From Alphaproteobacteria bacterium (lineage in GTDB: Bacteria; Pseudomonadota; Alphaproteobacteria; UBA7985; JAUIBT01): a stretch of 64,000 nucleotides of DNA. The stretch spans positions 1 through 64,000 of the forward strand of contig JAUIBT010000010.1 in the NCBI GenBank assembly GCA_030428255.1, read 5' to 3'. Positions 1-64,000 of the stretch are shown in pieces (within the stretch, counting starts at the first letter, position 1; every line of letters begins with the position of its first letter). The notes below the pieces were generated by a model. That model saw nothing but the letters and a program-made list of their open reading frames with translations, was not told where the DNA came from and searched no databases. The translations under genes were made by a program, and so were the position numbers.

Positions 1-85
1 CAACTCTGGGAACACCGCGCGGTTTGTTTGGCAGCAAGGGTTGGATTACAGACCACTCAAAGTCTGTCAGTTCATAGCTGGTCAT
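1..85 (-). mobile_element. IS5-family transposase, N-terminus only (runs off left edge)
   Basis: The ATG at 85-83 opens a minus-strand frame that is still open at position 1. The 28 visible residues begin MTSYELTDFEWSVIQPLLP, followed by NKPRGVPRV. This is the characteristic N-terminus of IS5-family (DDE) transposases, whose enzymes cut and rejoin the ends of their own element. A strong ribosome binding site (AAGGAGGAG) lies 5 bases upstream of the start. The catalytic domain lies outside the window, so it cannot be told whether the element is intact. The family call rests on the short N-terminal block and is fairly secure; the subgroup is not determined. Confidence 0.82.
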
Positions 86-135
86 TGGCTCCTCCTTCAT
101 ACAAGGAGCGAATCACAATCCATGGCACATGAAAA

Positions 136-159
136 CTATTTTATGAGTTCATGACCTAA
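136..159. repeat. Candidate IS5-family terminal inverted repeat and YTAR target duplication
   Basis: Read on the minus strand, TTAG (159-156) is followed by GTCATGAACTCATAAAATAG (155-136), about 50 bases before the transposase start at 85. That is where the outer end of the element is expected. TTAG fits the YTAR target preference known for parts of the IS5 family. It also supplies the last base of the final codon and the stop codon of the neighbouring thioredoxin gene. The other end of the element lies outside the window, so repeat and duplication are inferred from position and consensus only. Confidence 0.5.
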
Positions 160-623
160 GCAACACCCAGGTCCATCAGGCCCTTGATTGCGGTTCTGCT
201 GGTCTGGGCCACCAGGCGGCCCAACTCGTCCTCGCCGCGCAGCAGCACCAAGGTCGAACGGCGCGGGATTTGGCGGTCGCGCGCAACCGCGTGGCGGCCG
301 TAATCATCCCAATCAACGGCCACGAAAGTCATGGCGGCGTCATAGGCCGGGTTGGCCTCGCGCAGCGCCTTGATGCGGCGCTTTTGTGCGTTGCAGGTCG
401 AACACCAAGTGGCGTGATAGTCGACAAAAACGGTTTTGCCGTCCGCCAGAAGCTCTGCGATCAGGCCAGGCTCATAGGCTAGGGTCGGCCCACCAAATCC
501 AGGCACTTGGCTTGAGGCCAGCGCCGGGGTGGCCAACAGGCCGGGGGCTAGGCCGACCAGGCCGGGGGCTAGGCCGACCAGGCCGCTCGCGGTCAGTGCG
601 GTAAGAAAATTGCGTCGTTTCAT
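156..623 (-). CDS. Exported thioredoxin-fold protein (DsbD C-terminal-like)
   Basis: This 155-residue protein carries a thioredoxin-type active site WCSTC (Cys74 and Cys77) followed by NAQKRRIKAL, as in the C-terminal domain of DsbD and related periplasmic thiol reductases. The N-terminus (MKRRNFLTAL, hydrophobic stretch, ALASS near residue 37) looks like a Tat-type signal peptide. The signal contains a perfect 7-residue duplication, VGLAPGL twice, from a 21-bp tandem repeat at 541-582. It lies 48 bases downstream of a CcdA-like gene on the same strand. The likely role is to receive electrons from that membrane protein and reduce periplasmic disulfides. The stop codon lies at the putative IS insertion point, so the last residues may not be ancestral, though the domain looks complete. 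Confidence 0.85.
   Translation of the reverse strand: MKRRNFLTALTASGLVGLAPGLVGLAPGLLATPALASSQVPGFGGPTLAYEPGLIAELLADGKTVFVDYHATWCSTCNAQKRRIKALREANPAYDAAMTFVAVDWDDYGRHAVARDRQIPRRSTLVLLRGEDELGRLVAQTSRTAIKGLMDLGVA
541..582. repeat. 21-bp perfect tandem duplication
   Basis: Two identical 21-base copies (541-561 and 562-582, beginning ccgggggctaggccgacc) lie inside the signal-peptide region of the thioredoxin-like gene. They add seven residues without breaking the frame. Confidence 0.95.
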
Positions 624-671
624 CGTGTTGGTCCTTTTAAAGAGCGTGGCCCGCGCTAGGGTGCAGCGGGG

Positions 672-1445
672 TTAGATTGCGACGGAGAGATCAATCAGCC
701 AGGCAGGCATAGCCTCTAGCAACCAGCCCTCGAGCAGCGCGGTTAGGCCGGTAAGCATCGCCAAACCGACGGCCAAGAAGACCGCGCCAACAATGTAGCG
801 CGACCGCGCGGCCAAAGCTTTAAGGGCTTGCAGGCGTTGGCGAATGGCCTGGCGCGAGCCGTAGCCCAGCACCACAATCAAGCTGGCAACGCCGAGCGCA
901 AAGCTGGTCATGATGGCCGCGACCCACAGCAGGGAGTCGCCCGTGCTGGCCAGCCCAATGGCAGAGCCCAGAGTTGGGCCGATACAGGGCGACCAAACCG
1001 CCCCCAGCAGAACCCCGCCCAGAAGCTGGCGCACCCAAGGCGACCCACTCGGCACTGCGGTGGCTGCCAGGCCAGCAGTGCTTGCGCTGCCGCCCGCCGT
1101 CCCTTCGACCCGCGCCAGGCCGCTATCGGCCCGCGCCGCAAAGGTGCTGGCAACCCGGCCAAAGGCCCGATGCAAGCTGGGCACCAGCAGCACCAAGCCG
1201 AAGGCGATCATCACGCTCGCGCCGATGGCGGTGAGACGCTCGGGCGTCAGGCCCAGCGCGTAGCCGAGCGTCGAGACCAGCATACCAAAGGCGACAAATG
1301 AAACGCCCATCCCAAGTGCCAGCAGCGCCGGCCCGTGCCGGTGCCGCTCGACGGATGAGGCCAAAACCAAGGGCACCACCGGCAGAACGCAGGGATTGAT
1401 AAGGGTTAAGAGGCCTGCGGCGTAGGCAAGCAAAAGCTCGATCAT
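672..1445 (-). CDS. CcdA/DsbD-type transmembrane electron-transfer protein
   Basis: The 257-residue protein is highly hydrophobic with about six membrane segments. Two conserved motifs each hold a Cys-Pro type site: INPCVLPVVP (Cys19) and WSPCIGPTLG (Cys154). These are the paired redox cysteines of the CcdA/DsbD transmembrane family, which carries reducing power from cytoplasmic thioredoxin to the periplasm. The ATG at 1445 is preferred over a longer frame starting at 1511, because the family motif LLAYAAGLLTLINPC starts right after it. The thioredoxin-like gene follows on the same strand, so the two resemble a DsbD split into membrane and thioredoxin parts. Whether the partner is cytochrome c maturation or another periplasmic target cannot be decided here. 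Confidence 0.85.
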   Translation of the reverse strand: MIELLLAYAAGLLTLINPCVLPVVPLVLASSVERHRHGPALLALGMGVSFVAFGMLVSTLGYALGLTPERLTAIGASVMIAFGLVLLVPSLHRAFGRVASTFAARADSGLARVEGTAGGSASTAGLAATAVPSGSPWVRQLLGGVLLGAVWSPCIGPTLGSAIGLASTGDSLLWVAAIMTSFALGVASLIVVLGYGSRQAIRQRLQALKALAARSRYIVGAVFLAVGLAMLTGLTALLEGWLLEAMPAWLIDLSVAI

Positions 1446-1550
1446 AGTTAGGGGGCTCACGTGGGGAAGATGGGCCAAGCTAACGCACCGGCTTGCAGGC
1501 TGTCGAACCACAAGTGGCTAGCGCGGGCTCACGCTTGAGCGAGGCGCGCC

Positions 1551-3590
1551 TCATCGACGCTCGAACAACTTCTCTAGGTCGGTCAGGCTTAAGGTGACGT
1601 AGGTCGGGCGGCCATGGTTGCACTGCCCCGATTTGGGCGTGGCCTCCATATCGCGCAACAACTGGTTCATCTCAGCGGCGTTCAGCGTTCGCCCCGCGCG
1701 CACCGAGCCATGGCAGGCCACCGTTGCCAGCACATGATGCAGCTTTTCTTCTAACGACAGGCTGTGCCCCCATTCGGCGATTTCGTCCACCAAGTCGCGT
1801 ACCAAGCGCTGCATGTCTGCGTGCTGGATGAGGCTGGGCACCTCGCGCACCACCAGGGCATCTTGGCCAAAGGGCTCCAGCACCAGCCCCCAATCGGCCA
1901 GCGCCTCCAGGTGCTCGCTGATCAGCGCGACGTCGCCGGCGGGCAGCTCGACCACTTCGGGGATCAACAGCAGTTGGCGCGGCAAGGCGCCCTCGGCCAG
2001 TTGGGCCTTCAGCTTTTCATAGACCAGGCGCTCGTGGGCAGCGTGCTGATCGACAATCACCAGGCCGTCGGCGCTTTGAGCGACGATATAGTTCTTGTGC
2101 AGTTGCGCGCGCGCGGCGCCCAATGGGAAATCTTGCGAGACATCTGCCTGCAAGGGTGCGTCGTTGGCATCCAACGGGCCGTCGCCCTCACGAACCAGCA
2201 GGGCCTCACCAGGCTTAGCCAAGGGGGCAAACGCATTGCCGAGCCCTGGGCCCGCGCCATGGCCTTGGGAATCGGCAAAGCTGGCCTGGAAAGCGCTGGC
2301 CTGCAAAGAGTTGGCCTGCAAAGAGTTGGCCTGAAATTGGCGCGCCGCGTCAATCGCCCCCATCGAGGGGCGCTGTGGGGGCTTGTGTGAACGATAGCCC
2401 GATTGATAGCCAAAATTAGGAGCCTGAGTTGGGGCTTCATCCCTAGGTTGCCCACTTTGGAACGCCGCCAGCGCGCCTTGGCCCAGGGCCCCACTGGCCC
2501 GATGGCCGCCGCGCACAATCGCATCGCGCAGACCATTGATCAGCAATGAGCGCAGCCCTTCGGGATCTTGAAAGCGCACCTCGGTCTTGCCCGGATGCAC
2601 GTTCACATCCACCGCCTCGGGCGGCAGGGTGACAAAGGCCACCAGCATGGGAAAGCGGTCTGGGGCCAGCACGTCGCGATAGGCCGCCCGCACCACGCCA
2701 TACAGCGCGCGGTCCTTGATCGGGCGTCCATTGACGAACAAGAACTGCGACAGGGAGTTGGCGCGATTGAGGGTCGGCAACCCCGCCCAACCACTGAGTT
2801 GCATGCCGTCGCGCATCAGGGTCAAGGGCACAGCGTTATCGGCAAAGTCACGCCCCATCAGTTGGGCCAGGCGTTGGGTGATTTGCACATCGCTCTTGGC
2901 CGGGGGCAGATCCAGGTAGGTCTTGGCCTCTTGCACCAAGCGAAAGCCAACCGCCGGATTGGCCAGCGCCAAACGCTGGACCATATCTTGGATGGCCCGC
3001 AGCTCGGCGCGGTCGCCCTTGAGGAACTTGAGCCGTGCGGGGGTGGCAAAGAACAGGTCGCGCACTTCAACTTGGGTTCCGGGCTGCGCTGCGGCTGGCT
3101 CCAGCGCGCCCATGCGCCCGCCTTCAACACTGAGGCTGTGGGCCTGATCGCTGCCCCTTTGGCGCGATGTCAGTCGCAGACGCGAGACCGAGGCGATCGA
3201 GGGCAGCGCCTCGCCACGAAATCCCATGTGGCGAATCCGCACCAAATCGTCGTCGGGCAGTTTCGATGTCGCGTGGCGCTCCAAGGCCAGAGGCAGGGCG
3301 GCGGCCTCCATGCCCTTGCCGTCATCGGTGATGCGAATCAGGGCCTTACCGCCTTGACGCAACTCGATCAGAATCTGGTTCGCCTCCGCGTCCAGCGCGT
3401 TTTCGGCCAGCTCCTTGACCACCGACGCCGGGCGCTCGACCACCTCGCCCGCGGCGATTTGGTTGATCAGAGTCTCCGGCAAACGCCTCAAACCGGAAGC
3501 GGATGGCCGTATTTCGCCTTTATTTGCGAGACCGCTTGTCGCGGTTGGCGCGCTGTTTGCGTCGAAGGAAGGTTTGTCTGTTTGGCTCAT
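1551..3590 (-). CDS. mutL: DNA mismatch repair protein MutL
   Basis: At 679 residues this has normal MutL length. The GHKL ATPase domain is N-terminal, with INQIAAGEVVERPASVVKEL, DDGKGM and GFRGEALPSIASV. The C-terminal domain has DQHAAHERLVYE, which fits DQHA(X)2E(X)4E, together with ACHGSVRAGR and QCNHGRPTY, so this MutL is predicted to carry its own endonuclease. The usual CPHGRP motif reads CNHGRP here. The variable linker contains a 15-bp tandem repeat encoding LQANS units (2281-2340). The chosen ATG gives about 35 residues before the conserved core and has no clear ribosome binding site, so a start further in is possible. Confidence 0.96.
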   Translation of the reverse strand: MSQTDKPSFDANSAPTATSGLANKGEIRPSASGLRRLPETLINQIAAGEVVERPASVVKELAENALDAEANQILIELRQGGKALIRITDDGKGMEAAALPLALERHATSKLPDDDLVRIRHMGFRGEALPSIASVSRLRLTSRQRGSDQAHSLSVEGGRMGALEPAAAQPGTQVEVRDLFFATPARLKFLKGDRAELRAIQDMVQRLALANPAVGFRLVQEAKTYLDLPPAKSDVQITQRLAQLMGRDFADNAVPLTLMRDGMQLSGWAGLPTLNRANSLSQFLFVNGRPIKDRALYGVVRAAYRDVLAPDRFPMLVAFVTLPPEAVDVNVHPGKTEVRFQDPEGLRSLLINGLRDAIVRGGHRASGALGQGALAAFQSGQPRDEAPTQAPNFGYQSGYRSHKPPQRPSMGAIDAARQFQANSLQANSLQASAFQASFADSQGHGAGPGLGNAFAPLAKPGEALLVREGDGPLDANDAPLQADVSQDFPLGAARAQLHKNYIVAQSADGLVIVDQHAAHERLVYEKLKAQLAEGALPRQLLLIPEVVELPAGDVALISEHLEALADWGLVLEPFGQDALVVREVPSLIQHADMQRLVRDLVDEIAEWGHSLSLEEKLHHVLATVACHGSVRAGRTLNAAEMNQLLRDMEATPKSGQCNHGRPTYVTLSLTDLEKLFERR
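2281..2340. repeat. 15-bp tandem repeat, four units, in mutL linker
   Basis: Four consecutive 15-base units (2281, 2296, 2311 and 2326), based on ttggcctgcaaagag, encode FQANS/LQANS/LQASA repeats in the linker of MutL. The two central units differ at a single base; the outer ones are degenerate. Confidence 0.9.
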
Positions 3591-3970
3591 AGCAAGGATA
3601 TGGGGAGCGCTCGGCCCGCCTGCAAAGCAGTTTTCCCCCGCTTTTCGCGCTCAAACCGGCGGTTTTGCGCAAAATCGGACCAAACTAGCGCTGATTCTTA
3701 CCCCTGGTCTTGGCGGGCTGCCAGAGCTTGTCAGTCCAGGCAGACGCCCGCCGCAGCGACACTGCGAAAAAATGACCATCTGGAATGCGCAGCAGGCGCT
3801 TGCGGGCTCATGACTCCTGTGGTAGCTCCACCCCACACCGAAGCCGGAACGTCTGCACCAATGCGCCTGCTTGTCTAAAAGCTGGCGTGACCCTTGGCCT
3901 ACAAGCTGGGGGCGCTCTAGGAGGCAGCCTGAACCGGCCTTCACAAAGTTTTAACCTTAAGGAAGAGCTA
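3591..3970. other. Divergent intergenic region, mutL / atp operon
   Basis: These 380 bases separate mutL (leftward) from atpH (rightward) and must hold promoters for both. I see no convincing sigma70 pair. A TTGGCC at 3894-3899 with a poor -10 about 17 bases later is the best weak candidate for the atp operon. No RNA gene or coding frame with a recognisable product was found. Confidence 0.4.
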
Positions 3971-6063
<2,093 letters not shown>

Positions 6064-6093
6064 GCCTAGGATCTACGGAAAGGATTAGATCCC

Positions 6094-6975
6094 ATGGCAA
6101 GCTTAAAGGATCTGAAGAACCGCATCAGTTCGGTCAAGAATACGCGCAAAATCACCTCCGCCATGAAAATGGTGGCGGCCGCGAAATTGCGTCGCGCGCA
6201 GGAGCAGGCTGAAGCAGGCCGCCCCTTCGCCGAGCGCATGGACGCGGTTCTGGGGTCATTGGCAGCTGCGGCTGCCTCTAACCCCGGTGCGCCCAAGCTC
6301 TTGGCTGGCACTGGCAGCGAACAAAAGCACCTGATCGTGCTAGCGACCGCTGACCGTGGCCTGTGCGGTGGCTTCAACGCCTACCTCATCAAAGAGGCGA
6401 TGACACTGCGCTCAGAGCTGTTGGCCGAAGGCAAGTCCGTTCAGTTCGTGACCGTCGGACGCAAGGCACGCGATGCGGTTCGCCGCGTCGATGCCGCTGC
6501 CCTGGTCGAGTCCTTCATTGAAATGGACCGCCCCGTTTTGAACTATGAAAAGGCTCAGCAGGTCTCTGCGAAGGTCTTGGAAATGTTCGAAGCTGGCGCG
6601 TTTGATGTCTGCACTCTGATCTACTCGCGCTTCCAGTCTGCGATTGCTCAAATCCCGACCCGTCAACAGCTCATTCCTTTTGCTGTTCCGAAGACCGGCG
6701 AAGCAGCAAGCGGTTCCTCGGCTGTTTACGAGTACGAGCCTTCTGAAGAGAGCGTTCTGGCCGATCTGTTGCCCCGCAACATTTCTGTACAGATCTTCAA
6801 GGGTTTGTTGGAAAACCAAGCCTCGGAGCAAGGTGCGCGCATGTCTGCAATGGACAACGCAACCCGCAACGCGGGCGAAATGATCGACAAGCTGACCCTG
6901 CTGTACAACCGTACACGTCAGGCTCAGATCACCAAAGAGTTGATCGAGATCGTTTCTGGTGCGGAGGCCCTCTAA
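6094..6975 (+). CDS. atpG: ATP synthase F1 gamma subunit
   Basis: The 293-residue product begins [20 protein letters not shown] and ends [20 protein letters not shown], the two helices that form the rotating coiled coil inside the alpha3beta3 head. The central block [12 protein letters not shown] is also conserved. It lies 30 bases after atpA, with AAAGGAT upstream of the ATG. The next gene, pyrE, begins immediately after its stop codon, so the normal atpG-atpD junction is interrupted. Confidence 0.97.
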
Positions 6976-9061
<2,086 letters not shown>

Positions 9062-9083
9062 TCGCAGGCTTAAGCACAACAAG

Positions 9084-9117
9084 CCCCCCTCTGCTCTGCC
9101 CGCCAGGGCAGAGGGGC
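9084..9117 (+). promoter_or_regulatory. GC-rich hairpin between atpD and atpC
   Basis: CTCTGCCC (9094-9101) pairs perfectly with GGGCAGAG (9106-9113) over a 4-base loop, and flanking C and G runs can extend the stem. No U-run follows, so it is more likely an mRNA-processing or stabilising structure, or a partial attenuator that lowers atpC output, than a full terminator. Confidence 0.6.
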
Positions 9118-9260
9118 CTTGCCACTTTCTTGTTCAAGGCAGCAAGGCCGCAACCGCGGCGGGCTCTTTGACCAAGCCAGTTCAAGGCTGTCCCTGATCT
9201 GTTAAAGAGCCCCGCTAGGCGTATGAAAGCAGCGGGCTCGCATCGAATTGGAAGATTGCT

Positions 9261-9530
9261 ATGTCTACGACGCATCTGGAAATCGTGACCCCCGAACGCT
9301 TGGTTCTGAGCGAAGAGGTCGAGCTGGTGGTTGTGCCCGGCGCTGACGGCGATTTGGGTGTTCGCCCCCGCCACGCACCGACCATTGCGACCCTGCGCGA
9401 CGGCGACCTGCGGATTTTTGCTAAAGGCCTGTCAGCCGGTGAGACCGCACGCTACAAAGTCTCTGGCGGTTTTGTTGACGTGACGCCCGAAACATGCCGC
9501 GTCCTGTGCGAGCACGCCGAGGCCGTCTGA
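9261..9530 (+). CDS. atpC: ATP synthase F1 epsilon subunit, short form
   Basis: This 89-residue protein matches the N-terminal beta-sandwich of epsilon: LEIVTPERLVLS, then GADGDLGVRPRHAPTIATL, then YKVSGGFVDVTPETCRVLCEHAEAV. It stops there. The usual subunit has 130-140 residues, ending in a two-helix hairpin that inhibits ATP hydrolysis in many bacteria. The stop is followed directly by a strong terminator, so the gene was not cut by an obvious frameshift. Naturally short epsilon subunits are known (for example in green sulfur bacteria). Attachment to gamma and the c-ring should remain possible; epsilon-type inhibition should not. Confidence 0.93.
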   Translation: MSTTHLEIVTPERLVLSEEVELVVVPGADGDLGVRPRHAPTIATLRDGDLRIFAKGLSAGETARYKVSGGFVDVTPETCRVLCEHAEAV

Positions 9531-9568
9531 GCCACGCCGTCTCTGACACCAAGCGCAAAATATGAAGG

Positions 9569-9600
9569 GCCCGCTCTTGATCAAGGAGCGGGCTTTTTTT
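9569..9600 (+). terminator. Rho-independent terminator of the atp operon
   Basis: GCCCGCTC (9569-9576) pairs with GAGCGGGC (9586-9593), the loop region TTGATCAA is itself self-complementary, and seven Ts follow at 9594-9600. It lies 40 bases after the atpC stop. Confidence 0.95.
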
Positions 9601-9968
9601 GTGCCCGGCTGCTCGCTCGACCAAGTACAAGCAAAGAGAGCCCACGGCGCTCCACGAAACGCAGGCAAGGCGATGACCGTGGCCGCAAAATCATAGCGGA
9701 CCTCCAGGCAAGGGTGAAAGGCCACAATAGAATGCTCGCAATCACCGTGAGTCGCTCGGCAACAGTTGGCCTGATTGGCTCACGGACGCAGCACGTGCTG
9801 CGTATCGAGGCCAGAATCGCTATGCTGGAGATGCTGCTGTAACTTGGAAAGTTTAGGGGATAGGGAAGGTATCACCCTGTGGTGTGCTTTTGCCACGTCT
9901 CTGGCAAGGCTCGAACTCGCCCGCTGCAAAGCATGGCGCCCTCGCAGTACGTCCTCTCTGCACGGTCG
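9601..9968. other. Intergenic region between atp terminator and glycosyltransferase cluster
   Basis: These 368 bases lie between two convergent operons. No credible gene is seen. It contains a perfect 18-base palindrome at 9786-9803, listed separately. Confidence 0.5.
9786..9803. repeat. 18-bp perfect palindrome
   Basis: ACGCAGCACGTGCTGCGT reads the same on both strands without a loop. Such a zero-spacer palindrome fits a dimeric DNA-binding protein better than an RNA hairpin. It sits between convergent genes, where an operator for either operon is not expected. Confidence 0.8.
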
Positions 9969-11438
9969 TTAGCTACCAAGGAGGTTGGCTAAGACCGTCT
10001 GCCATCGGCTGACCTGCTGGCGCTCCACCTTGTGCGGATAGGCCTCATAGACCTCCAGCAACTGTCGGCAAATCACCTCTGGGCTCGAATAGCGCTGGGT
10101 CCAGTCCAAGCCCGCCTGGCCGACCGCCTGCAGGTCCACTGCACCTGCTGCGATCTGGGTCAAAAAGGGCGCGATAGTATCGACCGTATTCAGGCTGATG
10201 ACCGGTGCCAGCTCGTGCCCTGGCTCGTTCTTCGCCCAATCTGGATTGACCCAACAGACCGCTGGCGTACCGGTCGCAAGCGCCTCACGCGATGAGGTGC
10301 CGTAGTGGCCCAGCGTAAACTGATCAACCACCAAATCCGCGCCGCGATAGAAATTGCGTAGCAGCGCCTTGCTCAAGGCTCCATCCAAGAAGTGAAAGCA
10401 GTGCGTGTAATCGTTGGTTTTCTGCTTAAAGTCCAAAAAGTCCGCCCCCCAGGCGGTGAATATAAACTTCAAATTTTGCGGACACCCGGCAGCGCGCCAG
10501 CCTTCCAGCAGGCGATCTTGGCCTTTGTCGGCATAGGAGATGCGCGAGGGCACAAAGATCACTTGATCATCGGGCTCAAGCTGTAACCCAAGATTTGAAC
10601 ACCGGGCGGCCTCAGCCAAGATGGCCTGTTTCTCCGACCGCGAGCGCAGGTGTTCAGGCGTAAAAGGCAGCCCGATTTGCGCATAAGGAATATGAGCAAA
10701 ATCCCGCTGCCAGACTGCGTCGCCGCCGACCATCGCAGCATTGGCTGGTTTGGGGGTCGAGGAGACCGTGGCAATGGACGAATCAAAGGCCAGCTTCAGC
10801 AGCTCGCGATACTTGGCTATGATCGGCACCGCAGCCCCTTCGCCTTTAATCAAGCCTGCGGCGATCATCCACTCGCCACCGGCTGGGCAGATAAAGAACG
10901 GGGTACCTGACAGAAGCGCCAACATGATGGCGTTGGTCTGGCAAACAAACAGCAGATCACAGCGTTGAAACTGGGCAACATACCAGCGCCAGTTTCTTGG
11001 CAGAACTCCTTGCGGCTTCGATAGATAGGCTTGCACGCGCACGCGGACATCTGCACTCAAGCCCGGGTGCGTTTCAGACGTTACTCTCACACCTACGCCT
11101 GGCAGCTTTGGTGTTCTGGGTAACACCCGGCGGCGATGCACCGGCGGATCCAGCATCCACTTTGGGTCGCACCAGCCCTGCGCTCGTTCGATCGCCTTCC
11201 AGTCGTCCGCACTCCAAGTCGAACTCGCAACGGTCTGCTCGTGAGACAGCATAAAGCTGCCATCCTCCCAAACCGGTTGGCTCATCGCGTAGGCGTCCCA
11301 ACGATCCCGGAAAAAGCAAACATCTGAACCCGTCTGCGCAAAGGCTTTCGCCATGATATAGGTGTTGTTAGCCATCCCTCCACAAAGGCCAATGCGCGGC
11401 TGCCTGGCCACTGCACGCAGAGAAGGATTGTCGATCAT
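9969..11438 (-). CDS. Glycosyltransferase-like protein, tandem paralog A
   Basis: This 489-residue protein shows the two-domain glycosyltransferase (GT-B) pattern: an N-terminal RIGLCGGMANNTYIMAKAF block and a C-terminal region with FVPSRISYADKGQDRLLEGW and GTSSREALATGTPAVCW, which resembles the donor-binding part of GT4 enzymes. The first Glu of the usual E-x7-E motif is replaced by Gly. It is closely similar over its whole length to the gene just upstream (11650-13137), so the pair arose by duplication. Together with the aminotransferase at 13306 it probably builds a surface or flagellar glycan; donor and acceptor are unknown. The ATG at 11438 overlaps the end of a 23-codon frame by four bases. 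Confidence 0.7.
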   Translation of the reverse strand: MIDNPSLRAVARQPRIGLCGGMANNTYIMAKAFAQTGSDVCFFRDRWDAYAMSQPVWEDGSFMLSHEQTVASSTWSADDWKAIERAQGWCDPKWMLDPPVHRRRVLPRTPKLPGVGVRVTSETHPGLSADVRVRVQAYLSKPQGVLPRNWRWYVAQFQRCDLLFVCQTNAIMLALLSGTPFFICPAGGEWMIAAGLIKGEGAAVPIIAKYRELLKLAFDSSIATVSSTPKPANAAMVGGDAVWQRDFAHIPYAQIGLPFTPEHLRSRSEKQAILAEAARCSNLGLQLEPDDQVIFVPSRISYADKGQDRLLEGWRAAGCPQNLKFIFTAWGADFLDFKQKTNDYTHCFHFLDGALSKALLRNFYRGADLVVDQFTLGHYGTSSREALATGTPAVCWVNPDWAKNEPGHELAPVISLNTVDTIAPFLTQIAAGAVDLQAVGQAGLDWTQRYSSPEVICRQLLEVYEAYPHKVERQQVSRWQTVLANLLGS

Positions 11439-11506
11439 ATGGCGCGTCCTAGTGCTGGGTTAGGGCCGGCGGGGTGGACTTCTTTGAAGGTCCAGCCGGG
11501 CTTCAT
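11435..11506 (-). CDS. Possible 23-residue leader peptide or gene remnant
   Basis: A short frame, MKPGWTFKEVHPAGPNPALG followed by RAI, starts at ATG 11506 and ends in a TGA that overlaps the ATG of the downstream glycosyltransferase (ATGA). The same frame is open upstream of the ATG without another clear start. It could be a coupling leader, the tail of a decayed gene, or chance. No family is recognised. Confidence 0.25.
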   Translation of the reverse strand: MKPGWTFKEVHPAGPNPALGRAI

Positions 11507-11649
11507 GTTGCGTTTACCGTGATCTATGAACAGTGCGTTTCATAGTCGAAATTTGGGTTTACCGGACATACCAATTCATGCAGCGCAACGCCACCAAGGA
11601 AAGTCTTTGGGGACGGCGCAGCCAATGGCGGGCGAGCGTAGCGATCGTG

Positions 11650-13137
11650 TCAGCGCGACAAGAGCGTTGCCAATGTTTTTTGCCAGCTCGTCGCGGTCTG
11701 GCGACGCGGACGCTTGTTCGGATACCCATCATACTGTTGCCAAAGCTGGCGCGAAATGATCTCGGGGCTAGAAAAATCGCGAGTCCAATGCAACCCAGCC
11801 TCGGCGACGGCCTGCAAGTCAACCGCGCCGGCAGCAAGCTGCTGCAGAAAGCCCGAAACATCTGCCGCGGTGTGCAGGCTGATGACCGGGGCAAGCTCGT
11901 GCCCAGCCTCGCTGGCTGCCCAATCTGGATTGATCCAGCAAACCGACGGCGTGCCCGTTGCGATGGCCTCCCGCGTGGACGTGCCGTAGTGACCTAGGGT
12001 GAACTGGTCCACTACCAAGTCGGCCCCTCGATAGAAGTTCCGTAGCAACTCTTTGCTCAGCGCTCCATCCAAGAAATTGAAGGTGGCAGAGGCCCCAGAT
12101 ATCCCGGAAACTTCGGCGGTTTGCGCCTTAAAATCGTGGTAATCCGCGCCCCAAGCAGCCAAAATGAACTTCACGCGCTGCGGTTGTCCCGCGGCCTGCC
12201 ACCCCTTCAACAAGCGATCCTGCCCCTTGTCGGTATAGGAAATGCGCGAGGGCACGAAGATCACCACATCGTCCGGGTCATAGCTGCCCGCTAGCCTAGC
12301 GTTTTGCATGGCCTTGGCGAGGATTTGGCGCTTTTCTTCCTTGCTTCGCACCCGTTCGGGTGTGAAGGGAAGCCCGATTTGCGCATAGGGAATGTGTGCG
12401 AAGTCTCGGTCCCAGACCTCTTCACCCCCAACCAGAACCGCGTTGGCGCGCTTTGGCGTCGAGGACAAAGTTGCAATCGCCGCGTCAAAGGCAGACTTAA
12501 GCAAAACTGAGCGCGTTTCCATGATCGCAGCCGCTGGTCCGCTGCCGCCCAGCAAGCCTGCGGCAACCATAAATTCGCCGCCTGCGGGGCAGATGAAAAA
12601 GGGCGTTCCCGACAGCAAGGCCATAATCAAGGCGTTAACCTGGCAGACAAACAGCAGATCGCATTGCTGGAATTGAGCCACATACCAGCGCCATTGAGCA
12701 GGCAAGACACCACGGGGTGCGTCGAAGATTGATTGCAAGCTACGGAGAGCCTCCGGCGTCAGATGGCCATGGCTTGCCTCGCTCACTTGCAATTCTGGTC
12801 CGGGCAGGGGCAAGGGAATGCGATGTTTGGGCGGGTCGCGCAACCAATCCGGAGCACTCCAGCCCTGCTCGCTCTCGATGCGCGACCAGTCGCTGTGTTT
12901 CCAGCCCGAGCTGGCCAAGGTCTGATCATGTGACAGCATGAAGCTGCTGTCCTCCCAGACCGGTTGGCTCATCGCGTAAGCATCCCACCGATCCCGGATA
13001 AAGCGCACGTCAGCACCAGTTTGGGTCAAGGCTTTGGCCATAATGTAGGTGTTGTTCGCCATGCCCCCGCACAATCCGATGCGCGGCGCACTGTCCGGCC
13101 CTGGAGCAGCCTTGGCTTGTTCGTCTTTGGCTGTCAT
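11650..13137 (-). CDS. Glycosyltransferase-like protein, tandem paralog B
   Basis: This protein of about 495 residues is a full-length paralog of the downstream gene. Shared blocks include RIGLCGGMANNTYIMAKAL, RDRWDAYAMSQPVWED, FICPAGGEFMVAAGLLGG and GTSTREAIATGTPSVCW. The frame continues upstream to 13197, but the ATG at 13137 (MTAKDEQ) is chosen because AGGGA lies about 10 bases upstream and similarity to the paralog begins only at RIGLCGG. A GT4-like sugar transferase role is inferred from the C-terminal pattern. The gene lies between the aminotransferase and paralog A on the same strand, so the three probably form one transcription unit. Confidence 0.7.
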   Translation of the reverse strand: MTAKDEQAKAAPGPDSAPRIGLCGGMANNTYIMAKALTQTGADVRFIRDRWDAYAMSQPVWEDSSFMLSHDQTLASSGWKHSDWSRIESEQGWSAPDWLRDPPKHRIPLPLPGPELQVSEASHGHLTPEALRSLQSIFDAPRGVLPAQWRWYVAQFQQCDLLFVCQVNALIMALLSGTPFFICPAGGEFMVAAGLLGGSGPAAAIMETRSVLLKSAFDAAIATLSSTPKRANAVLVGGEEVWDRDFAHIPYAQIGLPFTPERVRSKEEKRQILAKAMQNARLAGSYDPDDVVIFVPSRISYTDKGQDRLLKGWQAAGQPQRVKFILAAWGADYHDFKAQTAEVSGISGASATFNFLDGALSKELLRNFYRGADLVVDQFTLGHYGTSTREAIATGTPSVCWINPDWAASEAGHELAPVISLHTAADVSGFLQQLAAGAVDLQAVAEAGLHWTRDFSSPEIISRQLWQQYDGYPNKRPRRQTATSWQKTLATLLSR

Positions 13138-13305
13138 GCAGCGCATGTCCCTGGCTTGTTTGTCGCTCACATCCAGCACCCCCAGGCTACATCCCACAGA
13201 CGGCTCGTCGCGAGATCAGCACTGTTTTGCGCTTCAGGTCAAGCAGCGTTTACCCGATCACCAACGGTCACGCTCTCACCAAGTGTTTGTTGTTAAATCG
13301 CGACT

Positions 13306-14439
13306 TTAAAGAGCGGATAACAGGGCTCTACAGACTTGATCAACGTCGCTCTCTCGCATACCAGGAAACAGGGGCAGCGTGATGGTCTCATGCTCAAGCG
13401 TGGCTGCGAGCGGAAAGTCTTGCGCGCTCGTGCCGTACTTCGATGCGTAGTAGGTGGAAACCGCCGGGCAATGCGTGCCAGGGCGAGTCATGATATCCTG
13501 GTCCCTCAAAACCGCCATCGCTGCATTGCGACGCGCACGGCCAAAGCCGGGCAAGCGAATGACGTAGGACTGGTAGGTATGCCCCTCGCTCAGCGCCGCA
13601 GACCCCGGGCGCTGAATGTCCCCGTTGACGGCGAGGCGCTCGTGATACAGCGCGGCCGTGGCGCGCCGATGGGCCAGCAGCGCATCCAGCTTGTCGAATT
13701 GAGCGACCCCAACAGCAGCCTGAATATCACTGAGACGCAGATTGAAACCCAGGTTGGGAAAGGCGTTCATCGACCAGGGGCCCAAATCTTCGTCGAGGTA
13801 ATGCGCCTCAACACTGGCCCCGTGGTTGCGCAGTGACGCAACCTTGACCGCCAGCGCCTCGTCGTTGGTTGACACCATGCCGCCCTCGCCAGTGGTGATG
13901 GCCTTGCGCGGGTGAAAGGAGAAGGCGCCCAAATCGCCAATCGCGCCAATCGGCTGGCCCTTGTAGTGGGTTCCAATCGCACAAGCCGCGTCCTCGACCA
14001 CCGCCAAGCCATGCTTTTTGGCGATCGCCATGATGGGGTCCATGTCCGCCGACAGGCCGAACAAATGCACCGCTACGATGGCTTTGGTGTTGGGTGTGAT
14101 CGCAGCTTCGATTTTGGCCGGGTCGATGTTGAAGGTGGTGGGGTCAACATCAACGAAGACTGCTTTGGCACCCATGTATTCAGCGCAGTGGGCCGAAGTG
14201 ATCCAGGTAAAGGCGGGCACCAGCACCTCGTCGCCAGGACCGACCTCAAGCGCTGCCATGGCCAGGTGAAGCGCAGCGGTACAGGAGGTTGTCGCTAGGG
14301 CGTGTGCGCAGCCATGAACGTCCCGAAAGCGCTGTTCAAAGCGATCAACAAACGGCCCTTGGGTCACATGCCCAGAATTGAGACACTCACGCAGGTTGGT
14401 GATTTCGTCTCCGGAAAAGCAAGGAAATGTCAGCTTCAT
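13306..14439 (-). CDS. DegT/DnrJ/EryC1/StrS-family sugar aminotransferase
   Basis: This 377-residue PLP enzyme has GHVTQGPFVDRFEQRF, VLVPAFTWITSA, VVEDAACAIGTHYKG (Asp150, pairing with the PLP nitrogen) and SFHPRKAITTGEGG (Lys179, the PLP Schiff-base lysine). Family members transfer an amino group to a keto sugar nucleotide during synthesis of amino sugars for polysaccharides or glycosylated flagellin. The start at 14439 (MKLTFPCF) matches the family; a longer frame to 14508 adds a basic tail with no family match. It is first in the cluster with the two glycosyltransferases. The sugar cannot be named. Confidence 0.9.
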   Translation of the reverse strand: MKLTFPCFSGDEITNLRECLNSGHVTQGPFVDRFEQRFRDVHGCAHALATTSCTAALHLAMAALEVGPGDEVLVPAFTWITSAHCAEYMGAKAVFVDVDPTTFNIDPAKIEAAITPNTKAIVAVHLFGLSADMDPIMAIAKKHGLAVVEDAACAIGTHYKGQPIGAIGDLGAFSFHPRKAITTGEGGMVSTNDEALAVKVASLRNHGASVEAHYLDEDLGPWSMNAFPNLGFNLRLSDIQAAVGVAQFDKLDALLAHRRATAALYHERLAVNGDIQRPGSAALSEGHTYQSYVIRLPGFGRARRNAAMAVLRDQDIMTRPGTHCPAVSTYYASKYGTSAQDFPLAATLEHETITLPLFPGMRESDVDQVCRALLSAL

Positions 14440-14721
14440 GCGCGGTCTTCTTGGCCCAAATCTGGATCGGAAAGTGCGACGCGCCTCCGGCATCTCGAAC
14501 CGTTTCAAGATGCACGGGCCTGCCGCCCAAAAATCGTTTTTGCACGCCTAAGACACGTCACAGCTCAACAGCGCGCTCTAATCGCACTCTGCATAGCCAA
14601 ACTTGAGACAAAAGGCCAGAAGTTTGCCCGCTTCCCCTGCCTGCAAAAGCCGCCAAAAGCCGCCAAGGGTGTTGGACGCGCGGCGAAGGAGCGCCGCCGC
14701 TCACCCGCAGCCCGCGCGGTC

Positions 14722-16659
14722 TTAGCCCTGGTCGGGCCGCGCCATATAAGCTTCTGCCTCGGCCTGAGTCTCAAAGATGTGCGGGCGGATCGAACGGTCC
14801 TTCAGCCCCGAGCCCAGCTTTTGGCGCATAAAGGCGGAGGTGGTATAGCGCGTGGCAGTCAGATAGTACTTGTCTTCCAGCTCGCGCAGCAGGTCGGCGT
14901 AGCCTTGATAGACCTCGTGACCAATCTCAACGCCATCGTAGTTTGAGATGATGTTGACGCGCTGGCCGATGCTCTCAAAGAAGCGGCGAAGGCCACGTTT
15001 GACGGTGGTCAGGTCTTCGGGCGTAACGATGGCCAAGCCTGACAAATCAGCATAAACCGTGTTGTTCGCCGGCTTGTAAACAAAGCGATCCAGCAAGCGG
15101 CGATCCATCATGGAGGCCTTGAGTTTCATGGGTTTGCGCTTGAAAATGCGCTCGTCCATGGTCCGCACCTCTTTCATGATCGGCCGGAAGGCCATCAGGT
15201 CCAAGATGTCCTTTTGCAGATCTACGCCGGGCGCGATCTCAGTCAACTCCAGGCCCTCTGGGGTCAGGCGGAAGACCGCGCGCTCTGTGATGTATTGCAC
15301 GTCCTGGCCGCGACTGGCGGCATAAGCACCGTTGAACGTGATCTGCTCAACTTGGTCGATGAACTTGGTCATTCGGCCTTCTTTGTTGATCGCCAGGCTA
15401 CCGCCTTTGACCGTGCAGTCAAAACCACCGGCTGTAAAGGTGCCGACAAACACCAGCTTGCGCGCGTTTTGCGAGATGTTGATGAAGCCACCAGCTCCAG
15501 CCAAGCGATCCTTGAAGCGCGAAACGTTGACGTTGCCGTGCTGATCAACCTCAGCCATGCCCAAGCAGGCCAGATCCAGACCGCCGCCATCGTAGTAGTC
15601 GAACTGCTGGTTGGTCTGGATGATGGAGTCCGCATTGATCGCCGCGCCGAAATCCAGGCCCGATTGAGGCACACCGCCGATAATGCCCGCCTCGGCGGTC
15701 AAGGTGATATTGTTGATAATGCCTTCTTCATTGGCCACGGCCGAGACGCCCTCGGGCATACCAATGCCCAGATTGACGACACCGTTGATCGGCAACTCAT
15801 AGGCCGCACGACGCGCGATCACCTTGCGCTGATCCAGCTCCATCGGTGGCAAGCGATCCACCACCGCACGAATGCGGCCCGTGAAGGCGTGGTTATAGCT
15901 TGAAGAATAGGTTTGTTGATGCTCGTGCCGCTCGACCTGGACCACACAATCCACCAGGTTGCCGGGCACCTGCACCTCTTTTGGCTGCAGGGAGCCAGGG
16001 GCCGCGATCTGTTCGACCTGAGCGATCACCAAACCGCCCGAGTTCTTAGCCGCCATGGCAATGGGCAGGCTGTCAAGAACCAGCGCCTCGCGCTCCATGG
16101 TGATGTTGCCGTGAATGTCGGCGGTGGTGCCGCGGATGAAGGCCACGTCGATGGGAATCGATTTATAGAACAGCCACTCCTGGCCACCGATCTCTTGCAG
16201 CTCGACCAGCTTTTCCAAGCTACGCTCGTTAATCGCTCCGCCAGCTTGGCGCGGATCAACGAAGGTGTGCAGACCAACCTTAGAGAACATGCCAGGCTTA
16301 CCCGCCGCGATGTCGCGATAGAGCTGGGAGATACAACCCAGCGGCAAGTTATAGGCCTCGATCTGGTTTTCGACCGCCAGCTTGCCCAGCTTGGGGATCA
16401 ACGACCAGTGACCGCCGATGGCGCGCTTAACCAAGCCAGGATGCGCCAGGCGATTGAGACCCTTGTCTTTGCCGTTGCCAGGCGCGGCTGCAAACAACAA
16501 GGAAATGTCCTTGGGCATGGCCTTGGCAAGGAAGCTCTCCTCCACCCCGCGTACCAGGGCTTCGGGCGTACCGATCCCGACAAATCCTGACACACAGACC
16601 GTATCGCCGTCGGCGATGACCGCGATGGCTTCTTCTAGGCTAACGACTTTATTGACCAT
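14722..16659 (-). CDS. Acyl-CoA:acetate / 3-ketoacid CoA-transferase with C-terminal extension
   Basis: The 645-residue product starts at ATG 16659, preceded by GGAGG. It carries both halves of a family I CoA transferase in one chain: an alpha-like half (VSGFVGIGTPEALVRGV) and a beta-like half with NLGIGMPEGVSAVANEEG and ITLTAEAGIIGGVPQ. Glu323 in the latter is in the position of the catalytic Glu that forms the CoA thioester. Known one-chain enzymes are near 520 residues. Here about 120 residues follow (from about 520: KASMMDRRLLDRFVYKPANN onward), forming an extra domain of unclear role. It lies downstream of phaC, 68 bases away on the same strand, so it may supply or recycle acyl-CoA for PHA. 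Acetate, acetoacetate or propionate are all possible acceptors. Confidence 0.88.
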   Translation of the reverse strand: MVNKVVSLEEAIAVIADGDTVCVSGFVGIGTPEALVRGVEESFLAKAMPKDISLLFAAAPGNGKDKGLNRLAHPGLVKRAIGGHWSLIPKLGKLAVENQIEAYNLPLGCISQLYRDIAAGKPGMFSKVGLHTFVDPRQAGGAINERSLEKLVELQEIGGQEWLFYKSIPIDVAFIRGTTADIHGNITMEREALVLDSLPIAMAAKNSGGLVIAQVEQIAAPGSLQPKEVQVPGNLVDCVVQVERHEHQQTYSSSYNHAFTGRIRAVVDRLPPMELDQRKVIARRAAYELPINGVVNLGIGMPEGVSAVANEEGIINNITLTAEAGIIGGVPQSGLDFGAAINADSIIQTNQQFDYYDGGGLDLACLGMAEVDQHGNVNVSRFKDRLAGAGGFINISQNARKLVFVGTFTAGGFDCTVKGGSLAINKEGRMTKFIDQVEQITFNGAYAASRGQDVQYITERAVFRLTPEGLELTEIAPGVDLQKDILDLMAFRPIMKEVRTMDERIFKRKPMKLKASMMDRRLLDRFVYKPANNTVYADLSGLAIVTPEDLTTVKRGLRRFFESIGQRVNIISNYDGVEIGHEVYQGYADLLRELEDKYYLTATRYTTSAFMRQKLGSGLKDRSIRPHIFETQAEAEAYMARPDQG

Positions 16660-16727
16660 AGGTCCTCCAGAGGGGCTGGCTGTCCGCCGGGCACGATAGC
16701 AGCGACCAAGGCGGTGAGGTTTGTGTG

Positions 16728-17957
16728 TTATTGCGCAGCTTTTTTGCTGGTTTTGCGCGCTGGCTTGGGCGTGCGCTGGCTGGCGCGCTTGGCGGCCGCC
16801 TGCGCCGGAGCGCTGGTCTTGGCCTTGAGCCATTCCGACAGGCCGCCCGCGACCACGCCTTGGGCCTTGCTGGAAACGAACACCCCGACGTGGCCGCCAG
16901 GAAAGCTCAGCTCTTGATAGCGGCGTCCTGGGATGAAATCCCCCAATGGCGTCGTGCAAGACACCGGCACAATATGGTCTTGCTGGGCATAGATGTTCAG
17001 CACCGGACACTTGATCTTCTTCAAGTCTACGATGCGCCCATCGATGACGAATTCGCCGCGCACCAACTGGTTCTGGCCATAGAGGTTATAGATCCACTGC
17101 TTGGCCGCCGCTCCGGGGTGATCGGGGCGGTCCGCAATCCACTTTTCCATGCGCAAGAAGTTCAGCGTCGCCGCCTCATTGCCCGCCAGGCGCGCCAGAC
17201 CAACGTTGTATTTGGTCATAGTCGCCATAGGCGTCAGGGCCGTGAACATGGAGCCGTAGAAGGTGCCGGGAAGACCGCCAAAGGTCTCGATCAGCATGTC
17301 TACGTCGGCCTCGGTCAGGTGTCCCAGCCAGAGGTTCAACTGGCCTTCGCCCAGCCAGAAATTCTCGGGATCGCCTTCAAAGTCGATGGGGGTGATGGCC
17401 AGCGCCAGGCCTGCGAACAACTGCGGCTCCAGAGCTGCCAAGCAGGCCGAGAACGTGCCGCCTTCGCAGATCCCGAATACCACGCAGGGCTTGTCGTCGT
17501 TCTGCTGATTGGCAAAGCGCAGGCATCCGCCCAAATAGCTTTGTACGTAGTCGTCGATTTTCAGGTGGCGATCAACGCGCGTCGGGTTGCCCCAGTCCAC
17601 CACATAAACGCGGTGGCCAGCCTCCAAAAGATTGCGCACCAAAGAGCGATCTTCTTGCAAGTCGATCATGGTCTGCCGGCCAAACAGACCGTAGCAAATG
17701 ACAATCGGCGGCACGTCTTCCAGCGGGTCGGCCAGCGGCTCGTATTCGTACAAGCGCACTTTGTCGATGGCGAAGACCTCTTTTTTCGGCAAGGTCGCGA
17801 TTTGCACCGCTTCATCAGCCAGGTCAGCCAGCAGCGCGCCGGTTTTGGCGGCCTTGACTTGGGTGTCCAACCAAGCCTCCCACAGGCGCGCGGCCTCCTT
17901 CATGGCAGGATTGTTGAGGGCGGGATTGTTCATCATGTTCGAAGAGCTGTCGGTCAT
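16728..17957 (-). CDS. phaC: Class III polyhydroxyalkanoate synthase subunit PhaC
   Basis: At 409 residues this is slightly longer than typical class III PhaC (about 355-360). The lipase-like box is GICEGG with catalytic Cys164; the catalytic Asp is in NIYAQQDHIVP and the His in FPGGHVGVFVSS. Other PHA synthase motifs are ICYGLFGRQTMIDL and VYVVDWGNP. It polymerises 3-hydroxyacyl-CoA at the granule surface in complex with PhaE. The last 30 residues are Lys/Ala/Pro-rich (AAKRASQRTPKPARK), an addition to the family core. Its ATG overlaps the phaE stop by four bases (ATGA), so the two subunits are probably translated in balance. Confidence 0.95.
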   Translation of the reverse strand: MTDSSSNMMNNPALNNPAMKEAARLWEAWLDTQVKAAKTGALLADLADEAVQIATLPKKEVFAIDKVRLYEYEPLADPLEDVPPIVICYGLFGRQTMIDLQEDRSLVRNLLEAGHRVYVVDWGNPTRVDRHLKIDDYVQSYLGGCLRFANQQNDDKPCVVFGICEGGTFSACLAALEPQLFAGLALAITPIDFEGDPENFWLGEGQLNLWLGHLTEADVDMLIETFGGLPGTFYGSMFTALTPMATMTKYNVGLARLAGNEAATLNFLRMEKWIADRPDHPGAAAKQWIYNLYGQNQLVRGEFVIDGRIVDLKKIKCPVLNIYAQQDHIVPVSCTTPLGDFIPGRRYQELSFPGGHVGVFVSSKAQGVVAGGLSEWLKAKTSAPAQAAAKRASQRTPKPARKTSKKAAQ

Positions 17958-19168
17958 GAGCGCTTGCGTCCCTTCAGTGCGTTCACTTCATTGCGGGTCT
18001 CGGCCAGTTGTTGGCGCAAGCGATGCACCAGGTCGATCAGATCATCGACCTCTGAGCGCGAGGGAATATTTGCTTGCTTGCACCAAGCCTCCGATTGCTC
18101 GTGCTGACGCTGCTTGAGCGTCAAGCCCGCGCGCATCAGGTCCCGTTGTGCGTCCAGAAACTCCTCAGAGCGCTGCACTTCCAACAGGGCGGTGTTGGCG
18201 GTTTTGATCCAGTCCTGCAGGGCCTTGTCGGGGTCAACCTTGCTCCAATCGCTGTCGCCATAGGATTCGGCGAAACGGTGATAGGCGGTCTCCCACGCCC
18301 GGCTCATGATGGCAGACAAAGCGGCGACGGCCTGCTGATAGTCCAACAGCTCTTTCCAAGAGCGCGCCGCGCCGGCCTGGACGTTGGGCATGTCCGCGAA
18401 CTGCGGACCGGTGGCGACCTTGTCCAACCATTGCTTAAAATCTTGCGGCATGTTGGTGTTCCACCAAGCCGGCAGGTTCAGCGCCTTCATGGCCGCAAAG
18501 GCCTCGGGCATGCCTGCTTGATTGGCCACGTTGGGCATCAAAGCCATCCAGTCCTGCGGATTGCCCGCCATGGCGGTCCCGATGAACGGGTTTCCTGACG
18601 CCAGATTGCCGAGGAAGTCGCTCCAAGCGTTGGCAGTGGGGGTTGCGAAGCCCTGAAAGCCACCTGGAAAGCCACCAGGGAAGCCACCCGGCATAGCAGC
18701 GCCACCTTGGAAGGCGGCGTTAAAGGGGTTCATGCCCGCCATGGCTTGCGCGGCACCCAAGGCCGGATTGGCGAAGGCGGGGTTTGCAAATGCTTGGGGA
18801 GCGAAACCGGCTGGAAATCCCATGTTGGGCATTCCCATATTCGCCATTCCCATATTGGGCGCCATGCCAAAGCCCATGCCAAAGCCCATGCCTGGCATCG
18901 CAGAGCCCGCGGGCGCTGCGGCTTGCCACATCTTGGACCATTGATCCATCATGGCGGCCTGCTGCTCAGCCCAAACCTGCTGCCCAGACTTGTCGCCCTT
19001 GCCCCCTTCATCATCGCCGTCGCCACCGCCACTGCCGCCGCCATCTCCATGCGGGGCTTTGCCGACCATCATCGCTTGCTGAAAGGCTTCGGCCATCTTG
19101 GCCTGGTTTTCTAGAAGGGCGTCTTGACCTTGTTGCCAAGCAGTTAGCCAGTCGGGGGTCTCGCTCAT
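17954..19168 (-). CDS. phaE: Class III PHA synthase subunit PhaE
   Basis: This 404-residue protein starts at ATG 19168 (MSETPDWLTAWQQGQDALL). PhaE is the non-catalytic partner that activates class III PhaC. The C-terminal half has the PhaE pattern: YHRFAESYGDSDW, then NTALLEVQRSEEFLDAQRDL and a predicted coiled coil near the end (IDLVHRLRQQLAETRNEV). The N-terminal half holds a Gly/Asp stretch (about residues 38-52) and a Met/Gly/Phe-rich stretch (GMGFGMGFGMAPNMGMANM and following, about residues 90-130), then GGFPGGFPGGF from 12-bp repeats. These inserts make it longer than usual and look intrinsically disordered. Confidence 0.9.
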   Translation of the reverse strand: MSETPDWLTAWQQGQDALLENQAKMAEAFQQAMMVGKAPHGDGGGSGGGDGDDEGGKGDKSGQQVWAEQQAAMMDQWSKMWQAAAPAGSAMPGMGFGMGFGMAPNMGMANMGMPNMGFPAGFAPQAFANPAFANPALGAAQAMAGMNPFNAAFQGGAAMPGGFPGGFPGGFQGFATPTANAWSDFLGNLASGNPFIGTAMAGNPQDWMALMPNVANQAGMPEAFAAMKALNLPAWWNTNMPQDFKQWLDKVATGPQFADMPNVQAGAARSWKELLDYQQAVAALSAIMSRAWETAYHRFAESYGDSDWSKVDPDKALQDWIKTANTALLEVQRSEEFLDAQRDLMRAGLTLKQRQHEQSEAWCKQANIPSRSEVDDLIDLVHRLRQQLAETRNEVNALKGRKRS

Positions 19169-19324
19169 GTCTTCTGCGCCTCCAATGGATTGCGGGCCAA
19201 TGCCCTTTTTGAACCCAAGGCTCAGGAGAGCCTGGAAATTGAAGCGAGCCCGCCCGCGCCACACGTGACGTCAGGCAGGCCCGAATTTGGGGCCGCGCAA
19301 TGGCAGCCCCTCGCCTCGCAGCGC

Positions 19325-20479
19325 CTACAGCGCTTGCGTGTAGATTTCCAGCGCGGCCTCATAGGTCATTTCGCGCGGGTTGTTGACCAGCAAACGGGTC
19401 TGCTTCATGGCGTCTTCGGCCAGCATGGTCAGGTGGTTGTGCGACACGCCCACTTCAGCCAGCTTGGACTTCATGCCCAGCTCTGGGCCCATGGCTTTGA
19501 AGCCTTCGACCATGATCTGGGTTGCGTCAGCAGCGGACTTGCCCTTGGCGTCGGCGAAGATCAGTGGTGCTAGCTCAGCATAGAGGCCTTGAGCCTCGGG
19601 CATGTTGAAATCCAGCACGTAAGGCAGCACCAGAGCGTTCGACAGGCCGTGCGGTACGTGGAAATGGCCGCCCAGCGGATAGGCCAGCGCGTGAACCGCT
19701 GCGACAGGCGCGTTGGCAAAGGCCATGCCCGCCAGCATAGAGCCCAGCAGCATGTTGGAGCGCGCGTTGCGGTCGTCGCCTTTGGTACAAGCGGTGTAGA
19801 TATTGCCGCCCAACAGCTCCAGCGCTTGGCGCGCCAAGGTGTCGGAAACAATGTTCTTTTTGTGCTTGGAGGTATAGGCCTCAATCGCGTGTACCATGGC
19901 GTCGATGCCGGTTGCCGCGGTGACGTGTGCGGGCAAGCCGACGGTCAGCTCAGCATCCAAAACGGCCCAGTCTGGCAACAACTGCTCAGAGACAACGCCC
20001 TTTTTCTCGTTGGTGCCAGTAGTGACGATCGAGATCTGAGTGACCTCTGAGCCGGTGCCAGCGGTGGTGGGTGCCAGAACCAACGGCAGGCGCCCGCCCT
20101 TGACTTGATCAATGCCGTACATGGTGTCCAGCGGTTGATCCGAGCCAACCAGCACAGCGATCAGCTTGGCGGTATCCATGGACGATCCGCCGCCGACAGA
20201 TACAACGCCATCGACTTTGGCCGCGCGGGCCTCGTCAACAGCCTTCAGGATCATGGCTTCCGGCGGATCAGCGACAACGTCATCAATAATGTGAACCGAA
20301 AGGCCAGCAGCCTTGATGCCATCCAGCGCTGCTTGCGCCAAGCCCAACTCAAGGATCATCTTATCGGTGACAAAGGCGACGTTCTTACAGCCACGATCGG
20401 CCATGATTTGACCGATTTTGCTCGTGCTGCCGACCTCACAGAGGATCGACTTGGTGGTCTTAAAGGTAAAGGTATGCAT
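19325..20479 (-). CDS. Iron-containing alcohol dehydrogenase
   Basis: This 384-residue protein has the group III dehydrogenase motifs: VDGVVSVGGGSSMDTAKLIA (NAD(P) binding), TAGTGSEVT, GIDAMVHAIEAYTS, and HALAYPLGGHFHVPHGLSNA with metal-ligand histidines. Such enzymes interconvert alcohols or hydroxy acids and aldehydes. The acetolactate synthase-like gene ends at 20495 and lies immediately upstream on the same strand (15 bases), so the two are an operon and may act on one pathway. 4-hydroxybutyrate or a C4 alcohol would fit the PHA context but is a guess. Confidence 0.92.
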   Translation of the reverse strand: MHTFTFKTTKSILCEVGSTSKIGQIMADRGCKNVAFVTDKMILELGLAQAALDGIKAAGLSVHIIDDVVADPPEAMILKAVDEARAAKVDGVVSVGGGSSMDTAKLIAVLVGSDQPLDTMYGIDQVKGGRLPLVLAPTTAGTGSEVTQISIVTTGTNEKKGVVSEQLLPDWAVLDAELTVGLPAHVTAATGIDAMVHAIEAYTSKHKKNIVSDTLARQALELLGGNIYTACTKGDDRNARSNMLLGSMLAGMAFANAPVAAVHALAYPLGGHFHVPHGLSNALVLPYVLDFNMPEAQGLYAELAPLIFADAKGKSAADATQIMVEGFKAMGPELGMKSKLAEVGVSHNHLTMLAEDAMKQTRLLVNNPREMTYEAALEIYTQAL

Positions 20480-20494
20480 GCTATCTCGCTTGGG

Positions 20495-22204
20495 TTAGGC
20501 CGCGAAGGGCGAGGTCATTTCTTTAAGCTGACGGGTCAGCTTCATGTTTTCAGAGTAATCCACCGCACAGTCGATCACAGACACGGTGCCGTCAGCCATA
20601 GCAGCCTTCAGAACCGGGATCAGGTCTTCTGCTTTTTCAACACGGTAGCCCTTGGCACCGAAGCTTTCAGCGTACTTAACAAAGTCAGGGTTGCCGATGT
20701 CGATGTGGCTCTTGCGGCCGTAGTGGCGAAGCTGGTGCCACTCGATCAGGCCATACTTGCCGTCGTTGAAAATCAGGTTGGTGATGTTGAGGCCCAGACG
20801 CAAAGCGGTCTCGATCTCTTGGCTGTTCATCATGAAGCCCGCATCGCCGGACACGGCGACCACGTTGCGCTCAGGATGGACCAGCTTGGCAGCAATGGCG
20901 CCCGGTAGAGCGATGCCCATAGAGGCAAAACCGTTCGAGATGATGCAGGTGTTGGGGCGCTCGGCCTGATACATGCGCGCGATCCACATCTTGTGGGCAC
21001 CCACGTCGGACAACAGGATGTCTTCAGGGTCCAAAGCGGTGCGCAGATCGTGGATGATCTTTTGCGGCTTCATCGGGAAGCTGGTGTCCTCGGCGTGCTC
21101 GTTCAGCATCTTGCGGATCACGTCGCGCTTGGGCTTCACGGCCTGCTTGGAGCCTTCCTCACAGCGTGCAGTGATGCGCGCCAGCGAGTCGCGCAGATCG
21201 CCAATGACGCCGGCTTCAACGATGTAATGCGCGTCAACCTCAGCAGGGTTGCCGTCAACGTGGACGATGCGCTTGTCCAGGTTCGGGTTCCAAAGGCTGG
21301 GGTGGTATTCGACCATGTCGTAACCAACGCACAGCACCAAATCGGCGTCTTCGATGGCGTAGGCCACATAGTCCTTGGCTTTCAGACCAACGGTGCCCAG
21401 CGACAGGTAGTGCGATGATGGCAGCACGCCTTTGGCCATAAAGGTTGTGGCAACCGGGGCGTTGATGGCTTCGGCCAGGTCCACCAGTTCTTGTTCGGCG
21501 TGGTAACGAATGACGCCATTACCCGCGATGATCAGGGGCTTTTTCGCCTTGGCGATCATGCCAGCAACGTCGCGACAGCGGCCAATCGGAGCGGTGGGCG
21601 AGATGGGCGCTTGACGCTTGAGCGGAGGCTTAATCGCAGTTTGCATTTCTGCAATGTTCTCAGGGAAGTCGATGAAGCTGGCACCGGGCTTTTCGGCCTG
21701 GGCAAACTTGAAAGCTTTACGCACGACTTCGGGAACAATCTCGGGCTCGCGAATTTGGGTCGAATACTTTGAGATGGGAGCAAACAGGTTCACCAGGTCC
21801 AAGATCTGATGGCTCTCTTTGTGCAGGCGCGTTGTGGCGCCCTGGCCCGCAATTGCAACAATCGGAGCGCGGTCCATGTTCGCATCTGCAACACCAGTGA
21901 CCAGGTTGGTCGCGCCTGGGCCCAAGGTGGACATACAGACACCTGCACGGCCGGTCAGACGGCCATAAACGTCAGCCATGAAGGCTGCGCCTTGCTCGTG
22001 GCGGGTGGTGATGAACTCAATGTCGCTTTCCAGCAAAGCGTCCATCACGCCGATGTTTTCTTCGCCAGGAATGCCAAAGATGTACTCTACACCTTCGTTT
22101 TCCAGGCACTTAACCAGCAGCTCGGCTGACTTCATTGTGGTTTTTTGGTCGTCAGATTGGGTGTTTGCAGGCGCGGTTGCGGCCGGTGCGGATGCATGAT
22201 CCAT
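20495..22204 (-). CDS. Acetolactate synthase-like thiamine diphosphate enzyme
   Basis: The 569-residue product contains the TPP-enzyme blocks: YIFGIPGEENIGVMDALLE, TTRHEQGAAFMADVYGRLTG with the activating Glu, CMSTLGPGATNLVTG, and the TPP/Mg motif VAVSGDAGFMMNSQEIETAL followed by ITNLIFNDGKYG. The pattern is closest to catabolic acetolactate synthase (AlsS type), which joins two pyruvates. No regulatory small subunit lies nearby. About 23 residues rich in Ala, Thr and Pro precede the conserved start MKSAELLVKCLENEGV, so translation may begin at that internal Met. It is transcribed away from the phasin promoter region and followed by the Fe-dehydrogenase. Other decarboxylase or ligase activities of the family cannot be excluded. 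Confidence 0.85.
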   Translation of the reverse strand: MDHASAPAATAPANTQSDDQKTTMKSAELLVKCLENEGVEYIFGIPGEENIGVMDALLESDIEFITTRHEQGAAFMADVYGRLTGRAGVCMSTLGPGATNLVTGVADANMDRAPIVAIAGQGATTRLHKESHQILDLVNLFAPISKYSTQIREPEIVPEVVRKAFKFAQAEKPGASFIDFPENIAEMQTAIKPPLKRQAPISPTAPIGRCRDVAGMIAKAKKPLIIAGNGVIRYHAEQELVDLAEAINAPVATTFMAKGVLPSSHYLSLGTVGLKAKDYVAYAIEDADLVLCVGYDMVEYHPSLWNPNLDKRIVHVDGNPAEVDAHYIVEAGVIGDLRDSLARITARCEEGSKQAVKPKRDVIRKMLNEHAEDTSFPMKPQKIIHDLRTALDPEDILLSDVGAHKMWIARMYQAERPNTCIISNGFASMGIALPGAIAAKLVHPERNVVAVSGDAGFMMNSQEIETALRLGLNITNLIFNDGKYGLIEWHQLRHYGRKSHIDIGNPDFVKYAESFGAKGYRVEKAEDLIPVLKAAMADGTVSVIDCAVDYSENMKLTRQLKEMTSPFAA

Positions 22205-22250
22205 GCGTGTCTACCTTGTTAGGTCTAGTGTAATGCGGGCTTAAAGCGGC

Positions 22251-22264
22251 GATAGTTGACTATC
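22251..22264. promoter_or_regulatory. Palindrome GATAGT-TG-ACTATC, candidate operator
   Basis: Perfect 6-bp arms around two bases, 47 bases upstream of the acetolactate synthase-like start. The position fits an operator for that gene; the binding protein is unknown. Confidence 0.4.
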
Positions 22265-22304
22265 TGCGACGCAATCTAACCGATTCTGCCCGCACACCCA
22301 ATCA

Positions 22305-22316
22305 ATACCTAGGTAT
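22305..22316. promoter_or_regulatory. Palindrome ATACCTAGGTAT, candidate operator
   Basis: A perfect 12-base palindrome in the middle of the divergent region, with ACCC (22297-22300) and GGGT (22317-22320) nearby as partly symmetric flanks. Confidence 0.4.
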
Positions 22317-22427
22317 GGGTGGTCTCGCAAAAACGCATAGCTGCATTTGCCCAACCTCAGCTATAAGCAGGCCAAGCGCTGACCAGCCCGACCCGGGCAA
22401 CAGCGCGGCCCTCTCCTCAGCAATTTT

Positions 22428-22440
22428 TTGCACTGCACAA
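22428..22440. promoter_or_regulatory. Candidate PhaR operator 1 upstream of phasin
   Basis: TTGCACTGCACAA, repeated exactly at 22462-22474. The 34-base spacing is near three helical turns, which places both sites on one face of the DNA. TGC/GCA-rich repeats of this kind are described as PhaR targets in other PHA-forming bacteria. Confidence 0.65.
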
Positions 22441-22455
22441 TTCACAGCCCGAAAA

Positions 22456-22484
22456 TTTTTGTTGCACTGCACAAAAAATATGCT
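22456..22484 (+). promoter_or_regulatory. Candidate phasin promoter
   Basis: TTTTTG and TATGCT are separated by 17 bases, about 45 bases before the phasin ATG at 22531. The -35 is poor, as is common for strongly regulated promoters; the -10 is reasonable. Confidence 0.45.
22462..22474. promoter_or_regulatory. Candidate PhaR operator 2, inside the phasin promoter
   Basis: The second exact copy of TTGCACTGCACAA lies between a weak -35 (TTTTTG, 22456-22461) and a -10 (TATGCT, 22479-22484). A bound repressor would exclude RNA polymerase, consistent with PhaR repression that is relieved when granules titrate PhaR away. Confidence 0.65.
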
Positions 22485-22530
22485 AGCTAGATAGACATTC
22501 GCTAACCCTCCCCAACAAGGATCTCAAACA

Positions 22531-22932
22531 ATGGCGACCCAAACAAAGACAACCACTTCTGCTGCTGCAACTGCTACTGCTACTGAAGCTATGAAAAAAG
22601 GCCAAGAGTTCATGACTGACCAAATCGGTGCTTCTGAGAAGTTCGTAGACGCTGCTATCGAGTACAACGCTGCTGCATTCCGTGGTGCTGAAGCTGTTTC
22701 TAAGAAAGCTTACGAAAACTACGTTGCAAACGTTGCTGCTGCTTTCGAAGGCGCAAAGGCTCTGAACAAAGCTGCTGACCTGTCTGAGTTCTACTCAGTT
22801 TCTGTTGCGAACTACAACAAAGCTGCTGAGACTGTAACTGAGCAGTACAAAGCCATGACCAAGCTGGTCAACAAGGCTGCTAAAGAAACTGGTGATGCAG
22901 CTCGCACTGCTTACACCAAAGCTTTTGCTTAA
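22531..22932 (+). CDS. Phasin (PHA granule-associated protein)
   Basis: This 133-residue protein is rich in Ala and Lys, lacks Cys and Trp, and is predicted almost wholly helical. The stretches AAIEYNAAAFRGAEAVSKKA and SVANYNKAAETVTEQYKAM fit the phasin family. Phasins coat PHA granules and control their size and number. Codon use is strongly biased (gct for Ala, aaa for Lys), unlike most neighbours, which points to very high expression. The gene has its own operators and promoter upstream and a strong terminator at 22980, so it is monocistronic. phaR follows on the same strand. Confidence 0.9.
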   Translation: MATQTKTTTSAAATATATEAMKKGQEFMTDQIGASEKFVDAAIEYNAAAFRGAEAVSKKAYENYVANVAAAFEGAKALNKAADLSEFYSVSVANYNKAAETVTEQYKAMTKLVNKAAKETGDAARTAYTKAFA

Positions 22933-22979
22933 GCCTTAAGCACAAGATATGGCGAGCGGCCTTGCGCTGCCCGCCCCAG

Positions 22980-23007
22980 AAGGGCTCCCATTTGGGGGCC
23001 CTTTTTT
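22980..23007 (+). terminator. Rho-independent terminator after phasin gene
   Basis: AAGGGCTCCC (22980-22989) pairs with GGGGGCCCTT around a short loop, followed by a run of Ts to 23007. It lies about 50 bases after the phasin stop and separates it from phaR. Confidence 0.9.
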
Positions 23008-23128
23008 GTTGCGCGCGCGAAGATATCCAGCCGCAGGCCGGATTATCGCTTGCCTTCAAAGGCTTGGCTCGGTTTAACACAAGGGTCAGCCCCCTTGGGT
23101 GCCCACACTTCGAGCTAAAGGCGCGGAT

Positions 23129-23890
23129 ATGAGCAACAACGAGCCTATCGTTATCAAGAAGTACGCCAATCGACGCCTCTACAACACGGCGACCAGCGCC
23201 TATATCGTCGTCGCTGACATCATCGCCATGGTCGAAGATCACGTGGACTTCGTGGTGATTGACGCCAAGACCGGCGAAGATTTGACCCGCGCCATTCTCA
23301 ACCAGGTGATTTTCGAGCAGGAGAGCGCCACCAGCGGTTTTATGTTTCCGCTGGAGTTTCAGCGCCAATTGATCCGCATGTATTCCGACAATTGCAAGGC
23401 CTTGCTGCCCGCCTATCTGGCACAGTCGCTCAGCTATTTCACCGACCAGCGCGACGCCATCGGCCAGACCATGCAGGAGACCATGGCCCAGAACACCAAC
23501 GCCATGATGGAGTTTTCTAAAGCCATGGCGCGCCAGAACCTCTCTTACTACCAGCATTCCATGGATATGTTCCGCGCCTTTACGCGCATGAACGGTGCGC
23601 AAGACGCCGATCAAGCTGATGCGCACTCAGCCGAAGCAGGCCAAGCCAGCTCCAGTCAAGACACGGCAGCGCCGCCGGCAGGCGCACCGGGCGAGTCGCC
23701 TGCCCGCCAAGCTTCCGGTAAGCAAGGTGCCAAGCCAGGATCCAAGCCAGGATCCAAAGCTGGCCGCAAGTCTGCCAAAGCTGCCGATAAAGCCAGCCCC
23801 GACGAGTCGCAAGACCATAGCCAGGATCTGGACGCCATTAAGGCCCAGCTTTTGGCGCTGCAACAGAAAATCAACGACCTAACCTCCTAG
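23129..23890 (+). CDS. phaR: Polyhydroxyalkanoate synthesis repressor PhaR
   Basis: The 253-residue product begins with the PhaR DNA-binding domain (IVIKKYANRRLYNTATSAYI, then VEDHVDFVVIDAKTGEDLTR) and continues with a PHB-accumulation domain (EFQRQLIRMYSDN, SLSYFTDQRDAI). PhaR binds both DNA and nascent PHA, derepressing phasin when polymer forms. The start at 23129 (MSNNEP) follows the gcgcggat region and is preferred to 23099, because the conserved domain starts within six residues. The tail from about residue 165 is low-complexity, rich in Ala, Ser, Lys, with a KPGSKPGSK duplication (12 bp), and ends with a short coiled-coil-like helix. Confidence 0.95.
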   Translation: MSNNEPIVIKKYANRRLYNTATSAYIVVADIIAMVEDHVDFVVIDAKTGEDLTRAILNQVIFEQESATSGFMFPLEFQRQLIRMYSDNCKALLPAYLAQSLSYFTDQRDAIGQTMQETMAQNTNAMMEFSKAMARQNLSYYQHSMDMFRAFTRMNGAQDADQADAHSAEAGQASSSQDTAAPPAGAPGESPARQASGKQGAKPGSKPGSKAGRKSAKAADKASPDESQDHSQDLDAIKAQLLALQQKINDLTS

Positions 23891-23933
23891 GCTGCCCCCA
23901 AAACCAGCCTCAAACAATCACGAGCCCGCCTTC

Positions 23934-24833
23934 ATGCACGCCTTTCGCAAGACCGCCCCGGAAAACGCCTACTCCCGTCACTACGTGTTGGGGCTCGGCT
24001 TTCACGGATTCCACCGCATTTCCTATTTGGAGTGGGGCGCCAGCCGATCAGCCAACACCAAGCGGACGCTGTTTTGCGTCCACGGCCTAACGCGTAATGC
24101 GCGCGATTTCGACTTTTTTGCCAAGGCCATGTGCGACCGCTATCGCATCGTGTGCCCCGACGTAGTGGGCCGCGGCGACAGCGACCACCTGATTTCCGAA
24201 GAAGGCTATAACTACCTGCAATACAACGCCGACATGAACGCGGTTTTGGCGCGCTTGAATGTCAGCGAGGTCGATTGGATCGGCACCTCGATGGGCGGCA
24301 TTATTGGCATGGTGCTGGCCTCGGTGCCGCAATCGCCGATTCGCCGCCTGGTGGTCAACGACATTGGCCCCGAAGTGTCGCGCGAGGCTTTGCTGTCGAT
24401 CGCGCAGTACATCGGCAAGTCCGACACCTTCGAGACTCTGAACGATGTCGAGACACATTTGCGCAAAATCTACAGCGAATTTGCGCCCATGAGCGATGAC
24501 GACTGGCATCAAATGGCCAAATACTCCTCTCGCCGCACCCGCACCGGTCGCTGGCGGTTAAAAGTGGACAGCCGCGTCGGCGACGCCTATCGCGACTCCA
24601 TCACCTATTTCGACGTGGACATGTGGGAGACCTGGGAGAAGATCACTTGCCCGGTCCTGGTTCTGCGCGGCAAGAACTCCAGCTTCTTGACCGAGGAAGT
24701 GGCCGAGAAGATGCTGTCTTGTGGCCCATCAACGACGCTGGTTGAGTTCGAAGACACCGGCCACACGCCGACGCTGCGCAACGACGAGCAGGTGCAAACC
24801 ATCGCCGACTGGCTGGACAGCACGCCGATTTAA
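23934..24833 (+). CDS. Alpha/beta hydrolase
   Basis: This 299-residue protein has an alpha/beta-hydrolase core: TLFCVHGLTRNARDFDFFA (oxyanion region), the nucleophile elbow GTSMGGIIG (Ser), an acid residue around CPVLVLRGKNSSFL, and His in FEDTGHTPTL. There is no signal peptide, so it is cytoplasmic. It lies 43 bases after phaR on the same strand. In this setting an esterase for 3-hydroxybutyrate oligomers or a thioesterase is plausible, but the sequence alone does not give the substrate. Confidence 0.88.
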   Translation: MHAFRKTAPENAYSRHYVLGLGFHGFHRISYLEWGASRSANTKRTLFCVHGLTRNARDFDFFAKAMCDRYRIVCPDVVGRGDSDHLISEEGYNYLQYNADMNAVLARLNVSEVDWIGTSMGGIIGMVLASVPQSPIRRLVVNDIGPEVSREALLSIAQYIGKSDTFETLNDVETHLRKIYSEFAPMSDDDWHQMAKYSSRRTRTGRWRLKVDSRVGDAYRDSITYFDVDMWETWEKITCPVLVLRGKNSSFLTEEVAEKMLSCGPSTTLVEFEDTGHTPTLRNDEQVQTIADWLDSTPI

Positions 24834-24888
24834 GGCTCGACTCCGAGCGCACCTAGCGTCAGGCCCCCAACTGTCAGGCCCCCTGCTG

Positions 24889-25956
24889 TCAGGAATCGAA
24901 TCGCGTCACCACGGTCACGCCAGCCTCCGCCTGGGCTTCAGGGCTGTCCATGGCGCGAAGAGCGGCTTCGACCTCAGACAGGGCAATGGTCTTGGCCACC
25001 AGTTTGCTGGGGTCCAAGCGACCGGCCTCCAGCATAGCGAACAAAGCGCCAAATCGGCTCGCGCCCATGCCGCGAGTACCGTGCAGACTCAACTGGCGAG
25101 CATAGATCAGATCTAGCAAGGGAATCGGCGGGGCCACGTGCGGGCCCACCGGCATGCCGATTTGCACCTGACGCCCCAATTTGCGCAGACCGTAGAGCGA
25201 AGCATGGAAGGTCGCAGTAACGCCCAGCGCATCCAGCGCCACGTCGCTGCCGCCGTCGGTGGCAGCACGAATCGCCTCGCCCAACGCAACCGCATCGGGA
25301 TAGTCGCGCGCGTCCAAACAGGCATTGGCCCCCAGAGCGCGCGCCAGTGCCAGCGCCTGAGGACGCACATCCACCGCCAGCACCCGCGCGCCCAGCGCCG
25401 CCGCGATCATAATCGCCGACAGGCCCACGCCACCGCACCCGTGGATCGACACCCACTCGCCCGCCGCGACCCGTCCGCGATCCACCAGAGCGCGAAAAGC
25501 AGTGGTGACCCGGCAGCCCATGCCCGCCGCGGTGGCAAAATCCAAGCTGTCCGGCAGGCGCACCAAATTAAAGTCAGCAAATGGAATGGCCATGCGCTCG
25601 GCAAACGCGCCCCAGCCGGTAAAACCCATCACCGCTTGATGATTACAGATCGTCGGCTCGTTGCGGCGGCAGTCCTGGCAGGTGCCACAGCCCAGCACAA
25701 AGGGCGCCGTCACACGGTCACCGACCGAAACGGCGCGCACGCCCGTGCCGACCTCAAGCACGCGCCCGGCGAATTCGTGCCCCATGACGTGTGGCAGGGT
25801 CGCGTCTGGATCGCTGCCCACCCATGCATGATGATCAGAGCGGCAAACGCCGCAGGCCTCGACCGCCACCACCACGCCGCCATCGGGGCAAACCGGGTCA
25901 GGGACCAGGCGCACCTCAAGGGGGCCGCGAAAACTCTCCATCACCAAAGCGCGCAT
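24889..25956 (-). CDS. Zinc-dependent alcohol dehydrogenase
   Basis: This 355-residue medium-chain dehydrogenase has a catalytic zinc site (CGVCRSDHHAW, GHEFAGRVLEVG), a structural zinc loop of four cysteines (CGTCQDCRRNEPTIC) and the NAD motif GCGGVGLSAIMIAAALGA. The ATG at 25956 is preceded by AGGAGAG; the frame extends to 26013 but without family similarity. It oxidises alcohols or reduces aldehydes with NAD(P). The gene is transcribed toward the alpha/beta hydrolase and shows no clear operon partner. Confidence 0.92.
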   Translation of the reverse strand: MRALVMESFRGPLEVRLVPDPVCPDGGVVVAVEACGVCRSDHHAWVGSDPDATLPHVMGHEFAGRVLEVGTGVRAVSVGDRVTAPFVLGCGTCQDCRRNEPTICNHQAVMGFTGWGAFAERMAIPFADFNLVRLPDSLDFATAAGMGCRVTTAFRALVDRGRVAAGEWVSIHGCGGVGLSAIMIAAALGARVLAVDVRPQALALARALGANACLDARDYPDAVALGEAIRAATDGGSDVALDALGVTATFHASLYGLRKLGRQVQIGMPVGPHVAPPIPLLDLIYARQLSLHGTRGMGASRFGALFAMLEAGRLDPSKLVAKTIALSEVEAALRAMDSPEAQAEAGVTVVTRFDS

Positions 25957-26038
25957 GGCCACTCTCCTCTGTCTGCTCTTCGAACAGCTTAGGAGAGAGG
26001 CATGGCAGGTCAAGCGGCAGCAACCAGCGGCCCTGCCG

Positions 26039-27142
26039 CTAGAGCGCTTGAATCAACACGCCATCGGGCTCAAAAGCCTTGAAGACAAAGGCGAAGGTCA
26101 CTTCATAGGGCACATCCTCCAGGCCGCTCGCCACCTTGCGCTGCACCAACACGTTGCCGACATCTCGGCCGCTGCCAATTTCGCGGGTGTCCAACGCGGA
26201 GGTCTGGCCGGGCTCCCAGGTCAGAACCAAGTCGGGCGTCTCGATGCGTCCCTGGCGCTGGAGCAACGGCAGGCTCCAAGCCGTGCCCTCGACCCGCACC
26301 ACACGCGTCATAGCCGCTATGTCCTTGGGCAACTCGCCGCGAAACAAGAAGGGGCGCGAGGCACTGTCATAGCCAACATAAGGGTTCGCACCATAGGGCC
26401 GCGCATTGGGATTGCTGGGCACCAACACCTGGCCGTCGGGATGACGGGCCGCAAAACGCTCGAAGCTCTCAAGGCGCGAGGGCAAGATGCGCAGGCGCTC
26501 GCCAACGCGGGTGCCAACAATGGCTTCGCCCGAGAACTGCTGCCACCAGGTTTCGGTCAGGCGGTCATACATCACCATGTCCGAGTTGCGCAGCTTACCA
26601 CTGACGCCAAAGGTGGTGGCCTCGCCCCCCACGCGCCGCTCAAAGACGATCGCTGTGTTGCAGAGCGGGCAGAAGGTTACGGCAACCGGCAGGCCGCCGA
26701 TGGTATCGTTGGCGATCTCGTGCCAGGTGAGCACACGCAGCGGATAAGCCCGCGCGACGCCGTTGTGGCTCAGCGAGACCACCGGCTCTGTGGGGGCCAA
26801 GACGTCACTTTGCTCGGCGACCGTCGAGAACTTGGGGCTGTCGATTGCTGGAATGCCGTCGCGCGGCGGCCCGCCTGATAGGATTTCGGAAAAATCGACC
26901 AATGTTTCTTGAAAACCATTGAGCGGGAATTGCCGGTGCCAGGAGGTCGGCGCAATGTTTTGTGCCTGGGTCGGAGTGCTGGCCATCCAAGCTGCCACCG
27001 CCAGCGCCGCCGCGCCCAGCACCACAAAGCCGGAGCGAGAAACACGGGTTACGAGGGTCCGAAACGCAGCCGTCAGCACAGGCAGCGATGGGATCAGCGG
27101 GAGGACGCGAGGCTCCCAATCAACGCGCGAACAGTTGCACAT
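26039..27142 (-). CDS. DUF3179-family exported protein
   Basis: The family core is clear: GVARAYPLRVLTWHEIANDT, VTFCPLCNTAIVFERRVGG, TFGVSGKLRNSDMVMYDRLT and ETWWQQFSGEAIVGTRVGE. DUF3179 proteins are of unknown biochemical role, exported, with a conserved CPLC motif. The N-terminus has a signal-like segment (FVVLGAAALAVAAWMAS, then TPTQAQ). The start is uncertain: ATG 27142 gives 367 residues, but no good ribosome site is visible, and a start closer to the signal segment is possible. It is divergent from a small exported protein at 27331. Confidence 0.85.
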   Translation of the reverse strand: MCNCSRVDWEPRVLPLIPSLPVLTAAFRTLVTRVSRSGFVVLGAAALAVAAWMASTPTQAQNIAPTSWHRQFPLNGFQETLVDFSEILSGGPPRDGIPAIDSPKFSTVAEQSDVLAPTEPVVSLSHNGVARAYPLRVLTWHEIANDTIGGLPVAVTFCPLCNTAIVFERRVGGEATTFGVSGKLRNSDMVMYDRLTETWWQQFSGEAIVGTRVGERLRILPSRLESFERFAARHPDGQVLVPSNPNARPYGANPYVGYDSASRPFLFRGELPKDIAAMTRVVRVEGTAWSLPLLQRQGRIETPDLVLTWEPGQTSALDTREIGSGRDVGNVLVQRKVASGLEDVPYEVTFAFVFKAFEPDGVLIQAL

Positions 27143-27330
27143 GCAAGGAGCGTCGCACCTGCACCGATTTCTTGGCAAATCACAAGCGCGCCGCTGGTGC
27201 GTGAGGAGGCAAAGGCCAGGCTTGGACAAAGCTGGCACGAAACTTGCTGTGATATGGATAACACCAGCACCCTGACCCCAGGCCATACCTTTTGGCGGCT
27301 TGGCGTTGGCAAATTGCGAAAAGGACTGCA

Positions 27331-27825
27331 ATGCGCCTCTCCGGCATGGCATTTTGGCGATTCACTGCGCGGCAGATCGGCCTGGCAGCCCGCCGTCTTG
27401 TGCTGGCTTTGGGACTTATTGCGCTCATGCCGCTTGCTTGGACGACCTCCCACCTCGCCCAGGGCGAAGCCAGCCGCCCTGAGCCTGGCCAGGCCGCAAG
27501 CCAACCGCCCCTGCCTTTTTCCTCTGAGGCCGATCTGTTGGCCGCTCTCGGTTCAGATTTCGAGCCCATTCGTGAGCTGTTTCTCAACATAGCGTTGGCG
27601 CAAATCTGTGGTCTCAAAACGAAGCAGGTCGAGGGCGAGTATCTGGCCCGTCGCGCTCAACTCGTACAGCGCGAAGACCTGGACTTCGATACCCTCAAGG
27701 CGCTGCGCTATCTCAGCTACATCAGCCTTGAACGAACCCTACGCGCGGTCGAGCCCGCCCAGCTTCGCCCCTGGTGCGATGCACAAAGCGCCACCCTCAA
27801 CACCTTTTTTCAGCCGCAGCTCTAA
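27331..27825 (+). CDS. Small exported protein of unknown function
   Basis: This 164-residue protein starts at ATG 27331 with AAAGGA just upstream. A basic N-terminus followed by a hydrophobic segment (LVLALGLIALMPLAWTT) suggests a signal peptide or membrane anchor. The rest is a predicted helical domain with two cysteines (AQICGLKTK and RPWCDAQS) that could form a disulfide in the periplasm. No family is recognised. Confidence 0.6.
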   Translation: MRLSGMAFWRFTARQIGLAARRLVLALGLIALMPLAWTTSHLAQGEASRPEPGQAASQPPLPFSSEADLLAALGSDFEPIRELFLNIALAQICGLKTKQVEGEYLARRAQLVQREDLDFDTLKALRYLSYISLERTLRAVEPAQLRPWCDAQSATLNTFFQPQL

Positions 27826-28002
27826 AGCTGCAACGGCCAAACAAAAGCCCAAATGCAATCAAGCACTTGGCTGCGGGATCACTAGAACGCAATCGGAAGT
27901 TGGACGCAGTGTGTTGGCGCACAACAGCCTTAAGATGAAAGCCCTTGTCGTGCGGTGCAGCCCGCTTAGTCTGCCCGCTGGCCTTACTCGGGGATTGCCC
28001 TT

Positions 28003-29109
28003 ATGAACCGCCTGAACCGCTATCTTATCGCTGGCATTTTGATGGTCGCGCCTTTGGCGATCACCATTTACATTGGCTATCAAATCGTCATTCGGCTGGA
28101 TGCTCAGATGCACCGCCTGCTGCCTGATCCCTACTCAAGCGTTCCGGGCATGGGCATTGTCGTGTTGGTAGTCGCGCTGATCTTCATCGGCTTTATTACC
28201 ACAGGCGTCATTGGGCGGCTGATCAATCGCAGTATCGACTTGATGCTGGCGCTGGTGCCGGTGCCTATGGTGCGCAGCGTTTACGGCACCTTGCGCCAGA
28301 TGTTAGAGCAGATTTTCTCCTCCAACTCCTCAGCCTTTCGTGAGGTGGTGATGGTCGAATATCCCCGTAGGGGCGTCTACGCCTTGGGGTTTTTATCGGG
28401 CGAAGCCTACGAGGCTTGCCAGGTCGTCCATGGGATGCGCCTGTTCAACGTCTTTGTGCCCACCACGCCCAACCCCACCTCGGGCTTTTTGCTGCTGGTG
28501 CCAGAGACCGAGATATTCCGCACCAAACTGAGCGTTGAAGAAGGCATCAAGTTGGTGGTGTCTTCGGGCATCGTTCACCCCGACATCGACGCCCCGAGCG
28601 AATCGCGCGCCAACGAGCAGGAAGGATTGGCCGGACACGAGCGCCCCTTCGCCTCCTCCTCTGCCGCGCCTTCTCTGACCCAAGGCACCCTGGCCCAAAC
28701 CACCCTGGCCCAAACCACCCGGGCCCAAACCACCCGGGCCCAGGACGTCAGCGCACGGATCAGCAAGCGCGTCGATGGCCGATTGACCGTCATGACCAAG
28801 CCAACCGAACACAAGGCTAAGCCCCGGGCAGAGGAGGCGAGCGTCGCCGCCAATCCAACACCCAAGCGCCCCGCAGCCAAGCCTTCAGCCAAGTCCGCAG
28901 CCAAGTCCGCAGCCAAGCCCGCTGCGAAACCTGTTGGAGAGCCCACAACCGCGTTTCAATCACCGCCTAGTCCCGGCCTCATGGCCCAAAAGACCCCAAG
29001 TCGACTGGCAGAGGCGAAGACACGGACCGACAAAGCGAAAGTCGGCGCCCGTCCAAAGCTTGCATCGCGTCGAGCAAAGGGCTCAAATGGAGCGCTTCGC
29101 TCCTCTTAG
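28003..29109 (+). CDS. DUF502 membrane protein with long basic C-terminal tail
   Basis: The first 200 residues match DUF502: two membrane segments (LIAGILMVAPLAITIYIGYQ and IVVLVVALIFIGFITTGVIG), VRSVYGTLRQMLEQIF, YPRRGVYALGFLSG and FNVFVPTTPNPTSGFLLLVP. Family members are usually about 200-220 residues. This one is 368 because of a tail of about 160 residues made of low-complexity repeats: TLAQTTLAQTTRAQTTRAQ from 15-bp repeats (28681-28740), then an Ala/Lys/Pro region with AAKSAAKSAAKPAAKP, similar in composition to histone H1-like proteins. The tail probably lies in the cytoplasm. Function of the family is unknown. Confidence 0.88.
   Translation: MNRLNRYLIAGILMVAPLAITIYIGYQIVIRLDAQMHRLLPDPYSSVPGMGIVVLVVALIFIGFITTGVIGRLINRSIDLMLALVPVPMVRSVYGTLRQMLEQIFSSNSSAFREVVMVEYPRRGVYALGFLSGEAYEACQVVHGMRLFNVFVPTTPNPTSGFLLLVPETEIFRTKLSVEEGIKLVVSSGIVHPDIDAPSESRANEQEGLAGHERPFASSSAAPSLTQGTLAQTTLAQTTRAQTTRAQDVSARISKRVDGRLTVMTKPTEHKAKPRAEEASVAANPTPKRPAAKPSAKSAAKSAAKPAAKPVGEPTTAFQSPPSPGLMAQKTPSRLAEAKTRTDKAKVGARPKLASRRAKGSNGALRSS
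28681..28740. repeat. 15-bp tandem repeat, four units, in DUF502 gene
   Basis: Units at 28681, 28696, 28711 and 28726 are variants of caaaccaccctggcc; the last two are identical. They encode repeats of the type TLAQT/TRAQT. Confidence 0.93.
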
Positions 29110-29182
29110 GCACGCCGGGCGCTTAACTCGCGCTGCCTGATTTTTTTCGCCCCGCTGGGGCCTTCAACCAAAGGACTGCCCT

Positions 29183-29644
29183 ATGGCCGAGACCTCCTCT
29201 GCCGAGATCCGCATTGTGCCCGGTGGCGAGACCAGCGCCAACGACCGCGCCGACTTGATTGCCAAGTTGACCTCGCGCCAGGCTGAGAGCCCGGACTTGC
29301 AGTCCTATGACCTAACCGCGGACCGCATCGCGCAGGACGGGTGCTTGTTGGCCTATGTCGATGGCAGCCCTTGCGGCTTACTGGTCACTACGGCGATTGA
29401 GGGTGGGGCCAATTCCGGCGGACTTTGGCTGGATGTTATGGCGGTCTTGCCCGACGCCCGCCGACTTGGAGTCGCCCGCGCGCTTATGATGGCGCTGCGC
29501 GATTGGGCCAGCAGCCACGGTTGCAATGGGGTTGAGTTGCACGTCGACGACGACAACCGCCAAGCTATCGGCCTGTTTGAAGCCATGGGGTTTCACACCC
29601 AAAGCCGCTTCATGCGGCTTGAGGTGCCGCCAGCTCAAGGCTAG
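29183..29644 (+). CDS. GNAT-family N-acetyltransferase
   Basis: This 153-residue protein has the acetyl-CoA-binding motif A (VLPDARRLGVARALMMAL) and the motif B region (ELHVDDDNRQAIGLFEAMGF). GNAT enzymes transfer an acetyl group to an amine. The substrate is unknown. It follows DUF502 with 73 bases between them and stands before dnaB with no overlap. Confidence 0.88.
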   Translation: MAETSSAEIRIVPGGETSANDRADLIAKLTSRQAESPDLQSYDLTADRIAQDGCLLAYVDGSPCGLLVTTAIEGGANSGGLWLDVMAVLPDARRLGVARALMMALRDWASSHGCNGVELHVDDDNRQAIGLFEAMGFHTQSRFMRLEVPPAQG

Positions 29645-29823
29645 AGCCGCCTGTGTCGAATGCGCGGTGCGCACAAGAGCGTCCACGGCTTGTACCCCAT
29701 CTTATCCCCAAATTCTGGCCAAGGGCTTAGGGGCTTTGCATTTCCAGTTCTCAGCGCCAAGCATGGGGCGCCTGCCCGCCATCGCTCTAGGCCCCAATCC
29801 CAAGAGCCAACCCCAGCGTCTTC

Positions 29824-31281
29824 ATGTCCACCACCTTGCCAAACATCAGCCCAAAGCCCCGCGAACTGCCCCGAAACCTGGAGGTCGAACAAGCCTTCTT
29901 GGGTGCTGTCATGGCCGACAATCGCATCATGGTCGATCTGGAAACGCAACTGCGGCCAGAGTCCTTTTTTGAGCCAGCCCACCAGCGCATCTTTGCCGCC
30001 ATCAGGACCGTGATCGAAAAGGGCGGCAATGCAGACGCCGTGACCTTGGCGCATTGGTTTAGCGACGATCCAGCGTTGGAAGCCTGGGGCGGTGCGGGCT
30101 ACCTGGCCGAATTGCAGGGTTCGCACATTTCCATTATCTCCTGCAATGAATACGCCAAGATCATCTATGAGCTGGCGCGACGGCGCGACCTGATTGCACT
30201 TGGCGAAGAGCTGGTCAACGAGACCTTTTTGGCCGACATGGAGACCAGCGCTTCAACCCTGATCGAGAGCACAGAGGCCCAGCTCTTTACTCTCGCGGAG
30301 ACCGGAACCACCCGCTCGGGCTTCCAGCACATTGGCGAGGCACTCAAGATCGCCGCCGACACGGCGATTGCGGCCTCTGAATCGGTCGGCGGCCTAGCCG
30401 GTCTCTCCTCTGGCTTTCGCGACTTGGATCGCAAGCTGGGTGGCCTGCACCCCTCGGACTTGCTGATTGTCGCTGCCCGCCCCTCCATGGGTAAGACGGT
30501 CTTTGCTTGTAACATTGCTATGAACGCCGCGCGCGACCACGGCGCGCACGTGGCCTTTTTCTCGCTTGAGATGAGCGCCGAACAGCTCGCCATGCGACTG
30601 CTGTCTGACCAAGCCAGCCTCAACGCCGAGGCCATCCGCAAGGGTGAACTAGATCAAAAGCAGTTCGAGCAACTGTTTGACGCCCAAAGCGTGCTGGAAA
30701 AGACCAACCTGCATTTTGATGATACGCCTGCGATTACCGTGGGTGCGTTGCGCACCCGCGCGCGCCGCCTGATGCGCCAGACAGGCAAGCTGGATCTGAT
30801 CGTGGTTGACTACCTCCAGCTCATGTCTGGTGGCGGACGCTCGGACAACCGGGTGCAGGAGATTTCTGAAATTTCGCGCGGGCTAAAGGCAGTGGCCAAG
30901 GAACTGAACGTGCCCGTCATTGCCTTGTCTCAGCTCAGCCGTGCTGTGGAGCAACGCGAAGACAAGAAACCTCAGCTCTCCGACTTGCGCGAGTCGGGTT
31001 CGATCGAGCAGGACGCCGATGTGGTGATGTTCTTGTACCGCGAGCAGTACTATCTGGAACGCTCTGAACCGATCCGCAAGCCGGAGGAGAGCCCAGAGAA
31101 ATTCGCCGAGCGCGAATCGGCCTGGCGTCAACGCTGCGAAGAGGTCTGGGGCAAGGGCACCGTGATCATCGGCAAGCAGCGCCACGGCCCGACCGGCTCG
31201 CTGGATCTGGCCTTCCACGGCGAATTCTCACGTTTTGTCGATTTGATCGAAGAAGACCACCTGCCGGAGCGGCGCGGCTGA
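29824..31281 (+). CDS. dnaB: Replicative DNA helicase DnaB
   Basis: The 485-residue product has normal length. The N-terminal domain (NLEVEQAFLGAVMADNRIMV) binds primase. The C-terminal RecA-like motor has Walker A AARPSMGKTVFACN, then FFSLEMSAEQLAMRLLSDQ, Walker B DLIVVDYLQLMSG and SQLSRAVEQREDKKP. It forms a hexamer that unwinds the fork. No ribosome site is obvious before the ATG at 29824; the next in-frame candidate would remove the conserved PRELPRNLE, so this start is kept. Confidence 0.97.
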   Translation: MSTTLPNISPKPRELPRNLEVEQAFLGAVMADNRIMVDLETQLRPESFFEPAHQRIFAAIRTVIEKGGNADAVTLAHWFSDDPALEAWGGAGYLAELQGSHISIISCNEYAKIIYELARRRDLIALGEELVNETFLADMETSASTLIESTEAQLFTLAETGTTRSGFQHIGEALKIAADTAIAASESVGGLAGLSSGFRDLDRKLGGLHPSDLLIVAARPSMGKTVFACNIAMNAARDHGAHVAFFSLEMSAEQLAMRLLSDQASLNAEAIRKGELDQKQFEQLFDAQSVLEKTNLHFDDTPAITVGALRTRARRLMRQTGKLDLIVVDYLQLMSGGGRSDNRVQEISEISRGLKAVAKELNVPVIALSQLSRAVEQREDKKPQLSDLRESGSIEQDADVVMFLYREQYYLERSEPIRKPEESPEKFAERESAWRQRCEEVWGKGTVIIGKQRHGPTGSLDLAFHGEFSRFVDLIEEDHLPERRG

Positions 31282-31547
31282 GCCAAGCCCACAACGCGCT
31301 TTGGCCCGCTCTATGGGCGGCTGTAAACCAGGGAAAAGGTCGGGCAAACATGGGGGCGCATGCAAGGTCGCAGCCGTGCCAAATTGGCAAGAAAGCCTTG
31401 GCTCTGCTCGCCAGGGCGCTTATACCTGGCCTCAAGGCCTTGTCTGGTGCTTTCGCTTGCGTGCTGCGAGCAGAAGATGGCCTTGGCCGCGTCACGCCAA
31501 GGCTGCCCAGGCATACGCAACCAGTTTAGATAAAGGGTCCGCACGGC

Positions 31548-32237
31548 ATGGACGGCTTTACAATCGGTGATCTCATCATCTTGCTCATACTGTGCTCGTC
31601 CGCACTGTGGGGCATTTTCCGCGGCTTCGCCCGCGAGGCTATGGATGTCTTCACTTGGGCGGCCGCTGCGGCAGGTGCGATCTATTTCAAAGACCAGATC
31701 ATGCCCTATATCGCGCGCTGGATCGGCGATCCTTTGGCGCTGCAAATCCTGTCGTTCTTGGTTCTGTTTGTTCTGCTCCTGATCCTGATCACCTTGGTGA
31801 CCACACCCTTGCTGAAGCTGTTTCGCGTCAAGTCGCTGAAGACCATCAATCGTTTGTTCGGCCTCATGTTTGGCGTAGTGCGCGGCTTTTTGATCTGCGC
31901 GGTGTTGTGGATCGCATACAGCGTAGCCCAGCAGCCCAAGCAGTTGGACGCCATCATCGGTGCGCGCCTTGGACCAACGGTTCACCAGGCCGCCTGGCTG
32001 CTGCAAGGCACCAGCGCGCGTCTAGCGACCGATCCACGCCTGGGCAGCACGGGCCAGGTCACCGAGCTGCTTGAGACGGTCGCGAGCTTCCTGCGCGACA
32101 TCGATCAGCTTTATGCGGATGGCCCACAACCTCCTGTCCCAGCAGCTCCGCCTGCGCCAGATCAATCCAAGCAACCGCCGCTGGAGTCAGAGCCTGCCCC
32201 ACTGCCGACACCAGGCGTTCCGCTGCTGTCTGCCTAG
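31548..32237 (+). CDS. cvpA: CvpA-family membrane protein
   Basis: The 229-residue product has the CvpA pattern of four hydrophobic segments, with IGDLIILLILCSSALWGIFR and FAREAMDVFTWAAA near the start and FGVVRGFLICAVLWIA later. In E. coli cvpA is needed for colicin V production and lies upstream of purF, as it does here. The last 60 residues are Pro/Gln-rich and probably cytoplasmic. Molecular function is not settled. Confidence 0.92.
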   Translation: MDGFTIGDLIILLILCSSALWGIFRGFAREAMDVFTWAAAAAGAIYFKDQIMPYIARWIGDPLALQILSFLVLFVLLLILITLVTTPLLKLFRVKSLKTINRLFGLMFGVVRGFLICAVLWIAYSVAQQPKQLDAIIGARLGPTVHQAAWLLQGTSARLATDPRLGSTGQVTELLETVASFLRDIDQLYADGPQPPVPAAPPAPDQSKQPPLESEPAPLPTPGVPLLSA

Positions 32238-32428
32238 TTAATCTCATCGCCGCCAAGGCGCACCGCAACCCTTTGCAGCCAGCAATTGCAAGGCCCTGGC
32301 TTCGCAAGATCAAGGACGGCTCACCCAAGCCCCTCAGCCCAGTCTCTCAACCGCACAACAATCGCCGATGGCCTCAACAGCCTCCCCCAAAAGCCCCCCC
32401 AAAAAGCCCTGGACAGACAAAGCCGCGC

Positions 32429-33883
32429 ATGACCGCATTCCCATCACACCCCTTTGACTTCGCCGCCTTTGGCCAAGCCCATAGCGAAGACGACGACCAC
32501 TTCCACGAAGAGTGCGGTGTCTTTGGCATCTTCGGGCAACCGCAAGCCGCCGAGTACGCCGTGCTGGGCCTGCACGCCCTGCAACATCGTGGCCAAGAGG
32601 CTGCGGGCATCATCTCCAGCGATGGTCAGCATTTCTTTGCCCATCGGGCTCAGGGACTCGTTGGCGACACCTTCTCTGATCCTCGGGTGATGCAGAAATT
32701 GAGCGGCCAGGCTGCCATCGGCCACAACCGCTATGCCACCACGGGCGAGGCCGCAGCGCACAACATCCAGCCCCTGTTCGCAGAACTGGATACAGGCGGG
32801 CTGGCGCTGGCCCACAACGGCAACCTGACCAACGCGGCCTTCTTGCGTGAGCGGTTGATCAAAGACGGCTCGATTTTCCAGTCGTCCACCGACACTGAGG
32901 TCATCATGCACCTCATCGCCCGCTCCTTGCGCTCGCACCGCGAAGACCGCCTGATCGACGCCCTGACCCAGATCGAGGGCGCCTATTCGATTGTTGCTCT
33001 GACCAACCGCGCGCTGGTGGGTGTCCGCGATCCGCTGGGCATCCGCCCGCTGGTGATCGGCAAGCTGGGCGAGGCCTACATCTTGGCCTCTGAGACCTGC
33101 GCGCTGGACATTATTGGCGCGGACTTCTTGCGCGATGTCGAACCGGGCGAGCTAGTGATTATCAACAGCAAAGGCCTGGAGAGCCGCCGCCCCTTCCCTA
33201 TGCAAGCCGCACGGCCTTGCGTCTTCGAGTACCTGTATTTTGCCCGGCCAGATTCGGCCTGGGCCGGCCTCAACGTCTATGACGTGCGCAAGCAGGTCGG
33301 CGCAGAGCTGGCGCGCGAGCACCCTGCGGAAGCCGATCTGGTGGTGCCCGTTCCTGACTCCGGCGTGCCCGCCGCAATCGGCTATGCCCGCGCGGCTGAT
33401 TTGCCCTTTGATCTGGGCATCATCCGCAATCACTACGTGGGGCGCACCTTCATCGAGCCGAGCCAGCAGATCCGCCACCTGGGCGTCAAGCTGAAGCACA
33501 ACGCCAACCGTCGCCAACTGGACGGCAAGCGGGTGATCTTGGTGGACGATTCGATTGTGCGCGGCACCACGTCAATGAAGATTGTCGAGATGGTGCGCGC
33601 TGCTGGGGCCAGCCAAGTGCACATGCGCATTGCTGCGCCACCGACCGCCCACCCCTGTTTTTATGGCATCGACACCCCCGAACAGGCACAGCTTTTGGCC
33701 CACAAGTATGATGTCGCAGCCATGGCCAAGCATATCGGGGTCGATTCCTTAGGCTTCATCTCGATGGACGGACTGTATCGTGCCCTGGGCCACACGGGTC
33801 GCGATGGCAAACAACCGCACTACTGCGATGCTTGTTTTACGGGCGAATATCCAACAGTATTAACCGACAAAGAACGCAGCTAG
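32429..33883 (+). CDS. purF: Amidophosphoribosyltransferase PurF
   Basis: The 484-residue enzyme catalyses the first step of purine synthesis, making phosphoribosylamine from PRPP and glutamine. A class II glutaminase domain starts at Cys29 (EECGVFGIFG), so a propeptide of 28 residues must be removed; ALQHRGQEAAGI and HNRYATTG follow. The PRPP motif is VILVDDSIVRGTTSMKIV. The ATG at 32429 is chosen; the frame open from 32273 adds Pro/Lys-rich sequence with no family match. No strong ribosome site is seen. It follows cvpA with 191 bases between them. Confidence 0.97.
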   Translation: MTAFPSHPFDFAAFGQAHSEDDDHFHEECGVFGIFGQPQAAEYAVLGLHALQHRGQEAAGIISSDGQHFFAHRAQGLVGDTFSDPRVMQKLSGQAAIGHNRYATTGEAAAHNIQPLFAELDTGGLALAHNGNLTNAAFLRERLIKDGSIFQSSTDTEVIMHLIARSLRSHREDRLIDALTQIEGAYSIVALTNRALVGVRDPLGIRPLVIGKLGEAYILASETCALDIIGADFLRDVEPGELVIINSKGLESRRPFPMQAARPCVFEYLYFARPDSAWAGLNVYDVRKQVGAELAREHPAEADLVVPVPDSGVPAAIGYARAADLPFDLGIIRNHYVGRTFIEPSQQIRHLGVKLKHNANRRQLDGKRVILVDDSIVRGTTSMKIVEMVRAAGASQVHMRIAAPPTAHPCFYGIDTPEQAQLLAHKYDVAAMAKHIGVDSLGFISMDGLYRALGHTGRDGKQPHYCDACFTGEYPTVLTDKERS

Positions 33884-33970
33884 AGCAAAGCCCTCTAACC
33901 GCGGATCTGAGGTCATACTATCGGCCGGGGCCCAGCGGCCTCGTGCAGCAAGAAAGAAAGAGGCTCTATC

Positions 33971-34495
33971 ATGTTGGATCGTATGTGGACCGTTGTGGTT
34001 GGTGGCACCGGTGCGCTGATCGCAACGCAGTTTCCCGCCTACTACCTGCAATACAAGCAGCGCTTGGGCGGCTTTGCCAGCAAGGCGCAGGACAACGCGC
34101 AGAACCACTTGGACAACGCCGCTGCCAAGGGCCTGGATCTGCAAGCCTATGCCCTACAGCTCAAAGATGGCGGCTTTCCCGAGCAGGCCGAAACCGTGCT
34201 GGCGCAAGTGGCGTCGGCCACGACCCTGAACCAGCAGTATGATTTGGTGTCCGGGGCAGCCTGGTTTGAGCAACCGCTGATCCTGGCACGGGTCTTTTCA
34301 AGCCGCATTGGTCAAGACGCCTGGCAGGATATGAGCTGGGCGCTGCCGCTCAATTCGAGCGGCTTCGTCTACGCCTTCATTGGCATGGTCTTGGCTCTGC
34401 TTATCTGGAGCGCCGTGCTGCTCGTCCCGCGCTGGCTTGCACGCCTGCACCACTGGGCGCGCACCCTTATGATGATGCAAGTGAGTCGATTTTAA
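33971..34495 (+). CDS. DUF2937-family membrane protein
   Basis: This 174-residue protein fits DUF2937: an N-terminal membrane segment (MWTVVVGGTGALIATQFPAY), the signature QYKQRLGGFASKAQDN, a helical periplasmic or cytoplasmic middle, and a C-terminal membrane segment (VYAFIGMVLALLIWSAVLLV). Function is unknown. An AGAAAGAAAGAGG stretch precedes the ATG. Its TAA overlaps the ATG of the SDR gene by one base, so the two are translated together. Confidence 0.82.
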   Translation: MLDRMWTVVVGGTGALIATQFPAYYLQYKQRLGGFASKAQDNAQNHLDNAAAKGLDLQAYALQLKDGGFPEQAETVLAQVASATTLNQQYDLVSGAAWFEQPLILARVFSSRIGQDAWQDMSWALPLNSSGFVYAFIGMVLALLIWSAVLLVPRWLARLHHWARTLMMMQVSRF

Positions 34496-35229
34496 TGCTT
34501 GATTTTACTGGAAAAACCGCACTTGTCACCGGCGCGTCTCGCGGCCTAGGCCAAGCGGTGGCCGTCGCCTTAGGAAGCGCCGGCGCCAAAGTGGTCGCCC
34601 TGGCGCGCACCAAGGGCGGACTGGAGCAGACCGACGATCTGATCCGCCAAGCAGGCGGCCAAGCCCCGACCTTGATGCAGGTCGATCTGCATGAGCTGCC
34701 GCCTTTGGCGCACATCTCAAACGCGCTGCTGGACCGCTTTGGCGGCCTGGATATTTTGGTCGGCGCGGCGGGCTATTTGGGCCAGCTTATGCCGGTCGGG
34801 CAGAGCGACTTTAAGGTCGTCGAGCGCGCGATGACCATCAACTATGCCGCCAATATGATGCTGATCCAGTCGCTGGACAGCTTGTTGCGCCAGAGCCAGC
34901 ACGGACGCGCCGTTTTTGCGACCTGCCGCGCGGGCGTTGAGGCCAAGCCCTTCTGGGGCAGCTATGGTGCCAGCAAGGCCGCGCTGAATATGGCGGTCCA
35001 GTGCTATGCTGAAGAGATCAAGGGCAGCCAAGTCAAAGTTAACCTCTATGATCCTGGACCCCTGCCGACCGAGCTGCGCAAGGCCGCCATGCCAGGCGAA
35101 GATCGCAGCCTGCTGCCGCCCTTAGAACCGGTTGCCAAAGATCTCTTGCATTTGTGCCATGCCAGTTGCGAGACCAATGGCATGCTGCATCACTATGGCG
35201 AGGCTGGCACAGGTCACGGCGGGCTTTAG
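34495..35229 (+). CDS. Short-chain dehydrogenase/reductase
   Basis: This 244-residue SDR has the cofactor motif TGASRGLGQ and the catalytic YGASK (Tyr and Lys of YxxxK). Instead of the usual NAG motif it has VGAAGYLG. Members reduce or oxidise a wide range of keto and hydroxy compounds with NAD(P). It is coupled to the DUF2937 gene through TAATG. Substrate unknown. Confidence 0.9.
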   Translation: MLDFTGKTALVTGASRGLGQAVAVALGSAGAKVVALARTKGGLEQTDDLIRQAGGQAPTLMQVDLHELPPLAHISNALLDRFGGLDILVGAAGYLGQLMPVGQSDFKVVERAMTINYAANMMLIQSLDSLLRQSQHGRAVFATCRAGVEAKPFWGSYGASKAALNMAVQCYAEEIKGSQVKVNLYDPGPLPTELRKAAMPGEDRSLLPPLEPVAKDLLHLCHASCETNGMLHHYGEAGTGHGGL

Positions 35230-35461
35230 CCGCCAGCGTCCACCAGCAGGCCCGAACAGTGCTAAGTGGCGAGGTTTTGCCACTGCCAACAGAGCAAGGC
35301 TGACCGAACTTTGGGCTAGTCTTGCCCAGCGTTCTGTGGTTTTTTGACGCTTCGCGCGACTAGCCAGCCGCCCGCTTGCCATTGTGGCCCAGCGCCTTGT
35401 TCGTCAAAATGACTTGATTTCGGCGCGCAATGATGCACCGAACCACCCAGGAATATACCGC

Positions 35462-35932
35462 ATGCAGATCACCGTCACCGTTAATGGCCAGCCCCACAGC
35501 GTCGATGTTGCGCCCAATCGACTGCTTGTCGATTTGCTACGCGAGGATCTGAAACTGACCGGAACTCACCTGGGTTGCGACACCTCACAGTGTGGGGCCT
35601 GCATGGTGCTGTTGAATGGCGATGCAGTGAAGTCCTGTACCTTGCTGGCCGTGCAGCTTGACGGCGCGTCGGTGACGACCATTGAAGGCCTGGCCGACGG
35701 CGAGACCTTGAGCCCTGTGCAAGAAGCCTTCCGCGACGCGCACGGCTTGCAGTGCGGATTTTGCACGCCTGGCATGGTGATCTCGATCACCGACTTGTTG
35801 GCCAAGAACCCACACCCCAGCGAAGACGAGATTCGTCACTGGTTGGAAGGCAACATCTGTCGTTGCACCGGCTATCAAAATATCGTCAAGGCCGCACAGC
35901 TCGCGGCGACCAAACAAGCCGCTTCGGCCTAA
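35462..35932 (+). CDS. [2Fe-2S] subunit of a molybdenum hydroxylase (CoxS-like)
   Basis: The 156-residue protein holds two iron-sulfur clusters: a ferredoxin-type site [12 protein letters not shown] with a further Cys in VKSCTLL, and a second site CGFCTPGM followed by CRCTGYQ. This is the small subunit of xanthine dehydrogenase/CO dehydrogenase-type enzymes and passes electrons from the Mo site to FAD. The ATG at 35462 (MQITVTVNG) fits the family. The FAD subunit follows 27 bases later, but no Mo-binding large subunit is found nearby. Confidence 0.94.
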
Positions 35933-35959
35933 GCTCAGCAGAACCAAGGGACCCAAGCC

Positions 35960-36751
35960 ATGTATGACTTCGACTACGCAAAGCCCCAAAGCCTGCAAGA
36001 GGCCCAAGACCTGGTCGGCGAAGATAAAAAGCTGTTGGCCGGTGGCCAAACCTACCTGCCGACCTTGCGCCAACGCCTGGCTATGCCCGAGATGCTGATC
36101 GACCTGAACGCCATCGACGTTCTTAAGGGCATTTGCGAGGCCGACGCACGCGTCTCCATCGGCGCGATGACCCGCCATGCTGAGGTGGCGGCCAGTGCGT
36201 TGGTGCAAAAGATGGTTCCGGGCTTGGCCACGCTGGCGGGCGGCATTGGCGATCCCGCTGTGCGCCACCGCGGCACCTTGGGCGGATCACTGGCCAACAA
36301 CGACCCCTCGGCCTGCTATCCAGCGGCGGCTTTGGCGCTCAACGCCACCATCCACACCAGCAAGCGTAGCCTTGAGGCGAACGACTTCTTCCAGGGCCTG
36401 TTCACCACCGCCTTGGACGAGGACGAAATCATCAGTCATGTCACCTTCCCTGCCGCGCCTTGTGCCTACATGAAATTCAAGCAGCCCGCCTCCGGCTTTG
36501 CCTTGGCTGGGGTCTTTGTCTGTCGGTTGGAGGGCAGCTTTCGCCTTGCCGTGACCGGCGCGGGCCAAGACGGCGTCTTCCGTTGGAGCCAAGCCGAAGA
36601 CGCGCTGAACGCCGACGCCAGTTTCCGCGATTTCAAAGCGCTAGAGCTGGAGCCCGATATGATTGAGGACATGCACGCCGACGCCGACTATCGTCGCAAT
36701 CTGGTTCAGGTTGCGACCCAGCGCGTGGTCCAAGCTTTGGCCCAGCTTTAG
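35960..36751 (+). CDS. FAD subunit of a molybdenum hydroxylase (CoxM-like)
   Basis: This 263-residue protein has the FAD-binding motifs of the CoxM family: LLAGGQTYLPTLRQRLAMPE and RGTLGGSLANNDPSACYPAA. The usual start YDFDYAKPQSLQEA is intact. In the full enzyme it takes electrons from the CoxS-like clusters. Family members are normally 270-290 residues, so this is slightly short but shows no obvious break. The gene downstream is not the large subunit. Confidence 0.93.
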   Translation: MYDFDYAKPQSLQEAQDLVGEDKKLLAGGQTYLPTLRQRLAMPEMLIDLNAIDVLKGICEADARVSIGAMTRHAEVAASALVQKMVPGLATLAGGIGDPAVRHRGTLGGSLANNDPSACYPAAALALNATIHTSKRSLEANDFFQGLFTTALDEDEIISHVTFPAAPCAYMKFKQPASGFALAGVFVCRLEGSFRLAVTGAGQDGVFRWSQAEDALNADASFRDFKALELEPDMIEDMHADADYRRNLVQVATQRVVQALAQL

Positions 36752-36883
36752 AGCCAACCCGGGCGCGCGATCCAAACCGCGCCGCTCTATCAAAGAGATT
36801 ATCAACGACCGTCGCCAAGGCGTTTGCCCCTTCCGCCTGGGGCATTCCCAACGGCGCTCCCCAGAGGTGACCCCCTGGCGCTT

Positions 36884-38218
36884 ATGACTTCTGCCCTGAC
36901 TTCCAGCTACCTATCGGCCGCGTTTACCGATGATCGCGTGTCCGACCTGCTTTCTGACCGCTTCATGGTGCGCGCCTTGCTGATCGTCGAAGGCTGCTTG
37001 GCGGACGCCCAAGGCCAGTTGGGCCTGATCCCGGCCGAAGCTGCCGCGCGCATCAGCCTGACTGCGCGCTCCTTGCCGCTCGAGCCTGCGGTGTTGGGAG
37101 GCGGCGTGCTGCGCGACGGTCACCCAGTGCTGGCCCTCAGCGATATCCTGCGCGAAGCTCTGCCGCCTGAAGCCGGGGCCTGGCTGGCGTTTGGCGTCAG
37201 CCCGCAGGATCTGATGGACAGCGCCCAGGTGTTGCAAGTGCGCAGCCTGATCCAGGTCTATGAGCAGCGCTTGGAGGCTCTGATCGCGCGGCTGGCCGAG
37301 CTGGCACAGCGCTTTCGCGACGCCCCCCATCTGGTTCGCCGCGACGGCGCGGTGGCAGGTGTGCAGACCTTTGGCTTTAAAGTGCTGAGCTGGCTGGAGC
37401 CCTTGCGTCGTCAGCAAGTCCGCTTGGAGGCCCTGAAGCCGCGTTTGCTGAGCCTGCAATTGGCAGGTCTAGACGGCACGCAGGCCAGTTTGGGCCCGCA
37501 AGCCGAGTCGCTGACCCGCAAGCTGGCCGAATTGCTCAAGCTGGAGGCCGCGCCCTGCGCCTGGACCAGCCAGCGCGACCGCTGGACCGAGCTGGCCTCG
37601 TGGCTGGCCATGACCGCGGGCCTGATCGGCAAGATGGGCCAAGATATCGTTGACCTCAGCGCGCCGGGCTGCGGCGAAGTCCTGGAAGCTCGCGCGGGCG
37701 GCGGTGCGGCCTTGGGCGCGTTGAGCGCGGCTCAAAGCCAACGTCCCTTGCTCAGCCACAGCTTGGTGGCTTTGGCCCGCCATAGCGCGAGCCAACTGCC
37801 CGCCTGCTTTGAGGCTCTCATGTCCCCACAAGAGGGCGGCGGCGCGCCTTGGCGCTTGGAATGGTTGGGGCTGCCGGTGTTGCTGCAAACCTGCGGCGCG
37901 AGTTTGGCGATTGCGGACCGCTTGATCGCAACGCTTCAGGTCGCCCCACAGGTTATGGCTGACGCCGTGGCCCGCTATGGCGACCTGCTGCTCGCCGACC
38001 ACTACGCGATGGCCATGAGCCAGCACCCGCCTTTGCCGCAGGCTTTGGCGGTTGTCCAGCAGGCCGCCGCGCTTGCCGAGCAAGACGGACGCAGCCTGAG
38101 CGATGTTCTGGCGAAAAGCAGCTTGCTGCCGCTGGACTGGCAGGCCTTGTCGCAGGCCCAGCCCTGGCTGGAGCCTTGCCAGCGCCAGATCGACCAGGTC
38201 CTGGCCTCACTTGGCTGA
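36884..38218 (+). CDS. Degenerate fumarase/aspartase-superfamily protein (PcaB-like)
   Basis: This protein of about 444 residues aligns in its parts with 3-carboxy-cis,cis-muconate cycloisomerase (PcaB). It begins SYLSAAFTDDRVSDLLSDRF, then SPQDLMDSAQVLQVR (near residue 105, where PcaB has TSQD), then TFGFKVLSWLEPLRR. The superfamily signature GSSxMPxKxNP, which forms the mobile catalytic loop, is absent. In its place, near residue 270, stands EARAGGGAALGALSAAQSQR, so the usual Ser, Lys and Asn are lost. The enzyme is therefore likely inactive or changed in activity. The start is uncertain: ATG 36884 has only a weak distant ribosome site, and the frame is open from 36824. Confidence 0.72.
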   Translation: MTSALTSSYLSAAFTDDRVSDLLSDRFMVRALLIVEGCLADAQGQLGLIPAEAAARISLTARSLPLEPAVLGGGVLRDGHPVLALSDILREALPPEAGAWLAFGVSPQDLMDSAQVLQVRSLIQVYEQRLEALIARLAELAQRFRDAPHLVRRDGAVAGVQTFGFKVLSWLEPLRRQQVRLEALKPRLLSLQLAGLDGTQASLGPQAESLTRKLAELLKLEAAPCAWTSQRDRWTELASWLAMTAGLIGKMGQDIVDLSAPGCGEVLEARAGGGAALGALSAAQSQRPLLSHSLVALARHSASQLPACFEALMSPQEGGGAPWRLEWLGLPVLLQTCGASLAIADRLIATLQVAPQVMADAVARYGDLLLADHYAMAMSQHPPLPQALAVVQQAAALAEQDGRSLSDVLAKSSLLPLDWQALSQAQPWLEPCQRQIDQVLASLG

Positions 38219-38265
38219 TCCATCACACGATGGACCTTCACGGGCGAGACAAGGCTAGCGCAAGC

Positions 38266-38709
38266 CTATTCTTCGGCGTTAGGACCACGCAGAGCCAACA
38301 GCAACATCGCGCCGCCAATGCTCAGGTTTTTCAGGAAAATCGACATTTGCAACTGCTGCGCAGCGGCGTCCTCGATGGCCCAAAAGTTGTGATAAAACAC
38401 CGCCGTCGCCAGTGCAAAGACGCACAAGAGCAAGCCCGCCAAGCGAGACAGAATGTCCGGGCGGCCAACGATGACCAACAGGCCGCCGATCACCTCGACC
38501 GCGACCACGGCCAAAGCGAGATAAAAACCCATGTCGGCCTCAACCAAGGGCAGGATGATTGGGGTTGTCTCGGTTATGGCGTCCGCCGTGGCGTTCAAGC
38601 CATAGAGCATCTGTTGCTGGAATTCGCCGAGATTCAGCGCCTTAAAGATGCCCGCCATCACGAACACCAAGCCCATCAGCAAGCGCGCAACAAAGAGTAA
38701 CAAGCCCAT
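38266..38709 (-). CDS. DoxX-family membrane protein
   Basis: The 147-residue protein has four membrane segments and the DoxX start GLLLFVARLLMGLVFVMAGI, followed by AVVAVEVIGGLLVIVGR. AAGGAG lies 7 bases before the ATG at 38709. DoxX proteins act in varied redox or thiol-stress systems; the role here is not clear. It is convergent with the lyase-like gene. Confidence 0.88.
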   Translation of the reverse strand: MGLLLFVARLLMGLVFVMAGIFKALNLGEFQQQMLYGLNATADAITETTPIILPLVEADMGFYLALAVVAVEVIGGLLVIVGRPDILSRLAGLLLCVFALATAVFYHNFWAIEDAAAQQLQMSIFLKNLSIGGAMLLLALRGPNAEE

Positions 38710-38963
38710 CACATGCTCCTTAAATTGGTCAGGGGTTGGCGACAGTCTAGAGCAGAAGGCCGCGCGCTGGCGAGTCCTGCTTGTGTAAAACCGCATTGCT
38801 TGTGAGCAAACGCCGCGATTTACACGAACGGCGCGCCTCAAATACCGCTCGCCCGCCAGATCAGTCGCCGCAATTCGGATCACCCGCTGCTATTCAGGGC
38901 GTCCGCCGCAACTCAGGCGCCTTCAATCCGCACGGCGTGCAGCGACGCGGCTTTGGCCGACTC

Positions 38964-39386
38964 TCAGCGCTGGGATAAAAAGTGGTCGATCCCGCCCTGT
39001 GCGACCGCCATATCCTGTTGCGGACTGCCCGCAGAAACGCCAATACCGCCCACGACTTCGCCATCGACCGCGACCGGCAGGCCGCCACCCACTGAGGACA
39101 AGCGCCCGCCCACCTCAGTATGGATCCCGAACACCAGATTGCCCGGAATGTTGGCGGCGTTGTACTCGTGGGTTGCTTTCTTGGCTCCGGCGGCGGTGAA
39201 GGCCTTGTCCTGAGCAATGGTGATGGATGTGATCTTGGAGCCGTCCATACGCTCGAAGGCGATCAGATTGCCGCTCTCGTCAACGACCGCAATGCACATC
39301 GCCAAGCCCATGTCTTTGGCCGTCGCTTTTGCACCCGCCAGCAAAATTTGAGCATCGTTCAAGTCCAGGCGCTTGATGGTCAACAT
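38964..39386 (-). CDS. GlcG/HbpS-family protein
   Basis: The 140-residue protein has the family pattern: LTIKRLDLNDAQILLAGA, CIAVVDESGNLIAFERMDG, AQDKAFTAAGAKKATHE and the closing GGIGVSAGSPQQDMAVAQGG. HbpS-type members bind haem or its breakdown products; GlcG lies in the glycolate operon of E. coli next to glcB. Here it is divergent from the malate synthase G gene (39583), sharing the 196-base region between them, which supports a glycolate/glyoxylate link. GAGG precedes the ATG at 39386. Confidence 0.87.
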   Translation of the reverse strand: MLTIKRLDLNDAQILLAGAKATAKDMGLAMCIAVVDESGNLIAFERMDGSKITSITIAQDKAFTAAGAKKATHEYNAANIPGNLVFGIHTEVGGRLSSVGGGLPVAVDGEVVGGIGVSAGSPQQDMAVAQGGIDHFLSQR

Positions 39387-39582
39387 GAGAACCTCGTGTG
39401 TTGGAATTCAGACGCTCTATCTGGGCCAGCTTGGCCCGCTTGGCAAGCCATAGCGGGCCGACAAAACCCAAATTGAGGATTTGATCTCACAATTTGGAAT
39501 GCAGCTTGCGCCTTGGGGGGCTTGCGCCTAAAGCACTAGCCAAACACCCCGACAAAATCCGTGACAAGCCTGGAGACCCCTG

Positions 39583-41733
39583 ATGAGCGAACGCCTGACC
39601 GTTGGCAGCCTGAACGTAGCCCAAGATCTGTACGACTTTATCAACAAGGACGTGCTGCCAGGCACCGGAATTGAGGCCGACGCCTTGTGGGAGGGCATCA
39701 ACGCTCTGATGGCCGAGATGGCACCGCGCAACCGCGAGCTGCTGGCCAAGCGGGAACAAATCCAAGCGCAGATCGACGCCTGGCACCGCGAGCGCAAAGG
39801 CCAACCCATCGACATGGAGGCCTATCAGGCCTTCTTGCGCGACATCGGCTACCTGCTGCCCGAGGGCGAAGATTTCAACCTTGAAACTGACAATGTGGAC
39901 GCCGAGATTGCCGAGATTGCTGGCCCGCAGTTGGTGGTTCCGATTATGAACGCCCGCTATGCCCTGAACGCGGCCAATGCCCGCTGGGGCAGCTTATACG
40001 ACGCGCTGTATGGCACCGACGCCATCAGCGAGGAGGACGGCGCGGACATAGGCAAATCCTACAACCCTGCGCGCGGCGCAAAGGTGGTGGCCTGGGCCAA
40101 AGCCTTGCTGGATGACGTTGCGCCCTTGGCAGATGGGTCCTGGGCCGAAGCCACGGGCTTGCGCATCGAAGACGGCCAGTTCGCTTGCGATCAAGGCGGC
40201 CTGAAAGACCCGGGGCAGTTCGCAGGCTACTATGGCGACACCGCTGCACCCGGCGGAATTTTGTTCAAGAACAACGGCCTGCATATCGGTCTGAAGATCG
40301 ACGCCGAGCATCCTGTGGGCAAGGACGATCCGGCCAACCTGGCGGATTTGGTGATCGAGTCTGCCATTTCGACCATTATGGACTGCGAAGATTCGGTCGC
40401 GGCGGTTGACGCCGAAGACAAGGTGCTGGCCTACCGCAACTGGCTGGGCCTGATGAAGGGCGATCTGTCGACAAAGATCAAAAAGGGCGGCAAGGACATG
40501 ATCCGCCGCCTGGCCGCTGACGCCAAGTTCAAAACGCCCAACGGCGAGGATTTGATCCTGCAAGGCCGCTCTTTGATGCTGGTGCGCAATGTCGGCCACT
40601 TGATGACCAACCCCGCCATGCTGGACGCCGACGGCCAAGAGCTGGGCGAGGGCCTGATGGACGCCATCTTCACCGTGCTGATCGCCATGCACGATCTGAA
40701 GAAGACCGCCGGCCCACGCAATTCGCGCCGGGGCTCGGTTTATGTGGTCAAACCTAAGATGCACGGCCCCGAAGAAGTGGCCTTCACCGACGCCATCTTT
40801 ACCAAGGTCGAAGAGATCCTGGGCCTGCCCGCCAACACGGTGAAAATTGGCATCATGGACGAAGAGCGCCGCACCACAGTGAACCTGAAAGAGTGCATCC
40901 GCGCCGCCAAAGCGCGCGTGGCCTTCATCAACACGGGCTTCTTGGACCGCACGGGCGACGAGATCCACACCTCGATGGAGGCTGGCCCGATGATCCGCAA
41001 GGCGGACATGAAGACCCAGCCCTGGATTCAGGCATACGAGGATTGGAACGTTGATACCGGCCTAGCTTGCGGCCTGCGCGGCAAGGCCCAAATCGGCAAA
41101 GGCATGTGGGCCATGCCCGATTTGATGGCGGACATGCTGGAGCAGAAAATCGGCCACCCCAAGGCTGGAGCGAATTGCGCCTGGGTTCCCTCGCCCACCG
41201 CTGCGACCCTGCACGCCACCCACTACCATCGCGTGAACGTGCAAGAGGTTCAGGGTGAGCTGGCCAATCGTGAGCGCGCCAAGCTGAGCGACATTCTAAG
41301 CGTGCCTCTGCACAGCGGCGAAAACTGGTCGGACGCGGAAATCACCGCCGAGCTGGAAAACAACGCCCAGGGTATTTTGGGCTATGCCGTGCGCTGGATC
41401 GACGCTGGTGTAGGCTGCTCGAAGGTGCCGGACATCAACAATGTCGGCCTGATGGAAGATCGCGCGACCTGCCGAATTTCCTCTCAGCACATGGCCAACT
41501 GGCTGCATCACGGCGTTGTCAGCCAGGAGCAAGTCATGGAGGTCATGAAGCGCATGGCCGAGGTGGTTGATGGGCAAAACGCAGGCGACCCTTCCTATGA
41601 ACCCATGGCGCCCAGCTTTGACGGCGTGGCCTTTAAGGCCGCCTGTGACCTGGTGTTCGAAGGCCGTGTGCAGCCGTCCGGCTACACCGAGCCCGTCCTG
41701 CACCGCCGCCGCTTGGAGAAGAAGGCCGCTTAG
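39583..41733 (+). CDS. glcB: Malate synthase G
   Basis: The 716-residue product has G-type length. It condenses glyoxylate with acetyl-CoA to give malate. Key blocks are [39 protein letters not shown] (metal-binding region) and [20 protein letters not shown] with the Asp in the position of the catalytic base. It allows growth on C2 compounds or on acetyl-CoA from PHA breakdown. No isocitrate lyase is visible in the window. A terminator follows at 41758. Confidence 0.97.
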
Positions 41734-41757
41734 GACCGTCACTTAATCAAACTTCAA

Positions 41758-41785
41758 AAAAGGGGAGCCCACCAGCTCCCCTTTT
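41758..41785. terminator. Bidirectional terminator between glcB and DUF1508 gene
   Basis: AAAAGGGGAGC (41758-41768) pairs perfectly with GCTCCCCTTTT (41775-41785). T-rich sequence follows on the plus strand and A-runs precede it, so it can serve both convergent genes. Confidence 0.93.
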
Positions 41786-41790
41786 CTGTT

Positions 41791-41979
41791 TTAGCTTGGT
41801 GTGCAGGACATGCCGTTGCGCTGCGCATTCGCAATGCAATCAGACTTGTTGGCGTAGCCTTCGCTGGCCGCACCGACAATGTTGCCGTTGCGCGCCGTGC
41901 GCCGCCAGCGCCAGTCACCGCCATTATCTTTATAAACTTCCCAAGTATCGCCCAGAGCGTCTTTGCAGGTTTCAGTCAT
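41791..41979 (-). CDS. DUF1508 (YegP-like) small protein
   Basis: The 62-residue protein has the DUF1508 motif WEVYKDNGGDWRWRRTARNG, then NIVGAASEGYANKSDC. The domain is a small alpha/beta unit often found as tandem pairs in YegP; here there is one copy. Three cysteines (one near the start, two near the end) are unusual. ATG 41979 has AGGACG upstream. Function is not known. Confidence 0.82.
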   Translation of the reverse strand: MTETCKDALGDTWEVYKDNGGDWRWRRTARNGNIVGAASEGYANKSDCIANAQRNGMSCTPS

Positions 41980-41984
41980 CACTT

Positions 41985-42200
41985 CGTCCTATGTCGGTAA
42001 AATGGAATGAATTGCGCAACTCACACAAAGAGATGACTACGGATGCCCTAGTTTTCAACGGGTAGTGCGCGTTTTTTTAATACAAAATTGTGACACCTAA
42101 TCCAAATTTAAGAACGTTGTCTTGAGTTCTTCGATTTGTATATTTATTTAGCGTTTTGTTCTGCTTTTGTTTTATCTGGTTCGCATTTCACTTTTGCCCA
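41985..42200. other. AT-rich intergenic island
   Basis: The stretch, especially 42060-42180, is far richer in A and T than the surrounding sequence, with T-runs at 42072 and 42145. It contains an inverted repeat AAGAAC-N10-GTTCTT (42110-42131). No coding frame with a recognisable product is present. It may hold promoters of the two small flanking genes or be foreign DNA. Confidence 0.55.
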
Positions 42201-42263
42201 GGCTTGCTGCACAATCTGAGACATAAGGCTTACCTACCCATCGCCAGAGCGACTGCTAGACCC

Positions 42264-42845
42264 ATGACAAACACCAACCCTCAACTTGACAGCTATTTCG
42301 CCAAGCCCGCTTGGCAGGCCGAGGCGCTGGCCTTGCGCGACCTGGCGCTGTCCTGCGGTCTGCAAGAAGAGCGCAAATGGAGCCAACCTTGCTATACCCA
42401 CGGCGGGCGCAACGTGGTGATCTTGCACCGCATGAAGGGCTCGATCGGTTTTGGCTTTTTCAACGGCGCCCTGCTCGCGGACCCTGAGCAGATCTTGGAA
42501 AAGCCGGGCGAGAACTCCAACATCGCGCGTCGGGTGGTCTTCACCAGCCTGGCCGAGATCCAAGCAGCCACACCGACCCTGTGCCGCTACCTTGAGGCGG
42601 CCAAGGCCCTGGCTGAGAGCGGGGAAAAGGTGACGACGAAGCCCGAAACGCCTCTGCCGCCCGAACTGCGGCAACGCTTGGCGGCCGACCCGGCCCTGGC
42701 CGCCGCCTTTGAGGCTCTGACGCCCGGTCGCCAGCGCGCCTACTGCTTGTTCATCGGCGGCGCTAAACAGCCCGCTACGCGCAGCGCCCGCATCGACAAG
42801 CACTATGCCCGCATCCTACAGGGCAAGGGACTCAACGACCGCTGA
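42264..42845 (+). CDS. DUF1801/YdeI-family protein
   Basis: The 193-residue protein has the DUF1801 (YdhG-like) pattern: LQEERKWSQPCYTHGGRNVV, KGSIGFGFFNGALL, and a C-terminal YdeI-type block (AFEALTPGRQRAYCLFIGGA, then KQPATRSARIDK). Function is unknown. ATG 42264 is chosen since the frame upstream encodes sequence from the AT-rich island that matches nothing. Confidence 0.85.
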   Translation: MTNTNPQLDSYFAKPAWQAEALALRDLALSCGLQEERKWSQPCYTHGGRNVVILHRMKGSIGFGFFNGALLADPEQILEKPGENSNIARRVVFTSLAEIQAATPTLCRYLEAAKALAESGEKVTTKPETPLPPELRQRLAADPALAAAFEALTPGRQRAYCLFIGGAKQPATRSARIDKHYARILQGKGLNDR

Positions 42846-43002
42846 CAGGAGCCGCGAAGATCAGCGCCAAGCCTGGCTCGGCCAGCTTCCTTAAACGGTT
42901 TTGTGCCGCACTAAAATGGGGGAGCTTTGGCGTTTAGCGCCACGTCAAGAGGCAGACCCGCGCGCTTCGAGCCTAGGCGAGGCGCGCGCGCCAAGCTGCG
43001 TT

Positions 43003-44034
43003 CTAGACCAGCGCCTGCAACTGGCCCCAGGTAGTGTCGTCCACCGGGATGCCATGCGCCAAGCGCTCGGCGCGGGTCAGGCGCTCCTTATCCCCCGCGA
43101 CCATCACCGGCACTGCCGGATCAGAGGGCTCGATACCCCGCACATAGTCCAGCGTCTGGTCGATTTGCTGCTTGGCCCAGGGCAGATCCACCAGCTCGGC
43201 TGGGTCCACCACCAGCGTGAACATGGAGTTGACGATCCCACCTTGTCGCTTGTCCTCGGCTGGGTCGGCGACGCTGCCGTGCCCGGACATGATCCCGCCC
43301 AGCATCTCGCACATCAAAGCCAGGCCCGAGCCCTTGTGCTCGCCGGTCGGGGCCAGGGCGCCATAAGGCTCTTCCCACAGCACTTTTGGATCGTCGCTGG
43401 GGCGGCCTGCCTGGTCCACCACCGTGCCAAACGGCACCTTTTTACCCGAATTGTAAGCCACCCGCGTCTTGCCATAGGCGATGTGCGAGGTGGCCATATC
43501 CAGCAAGGTCAGCGGTTGGCTGTCGGTTGGCGGAATGGCGATGCACACCGGGTTGGTCACGAAGGCTGGCTTGCGACCACCCCAGGGCACCACCGCCGGA
43601 GCCAGGTCGGTCACGTTGACGAAGTGGATCGACACCATGCCCGCCGCCGCCGCTTGCTCGCCATAGGAGCCAATGCGCGCGATATGATGCGCGTTGCGGA
43701 TCGTCATAAGGCACAGCCCTTGGTCTTGGGCACGGGCAATGGCCGCTTCCATGGCCTGCGCCGCTGCGACCTGGCCATAGCCACGATGGGCGTCATACTG
43801 CAGGATCGGGCCGCGATCTTTGACGCACTCCACCGGCGTGTTGGGCCTCAGCGCGCCGCGCTCAACCGCCACCGCATAGGTGGGCAGCAGACCGACACCG
43901 TGGCTGTCGTGCCCGGCCAAATTCGCGCCGACCAGGTGGTCGGCCACGATACGCGCCTCGCCCTCCTGCGAGCCCAACTTGCTCAAAATCTCAACGGTGA
44001 GGTGCCATAGGTCTTGCTTGGTAACGCTGGGCAT
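43003..44034 (-). CDS. Malate/L-lactate dehydrogenase-family oxidoreductase (Ldh_2)
   Basis: The 343-residue protein fits the LDH2/MDG family of NAD(P)-dependent 2-keto acid reductases, which is distinct from ordinary malate and lactate dehydrogenases. Motifs include HDSHGVGLLPTY near residue 43, HHIARIGSYGE, FVTNPVCIAIP, LLDMATSHIAYGK and GEHKGSGLALMCEMLGG. ATG 44034 is chosen; a frame to 44475 adds a long unrelated segment. Candidate substrates are malate, ureidoglycolate or 2,3-diketo sugars; none is shown by context. Confidence 0.9.
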   Translation of the reverse strand: MPSVTKQDLWHLTVEILSKLGSQEGEARIVADHLVGANLAGHDSHGVGLLPTYAVAVERGALRPNTPVECVKDRGPILQYDAHRGYGQVAAAQAMEAAIARAQDQGLCLMTIRNAHHIARIGSYGEQAAAAGMVSIHFVNVTDLAPAVVPWGGRKPAFVTNPVCIAIPPTDSQPLTLLDMATSHIAYGKTRVAYNSGKKVPFGTVVDQAGRPSDDPKVLWEEPYGALAPTGEHKGSGLALMCEMLGGIMSGHGSVADPAEDKRQGGIVNSMFTLVVDPAELVDLPWAKQQIDQTLDYVRGIEPSDPAVPVMVAGDKERLTRAERLAHGIPVDDTTWGQLQALV

Positions 44035-44208
44035 GGGGCTCTCTTTATCAAGGGGCGTTTTTTGCTCCTGCCTCGCCGACAAGGGGGCTTGGCAAGAGCC
44101 GCAAGAATGCCACATGATCGGGATATGGCAAGCAGTCTGACCCTTTTTCCTTCTCTCTTCCTGGCCCCATTTTTGGCGCAGGACCATGCGGCGTGCCGGA
44201 CCTGAATT

Positions 44209-45363
44209 ATGAGCGGATTTTCCCTGGCCCTCAAAGGCCCAATGGCCAAGATTGACGCGGCTGACTGGGATCGTTTGGCGGGAATTGGCACGCAAGGCGG
44301 CAATCCTTTCGTCAGCCACGCCTTCTTGTCGGCGCTTGAGGACAGCGGCTGCGTGGCCGCCGACACCGGCTGGCAGCCCCAGCACGCCCTGCTGTATGAC
44401 GCGCAAGAGCGGCTGGTCGGGGCCTGCCCGCTCTATGCCAAGTTCCATTCCTATGGCGAATACATCTTTGATCACGGCTGGGCCGACGCGCTGGAGCGCG
44501 CGGGCGGGCGCTATTATCCCAAGCTGCTATCGGCGGTTCCCTTTTCGCCGGTCACAGGCCCGCGGCTGCTGTGCCAAACGCCCGAAGCCCAGCTTGCCTT
44601 GCTGCAAGGCCTGCGCCAGATCTGCGAGCGCGCCGAGCTGTCCTCGCTGCACATCAACTTTCTGCCCCAAAGCGAAGCGGACTTGGCCGACACCGCTGGG
44701 TTTTTGCTCCGCAAGGGCCTGCAGTATCACTGGCACAATCCGGGCTACGCCAGCTTTGACGACTTCTTGGCCGCCCTGTCCTCGCGCAAGCGCAAGGCCA
44801 TCGTTAAGGAGCGCCAGGCGGTCGCGGCCTCGGGCCTGAAGCTGGTGCGGTTGAGCGGCGATGATCTGAAGCCCCACCACTGGGACGCCTTCTTCGCTTT
44901 CTATATGGACACCAGCAACCGCAAGTGGGGCGAGGCCTATCTGAACCGCGCCTTTTTCGACCTACTCCACCAACGCTTGCGTGATTCCGTGGTGTTGGTG
45001 CTGGCTTATGACGAGGCCGAGATTGTTGCAGGCGCGCTGAACCTGGCCAGCGCAACCCACCTGTTTGGTCGCAATTGGGGCTGCCTGGAGCGCGCCAAGT
45101 TCCTGCATTTCGAGGCCTGCTATTACCAAGCCATCGAGCACGCCATCGAGCATGGCTTGACCACCGTCGAAGCAGGCGCGCAGGGCCACCACAAGCTGCA
45201 ACGCGGCTACCTGCCGACCGAGACCTACTCGCTTCACTGGCTGTCGCATCCCCAGTTTCACGCCGCCATTGACCGCTATTTGGTCGATGAGCGCCAAGGC
45301 ATTGAAGCAGAGATCACCGCCTTGATGAACAGCAGCCCCTTTAAGTCTCAAGCCGCCGGTTAA
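44209..45363 (+). CDS. FemAB-like GNAT-fold protein (DUF482 type)
   Basis: This 384-residue protein matches the FemAB-like/DUF482 pattern: NPFVSHAFLSALEDSGC, QPQHALLYDAQERLVGACPL, FSPVTGPRLL, SSLHINFLPQ, and FLAALSSRKRKAIVKERQAV. The middle FYMDTSNRKWGEAYLNRAFF and later GRNWG and GAQGHHKLQRGYLP are conserved. Relatives transfer acyl or aminoacyl groups, perhaps in cell-wall or lipid chemistry. The stop codon overlaps that of the convergent pdxY-like gene in TTAA. Confidence 0.85.
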   Translation: MSGFSLALKGPMAKIDAADWDRLAGIGTQGGNPFVSHAFLSALEDSGCVAADTGWQPQHALLYDAQERLVGACPLYAKFHSYGEYIFDHGWADALERAGGRYYPKLLSAVPFSPVTGPRLLCQTPEAQLALLQGLRQICERAELSSLHINFLPQSEADLADTAGFLLRKGLQYHWHNPGYASFDDFLAALSSRKRKAIVKERQAVAASGLKLVRLSGDDLKPHHWDAFFAFYMDTSNRKWGEAYLNRAFFDLLHQRLRDSVVLVLAYDEAEIVAGALNLASATHLFGRNWGCLERAKFLHFEACYYQAIEHAIEHGLTTVEAGAQGHHKLQRGYLPTETYSLHWLSHPQFHAAIDRYLVDERQGIEAEITALMNSSPFKSQAAG

Positions 45364-46205
45364 GGGACCTTGGTGCTGGCAAAGCGCGCCGGAGCCTGCA
45401 CCAGCAAATGACGGTGGCCGATCAGGTCCAGCTCCCGCCGCCCCGCATCAAGGCTGGCCTGCAGGAGTGCGAAAACCCGGTCGGTGAGGCTTGGCAAGAC
45501 CTCGGCCATGGGCGCGCCGCGCATCAGGCCGTCGAGCCAGAGCGCCGAGACCAAATCCCCCAAACCGTTGGGCAGGGCAAGCCGTTTTCCGTCGGGGCCC
45601 GTGTGCGCCTGCAACCTTGGCGTTTCGACCTGCCACAGCCCCTCGTCGGCTTTGCCCCAGATCGCCAGCCCTTCCGGGCTTGGAACCGAAGTGACCAACA
45701 CGCTTGCCGGCGCCCAGTCGCGCAACAGCCCAGGAAAATCAGACAGCGCCTTGCAGCTCGTCAGCGTACAAAACTCGAAGTAATTGAGGCAGACCGCATC
45801 GGCCAGGGGCACAAGCTGATCGCGATAGACCGGCACCAGACCCGGATCGACATAGAGCCCCGGCCCCTCGTCGCCCAACACCGGGTCCAACAGATAGAAG
45901 CCGACCGGCTGCGCGCGCAGGTGCTGAGCCAGCGCCTGGGCTTGTGCAGGCTCGCTCATATAGCCGCTCAGAACCGCCGTCTTGGGCCAGGCAACATGCG
46001 GCGACAAACTGCCAAGCGCGCTGGCTACATCCAGGGGCTCAGCCATGGCGTGCCAACGGCCATAGCCCTTGTGGTTGCTCAGCGTTACCGTGGCCAAAGG
46101 CCAGACCTCACGTCCCAACGCGTGCAGGGTGGGGCGCGCGACGGCATTGCCGACATAGCCAAATGCCACATCCGATTGCAGGGACACGATTGTGAAGCTA
46201 TGCAT
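45360..46205 (-). CDS. pdxY: Pyridoxal kinase
   Basis: The 281-residue protein fits PdxY/PdxK: SLQSDVAFGYVGNAVARPTL, LATVTLSNHKGYGRWHA, LLDPVLGDEGPGLYVDP, and an anion-hole region NGLGDLVSALWL where most members have GTGD. It phosphorylates pyridoxal in vitamin B6 salvage. ATG 46205 (MHSFTIV) is preferred; another in-frame ATG lies at 46220. The gene is divergent from the CitE-like gene at 46295. Confidence 0.9.
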   Translation of the reverse strand: MHSFTIVSLQSDVAFGYVGNAVARPTLHALGREVWPLATVTLSNHKGYGRWHAMAEPLDVASALGSLSPHVAWPKTAVLSGYMSEPAQAQALAQHLRAQPVGFYLLDPVLGDEGPGLYVDPGLVPVYRDQLVPLADAVCLNYFEFCTLTSCKALSDFPGLLRDWAPASVLVTSVPSPEGLAIWGKADEGLWQVETPRLQAHTGPDGKRLALPNGLGDLVSALWLDGLMRGAPMAEVLPSLTDRVFALLQASLDAGRRELDLIGHRHLLVQAPARFASTKVP

Positions 46206-46294
46206 AGGGCTCTTTTCCATGCCAATATTGGTTCCAACGCGCGACGGGCCGGGTCTTTCGCCGCGTTGGGCGTGTCATATCAAGGACTTGCTTC

Positions 46295-47143
46295 ATGCCT
46301 CAAAACGCCCCCCAGCACCACCGCTCTATCTTGTACGTGCCCGCTGCTAACGAGCGCGCCATGGCCAAAATCGGCCAATTGAGGGCCGATGTCTTGGTGC
46401 TGGATCTGGAAGACAGCGCCCTGCCCGAGGCCAAGGAGGAAGCGCGCAAACGCATTCGTTCGGTCTTCGTCTCGGATCGCGCGGTGCAAGCGCGGTTGGC
46501 GGTGCGGGTCAATGCCAGCGATACTCCCTACCACGCCGCAGACCTGGCGCTGCTGGAACAAATCCGCCCCGAAATCCTGGTGCTGCCCAAGGTCGAAAGC
46601 GCCGAGCAGGTGCGCAGTTTCGCAGCGGCCACCGCAGGCGAAATCTGGGCCATGATCGAAAGCCCGCTGGGGCTGCTGAACGCTGAACAAATCGTCACCG
46701 CCAATCACCGTGTGACCGCGCTCATGCTGGGGCTGGAGGACTATGCCAAGGAGATGAAGATCCGCCTGGCGCCCGACCGCTCGAACGTGGCGCTGATCAT
46801 GCAGCAGGTGGCGATTGTCGCCAAAGCCTACGGCCGCCTGGCCTTCGATGGCGTTTATGCCGATGTTAAAGACGAAGACGGCTTCATGGCCGCCGCCCTG
46901 CAGGCCAAGTCCTATGGCTACGACGGCAAGTCGCTGGTCCACCCGTCAACCCTTGAGGCTTGCCATCGCGCTTTTGCCCCCAGCGCCGAAGAGCTGGCCG
47001 AGGCTCGCACCACCGTTGAGGCCTATGCCCAAGCCAAGCTAGAGGGCAAATCCGTTGCGCGGCTGGGCGGCCGCATGATCGAGGCCCTGCACGCCGCCCA
47101 AGCGCAGGCAGTGCTGGATCAAGCTGAAGCTTTGCCGACCTGA
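46295..47143 (+). CDS. CitE-like / HpcH-HpaI-family lyase
   Basis: The 282-residue protein has the CitE pattern: RSILYVPAANERAMAKI, LVLDLEDSALPEAKEEAR, LAVRVNASDTP, LVLPKVESAEQV (metal-site region), WAMIESPLGLLN and GYDGKSLVHPSTLEACHRAF. Relatives cleave citryl-, malyl- or citramalyl-CoA, or hydrolyse malyl-CoA. No citrate lyase alpha or gamma subunits are present, so a stand-alone malyl-CoA or beta-methylmalyl-CoA type activity is more likely. The downstream SDR is convergent. Confidence 0.9.
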   Translation: MPQNAPQHHRSILYVPAANERAMAKIGQLRADVLVLDLEDSALPEAKEEARKRIRSVFVSDRAVQARLAVRVNASDTPYHAADLALLEQIRPEILVLPKVESAEQVRSFAAATAGEIWAMIESPLGLLNAEQIVTANHRVTALMLGLEDYAKEMKIRLAPDRSNVALIMQQVAIVAKAYGRLAFDGVYADVKDEDGFMAAALQAKSYGYDGKSLVHPSTLEACHRAFAPSAEELAEARTTVEAYAQAKLEGKSVARLGGRMIEALHAAQAQAVLDQAEALPT

Positions 47144-47169
47144 CCCAAGACTGAGCCTTGGCGCGGATT

Positions 47170-47961
47170 CTAGGCCCAAATGCCTTTTATGGCCGCGCCA
47201 TCGACGCGCACCAAATTGCCCGTGGCGTAGCCTGCCGGGGCCGACAAGAAGAAAGTCGCGACAGCGGCGAACTCCTCAGGCGTGCCATAGCGTCCGGCTG
47301 GGATAGTGGCCTTGGCCGCGTCGCGCACGTCCGAAACAGACTTGCCAGAGCGCTCGGCAACGCTGGAGTCCAGTTCCTCAACGCGTTCGGTTTGGATGCG
47401 CCCCGGCATGATCATGTTGACGGTGATATTGTCGGCCGCAACCTGATCGGCCAGCGTTTTGCCGTAAGCGGCTATCGAAGCGCGCAGAGTGTTCGACACC
47501 GCCAGCACGGGAATCGGCTGCACAATACCGCTGGAGGTAATGACCATGATGCGCCCGAACTTTTGCTCCTTCATGCGCGCGACAGCCGCATCCATCAGGG
47601 CAATCATCGGCGCGACCATAGCGCCGAAATCGTGCCGCCACACCTCGTCGGCAATCCCAGGAGCCATCGCAGGCTTCGGACCGCCAGTGTTGGCCAGCAA
47701 GCAGTCCAGGCGATCGGTCGAGCCGATCCAATCCAACAGAGCAGACGTGCTGGCTTGGTCGCTGGTATCGACCGCCATGGTATCGACGCTGACGCCGTGC
47801 GCGCCGCGCAGTTCGTCTGCCAAAGCATCCAAGCTGTCTTTGTTGCGGGCTGTCAGCATAAGGTTAGCGCCCTCGGCCGCCATCGCACGCGCAATGGCCT
47901 TGCCCAAACCACGCGAAGCCCCCATGACCAGAGCTTTTCGACCTTTAAGACCCAAATCCAT
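47170..47961 (-). CDS. SDR-family protein lacking the catalytic Tyr
   Basis: The 263-residue protein has the cofactor motif VMGASRGLGKAIARAMA and a conserved NTGGPKP. The active-site helix reads VSNTLRASIAAYGKTLADQV, so the residue four before the Lys is Ala, not Tyr. This matches the known BKR-like SDR subgroup that lacks the Tyr, and its chemistry is unclear. AAGGA precedes the ATG at 47961. The gene is divergent from the acetoacetyl-CoA synthetase fusion, with 249 bases between them. Confidence 0.9.
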   Translation of the reverse strand: MDLGLKGRKALVMGASRGLGKAIARAMAAEGANLMLTARNKDSLDALADELRGAHGVSVDTMAVDTSDQASTSALLDWIGSTDRLDCLLANTGGPKPAMAPGIADEVWRHDFGAMVAPMIALMDAAVARMKEQKFGRIMVITSSGIVQPIPVLAVSNTLRASIAAYGKTLADQVAADNITVNMIMPGRIQTERVEELDSSVAERSGKSVSDVRDAAKATIPAGRYGTPEEFAAVATFFLSAPAGYATGNLVRVDGAAIKGIWA

Positions 47962-48210
47962 TTCGTTTTTCCTTGCGATAGTAGCATGACGGCATTGTTT
48001 TGCGTGCTCGCAAGCAGTAATGCTAGCCGGTGTTGACCCAAAAGGCCGACCAACCAGCGCACAGGCTCGCAAGACAGGCAAAGGCTCCATCTGCCTTACG
48101 TCAAGCAGAGCCCAGAGACAAGAGCTTGGCCCCTTTGGCCCGCATGCCGGAAACCGGCTGGCGACGCCCGACCCTATCGAGCCAGGACAAGACGACGAGC
48201 GGAGGCAAAT

Positions 48211-51200
48211 TTGACCGACCAGACCAGCGCAGACAACAGCACCAACAACGCCATGTTGTGGGCTCCGAGTGATGAACGTATCGCGGCCACCCGCCTGTGG
48301 TCCTTCATGCAGCAGGTCAACGCAGAATACGGCACCGAGCTCGACAGCTATGACGCCGCCTACGACTGGTCGGTCAACCGCCTGGAAGACTTTTGGGAGC
48401 AAGTCTGGGATCATTTCGAGATCCTGGGCGACAAGGGCTATGCCCCCTATTTGACCAGCGATACCGACGTCAAGGCGGCGCGCTTCTTCCCCACCGCCAA
48501 GGTCAACTTTGCCGAAAACCTGTTGCGCTACCGCGATCCGGCCAGTGACGCCATCGTCTCTTGGACCGAAGCTGGGCACCAGGAGACCCTCAGCTATCAG
48601 GCGCTGAGCGACCAGGTCTCGCGCATGCAGCAGTGGCTTAAGGATCAAGGCGTCGGCCATGGCGACAAGGTCGCGGTCTACCTGCCCAACACCCCGCTGG
48701 CGGTCATCACCATGCTGGCCACCTCCAGTCTGGGCGCGGTCTTCTCCTCCGCATCACCCGATTTCGGGGTGCGTGGCGTGCTGGATCGCTTTGAGCAGAT
48801 CGAGCCCAAAGTCTTGGTCAGCGTGGACGGTTACACCTATGCCGGCAAGGCGCTGGACATCCGGCCCAAGCTGGAAGAGATCGTCGCAGGCCTGCCCAGC
48901 CTTGAGGCCGTGGCCATCGCGCCATTCTTAGAGGACGATCCGTCGGTTGCCAGCATCGCCAAAGCCCAACGCTTGGATCAGGTCTTGGCAAAATACGACG
49001 TAGAGCCGCTGACCTTCTTGCGTCAGGACGTGGACGACCCGCTGTACATCATGTTCTCGTCAGGCACCACGGGCGCGCCCAAGTGCATCGTCCACCGCCA
49101 GGGTGGCGTGCTGCTGAAGCACATAGCCGAGCAAGCCCTGAACTGCGATATCCGCGAAGGCGACCGGGTGTTCTATTTCACCACGCTGGGCTGGATGATG
49201 TGGAACTGGCTGGTCTCCTGCCTCGCCCAGAAAGCCACGCTGGTGCTGTTTGATGGCTCGCCCTTCCATCCCTCGGCTGAAATTCTGTGGGACATGGCCG
49301 AAGCCGAGCGCCTGACCTTCTTCGGCACCTCGGCCAAATACATTGACGCGCTGCGCAAGCAAGAGGCCAAGCCCAAGGCCGGACGCCTGCTGTCCGAGCT
49401 GCGCACCATCGCTTCAACCGGCTCCCCGCTGGTTCACGAGAGCTTTGATTACGTCTACCAGAACATCAAAGAGGACGTCTGTTTGTCGTCGGTCTCTGGC
49501 GGCACCGATTTGGTGGCCTGCTTTATGGGCGGCTCGCCCATCTCGCCCGTTTATCGCGGCGAAATCCAAAAGCGTAGCCTTGGCATGGCGACCAACGTCT
49601 TTTCGGACACTGGCGAGCCCGTGGTCGGCGAAAAGGGTGAGCTGGTCTGCACCAAGCCTTTCCCGACCGTGCCGCTTGGCTTCCTGAACGACACCGATGG
49701 CAAGCGCTTCCACGACGCCTATTTCGACCGCTTCGAGGGCATCTGGACCCACGGCGATTACGTCGAGCTGACCGAAACCGGCGGCATGCTGGTCTATGGC
49801 CGCTCGGACGCCACGCTGAACCCCGGCGGCGTGCGTATTGGCACCGCCGAACTCTATCGCCAGGTCGAGACCTTCGATGAAGTGGCCGAGGCCCTGGTGA
49901 TTGGCCAGGAGTGGGACAGCGATACCCGCGTGGTGCTGTTTGTCCGCTTGGCCGATGGCGTGGTGCTGGACGACGCCCTGCGCAGCCGGATCCGCAAGCG
50001 GGTGCGTGCCGAGTGCAGCCCGCGCCACGTCCCGGCCCTGATCTTGGCCGTTGAGGATATCCCGCGCACCAAGTCCGGCAAGATTACCGAGTTGGCCGTG
50101 CGCGATGTCATCCATGGTCGAGCCATCAAGAACAAGGAGGCGCTGGCCAATCCCGAAGCGCTGGAGCTCTATACGCAAATCCCCGACCTGCACCAGGACA
50201 CGGAGACGCCCTTGCCTGGAGCTGGCGTCGAGAGCGCTGGTGATGAAGCCCAGAGCGACAGCCCCGTCGATATGCAAGACTCGGTCGCGAAGACGGAAGG
50301 CGACAACGAGGACCAGTTGGGTGCGCCTGATTTGAGCGGCCTGGGACAGCCGCTTGAAGCCGCACACGCGGACAGCGATCCGACCGAGTTTGATGAGGCC
50401 GAAATCTACCACGACTCCAGCCCGGAAGAGGCCAGCCCAGAAGACGCCAGTCCGGAAGAGACCAGCCCAGGAGACGCCAGTCCGGAAGAGACCAGTCCGG
50501 AAGAGGACACCACAGAAGACGACATCAACGAGGCCGATACCCACGACCCGGCACTGGAGACAGCCCCCCAGACACCCCAGGCCCCCGCCAATCCCTTGGT
50601 GGAAGCCACAGGCGAGGACGCAGCCGCCAGCGCCGCAGCTCCTGCCCATGCCTTTGACTTCAAGGTCACGCCCACACCGCCGACATCGGTTGGGGCCACC
50701 GCGCCTGTGCCGAAGGACAGCCAGGAAACCATGCCCGCCGACGAGCGCGAGGACATGCTGTTTGAGGCCCTGCCCATGTTCATGGAGCTGGCGCAGGCCC
50801 GGGCCTCGTTCTGGGATTTTGTTTGGGACAGCGTGGATCCAAAAGAAATGTCCAGCCGCACCGCCTTGCGGGGTTTCCCCACAACGCCACTGGCGGCCTT
50901 GTTTGACGCCCAGGCCTCCAAGCCGCCCTTTGGTGGCCTGACCACCACACCAACCAAGGATTTGAAACAGATCCTGGCCTCGGTCTCGGGTGCCAGCATA
51001 GCGGTGGGTCGCTTCGGCGATTGGGCCAACGCTGCGCCCGCGCTGTTTGCCGCTGGCGTGAGCGAGAAGCAAGTGCTGCTCAACGCCTACTCCTTCGATG
51101 GCGGCACCCACGGCGCCATGATGCAGGCTGCGGCACTCAGCCTGGGCTGCACACCGATTGCGGTGGGCGACATCGACGCCGAGCGGCTGCTGAAGACCGT

Positions 51201-51933
51201 CATCGACTTTGAGGTCGAGGTGTTTGTCGGCCCCGCCGAGGCGCTGATTGACATGCTGGCCCGCGCTCAGGCCCAAGGCATCACCGCCCTACCCCTGCGT
51301 GCTGCGGTGGTGGATCAGGCCAACAGCCAAATCCCCAGCGCGCTCAAGCTGGCCTATCCGCGCATCACCATCACCGGCACCATGATGGACGAGTTTTTCG
51401 GCATGATCGCCTATCAGCCCGCCGGCGAAGCGCCCTTTGTCTGCTCGGAGCGCTTGATCATTGAGATTTGCGACCCGGCCACCGGCGATCAAGTCAACAC
51501 CGGCGAGATTGGCGAGCTGGTCATCACCCGTCTGGACAAGCATACGCCGCTGTTCCGCATCGCCACTGGCGTGCTGACCCGCGAGCTGCAGGACGAGAGC
51601 CCTTCGCAGCGCAGCAACACCAAGATCCAGGGTTGGCTGGGCGCAAAAGACGAAGTGCTGTTCTTTGAAGATGGTTCGGCGCTGCACGGCGCCCAGGTCT
51701 TATCGCTGCTGGAAGCCCTGCCCGACGCCGAGACCGGGTTGATCCAGATCGACGACCAGCAGGGCGTGACGCTCAATCTGGTGGCCAAAGCGGGCGTGGA
51801 CGAGGACAAGTTGGTGCGCGACGGCAACCGCGAGCTGCACATCTTCACCGGCCTGGAAGGACAGACCATTTTGCGCCCCGAAGGCTCGATTAGCCCCTAT
51901 GGGCCGCTGATCGTGGACCGCCGCGGGCACTAG
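48211..51933 (+). CDS. Acetoacetyl-CoA synthetase fused to a degenerate PaaK-like domain
   Basis: This single 1240-residue frame has three parts. Residues 1-660 are a full acetoacetyl-CoA synthetase, with P-loop SGTTGAPK at 284, [35 protein letters not shown] and the adenylation Lys624 in PRTKSGK. Residues 661-840 are an acidic, Pro/Ala-rich linker with six SPEE(A/T)-type repeats (50419-50508). Residues 840-1240 resemble phenylacetate-CoA ligase: [60 protein letters not shown]. In that part the P-loop is [10 protein letters not shown] (924), the YGxSE site is FFGMI (1062), and the ribose-binding Asp is Val1121, so it is probably not catalytic. Start is TTG 48211 with GGAGG 5 bases upstream. 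Confidence 0.9.
50419..50508. repeat. 15-bp tandem repeat, six units, in acetoacetyl-CoA synthetase linker
   Basis: Six 15-base units (50419, 50434, 50449, 50464, 50479 and 50494) encode [25 protein letters not shown] and SPEED. Units 2+3 and 4+5 form a 30-base repeat that differs at one base, so growth was by steps of both 15 and 30 bases. Confidence 0.95.
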
Positions 51934-51954
51934 CGCCAAGTCCGAGCAATCGTC

Positions 51955-53415
51955 CTAAATCCCACCCATGCAGATGGCCTTGACCTCCAGGTATTCGTCC
52001 AGGCCCTGGTGCGAGCCTTCACGGCCGATGCCCGATTCCTTGACCCCGCCAAAGGGCGACATCTCGTTGGACATGACGCCGACGTTGACGCCGACCATGC
52101 CGGCCTCCAAAGCCTCCGACACCCGCCAAATCCGGCCAATGTCGCGGCTGTAGAAATAGCTCGCCAGTCCATAGCGCGTCGCGTTGGCCAGGCGGATCAC
52201 CTCGGCCTCTTCCTTGAAGCGATAGACCGGGGCTAAGGGGCCAAAAGTCTCCTCAGCAAAGGCCAGCATGTTGGGTTTGGCTTCTGCAATGACGGTCGGC
52301 TCATAGAAGGTGCCGCCCAGCGCGTGCCGCTTGCCACCCGTGACGATCTCTGCGCCTTGGGCCTTGGCGTTGGCGACGTGCGCCTCAACCTTTGCCAGCG
52401 CCGCGTCACTGATTAGTGGGCCTTGTTCGACGCCCTCTTGCAGGCCGGGACCAACCCTGAGCTTCGAGACTCGCGCCGCTAAAGCCTTGACAAAGCGGCG
52501 ATAAATTTTGTCCTGCGCGAAGATGCGATTGGCGCAGACGCAGGTCTGGCCGGTATTGCGGAACTTGGAAGCCATGACCCCTTCGACTGCTGCGTCGATG
52601 TCCGCATCGTCAAAAACAATAAAGGGAGCATTGCCGCCCAGCTCCAGGCTGACGCGCTTGACCGTGTCAGCAGCCTGGCGCAGCAACAGCTTGCCGACAC
52701 CCGTCGAGCCGGTGAAGGTCAATTTGCGCACCACCGGGCTTGCGGTCATGGCCTCGCCGATGGCTTTGGCGTCGCCGGTCACCACGTTGATCACCCCGGC
52801 TGGCAAGCCTGCGCGACGCCCCAGCTCGGCCATGGCCAGCGCAATAAAGGGCGTTTGCGGCGCGGGCTTGACCACCACTGTACAACCCGCCGCCACCGCT
52901 GGAGCCACCTTGCGCGCGATCATGCCTGCGGGGAAGTTCCAAGGCGTGATGGCCGCGACGACACCGACTGGCTGCTTGATGGTCAAGAAGCGGCGATCCG
53001 CCGCGGTGGTGGGCATGGTCTCACCGCCCGCGCGGCGACCTTCTTCGGCAAACCAAATCAGGAACGAGGCCGCGCTGCCGATCTCGGCCTTGGCTTCGGC
53101 CAACGGCTTGCCTTGCTCTAGAGTCAAAATCAGGGCCAGGTCGTCGGCGTTCTCGGCCATCAAATCAGCCCAGTGGCGCAAAATGCCCGCCCGCTCGTGC
53201 GCTGTTGTGGTCTTGAAGCGCTGAAAGGCGGTCTCTGCAGCGGCAATCGCGCGCTCGGTTTCGCCCGCGCCCATAACCGGCACAGCACCCAACAAGCTGC
53301 CGTCTGCCGGGTTGCGAATTTCGATGCTGCGGCCGGAATCCGCCCGCGTCCAGGTGTCGCCAATCAAACAATCTTGGCGAAACAAACTGCGGTCTTGCAA
53401 CAGCTTTAGGCTCAT
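51955..53415 (-). CDS. gabD: NAD(P)-dependent aldehyde dehydrogenase, succinate-semialdehyde type
   Basis: At 486 residues this has the normal length. It has ITPWNFPAGMIARKVAPAVA, FTGSTGVGK, LELGGNAPFIVFDDADID (general-base Glu) and NTGQTCVCANRIF (catalytic Cys). The sequence VKESGIGREGSHQGLDEYLE near the end and the overall pattern are those of GabD, which oxidises succinate semialdehyde to succinate. Its ATG overlaps the stop of the upstream MmgE/PrpD gene by four bases (ATGA), so both are in one operon. Related semialdehydes are possible substrates. Confidence 0.92.
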   Translation of the reverse strand: MSLKLLQDRSLFRQDCLIGDTWTRADSGRSIEIRNPADGSLLGAVPVMGAGETERAIAAAETAFQRFKTTTAHERAGILRHWADLMAENADDLALILTLEQGKPLAEAKAEIGSAASFLIWFAEEGRRAGGETMPTTAADRRFLTIKQPVGVVAAITPWNFPAGMIARKVAPAVAAGCTVVVKPAPQTPFIALAMAELGRRAGLPAGVINVVTGDAKAIGEAMTASPVVRKLTFTGSTGVGKLLLRQAADTVKRVSLELGGNAPFIVFDDADIDAAVEGVMASKFRNTGQTCVCANRIFAQDKIYRRFVKALAARVSKLRVGPGLQEGVEQGPLISDAALAKVEAHVANAKAQGAEIVTGGKRHALGGTFYEPTVIAEAKPNMLAFAEETFGPLAPVYRFKEEAEVIRLANATRYGLASYFYSRDIGRIWRVSEALEAGMVGVNVGVMSNEMSPFGGVKESGIGREGSHQGLDEYLEVKAICMGGI

Positions 53416-54767
53416 ACGCCGGGGCTCCTATCCTGACAAATCAAGTCTAGCATAGGGTTTAGATCAAGGCTGTCCTGGGTCAAGGGACCAAGCGCGCCCA
53501 AAATCGCCGCGCCATGGGTTGCGGACCACCAGTCACCGGATAAGGCATTGAATTTGGCAATTAAATCCGTGTCGCTGGGCGGGCTTTCCGGGTCCCAACT
53601 GGCCGCGACATAGCCGCTCTCGAACACACCCTTGGTCGTTTTGAGGCTGACCTTGGCCAGGCGTTGCGCCGGAAAGACGGCATTGCAGTGCGGGTCTTCA
53701 ACTAGGGTGATACGCTGGGCCATGGCCAGGCTGTCGGCATCCTTCACACCCTCGTCGTTGATCTCGCGCGCGCCCAGCCGTCCCTTGGCCAAGAAGGCCG
53801 CCAAGGGAAAAGCCAACCCGTATTGAGCCTCTTCGGTATTGGCGGGCGCGTAGCCTTGCAGGCGCACCGCTTCGTGGAAAGTCGCGACTTCGACCGCCTC
53901 GATATCTGCCGCGCACAGGCCGTGGGCCTGCACCAGCGCCTCAGCCCCGGCAATGGCCGGTTGCGCCCAACGGCAGACCGGATAGGGCTTGATGTACTGC
54001 TCTAAAAAGCGCCAAGACTGGCCCAAATCGGCCCAGATGTCGGCCACCGCCTCGGCCTCACAGGTCAATGCGGGCGCTCCGGTAAAGCCATCCTGGGCCA
54101 GATAAGCTGAGGACACCCCGACCATTGCGCCCCAAGCCGAGCCATCGCGCAGCATGGTGGGGAAATCGATACAGCGCATCATCTGGCTGCGCGGGCCGTG
54201 ATATTCTGCGATGCCGAGCGCGTGGCGGGTCTGCTCGCCGGTCTGCCCGCCCAGGCGCGCGCCCAGGGCCGCAACCCCCAGTGCGTTCCAAGCCCCCGAG
54301 GTGTGGTAGTCGTAGCAGGTGGCGTGCTGAGCGATGCCAACGCGTATGGCGACTTCATAGCCGATGACAAAGCAGGCCAAGAAATCGTCATCGCTACGCC
54401 CGCCCTGCGCCTCGCTCTGCCAGAGCGCCAGCAAGCCCGGCAAGACGCCCGCGCCCGCGTGCCCCTTGGTCAAGCGGTGGCCATCGTGAGCGTCCAACGA
54501 GTCGATGGTCGCTCCGCCCGCCAGCGCCGCACCCAACGCATTGACCGACCGCCCGTCGCACAGCATCTTGGCCGCTCCGCCGCCGTAGTGCCGCGCGGCG
54601 TGGTTTTTCATGATCTGCGCCATCTTGGTGGTCGATCCGCCTGCCGCCACGCCGATCAGATCCATCAGCAAGCGTTTGGCCTCGTGGCGCATGCGCGGTT
54701 GCAGGTCGCTGGCGCTAAAATCGTGGATAAACTCCAACAGGGGCGAATTGGGCGTGACGGACGACAT
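53412..54767 (-). CDS. MmgE/PrpD-family protein
   Basis: The 451-residue protein has MmgE/PrpD features: MRHEAKRLLMDLIGVAAGGS, GATIDSLDAHDGHRLTKGHA, YEVAIRVGIAQHATCYDYH and a later PVCRWAQPAI. Members include 2-methylcitrate dehydratase and cis-aconitate decarboxylase; no methylcitrate genes lie nearby, so the reaction is open. ATG 54767 (MSSVTPNS) is chosen. The frame runs upstream to 54998 only because the 15-bp repeat at 54901-54990 has no stop in this phase. It is coupled to gabD downstream. Confidence 0.88.
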   Translation of the reverse strand: MSSVTPNSPLLEFIHDFSASDLQPRMRHEAKRLLMDLIGVAAGGSTTKMAQIMKNHAARHYGGGAAKMLCDGRSVNALGAALAGGATIDSLDAHDGHRLTKGHAGAGVLPGLLALWQSEAQGGRSDDDFLACFVIGYEVAIRVGIAQHATCYDYHTSGAWNALGVAALGARLGGQTGEQTRHALGIAEYHGPRSQMMRCIDFPTMLRDGSAWGAMVGVSSAYLAQDGFTGAPALTCEAEAVADIWADLGQSWRFLEQYIKPYPVCRWAQPAIAGAEALVQAHGLCAADIEAVEVATFHEAVRLQGYAPANTEEAQYGLAFPLAAFLAKGRLGAREINDEGVKDADSLAMAQRITLVEDPHCNAVFPAQRLAKVSLKTTKGVFESGYVAASWDPESPPSDTDLIAKFNALSGDWWSATHGAAILGALGPLTQDSLDLNPMLDLICQDRSPGV

Positions 54768-55131
54768 GTTCGGGCCTTTCTGGTCAGGGCGTTCGCAGAA
54801 CTGGTAGGCTATAAGACTGGTCCCGGATTGCATTGGCGGCGCGCCCAACTGCGCCATCCGACGTGCCCCTTTGCCGTGATTGCGCGCATTCAAGCGGCCC
54901 TGGTCTGCTAACCCCTGGTCCGCCCACCCCTGGTCCGCCAATCCCTGGTCCGCCAATCCCTGGTCCGCCAATCCCTGGTCCGCCAATCCTGCGCCCACAA
55001 CCTGAACCCAGAGCTGGCGCTCTGGTGTGACGCGACCATAAAGCGCCGCCCCAAGACGCCAAACTTGCTCGCCGGGCGGCTATGGTAAGGCTCAGTGTCC
55101 GCCCCGCCCCACCTCGACCGGAGCTTCTTTC
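54768..55131. other. Divergent intergenic region with 15-bp repeat
   Basis: These 364 bases between the MmgE/PrpD gene and the DUF3422 gene hold promoters for both directions and a six-unit tandem repeat (54901-54990). No further gene is seen. Confidence 0.6.
54901..54990. repeat. 15-bp tandem repeat, six units, intergenic
   Basis: Units at 54901, 54916, 54931, 54946, 54961 and 54976 follow tggtccgccaatccc. Units 3-5 are identical, the sixth differs only at its last base, and the first two have several changes. The array lies 134-223 bases upstream of the MmgE/PrpD start. Its period keeps all six frames of the region in constant phase. Confidence 0.95.
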
Positions 55132-56484
55132 ATGCCCGCGCTCACCTACCACCCCGACCGTTCGGCCCTGATCGCCGAGAGCCACTTGCGGCCCTTTCGA
55201 ACCGTCGACAGCCCCTCACAGCTCAGCTTTGTCGCCTTCCTGAGATCGCCCGGTGACGCGAGTCCCATGGCCGGCCTGATCGCTAAGCTGTGCGAGACCT
55301 ACGCCGTCACGCCACCCGAGAGCCAGGCCTTGCACTTTTCCGCAAATTTCGGCCTCTTCGATCTGCGCTGGGAGCGCCACACCGAGTTCGACAGCCTGCA
55401 AATCTTTAGCCCCCGCGATGCTGTCAACGACCAGCACGCCTTTTCAGCCACCGCCTTTGGCGTGTTGCCCAAGGCCTGGGTTGCCAGCCTGCCGGGAACC
55501 TGTTTCCTGTCCGGCCACATCGACATTCAAAGCACCGCCAAGCCAGAGCGCGACGCCGTAGCGGGCCTAGCGCGTGGTCTGGACACCGGCGCACTGGTCC
55601 TCAGCCAACTGCAAGACGGGCGCAGCACTTTGCTGACTGATTTTCGCGCCCACAGCGACGGCTTCCAGCGCTTTATGCTGCTCAATCACAACGCCAACGC
55701 TTATGAGCTGGGCCGCAGCGTCCAGCGCCTGGTGGAGATCGAGACCTATCGTGCGCTGATCCTGCTGGCCAATCCCTTGGTGCGCGCGCAGGGGCCCTTG
55801 CTCAGCCGCCTGTCGCAACAGCTCAGCGCTTTGGTGCGCGAACTAGACGAGAGCCAAGAGCAGCAGCAGACCGACAATGCCCGCTCTTTGCTCAGCAAGG
55901 CCTTGACCATCGAAGCCGAATTAGGACGCCTGGAGGCCGACACCGCCTATCGCCTCTCAGCCACCCGCGCCTATGTGCCCTTGGTTGAGGAGCGCATCGC
56001 GCGGCTGAAGGAAACGCGCATGCCCGGTTGGCAGCGCTACTCCTCGTTCTTGATGCGCCGCATGGCACCGGCCGAACGCGCCGCCCTCAACCTGGCCCAG
56101 CGCATGAGCAGCGTGCAGGATCGTGCCAAGCGCATCGTCGCCCTGCTGCAGACCCAGATTTCGGTGCAAGTGGAGGTGCAGAACCAACAGCTCTTGAGCA
56201 ACATGGAGGCCAACGCGCGCAAGCAGCTCCAGCTTCAGCGAGCGGTCGAGCTGATCGGAGCGGTGGCCATTACCTACTACGCGGTGTCGGTGTTCGCCGT
56301 ATTGCTCAAGCCCTTGCATTTGGGCGAGCTGGCGGTCTGGCTGAAGGCGGGATCTGTGCCGCTGTTCCTGGGCGCCGCGCTCTTCCTCAGCACCATGCTG
56401 TCGGGCCACCGGCACAAAGCCAAACCAAACAATGGGGGCACCAAAATTCTCGCGACGGATGAGGAGCCGACCAGCAAACCATGA
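55132..56484 (+). CDS. DUF3422-family membrane protein
   Basis: This 450-residue protein matches DUF3422: SQLSFVAFLRSPGDASPMAG, FSANFGLFDLRWERHTEFDS, and a long helical middle. Near the end are two membrane segments (VELIGAVAITYYAVSVFAVLL and VPLFLGAALFLSTMLSG). The family has no known function; the bulk of the protein faces the cytoplasm before the membrane anchor. Confidence 0.92.
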   Translation: MPALTYHPDRSALIAESHLRPFRTVDSPSQLSFVAFLRSPGDASPMAGLIAKLCETYAVTPPESQALHFSANFGLFDLRWERHTEFDSLQIFSPRDAVNDQHAFSATAFGVLPKAWVASLPGTCFLSGHIDIQSTAKPERDAVAGLARGLDTGALVLSQLQDGRSTLLTDFRAHSDGFQRFMLLNHNANAYELGRSVQRLVEIETYRALILLANPLVRAQGPLLSRLSQQLSALVRELDESQEQQQTDNARSLLSKALTIEAELGRLEADTAYRLSATRAYVPLVEERIARLKETRMPGWQRYSSFLMRRMAPAERAALNLAQRMSSVQDRAKRIVALLQTQISVQVEVQNQQLLSNMEANARKQLQLQRAVELIGAVAITYYAVSVFAVLLKPLHLGELAVWLKAGSVPLFLGAALFLSTMLSGHRHKAKPNNGGTKILATDEEPTSKP

Positions 56485-56594
56485 GGGTTGCGCTCGACTA
56501 GGAGCGACGCGGGTTTGGCTTCGCTGTTTGATTTTGACGCAAATGCAGCTTGCGGGTCTTTGGCACCATCGCGGGCGATTGCTTGGATTTTGCT

Positions 56595-57620
56595 CTAGAA
56601 CTCGATCTTGACCGACGCTTGTGCGGTGGTGCTGCGTTTGCGCTGCAGCGGCGGCGCGGGCTGGGCCAGCGTGTTGAAATCGTTGTCCGCATCCAGGTTG
56701 CCGATTCCCAGTCCCAAGGTGAGACCCGGTGCCATGACGTAGGTGGCGCCGGCAAACAGGTTGGTGGTGGTCACACCGCCGCCAGCCGCAGACCGATGGA
56801 CCAAGAAAGTCTCAACACCCGCACCGACGTCCAGCTCACCAAAGTCATAGGCCGCCCCAGTCGAAACGTACTCCAGGGCATAAATACGTGGAAAATCAAC
56901 GCTGGCATAGTTGGCACCCAGCCGCCACCGTCCGATATAGGAGCGGATTGAGCCGCCCCACTCGCTGTATTTTCCGGTTGGGTTCAGGGGTGTAACCAGG
57001 CGCGATTCATCGTGTACCGCGCCAGAAAAGCCCAGGACAATGGCCGCCGGGCCCAACTGCCCGCTATACCCGAGCCCCAGGCCGTAGTTCGCGTCGTCGT
57101 CGATTGAGGCCTCGAAATCAATGCTGGCAAAGCGATTGCTATACAGCAGTTTGACGGTCTCAGTGAAGGTGCTGAGCTCGCCGATCTGATAGGCGCCATT
57201 GGCAAACAGCGGCACGTTGAGTTGGTTGTTGGCCCGGCCAGCGACATCCACGTCGCCCAGCGCCAGGCGACCAAAGGCGCCATCGACATAGACATAGCCG
57301 TCGTTGAACAGGGCCACGTCATAGCTGGCAGCCCCGCGGAGCTCACCGTCGAGCAAGTCATCGGATTGATAAAGGTCCAGCTCCAAATGTGCGCCGTATT
57401 CCAGGCCGGACTTGGTCTGGTGTTTGTAGTCGAAATTAAGACCGCCATCGACGCCAAAGCCCAACTCCTCGACCGGCCCCTTGGGGTCGAAACGCGCACC
57501 GAAATGGCTCTCAAACTCCAAAAAGCCGCTGATCTCCAAATCTTGTGCCTGGGCGGTCTGAGCCATAGCAAGGTGCGCGAGCACAAATAGCGCCGACGCC
57601 GCCAGAGCGACTTTGTTCAT
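56595..57620 (-). CDS. Outer-membrane beta-barrel protein (porin-like)
   Basis: The 341-residue protein starts at ATG 57620 with a clear signal peptide (ALAASALFVLAHLAMAQTAQ, cleavage after AQA). The mature chain alternates polar and hydrophobic residues, has many Gly and Tyr, and ends in KIEF with a terminal Phe, all typical for outer-membrane beta-barrels. The pattern FGRLALGDVDVAGR resembles general porins of alphaproteobacteria. Substrate unknown. It has a long AT-rich upstream region (57621-57909). Confidence 0.78.
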   Translation of the reverse strand: MNKVALAASALFVLAHLAMAQTAQAQDLEISGFLEFESHFGARFDPKGPVEELGFGVDGGLNFDYKHQTKSGLEYGAHLELDLYQSDDLLDGELRGAASYDVALFNDGYVYVDGAFGRLALGDVDVAGRANNQLNVPLFANGAYQIGELSTFTETVKLLYSNRFASIDFEASIDDDANYGLGLGYSGQLGPAAIVLGFSGAVHDESRLVTPLNPTGKYSEWGGSIRSYIGRWRLGANYASVDFPRIYALEYVSTGAAYDFGELDVGAGVETFLVHRSAAGGGVTTTNLFAGATYVMAPGLTLGLGIGNLDADNDFNTLAQPAPPLQRKRSTTAQASVKIEF

Positions 57621-57909
57621 AGGGAACTCCAAAGCGCGGCGTCTTTTGGCCGCATTTAGGTCCAAGTTAGGACGCCGAGCTCCAGCTATCAAGTTAATCG
57701 CAAGTATTAGGACGTTACCTTAGCCTCCTTCCGCAGGAATTGCCCGCCGATCTTGGCTACTTTCTTAAGAAAACAAATAACTAGTTGGTTTTATTGCGCG
57801 ATCACACGATAGCAGAACGCGAAGTTTGCAACTTTAAGCAGCGCAATGACCCCAGGTCGCAGGTGTTGCAATTTACTCGCAACTTGCTCTCGGACGAAGG
57901 ACCAAGACT

Positions 57910-58410
57910 TCAACCCAGAACCTTCGTGTAGTAGCGTACCCGTTTGCCCGGCTGGCCTGCGTCGCTCAAATCCCGATCATGCAGAGCGCAGAAGCCCAGC
58001 GCTGTGTGAAAGGCGTGCGAGCCCGGATTGTCGGGCTGACTGTTGACCTCCGCTGCCAGATGCAACAGCCCTTCGGCCCGCGCCCGCTCCTCCAACGCTT
58101 GATAGAAGCGCCGCGCTAATCCCTGACCGCGCTGGTCGGCAGCCACCACCACACGATCAATATAGGCAAAGGCGCGCAAGTGCTGTGCGAACCAGCGGTA
58201 GTTGGTACTCTGATAGTCCGCGCCAGGGGCCAAGGCGATCAAAAAGGAACCGCTGCCCGGTTCGGCCAGGGCCAACAGGCTCTGATCGATCAAAGCGCGC
58301 AGATCGCCCAAAGCCAGCGGCGAGGTATAGGCCACGTCGGCCTGGTTGCAGGCCAAGACCCGCTGCAAAACCGGCGCGTCCGCCTGGCGCAAATCGCAAA
58401 GATCCAGCAT
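57910..58410 (-). CDS. GNAT-family N-acetyltransferase
   Basis: The 166-residue protein has motif A (VVAADQRGQGLARRFYQAL) and motif B (EVNSQPDNPGSHAFHTALGF). The ATG at 58410 lies two bases after the glutathione reductase stop, so it is the second gene of that operon. The substrate is unknown. Confidence 0.88.
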   Translation of the reverse strand: MLDLCDLRQADAPVLQRVLACNQADVAYTSPLALGDLRALIDQSLLALAEPGSGSFLIALAPGADYQSTNYRWFAQHLRAFAYIDRVVVAADQRGQGLARRFYQALEERARAEGLLHLAAEVNSQPDNPGSHAFHTALGFCALHDRDLSDAGQPGKRVRYYTKVLG

Positions 58411-58412
58411 AC

Positions 58413-59780
58413 TTAGGCAGCAGGCGTGCGCATGGTCACCAGCTCCTCAGCGGCGGTGGGATGAATGCCCACGGTCGCATCGAAGTCGGCTTTGGACGCG
58501 CCCATCTTCATGGCCACAGCAAAGCCCTGCACGATCTCACCCGCGTCAGGGCCAACATAGTGCAGCCCCAGCACGCGATCTGTCTCTTTGCAGACCACCA
58601 GCTTCATCAGCATTTTCTCATTGCGATCCGGCAGGATGTATTTCATCGCCCGCCCGGTCGAGCGATAGATCTCCACCTCATAGCCCTGCGCGCGCGCCTC
58701 GTCTTCGCTGAGGCCGATGGTGCCGACGCTGGGGTCAGAGAAGACCGCCGTTGCGATGGTGGCATAGTCCATGCGGCGCGGCTTGCCCTTAAAGTGGGTA
58801 TCGACAAAGGCCATGGCCTCGCCCAGCGCCACGGGCGTCAGCTGCACGCGGTCGATGACATCGCCCAAGGCATAGATGCCGGGCACCGAGGTCTCGAAAT
58901 GGTGATCCACTTCGATTGCGCCCTTGTCATTGAGCGCGACGCCCACCGCTTCCAGACCCAAGTTATGGGTGTTCGGGCGGCGGCCGGTGGCCATCAAAAC
59001 CTGGTCAAAGCGTTGGGACTCCAGCGCGTCGCCGTGCTCTTGCCAAGCCACCTCGATCCCGCCAGCGGCCTGAGCCAAAGACTCAAGCGTGGTATATGGG
59101 CGAATCGTGACGCCCTTGTTGATCATCATTTGGGTCAGGTGATCGCGCAGGTCCTCATCAAAGCCGCGCAGCATTTTGTCGGCGCGAAACGCCAGGGTCA
59201 CATCGGCGCCGAGACCCTGCATGATGCCCGCGAACTCCACCGCGATATAACCCGAGCCATAGACCAGCATGCTGTCGGGAAAGTCCTGCAACTCGAACAG
59301 CTCGTTTGAGGTCATGGCCAGCTCCGCGCCGGGTATGGGCAAGCGCGTGGGATGGCCGCCGACCGCGATCAGGATCTTGTCAGCCGTGATGGTTTGGCCG
59401 TCCAGGTCGATGCTGTTGGGGCCGATCAGCTTGGCGGTGCCGCGATGCAGGGCAACGCCCGCCGGAGCCAACACGTTGTTTTCATAAACGCTTTCCAGGC
59501 GGTCAATTTCTTTGTTCTTGGCCGCCATCAGCTTGCCCCAATCAAAGCTGGGCGTGCCACCTAAGGACCAGCCATAGCCCGCCACATCGTGCAGATCTTC
59601 GCCGACATGGCTGGCATAGGAAAACAGCTTTTTGGGTACGCAGCCGCGAATAACGCAAGTGCCGCCCCAGCGGTAGGATTCAGCGATGCCCACCTTGGCA
59701 CCCGTCGCTGCGGCCATGCGCGAGGCGCGCACGCCTCCAGACCCACCACCAATCACAAACAGGTCGTAGTGCAGGCTCAT
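58413..59780 (-). CDS. gor: Glutathione-disulfide reductase
   Basis: The 455-residue flavoenzyme has the FAD motif FVIGGGSGGVRASRMAA, the redox disulfide GGTCVIRGCVPKKLFSYA, the NADP domain VYGSGYIAVEFAGIMQGLGA, and the C-terminal GIHPTAAEELVTMR with the active-site His. It reduces oxidised glutathione with NADPH. The upstream Lys/Arg pattern after the Rossmann motif (AFRADKMLRGFDE) fits NADPH use. It is the first gene in a pair with a GNAT. Confidence 0.95.
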   Translation of the reverse strand: MSLHYDLFVIGGGSGGVRASRMAAATGAKVGIAESYRWGGTCVIRGCVPKKLFSYASHVGEDLHDVAGYGWSLGGTPSFDWGKLMAAKNKEIDRLESVYENNVLAPAGVALHRGTAKLIGPNSIDLDGQTITADKILIAVGGHPTRLPIPGAELAMTSNELFELQDFPDSMLVYGSGYIAVEFAGIMQGLGADVTLAFRADKMLRGFDEDLRDHLTQMMINKGVTIRPYTTLESLAQAAGGIEVAWQEHGDALESQRFDQVLMATGRRPNTHNLGLEAVGVALNDKGAIEVDHHFETSVPGIYALGDVIDRVQLTPVALGEAMAFVDTHFKGKPRRMDYATIATAVFSDPSVGTIGLSEDEARAQGYEVEIYRSTGRAMKYILPDRNEKMLMKLVVCKETDRVLGLHYVGPDAGEIVQGFAVAMKMGASKADFDATVGIHPTAAEELVTMRTPAA

Positions 59781-60027
59781 GGGGCTTCCTTTTCAAGCTA
59801 AAGTAGGGCGCAGGCCATCAGTGCAACGCCAGCGAGCAATCTCCCCTTGCCGACTGCGACAGACTTGACCACATTAGGAAGGTCAAACCCGGCCAGTCCA
59901 ACAAGGACCGCCCCTATGTAGGGACTTTGCCGCACAGCGTCCAGAGGGGGCGATCCCCGATAGACGCGGCTTTGGGCTTGTGGCGGGCAGACAGAGGATC
60001 AACTTTGGCACGAGGGCCTATCACCCC

Positions 60028-60684
60028 ATGTGTGGTCGGTATCAATTCGCAAGTCCCATTCAGGAGGCAGGCCGTTGGTTTGATTTGGCCAGCGTCGCGC
60101 CTGTGCCGCCCAATGACAACGCCGCGCCGACGCAGAACCTGGCGGTGATCGCGCGCGGACCCGACGGACGCTTGCACAGTGTCGCAATGAAGTGGGGCTT
60201 GGTGCCCTCTTGGGCAGAGGAGCCTGGCGGTGGCATGATCAACGCCCGCTCAGAGACCGTGTTTGAAAAGCCCAGCTTTCGCTATGCCGCCGCGCACAAC
60301 CCTTGCGTCGTGCCCGCAAACGCCTTTTACGAATGGAAGCGCGAAGACAAGGCCAAGCAGCCCTATAAAATCACCTGGCCGGATCATCCTGTGTTCTTCT
60401 TTTTGGGCATTTGGGATGTCTGGAAGGGTGGGCCGGCACCGCTCTACAGCTTTGCCATTTTGACTCGCGCGGCCAATCCCTCGCTGGAGGCGCTGCACGA
60501 ACGCATGCCAATCATGGTCGATGGCGAGCAAGCCAAACGCTGGCTTGATCACGACAAGCGCCACACCACCTTGGACCACCTGTCCTATGAGTCGGCCCAG
60601 GTAAGCTATGCCGCAGAACCGGTCGACAGTGCGATCAATCGGGTGCAAGGTCAAAGGCCGCGCCGCCAAGGCCAGTTGTTTTAA
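60028..60684 (+). CDS. SRAP/YedK-family abasic-site protein
   Basis: The 218-residue protein begins MCGRYQFASP with catalytic Cys2 after Met removal. It also has MINARSETVFEKPSFR, CVVPANAFYEWKRED and HERMPIM with the conserved Glu and His. SRAP proteins form a covalent link with abasic sites in single-stranded DNA and shield them. The start is fixed by the need for Cys at position 2, so the frame upstream to 59980 is not used. No SOS box of the alphaproteobacterial type is seen just upstream. Confidence 0.95.
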   Translation: MCGRYQFASPIQEAGRWFDLASVAPVPPNDNAAPTQNLAVIARGPDGRLHSVAMKWGLVPSWAEEPGGGMINARSETVFEKPSFRYAAAHNPCVVPANAFYEWKREDKAKQPYKITWPDHPVFFFLGIWDVWKGGPAPLYSFAILTRAANPSLEALHERMPIMVDGEQAKRWLDHDKRHTTLDHLSYESAQVSYAAEPVDSAINRVQGQRPRRQGQLF

Positions 60685-61132
60685 CTCGATCCAGAGGACC
60701 GACCCCTGACCAGCGACCACGGCCATCATTGGCTCAGCTTGCATCGCTTCGTGTTCGAATCAGTGGTCACGGGCCCGGTGATACGCGCATGTGACGCTGT
60801 GGCGATCGCGCGCATTTGCCCCCAGCTAACCTTGAACGCGGAGGGTTTTCCCGTTGAGGCCAACGCGATCTGGGGCGGCATTGCCGTGCATGAGGACCGC
60901 GCCCGAGGCGCTAGTGCCTCTGGCCGTGCACGCAAGGGAGAGTTGGCACGCACTTGCGATTCCGGTCTCGCAGGTCGGGAAGGTCAATTGGGGGGAGGTC
61001 AATTGGGGGGAGGTCAATTGGGGGGAGGTCAATTGGACTGGAAAGTTGCTGAGTGGTTCAGCCATCCGCCCAGCGCCGCGGGCCGCAGCCAAATAGGCGG
61101 CAAGTGAGGCCACCAGTCAAACATCGCAAACC
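60685..61132. other. Intergenic region with 15-bp repeat; no convincing gene
   Basis: In these 448 bases both strands have open frames (60739-61107 plus, 60826-61113 minus) but neither encodes a recognisable protein. Both run through the 15-bp repeat, whose period keeps frames open. I see no ribosome site that favours either. Confidence 0.5.
60982..61036. repeat. 15-bp tandem repeat, 3.7 units
   Basis: Three exact copies of ggtcaattgggggga (60982, 60997 and 61012) are followed by a partial fourth (61027-61036). Confidence 0.95.
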
Positions 61133-61483
61133 ATGGCGGTTATGACCTCAGCGGGCTTTGAAAGCCGCGAAGACCACCAACTGCCGCGCATTCGCCGCTT
61201 CCTTGCGGGCGTCGTCGAGGTGCTGGACTTCTACCGCAGCCTTGAGAGCAACCTGCACCGTGCTGTATTTACGGGCGTCGATGGCCTGGAAGGCGTAACC
61301 ATGTCACTTTGGAGCGATGAAAAGTCCATGATTCACAGTGTCTATGGCACAGGGCGCCATCGCGAGCTGATGGATCAAAGCCGCGACGGATCGCTCTTTG
61401 ATCGCAGCTCCTTCACGCGGGCATTGCTGCTAGCAGAACGCGGCACCTGGGGCGGTCAGACCGTGGCTGCTGGCCGGCTCTAG
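61133..61483 (+). CDS. Small ABM-like (dimeric alpha-beta barrel) protein, uncertain
   Basis: The 116-residue product has a C-terminal half (VTMSLWSDEKSMIHSVYG, then GRHRELMDQSRDGSLFDRSS) that recalls the dimeric alpha-beta barrel domains of DUF3291 and spheroidene-monooxygenase-like proteins. The N-terminal part is shorter than in these relatives. No ribosome site is seen at ATG 61133, and GCGG-type starts nearby are no better. Its TAG overlaps the stop of the convergent gene in CTAG. The gene may be real but degraded. Confidence 0.5.
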   Translation: MAVMTSAGFESREDHQLPRIRRFLAGVVEVLDFYRSLESNLHRAVFTGVDGLEGVTMSLWSDEKSMIHSVYGTGRHRELMDQSRDGSLFDRSSFTRALLLAERGTWGGQTVAAGRL

Positions 61484-61986
61484 GGGCGCGTTTTTTCAAC
61501 AATGCTGCCATCTTGCAGGCTGGCGGGCGCGGCGTCTTGAGGGCCCAAGGGGCGAATGTAGGTAAAGACCAAACGGTCTTTCGTGTAGCGACCGGTTGGC
61601 TTGCACTTGGCGTGGATTTCGCGCGCGCCGGTTAGAACGATCTTGGTCTCTGACATGTGCGGTCCGCTTACGGCGTAGGCTAAAGGCGCGCCCAGGCAAT
61701 GCTTGGAAAACACCCGCGCGGTGCCTTGGTACTGCTCGCCTTGCAATTGGCCGTTGAACAACAGAGTACCTGGGCGCACGCCAGCGGCCTGCATGAGGCG
61801 GCGCGGTTCGTAGTATTCGAAGATCCGCTGATCGCCCTGTGCGTGCAAAATCATGACCGAGCCGTTGTGCCACCACAAGGATTCGGCGCGCAGAGCACTC
61901 GGCAACACGAGCAACACGAAGGCCAGCAGGGCTAGCAGGCCAGCTTTGGGCGCGCCTTGGGCGGCCCGGGTGCGTTGATACAACAT
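61480..61986 (-). CDS. Small exported protein of unknown function
   Basis: The 168-residue protein starts at ATG 61986 with AAGGTGGAG upstream; a GTG lies three codons earlier. A signal peptide (GLLALLAFVLLVLPSALRAE) is clear. The mature part holds WWHNGSVMILHAQGDQRIFE, YYEPRRLM and GTLLFNGQ, with two cysteines (SKHCLG, AKCKPTG) that may pair in the periplasm. No named family is recognised. Confidence 0.72.
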   Translation of the reverse strand: MLYQRTRAAQGAPKAGLLALLAFVLLVLPSALRAESLWWHNGSVMILHAQGDQRIFEYYEPRRLMQAAGVRPGTLLFNGQLQGEQYQGTARVFSKHCLGAPLAYAVSGPHMSETKIVLTGAREIHAKCKPTGRYTKDRLVFTYIRPLGPQDAAPASLQDGSIVEKTRP

Positions 61987-62198
61987 AGTCTCCACCTTCT
62001 GCCCGAACTTGGCCCAAGCCTAAGTGGAAGCCCTAGGAGCGTATTCGCCTCGACAGGCTGACTTGATCGCCAAATCCAGCACTTGATCGCTTGCCCGGCG
62101 ACCAGCATGGCTGACCAGCTTGGCGAAACGAAAAATGCGCCCCATTGGGCAAAATGGCCCTTTGCAAGGGCGACTTTCTAGACTAAATACCAGGGCAT

Positions 62199-62272
62199 GC
62201 GGGTGTAGCATAGTGGTAATGCAGCGGCCTTCCAAGCCTCTGAGGTGGGTTCGATTCCCATCACCCGCTCCA
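62199..62272 (+). tRNA. tRNA-Gly (anticodon TCC)
   Basis: The 74-base sequence folds as a standard cloverleaf. The acceptor stem GCGGGTG (62199-62205) pairs with CACCCGC (62262-62268). The anticodon loop CTTCCAA gives TCC, the T arm is GGTGGGTTCGATTCCCATC, and CCA is encoded (62270-62272). It reads GGA and GGG glycine codons. It stands alone between convergent-type neighbours. Confidence 0.97.
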
Positions 62273-62373
62273 CGATCTCCTTGAAATTGAAGACGTTTTT
62301 CTGGTTGGCCACGGCAAGATTTCGCCGTCGGTGCGCGCAGTGCTTGGCTGGCGGACCATCCCTAAGGCGCCGG

Positions 62374-62994
62374 TTAGCCTTCTGCCAAGCGGCGCGGTGT
62401 CTCGAAGCTCTCCAGGCTCAACTGACCAGCTGTCGAGCCTGCTCCGCCACTTTGGGTCAGCCCCTGCCAAGCGCCGTGCATATGAAATTGCACCAGGCCA
62501 GCGGTCGGCAGCTTGTGCACAAGGCGCTCCAAAGCATCCGGGCTGTGTCCAGGCTGGAAGGCCGCCGCTTCACAGCAGAAATCGTGTAGGCCCGGATTGT
62601 GGCCTATGACCAACACGCGGCGCGCTTTGGGCCAAACATACTCGGCGACAATCTGAGCTAAGGTGGGTTGATCAGCCCCGTACAGACGATCCAACACCAG
62701 CGCCGGTCGCACCAGGTCTTTGGCATGGCCAAGCAGCTCCCAGGTCTGCAGCGCTCGCGTGGCGCTGGACACCAACACGCAGTCCAAAGGCAGGTCCAAA
62801 ATGCGCGCCAAATACTCCCCCATCAGCGGTGCTGCCGCACGCCCGCGTGCGCTCAAGGGCCGCTTAAAATCACTGCTCTGAGGATCTGACCAAGAGGACT
62901 TGGCGTGGCGCAAAACAAAAAGCTGCTTGCGGCGGCTGTGGTCGTCACCAGCTCCCAAACGGTCTTGGGATCGGAGTTTAGGGTCTTTCTTCAC
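62374..62994 (-). CDS. SixA-like histidine phosphatase
   Basis: The 206-residue protein has the phosphoacceptor motif FVLRHAKSSWSD, then RPLSARGRAAAPLMG, SSATRALQTWELL and VIGHNPGLHDFCC with the second catalytic His. Members remove phosphate from phosphohistidine (SixA) or small molecules. It starts with GTG at 62994, with GGAGG 7 bases before, about 20 bases after the zinc-ribbon gene. The first 22 residues are basic and unstructured. Confidence 0.9.
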   Translation of the reverse strand: MKKDPKLRSQDRLGAGDDHSRRKQLFVLRHAKSSWSDPQSSDFKRPLSARGRAAAPLMGEYLARILDLPLDCVLVSSATRALQTWELLGHAKDLVRPALVLDRLYGADQPTLAQIVAEYVWPKARRVLVIGHNPGLHDFCCEAAAFQPGHSPDALERLVHKLPTAGLVQFHMHGAWQGLTQSGGAGSTAGQLSLESFETPRRLAEG

Positions 62995-63012
62995 GCCTGC
63001 GCCTCCACCGAA

Positions 63013-63288
63013 TCAGCCCTTGGGATAGCAATCTGGGCAGCGGCGACCAGCCTCGTGAAATACTTGGCACTTGGAGCACTGTACCATGGGCTTGGCCTCG
63101 ACGACCGAACCCGAGCGGTGTTCACGCGACTGGCTTGCACGCGACTGGCTTTGCGCTTGCTTGCGCGCGCCCGACCTCCGCGCTGAAGTGTCGGCCCCTT
63201 TCTTGGCGCGATCAAAGCGGCCAACAAAGCGAAACAGACTCCAAAGCCCGATCAGGATCAGAACGAAGGAGACGAGTTTTGCAAACAT
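63013..63288 (-). CDS. Membrane-anchored zinc-ribbon-like small protein
   Basis: The 91-residue protein starts with one membrane segment (LVSFVLILIGLWSLFRFVG), then a Ser/Arg/Gln-rich linker, and ends with VQCSKCQVFHEAGRRCPDC, two CxxC pairs that could bind zinc. It is followed by the SixA-like gene on the same strand. The pattern resembles small PP0621-type proteins of unknown function. Confidence 0.75.
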   Translation of the reverse strand: MFAKLVSFVLILIGLWSLFRFVGRFDRAKKGADTSARRSGARKQAQSQSRASQSREHRSGSVVEAKPMVQCSKCQVFHEAGRRCPDCYPKG

Positions 63289-63399
63289 GGGACCTCTGCG
63301 ATTGTGGCGGGCGGCGCAACGTTCTGCGACTTGTTTGGCGGATTATGCGGGGCAAAGCAAGGTTACAAACTGCCCCGGCAGCTTAGCTGCAAACGCGCG

Positions 63400-64000
63400 C
63401 TAAAGCCCAAAGCGCGCCCACAAGGCACGCTCCTCAACCGCTTGTATGGTTTGTTCGGGCAGACTGTTGGTCTGGGCAGCGAACCCAAGGCCGACTTGAG
63501 CACCGAACATGGACAGCAGGCCGCCGCGACGCTGCTCGAACACTTGGAAGCGCACCTTGGGCCCAAACTTCGCTTGAGCAACGCTGATCAGATCGCCCAA
63601 GCCGTCGATCAGGCCCAGATCCAGCGCACGCGGACCCAGCCAGACATCGCCGTTCATCAAGCTGGCGTCGTCGCCTTTCAGCTTGTCGTTTCGGCGCGCG
63701 CGCACATGATCGATAAAGGTCTGGTGCAAGTCTTCAAACAGACCTTTGAGCCAAACCTGGTCGCTCTCTTTTTCCGGCTGAAAAGGGTCCAGCTTGAGTT
63801 TATTTTCGCCCGCGGTGGTCACGCGGCGCTCAATTCCATAGCGCGCGATCAGCTCGTTAAAGCCAAACCCAGCGCGAATGACACCGATTGAGCCGACAAT
63901 CGACGCCGCATCGGCGTGGATCTCGTCAGCGGCGCAGGCAATCCAATATCCACCTGAGGCTGCAACGTCCTCGACCACGGCGAAGACCGGCTTTTTGTGT
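63400..64000 (-). CDS. S49-family signal peptide peptidase (SohB/SppA-like), N-terminus cut by window edge
   Basis: The frame is open across the right edge. The visible 200 residues hold the serine-protease region KKPVFAVVEDVAASGGYWIA with the nucleophile Ser, then SIVGSIGVIRAGFGFNELIA and a later MNGDVWLGPRALDLGLIDGL. S49 peptidases degrade signal peptides or membrane proteins with a Ser-Lys dyad; the Lys is in the visible stretch around ITTAGENKLKLDPF or upstream. A GTG at 63978 is in frame but is not taken as the start, since conserved sequence continues upstream. Confidence 0.92.
   Translation of the reverse strand, partial: HKKPVFAVVEDVAASGGYWIACAADEIHADAASIVGSIGVIRAGFGFNELIARYGIERRVTTAGENKLKLDPFQPEKESDQVWLKGLFEDLHQTFIDHVRARRNDKLKGDDASLMNGDVWLGPRALDLGLIDGLGDLISVAQAKFGPKVRFQVFEQRRGGLLSMFGAQVGLGFAAQTNSLPEQTIQAVEERALWARFGL

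Follow-up and report, generated by a model that had tools for sequence, protein, structure and literature searches.

Within the 64,000-nucleotide stretch of alphaproteobacterial DNA analysed here (the window), one gene raises the question of what a ligase domain without its catalytic motifs is doing at the end of an acetoacetyl-CoA synthetase (AACS). A preliminary description of the locus had proposed that an intact AACS is joined by an acidic repeat linker to a PaaK-like domain. Family matches, motif positions and composition confirmed this layout, and the coordinates given for it proved to be exact (Table 1).

Structure and distribution of the fusion gene

No internal stop codon or frameshift was revealed among the 1240 codons of the gene, either in the open reading frame itself or by comparison with its orthologues. 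The frame runs uninterrupted across the AACS, the tether and the C-terminal domain. The search for homologous fusions revealed two more, at L054:7328-11191 and L055:7313-11197, in other genomes of the same genus, and the C-terminal motifs are lost in all three. Both orthologues have an ATG behind GGAGG at the position aligned with the TTG start. These two further metagenome-assembled genomes (MAGs) contain the same fusion inside long contigs, which contradicts an assembly error, for which a check across 50190-50730 had been recommended.

Table 1. Position of the fusion gene and its elements in the window
Feature	Coordinates	Strand	Basis or sequence detail
Ribosome-binding region GGAGG and TTG start of the fusion gene	48196..48213	+	
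Fusion gene, AACS - acidic tether - pseudo-PaaK, 1240 aa	48211..51933	+	single open frame, orthologous fusions
Acetoacetyl-CoA synthetase domain, residues ~15-660	48253..50190	+	TIGR01217, 4wd1, intact catalytic motifs
Acidic, disordered, fast-evolving tether, residues ~661-833	50191..50709	+	composition, identity, islands
15-bp tandem repeat within the tether	50417..50506	+	codes for SPEE[AT]-type units
Pseudo-PaaK (dead adenylate-forming ligase) domain, residues ~834-1240	50710..51930	+	hhalign to stand-alone family
Former A3/phosphate-loop window	50971..51024	+	SVSGA; family S-P-G-P/S-I/L
Former A5 window	51379..51402	+	TMMDEFFG; family Y[GA]x[AG][DE]xG (Y or F first)
Former A7 window	51562..51576	+	ATGVL, ribose-binding Asp replaced by Val1121; family TGD invariant
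Former A8/hinge window	51640..51657	+	GAKDEV(LFF), Arg replaced by Ala and following Lys gone; family GRADxxxK
Former A10 window	51892..51924	+	PYGP, Pro1232 at the catalytic Lys position; family mostly NDGK

The match of residues 13-661 to the acetoacetate--CoA ligase family TIGR01217 scores 853.3 bits (cut-off 520.9), and among solved structures 4wd1 is the closest (E 7e-158). The motifs SSGTTGAPK (283-291), THGD (513-516), YGRSD (529-533) and PRTKSGK (618-624) are intact; the adenylation and thioesterification motifs (A3, A7, A8 and A10 are present) are unchanged across the three genomes of the genus. Because these motifs are intact, we infer that the N-terminal domain would be a working acetoacetyl-CoA synthetase. 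It is also the sole match to TIGR01217 in the source genome at the threshold used. Thus, the first 660 residues resemble an ordinary bacterial AACS over its full length; the ordinary enzyme, however, stops at about 650-660 aa, whereas the fusion protein runs 580 aa further.

The fusion was present in three out of three examined genomes of the genus, which comprises uncultured alphaproteobacteria. Our survey of AACS covered 385 genomes from the class, of which 180 had a TIGR01217 match, and 399 genomes from the phylum Pseudomonadota, of which 86 had one; the C-terminal domain was found on no other AACS among the long-frame cases in the matches listed. Other long AACS frames (846-1169 aa and 767-1205 aa) were rejected as candidates, every extension among the matches listed being an N-terminal shadow frame. 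Only the two other members of the genus were returned when 84,980 species genomes were scanned with a pattern that can detect no more than close relatives. As far as sampled, the fusion thus appears to be restricted to one genus.

The upstream neighbours of the fusion (pdxY, a citE-like lyase gene and an SDR gene) are common to the three genomes, while the downstream genes differ. An HpcH/HpaI-type CoA-ester lyase encoded upstream of the fusion at 46295-47143 (+) is kept together with pdxY and the SDR in all three genomes and is a possible functional neighbour of the fusion protein.

Origin of the C-terminal domain and loss of its catalytic motifs

The C-terminal domain falls below the curated cut-offs of known families (TIGR02155, 46.7 against 646.3 bits; Pfam AMP-binding, 10.5 against 29.9). 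Its phmmer matches include 4r1l (E 7e-15), 2-hydroxyisobutyryl-CoA synthetase 6hdw and PaaK 2y27, and hhalign against a profile of 25 stand-alone relatives gave a probability of 100 and an E value of 5.2e-48. The domain is equal in length to the PaaK-like family (TIGR02155 relatives; 4r1l, 2y27, 2y4o) and colinear with it over 399 columns, although stand-alone relatives that match most of the domain are at most 34% identical to it. By profile comparison, the C-terminal domain descends from a family of PaaK-like stand-alone proteins with a link to branched-chain ABC transporters.

Among the 385 genomes sampled from the class, 106 (two from the genus itself included) contain this stand-alone family, and it is present elsewhere in the phylum too. 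Two annotated members (L051, L053) adjoin ABC-transporter genes of the livF/livH type. A stand-alone homologue is retained in all three genomes of the genus, within a liv-type operon in the source genome (contig C6), and is about 27% identical to the fused domain. An origin of the fused domain from this paralogue was considered and rejected: the tree sets the fused domain on a separate, very long branch of 6.6 changes per site, with a root that is unsure owing to long-branch effects. Some stand-alone relatives (684-725 aa) seemed to have an N-terminal fusion of their own, but these extensions, too, were discarded as shadow frames over an apparent livF-type gene.

Alignment of the fused domain with 44 stand-alone relatives revealed that A7 and A8 are invariant among the relatives, A5 is nearly so, and the A10 Lys is found in most of them. 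In the fused domain, which differs from them also by the attached AACS, all of these motifs and A3 are lost. Changes of the phosphate loop, the aromatic-Glu site and the ribose-binding Asp had been described before; all three were confirmed, and A8 and A10 are gone as well. The change of the phosphate loop is partly inherited, since this loop was already atypical in the parent stand-alone family (S-P-G-P/S-I/L rather than SSGTTG). From the state of its motifs, the C-terminal domain is evidently no longer able to adenylate. The family has 124 conserved positions, of which the fused domain keeps 61 and has lost 63; nearly all of the lost positions carry an identical new residue in the three genomes of the genus. 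These common residues indicate that the change took place before the radiation of the genus and was maintained thereafter.

It should be mentioned that the stand-alone family itself (L012-L028, L072-L095) retains A5, A7, A8 and mostly A10, while its phosphate loop has the S-P-G-P/S-I/L form instead of SSGTTGxP in 44 out of 44 aligned members; its chemistry may be unusual. In addition, the stand-alone homologue of the genus (L051:6255-7649; also L049 and L050) contains NDGL, with Leu at the position of the catalytic A10 Lys of the family, and may for this reason be impaired in adenylation.

Evolution of the tether and of the former active site

The tether contains 25% D+E and 1% K+R, varies in length from about 170 to 220 aa and is 50-61% identical among the three genomes, with short conserved islands (LGAPDLS, INEADTH, PANPLV and FDFKVT). 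In the tethers of the orthologues, the repeat unit is 18 bp long instead of 15 bp and differs in sequence (L054:9553-9668 and L055:9402-9507). Thus, the repeats turn over while the tether stays acidic. The persistence of acidity between close relatives whose repeat units differ in length and sequence suggests that selection on the tether acts on composition only.

The dN of the C-terminal domain was 0.077-0.093 compared with 0.138 for the AACS domain in the same genome pairs, and the stand-alone paralogue of the genus had a dN of 0.121-0.130; dS was near saturation, for which reason dN is to be relied on here and not dN/dS. These and the following constraint figures rest on three genomes, apparently all uncultured MAGs. 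Decay of the C-terminal domain is ruled out by a dN below that of the live ligase. Because the dead half is preserved more strictly than the working half, a regulatory or assembly task is very probable for it.

The five former active-site windows contain 4 variable sites out of 83, versus 60 out of 324 elsewhere (Fisher p 0.0012), and 6 of 407 circular shifts of the windows were as extreme. For the stand-alone paralogue, compared across these three genomes, the counts were 6 of 82 variable sites in the windows and 77 of 322 elsewhere (p 0.0006). Since the counts are similar, the dead cleft is constrained about as strongly as the active site of the paralogue, despite the different residues. This similarity is our main argument that the pocket would still bind something, and it favours a retained binding function. 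The constrained windows could instead serve the stability of the fold or a protein partner and not a small ligand. AlphaFold2 (AF2) models, obtained from three sequences only, had a pLDDT of 38 for the C-terminal domain and 34 for residues 41-1240, values too low for the models to be informative.

Possible role of the C-terminal domain

A literature search revealed no description of an AACS with such a C-terminal domain. The earlier claim that no enzyme of this layout had been described thus holds for AACS in the literature found, but it has to be narrowed by two precedents. In eukaryotic DIP2 a live ANL domain is followed by a C-terminal one in which A5 and A7 have degenerated (PMC9342972), and Pat acetyltransferases contain catalytically inactive acyl-CoA synthetase domains, which bind acetyl-CoA and control the GNAT to which they are attached (PMC8556138). 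The likeness to DIP2 of opisthokonts (FLD1-FLD2), a live ANL domain and then a dead one (PMC9342972), is restricted to layout: DIP2 is eukaryotic, acts on lipids and consists of two FAAL-like duplicates, whereas the bacterial fusion combines two different ANL families, AACS first and PaaK-like second, which places it outside the DIP2 type. In the type I/II lysine acetyltransferases Pat, PatZ and PatA, the dead acyl-CoA synthetase domain is the acetyl-CoA sensor of the attached enzyme (PMC8556138); it belongs, however, to the NDP-forming synthetase family, has a GNAT partner and is not homologous to the C-terminal domain described here. The likeness is an analogy of working only, and a Pfam/NCBIfam search gave no Pat membership for the fusion protein.

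The preliminary description suggested that a dead ligase on a live one could serve as a sensor or a docking site. The combination of a live AACS with a dead PaaK-like domain is strongly supported, while its role as sensor or docking site is what we infer. Tentatively, we favour a fusion with a single activity, in which the C-terminal domain would be a ligand-binding regulatory pseudo-ligase. Its retention throughout the examined genus, the loss of motifs at a low dN, the constrained windows and the precedent of Pat argue for this reading. The AACS domain would convert acetoacetate, ATP and CoA into acetoacetyl-CoA, AMP and PPi, and the acidic disordered tether of about 170-220 aa would carry the non-adenylating PaaK-derived domain. 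The former active-site cleft, remodelled and then fixed, would most likely be a binding pocket for an acyl-CoA, an acyl or a nucleotide-like metabolite. An occupied pocket would modulate the activity or the assembly of the AACS, perhaps via PaaK-type dimerisation, with a presumed contact to the AACS and a presumed direction of control.

We prefer regulation by a bound ligand to a pure docking or assembly module, which is the somewhat less likely reading. Such a module would keep a PaaK-type dimer interface, a partner surface or both, and would dimerise or tether the AACS without a small ligand, the linker giving reach. The N-terminal domain of PaaK1 requires dimerisation, its P-loop being left isolated (PMC8388817), which makes a dimerisation role credible and compatible with regulation. 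The long, flexible, strongly acidic tether with its short islands and the strong overall conservation of the C-terminal domain would fit as well. The strongest constraint, however, lies in the former active-site windows, which a scaffold acting purely through its outer surface does not need, though a partner could bind in the cleft. Docking on PHA granules, which had been proposed as an example, is unsupported because none of the three genomes of the genus, two of which are 99% complete, yielded a PHA synthase (PF07167), and this holds notwithstanding a phasin-like protein encoded in the window. The latter (22531-22932, +; PF09361, 40.5 bits) belongs to a genome in which no PHA synthase (PF07167) was detected. 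In a search for the ketone-body/PHB context, a scoB-type transferase subunit was detected, and no match to 3-hydroxybutyrate dehydrogenase exceeded the curated cut-off.

The remaining explanations are considerably weaker. The C-terminal domain might act as the pseudo-subunit of a heteromer with the stand-alone PaaK-like ligase encoded in the same genome, linking the AACS to that ligase of the branched-chain ABC-transporter operon. Enzymes of the PaaK type do dimerise (PMC8388817), and the possible partner is kept in three genomes, but the two proteins share only about 27% identity and are not sisters in the tree; we consider this improbable. Still less is to be said for a new catalytic activity that does not need the adenylation motifs: the remodelled cleft is strictly conserved, but it contains no recognisable alternative catalytic motif, and no known ANL chemistry is possible once A3, A5, A7, A8 and A10 are lost. 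That a dead copy was fused by accident and is degenerating, or that contigs were mis-joined, is scarcely credible; the catalytic motifs are broken, as expected for a passenger, but the same fusion occurs in long contigs of three separate assemblies, has neither frameshift nor stop and has a lower dN in its dead than in its live domain.

To our knowledge, pseudoenzymes of the adenylate-forming superfamily are little described in bacteria. With more reserve than the preferred regulatory role itself, it can be hypothesized that allosteric control of a bacterial adenylate-forming enzyme is exerted here by a covalently attached pseudo-ligase, which comes from another ANL family and would sense a metabolite with its dead active site. 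Here the dead domain is attached in cis to a live enzyme whose reaction is known, it is under tighter constraint than this enzyme, and members of the ancestral stand-alone family are still encoded in the same genomes, where they provide a control. What a dead CoA ligase still binds would thus be directly testable with one purified protein and a truncation.
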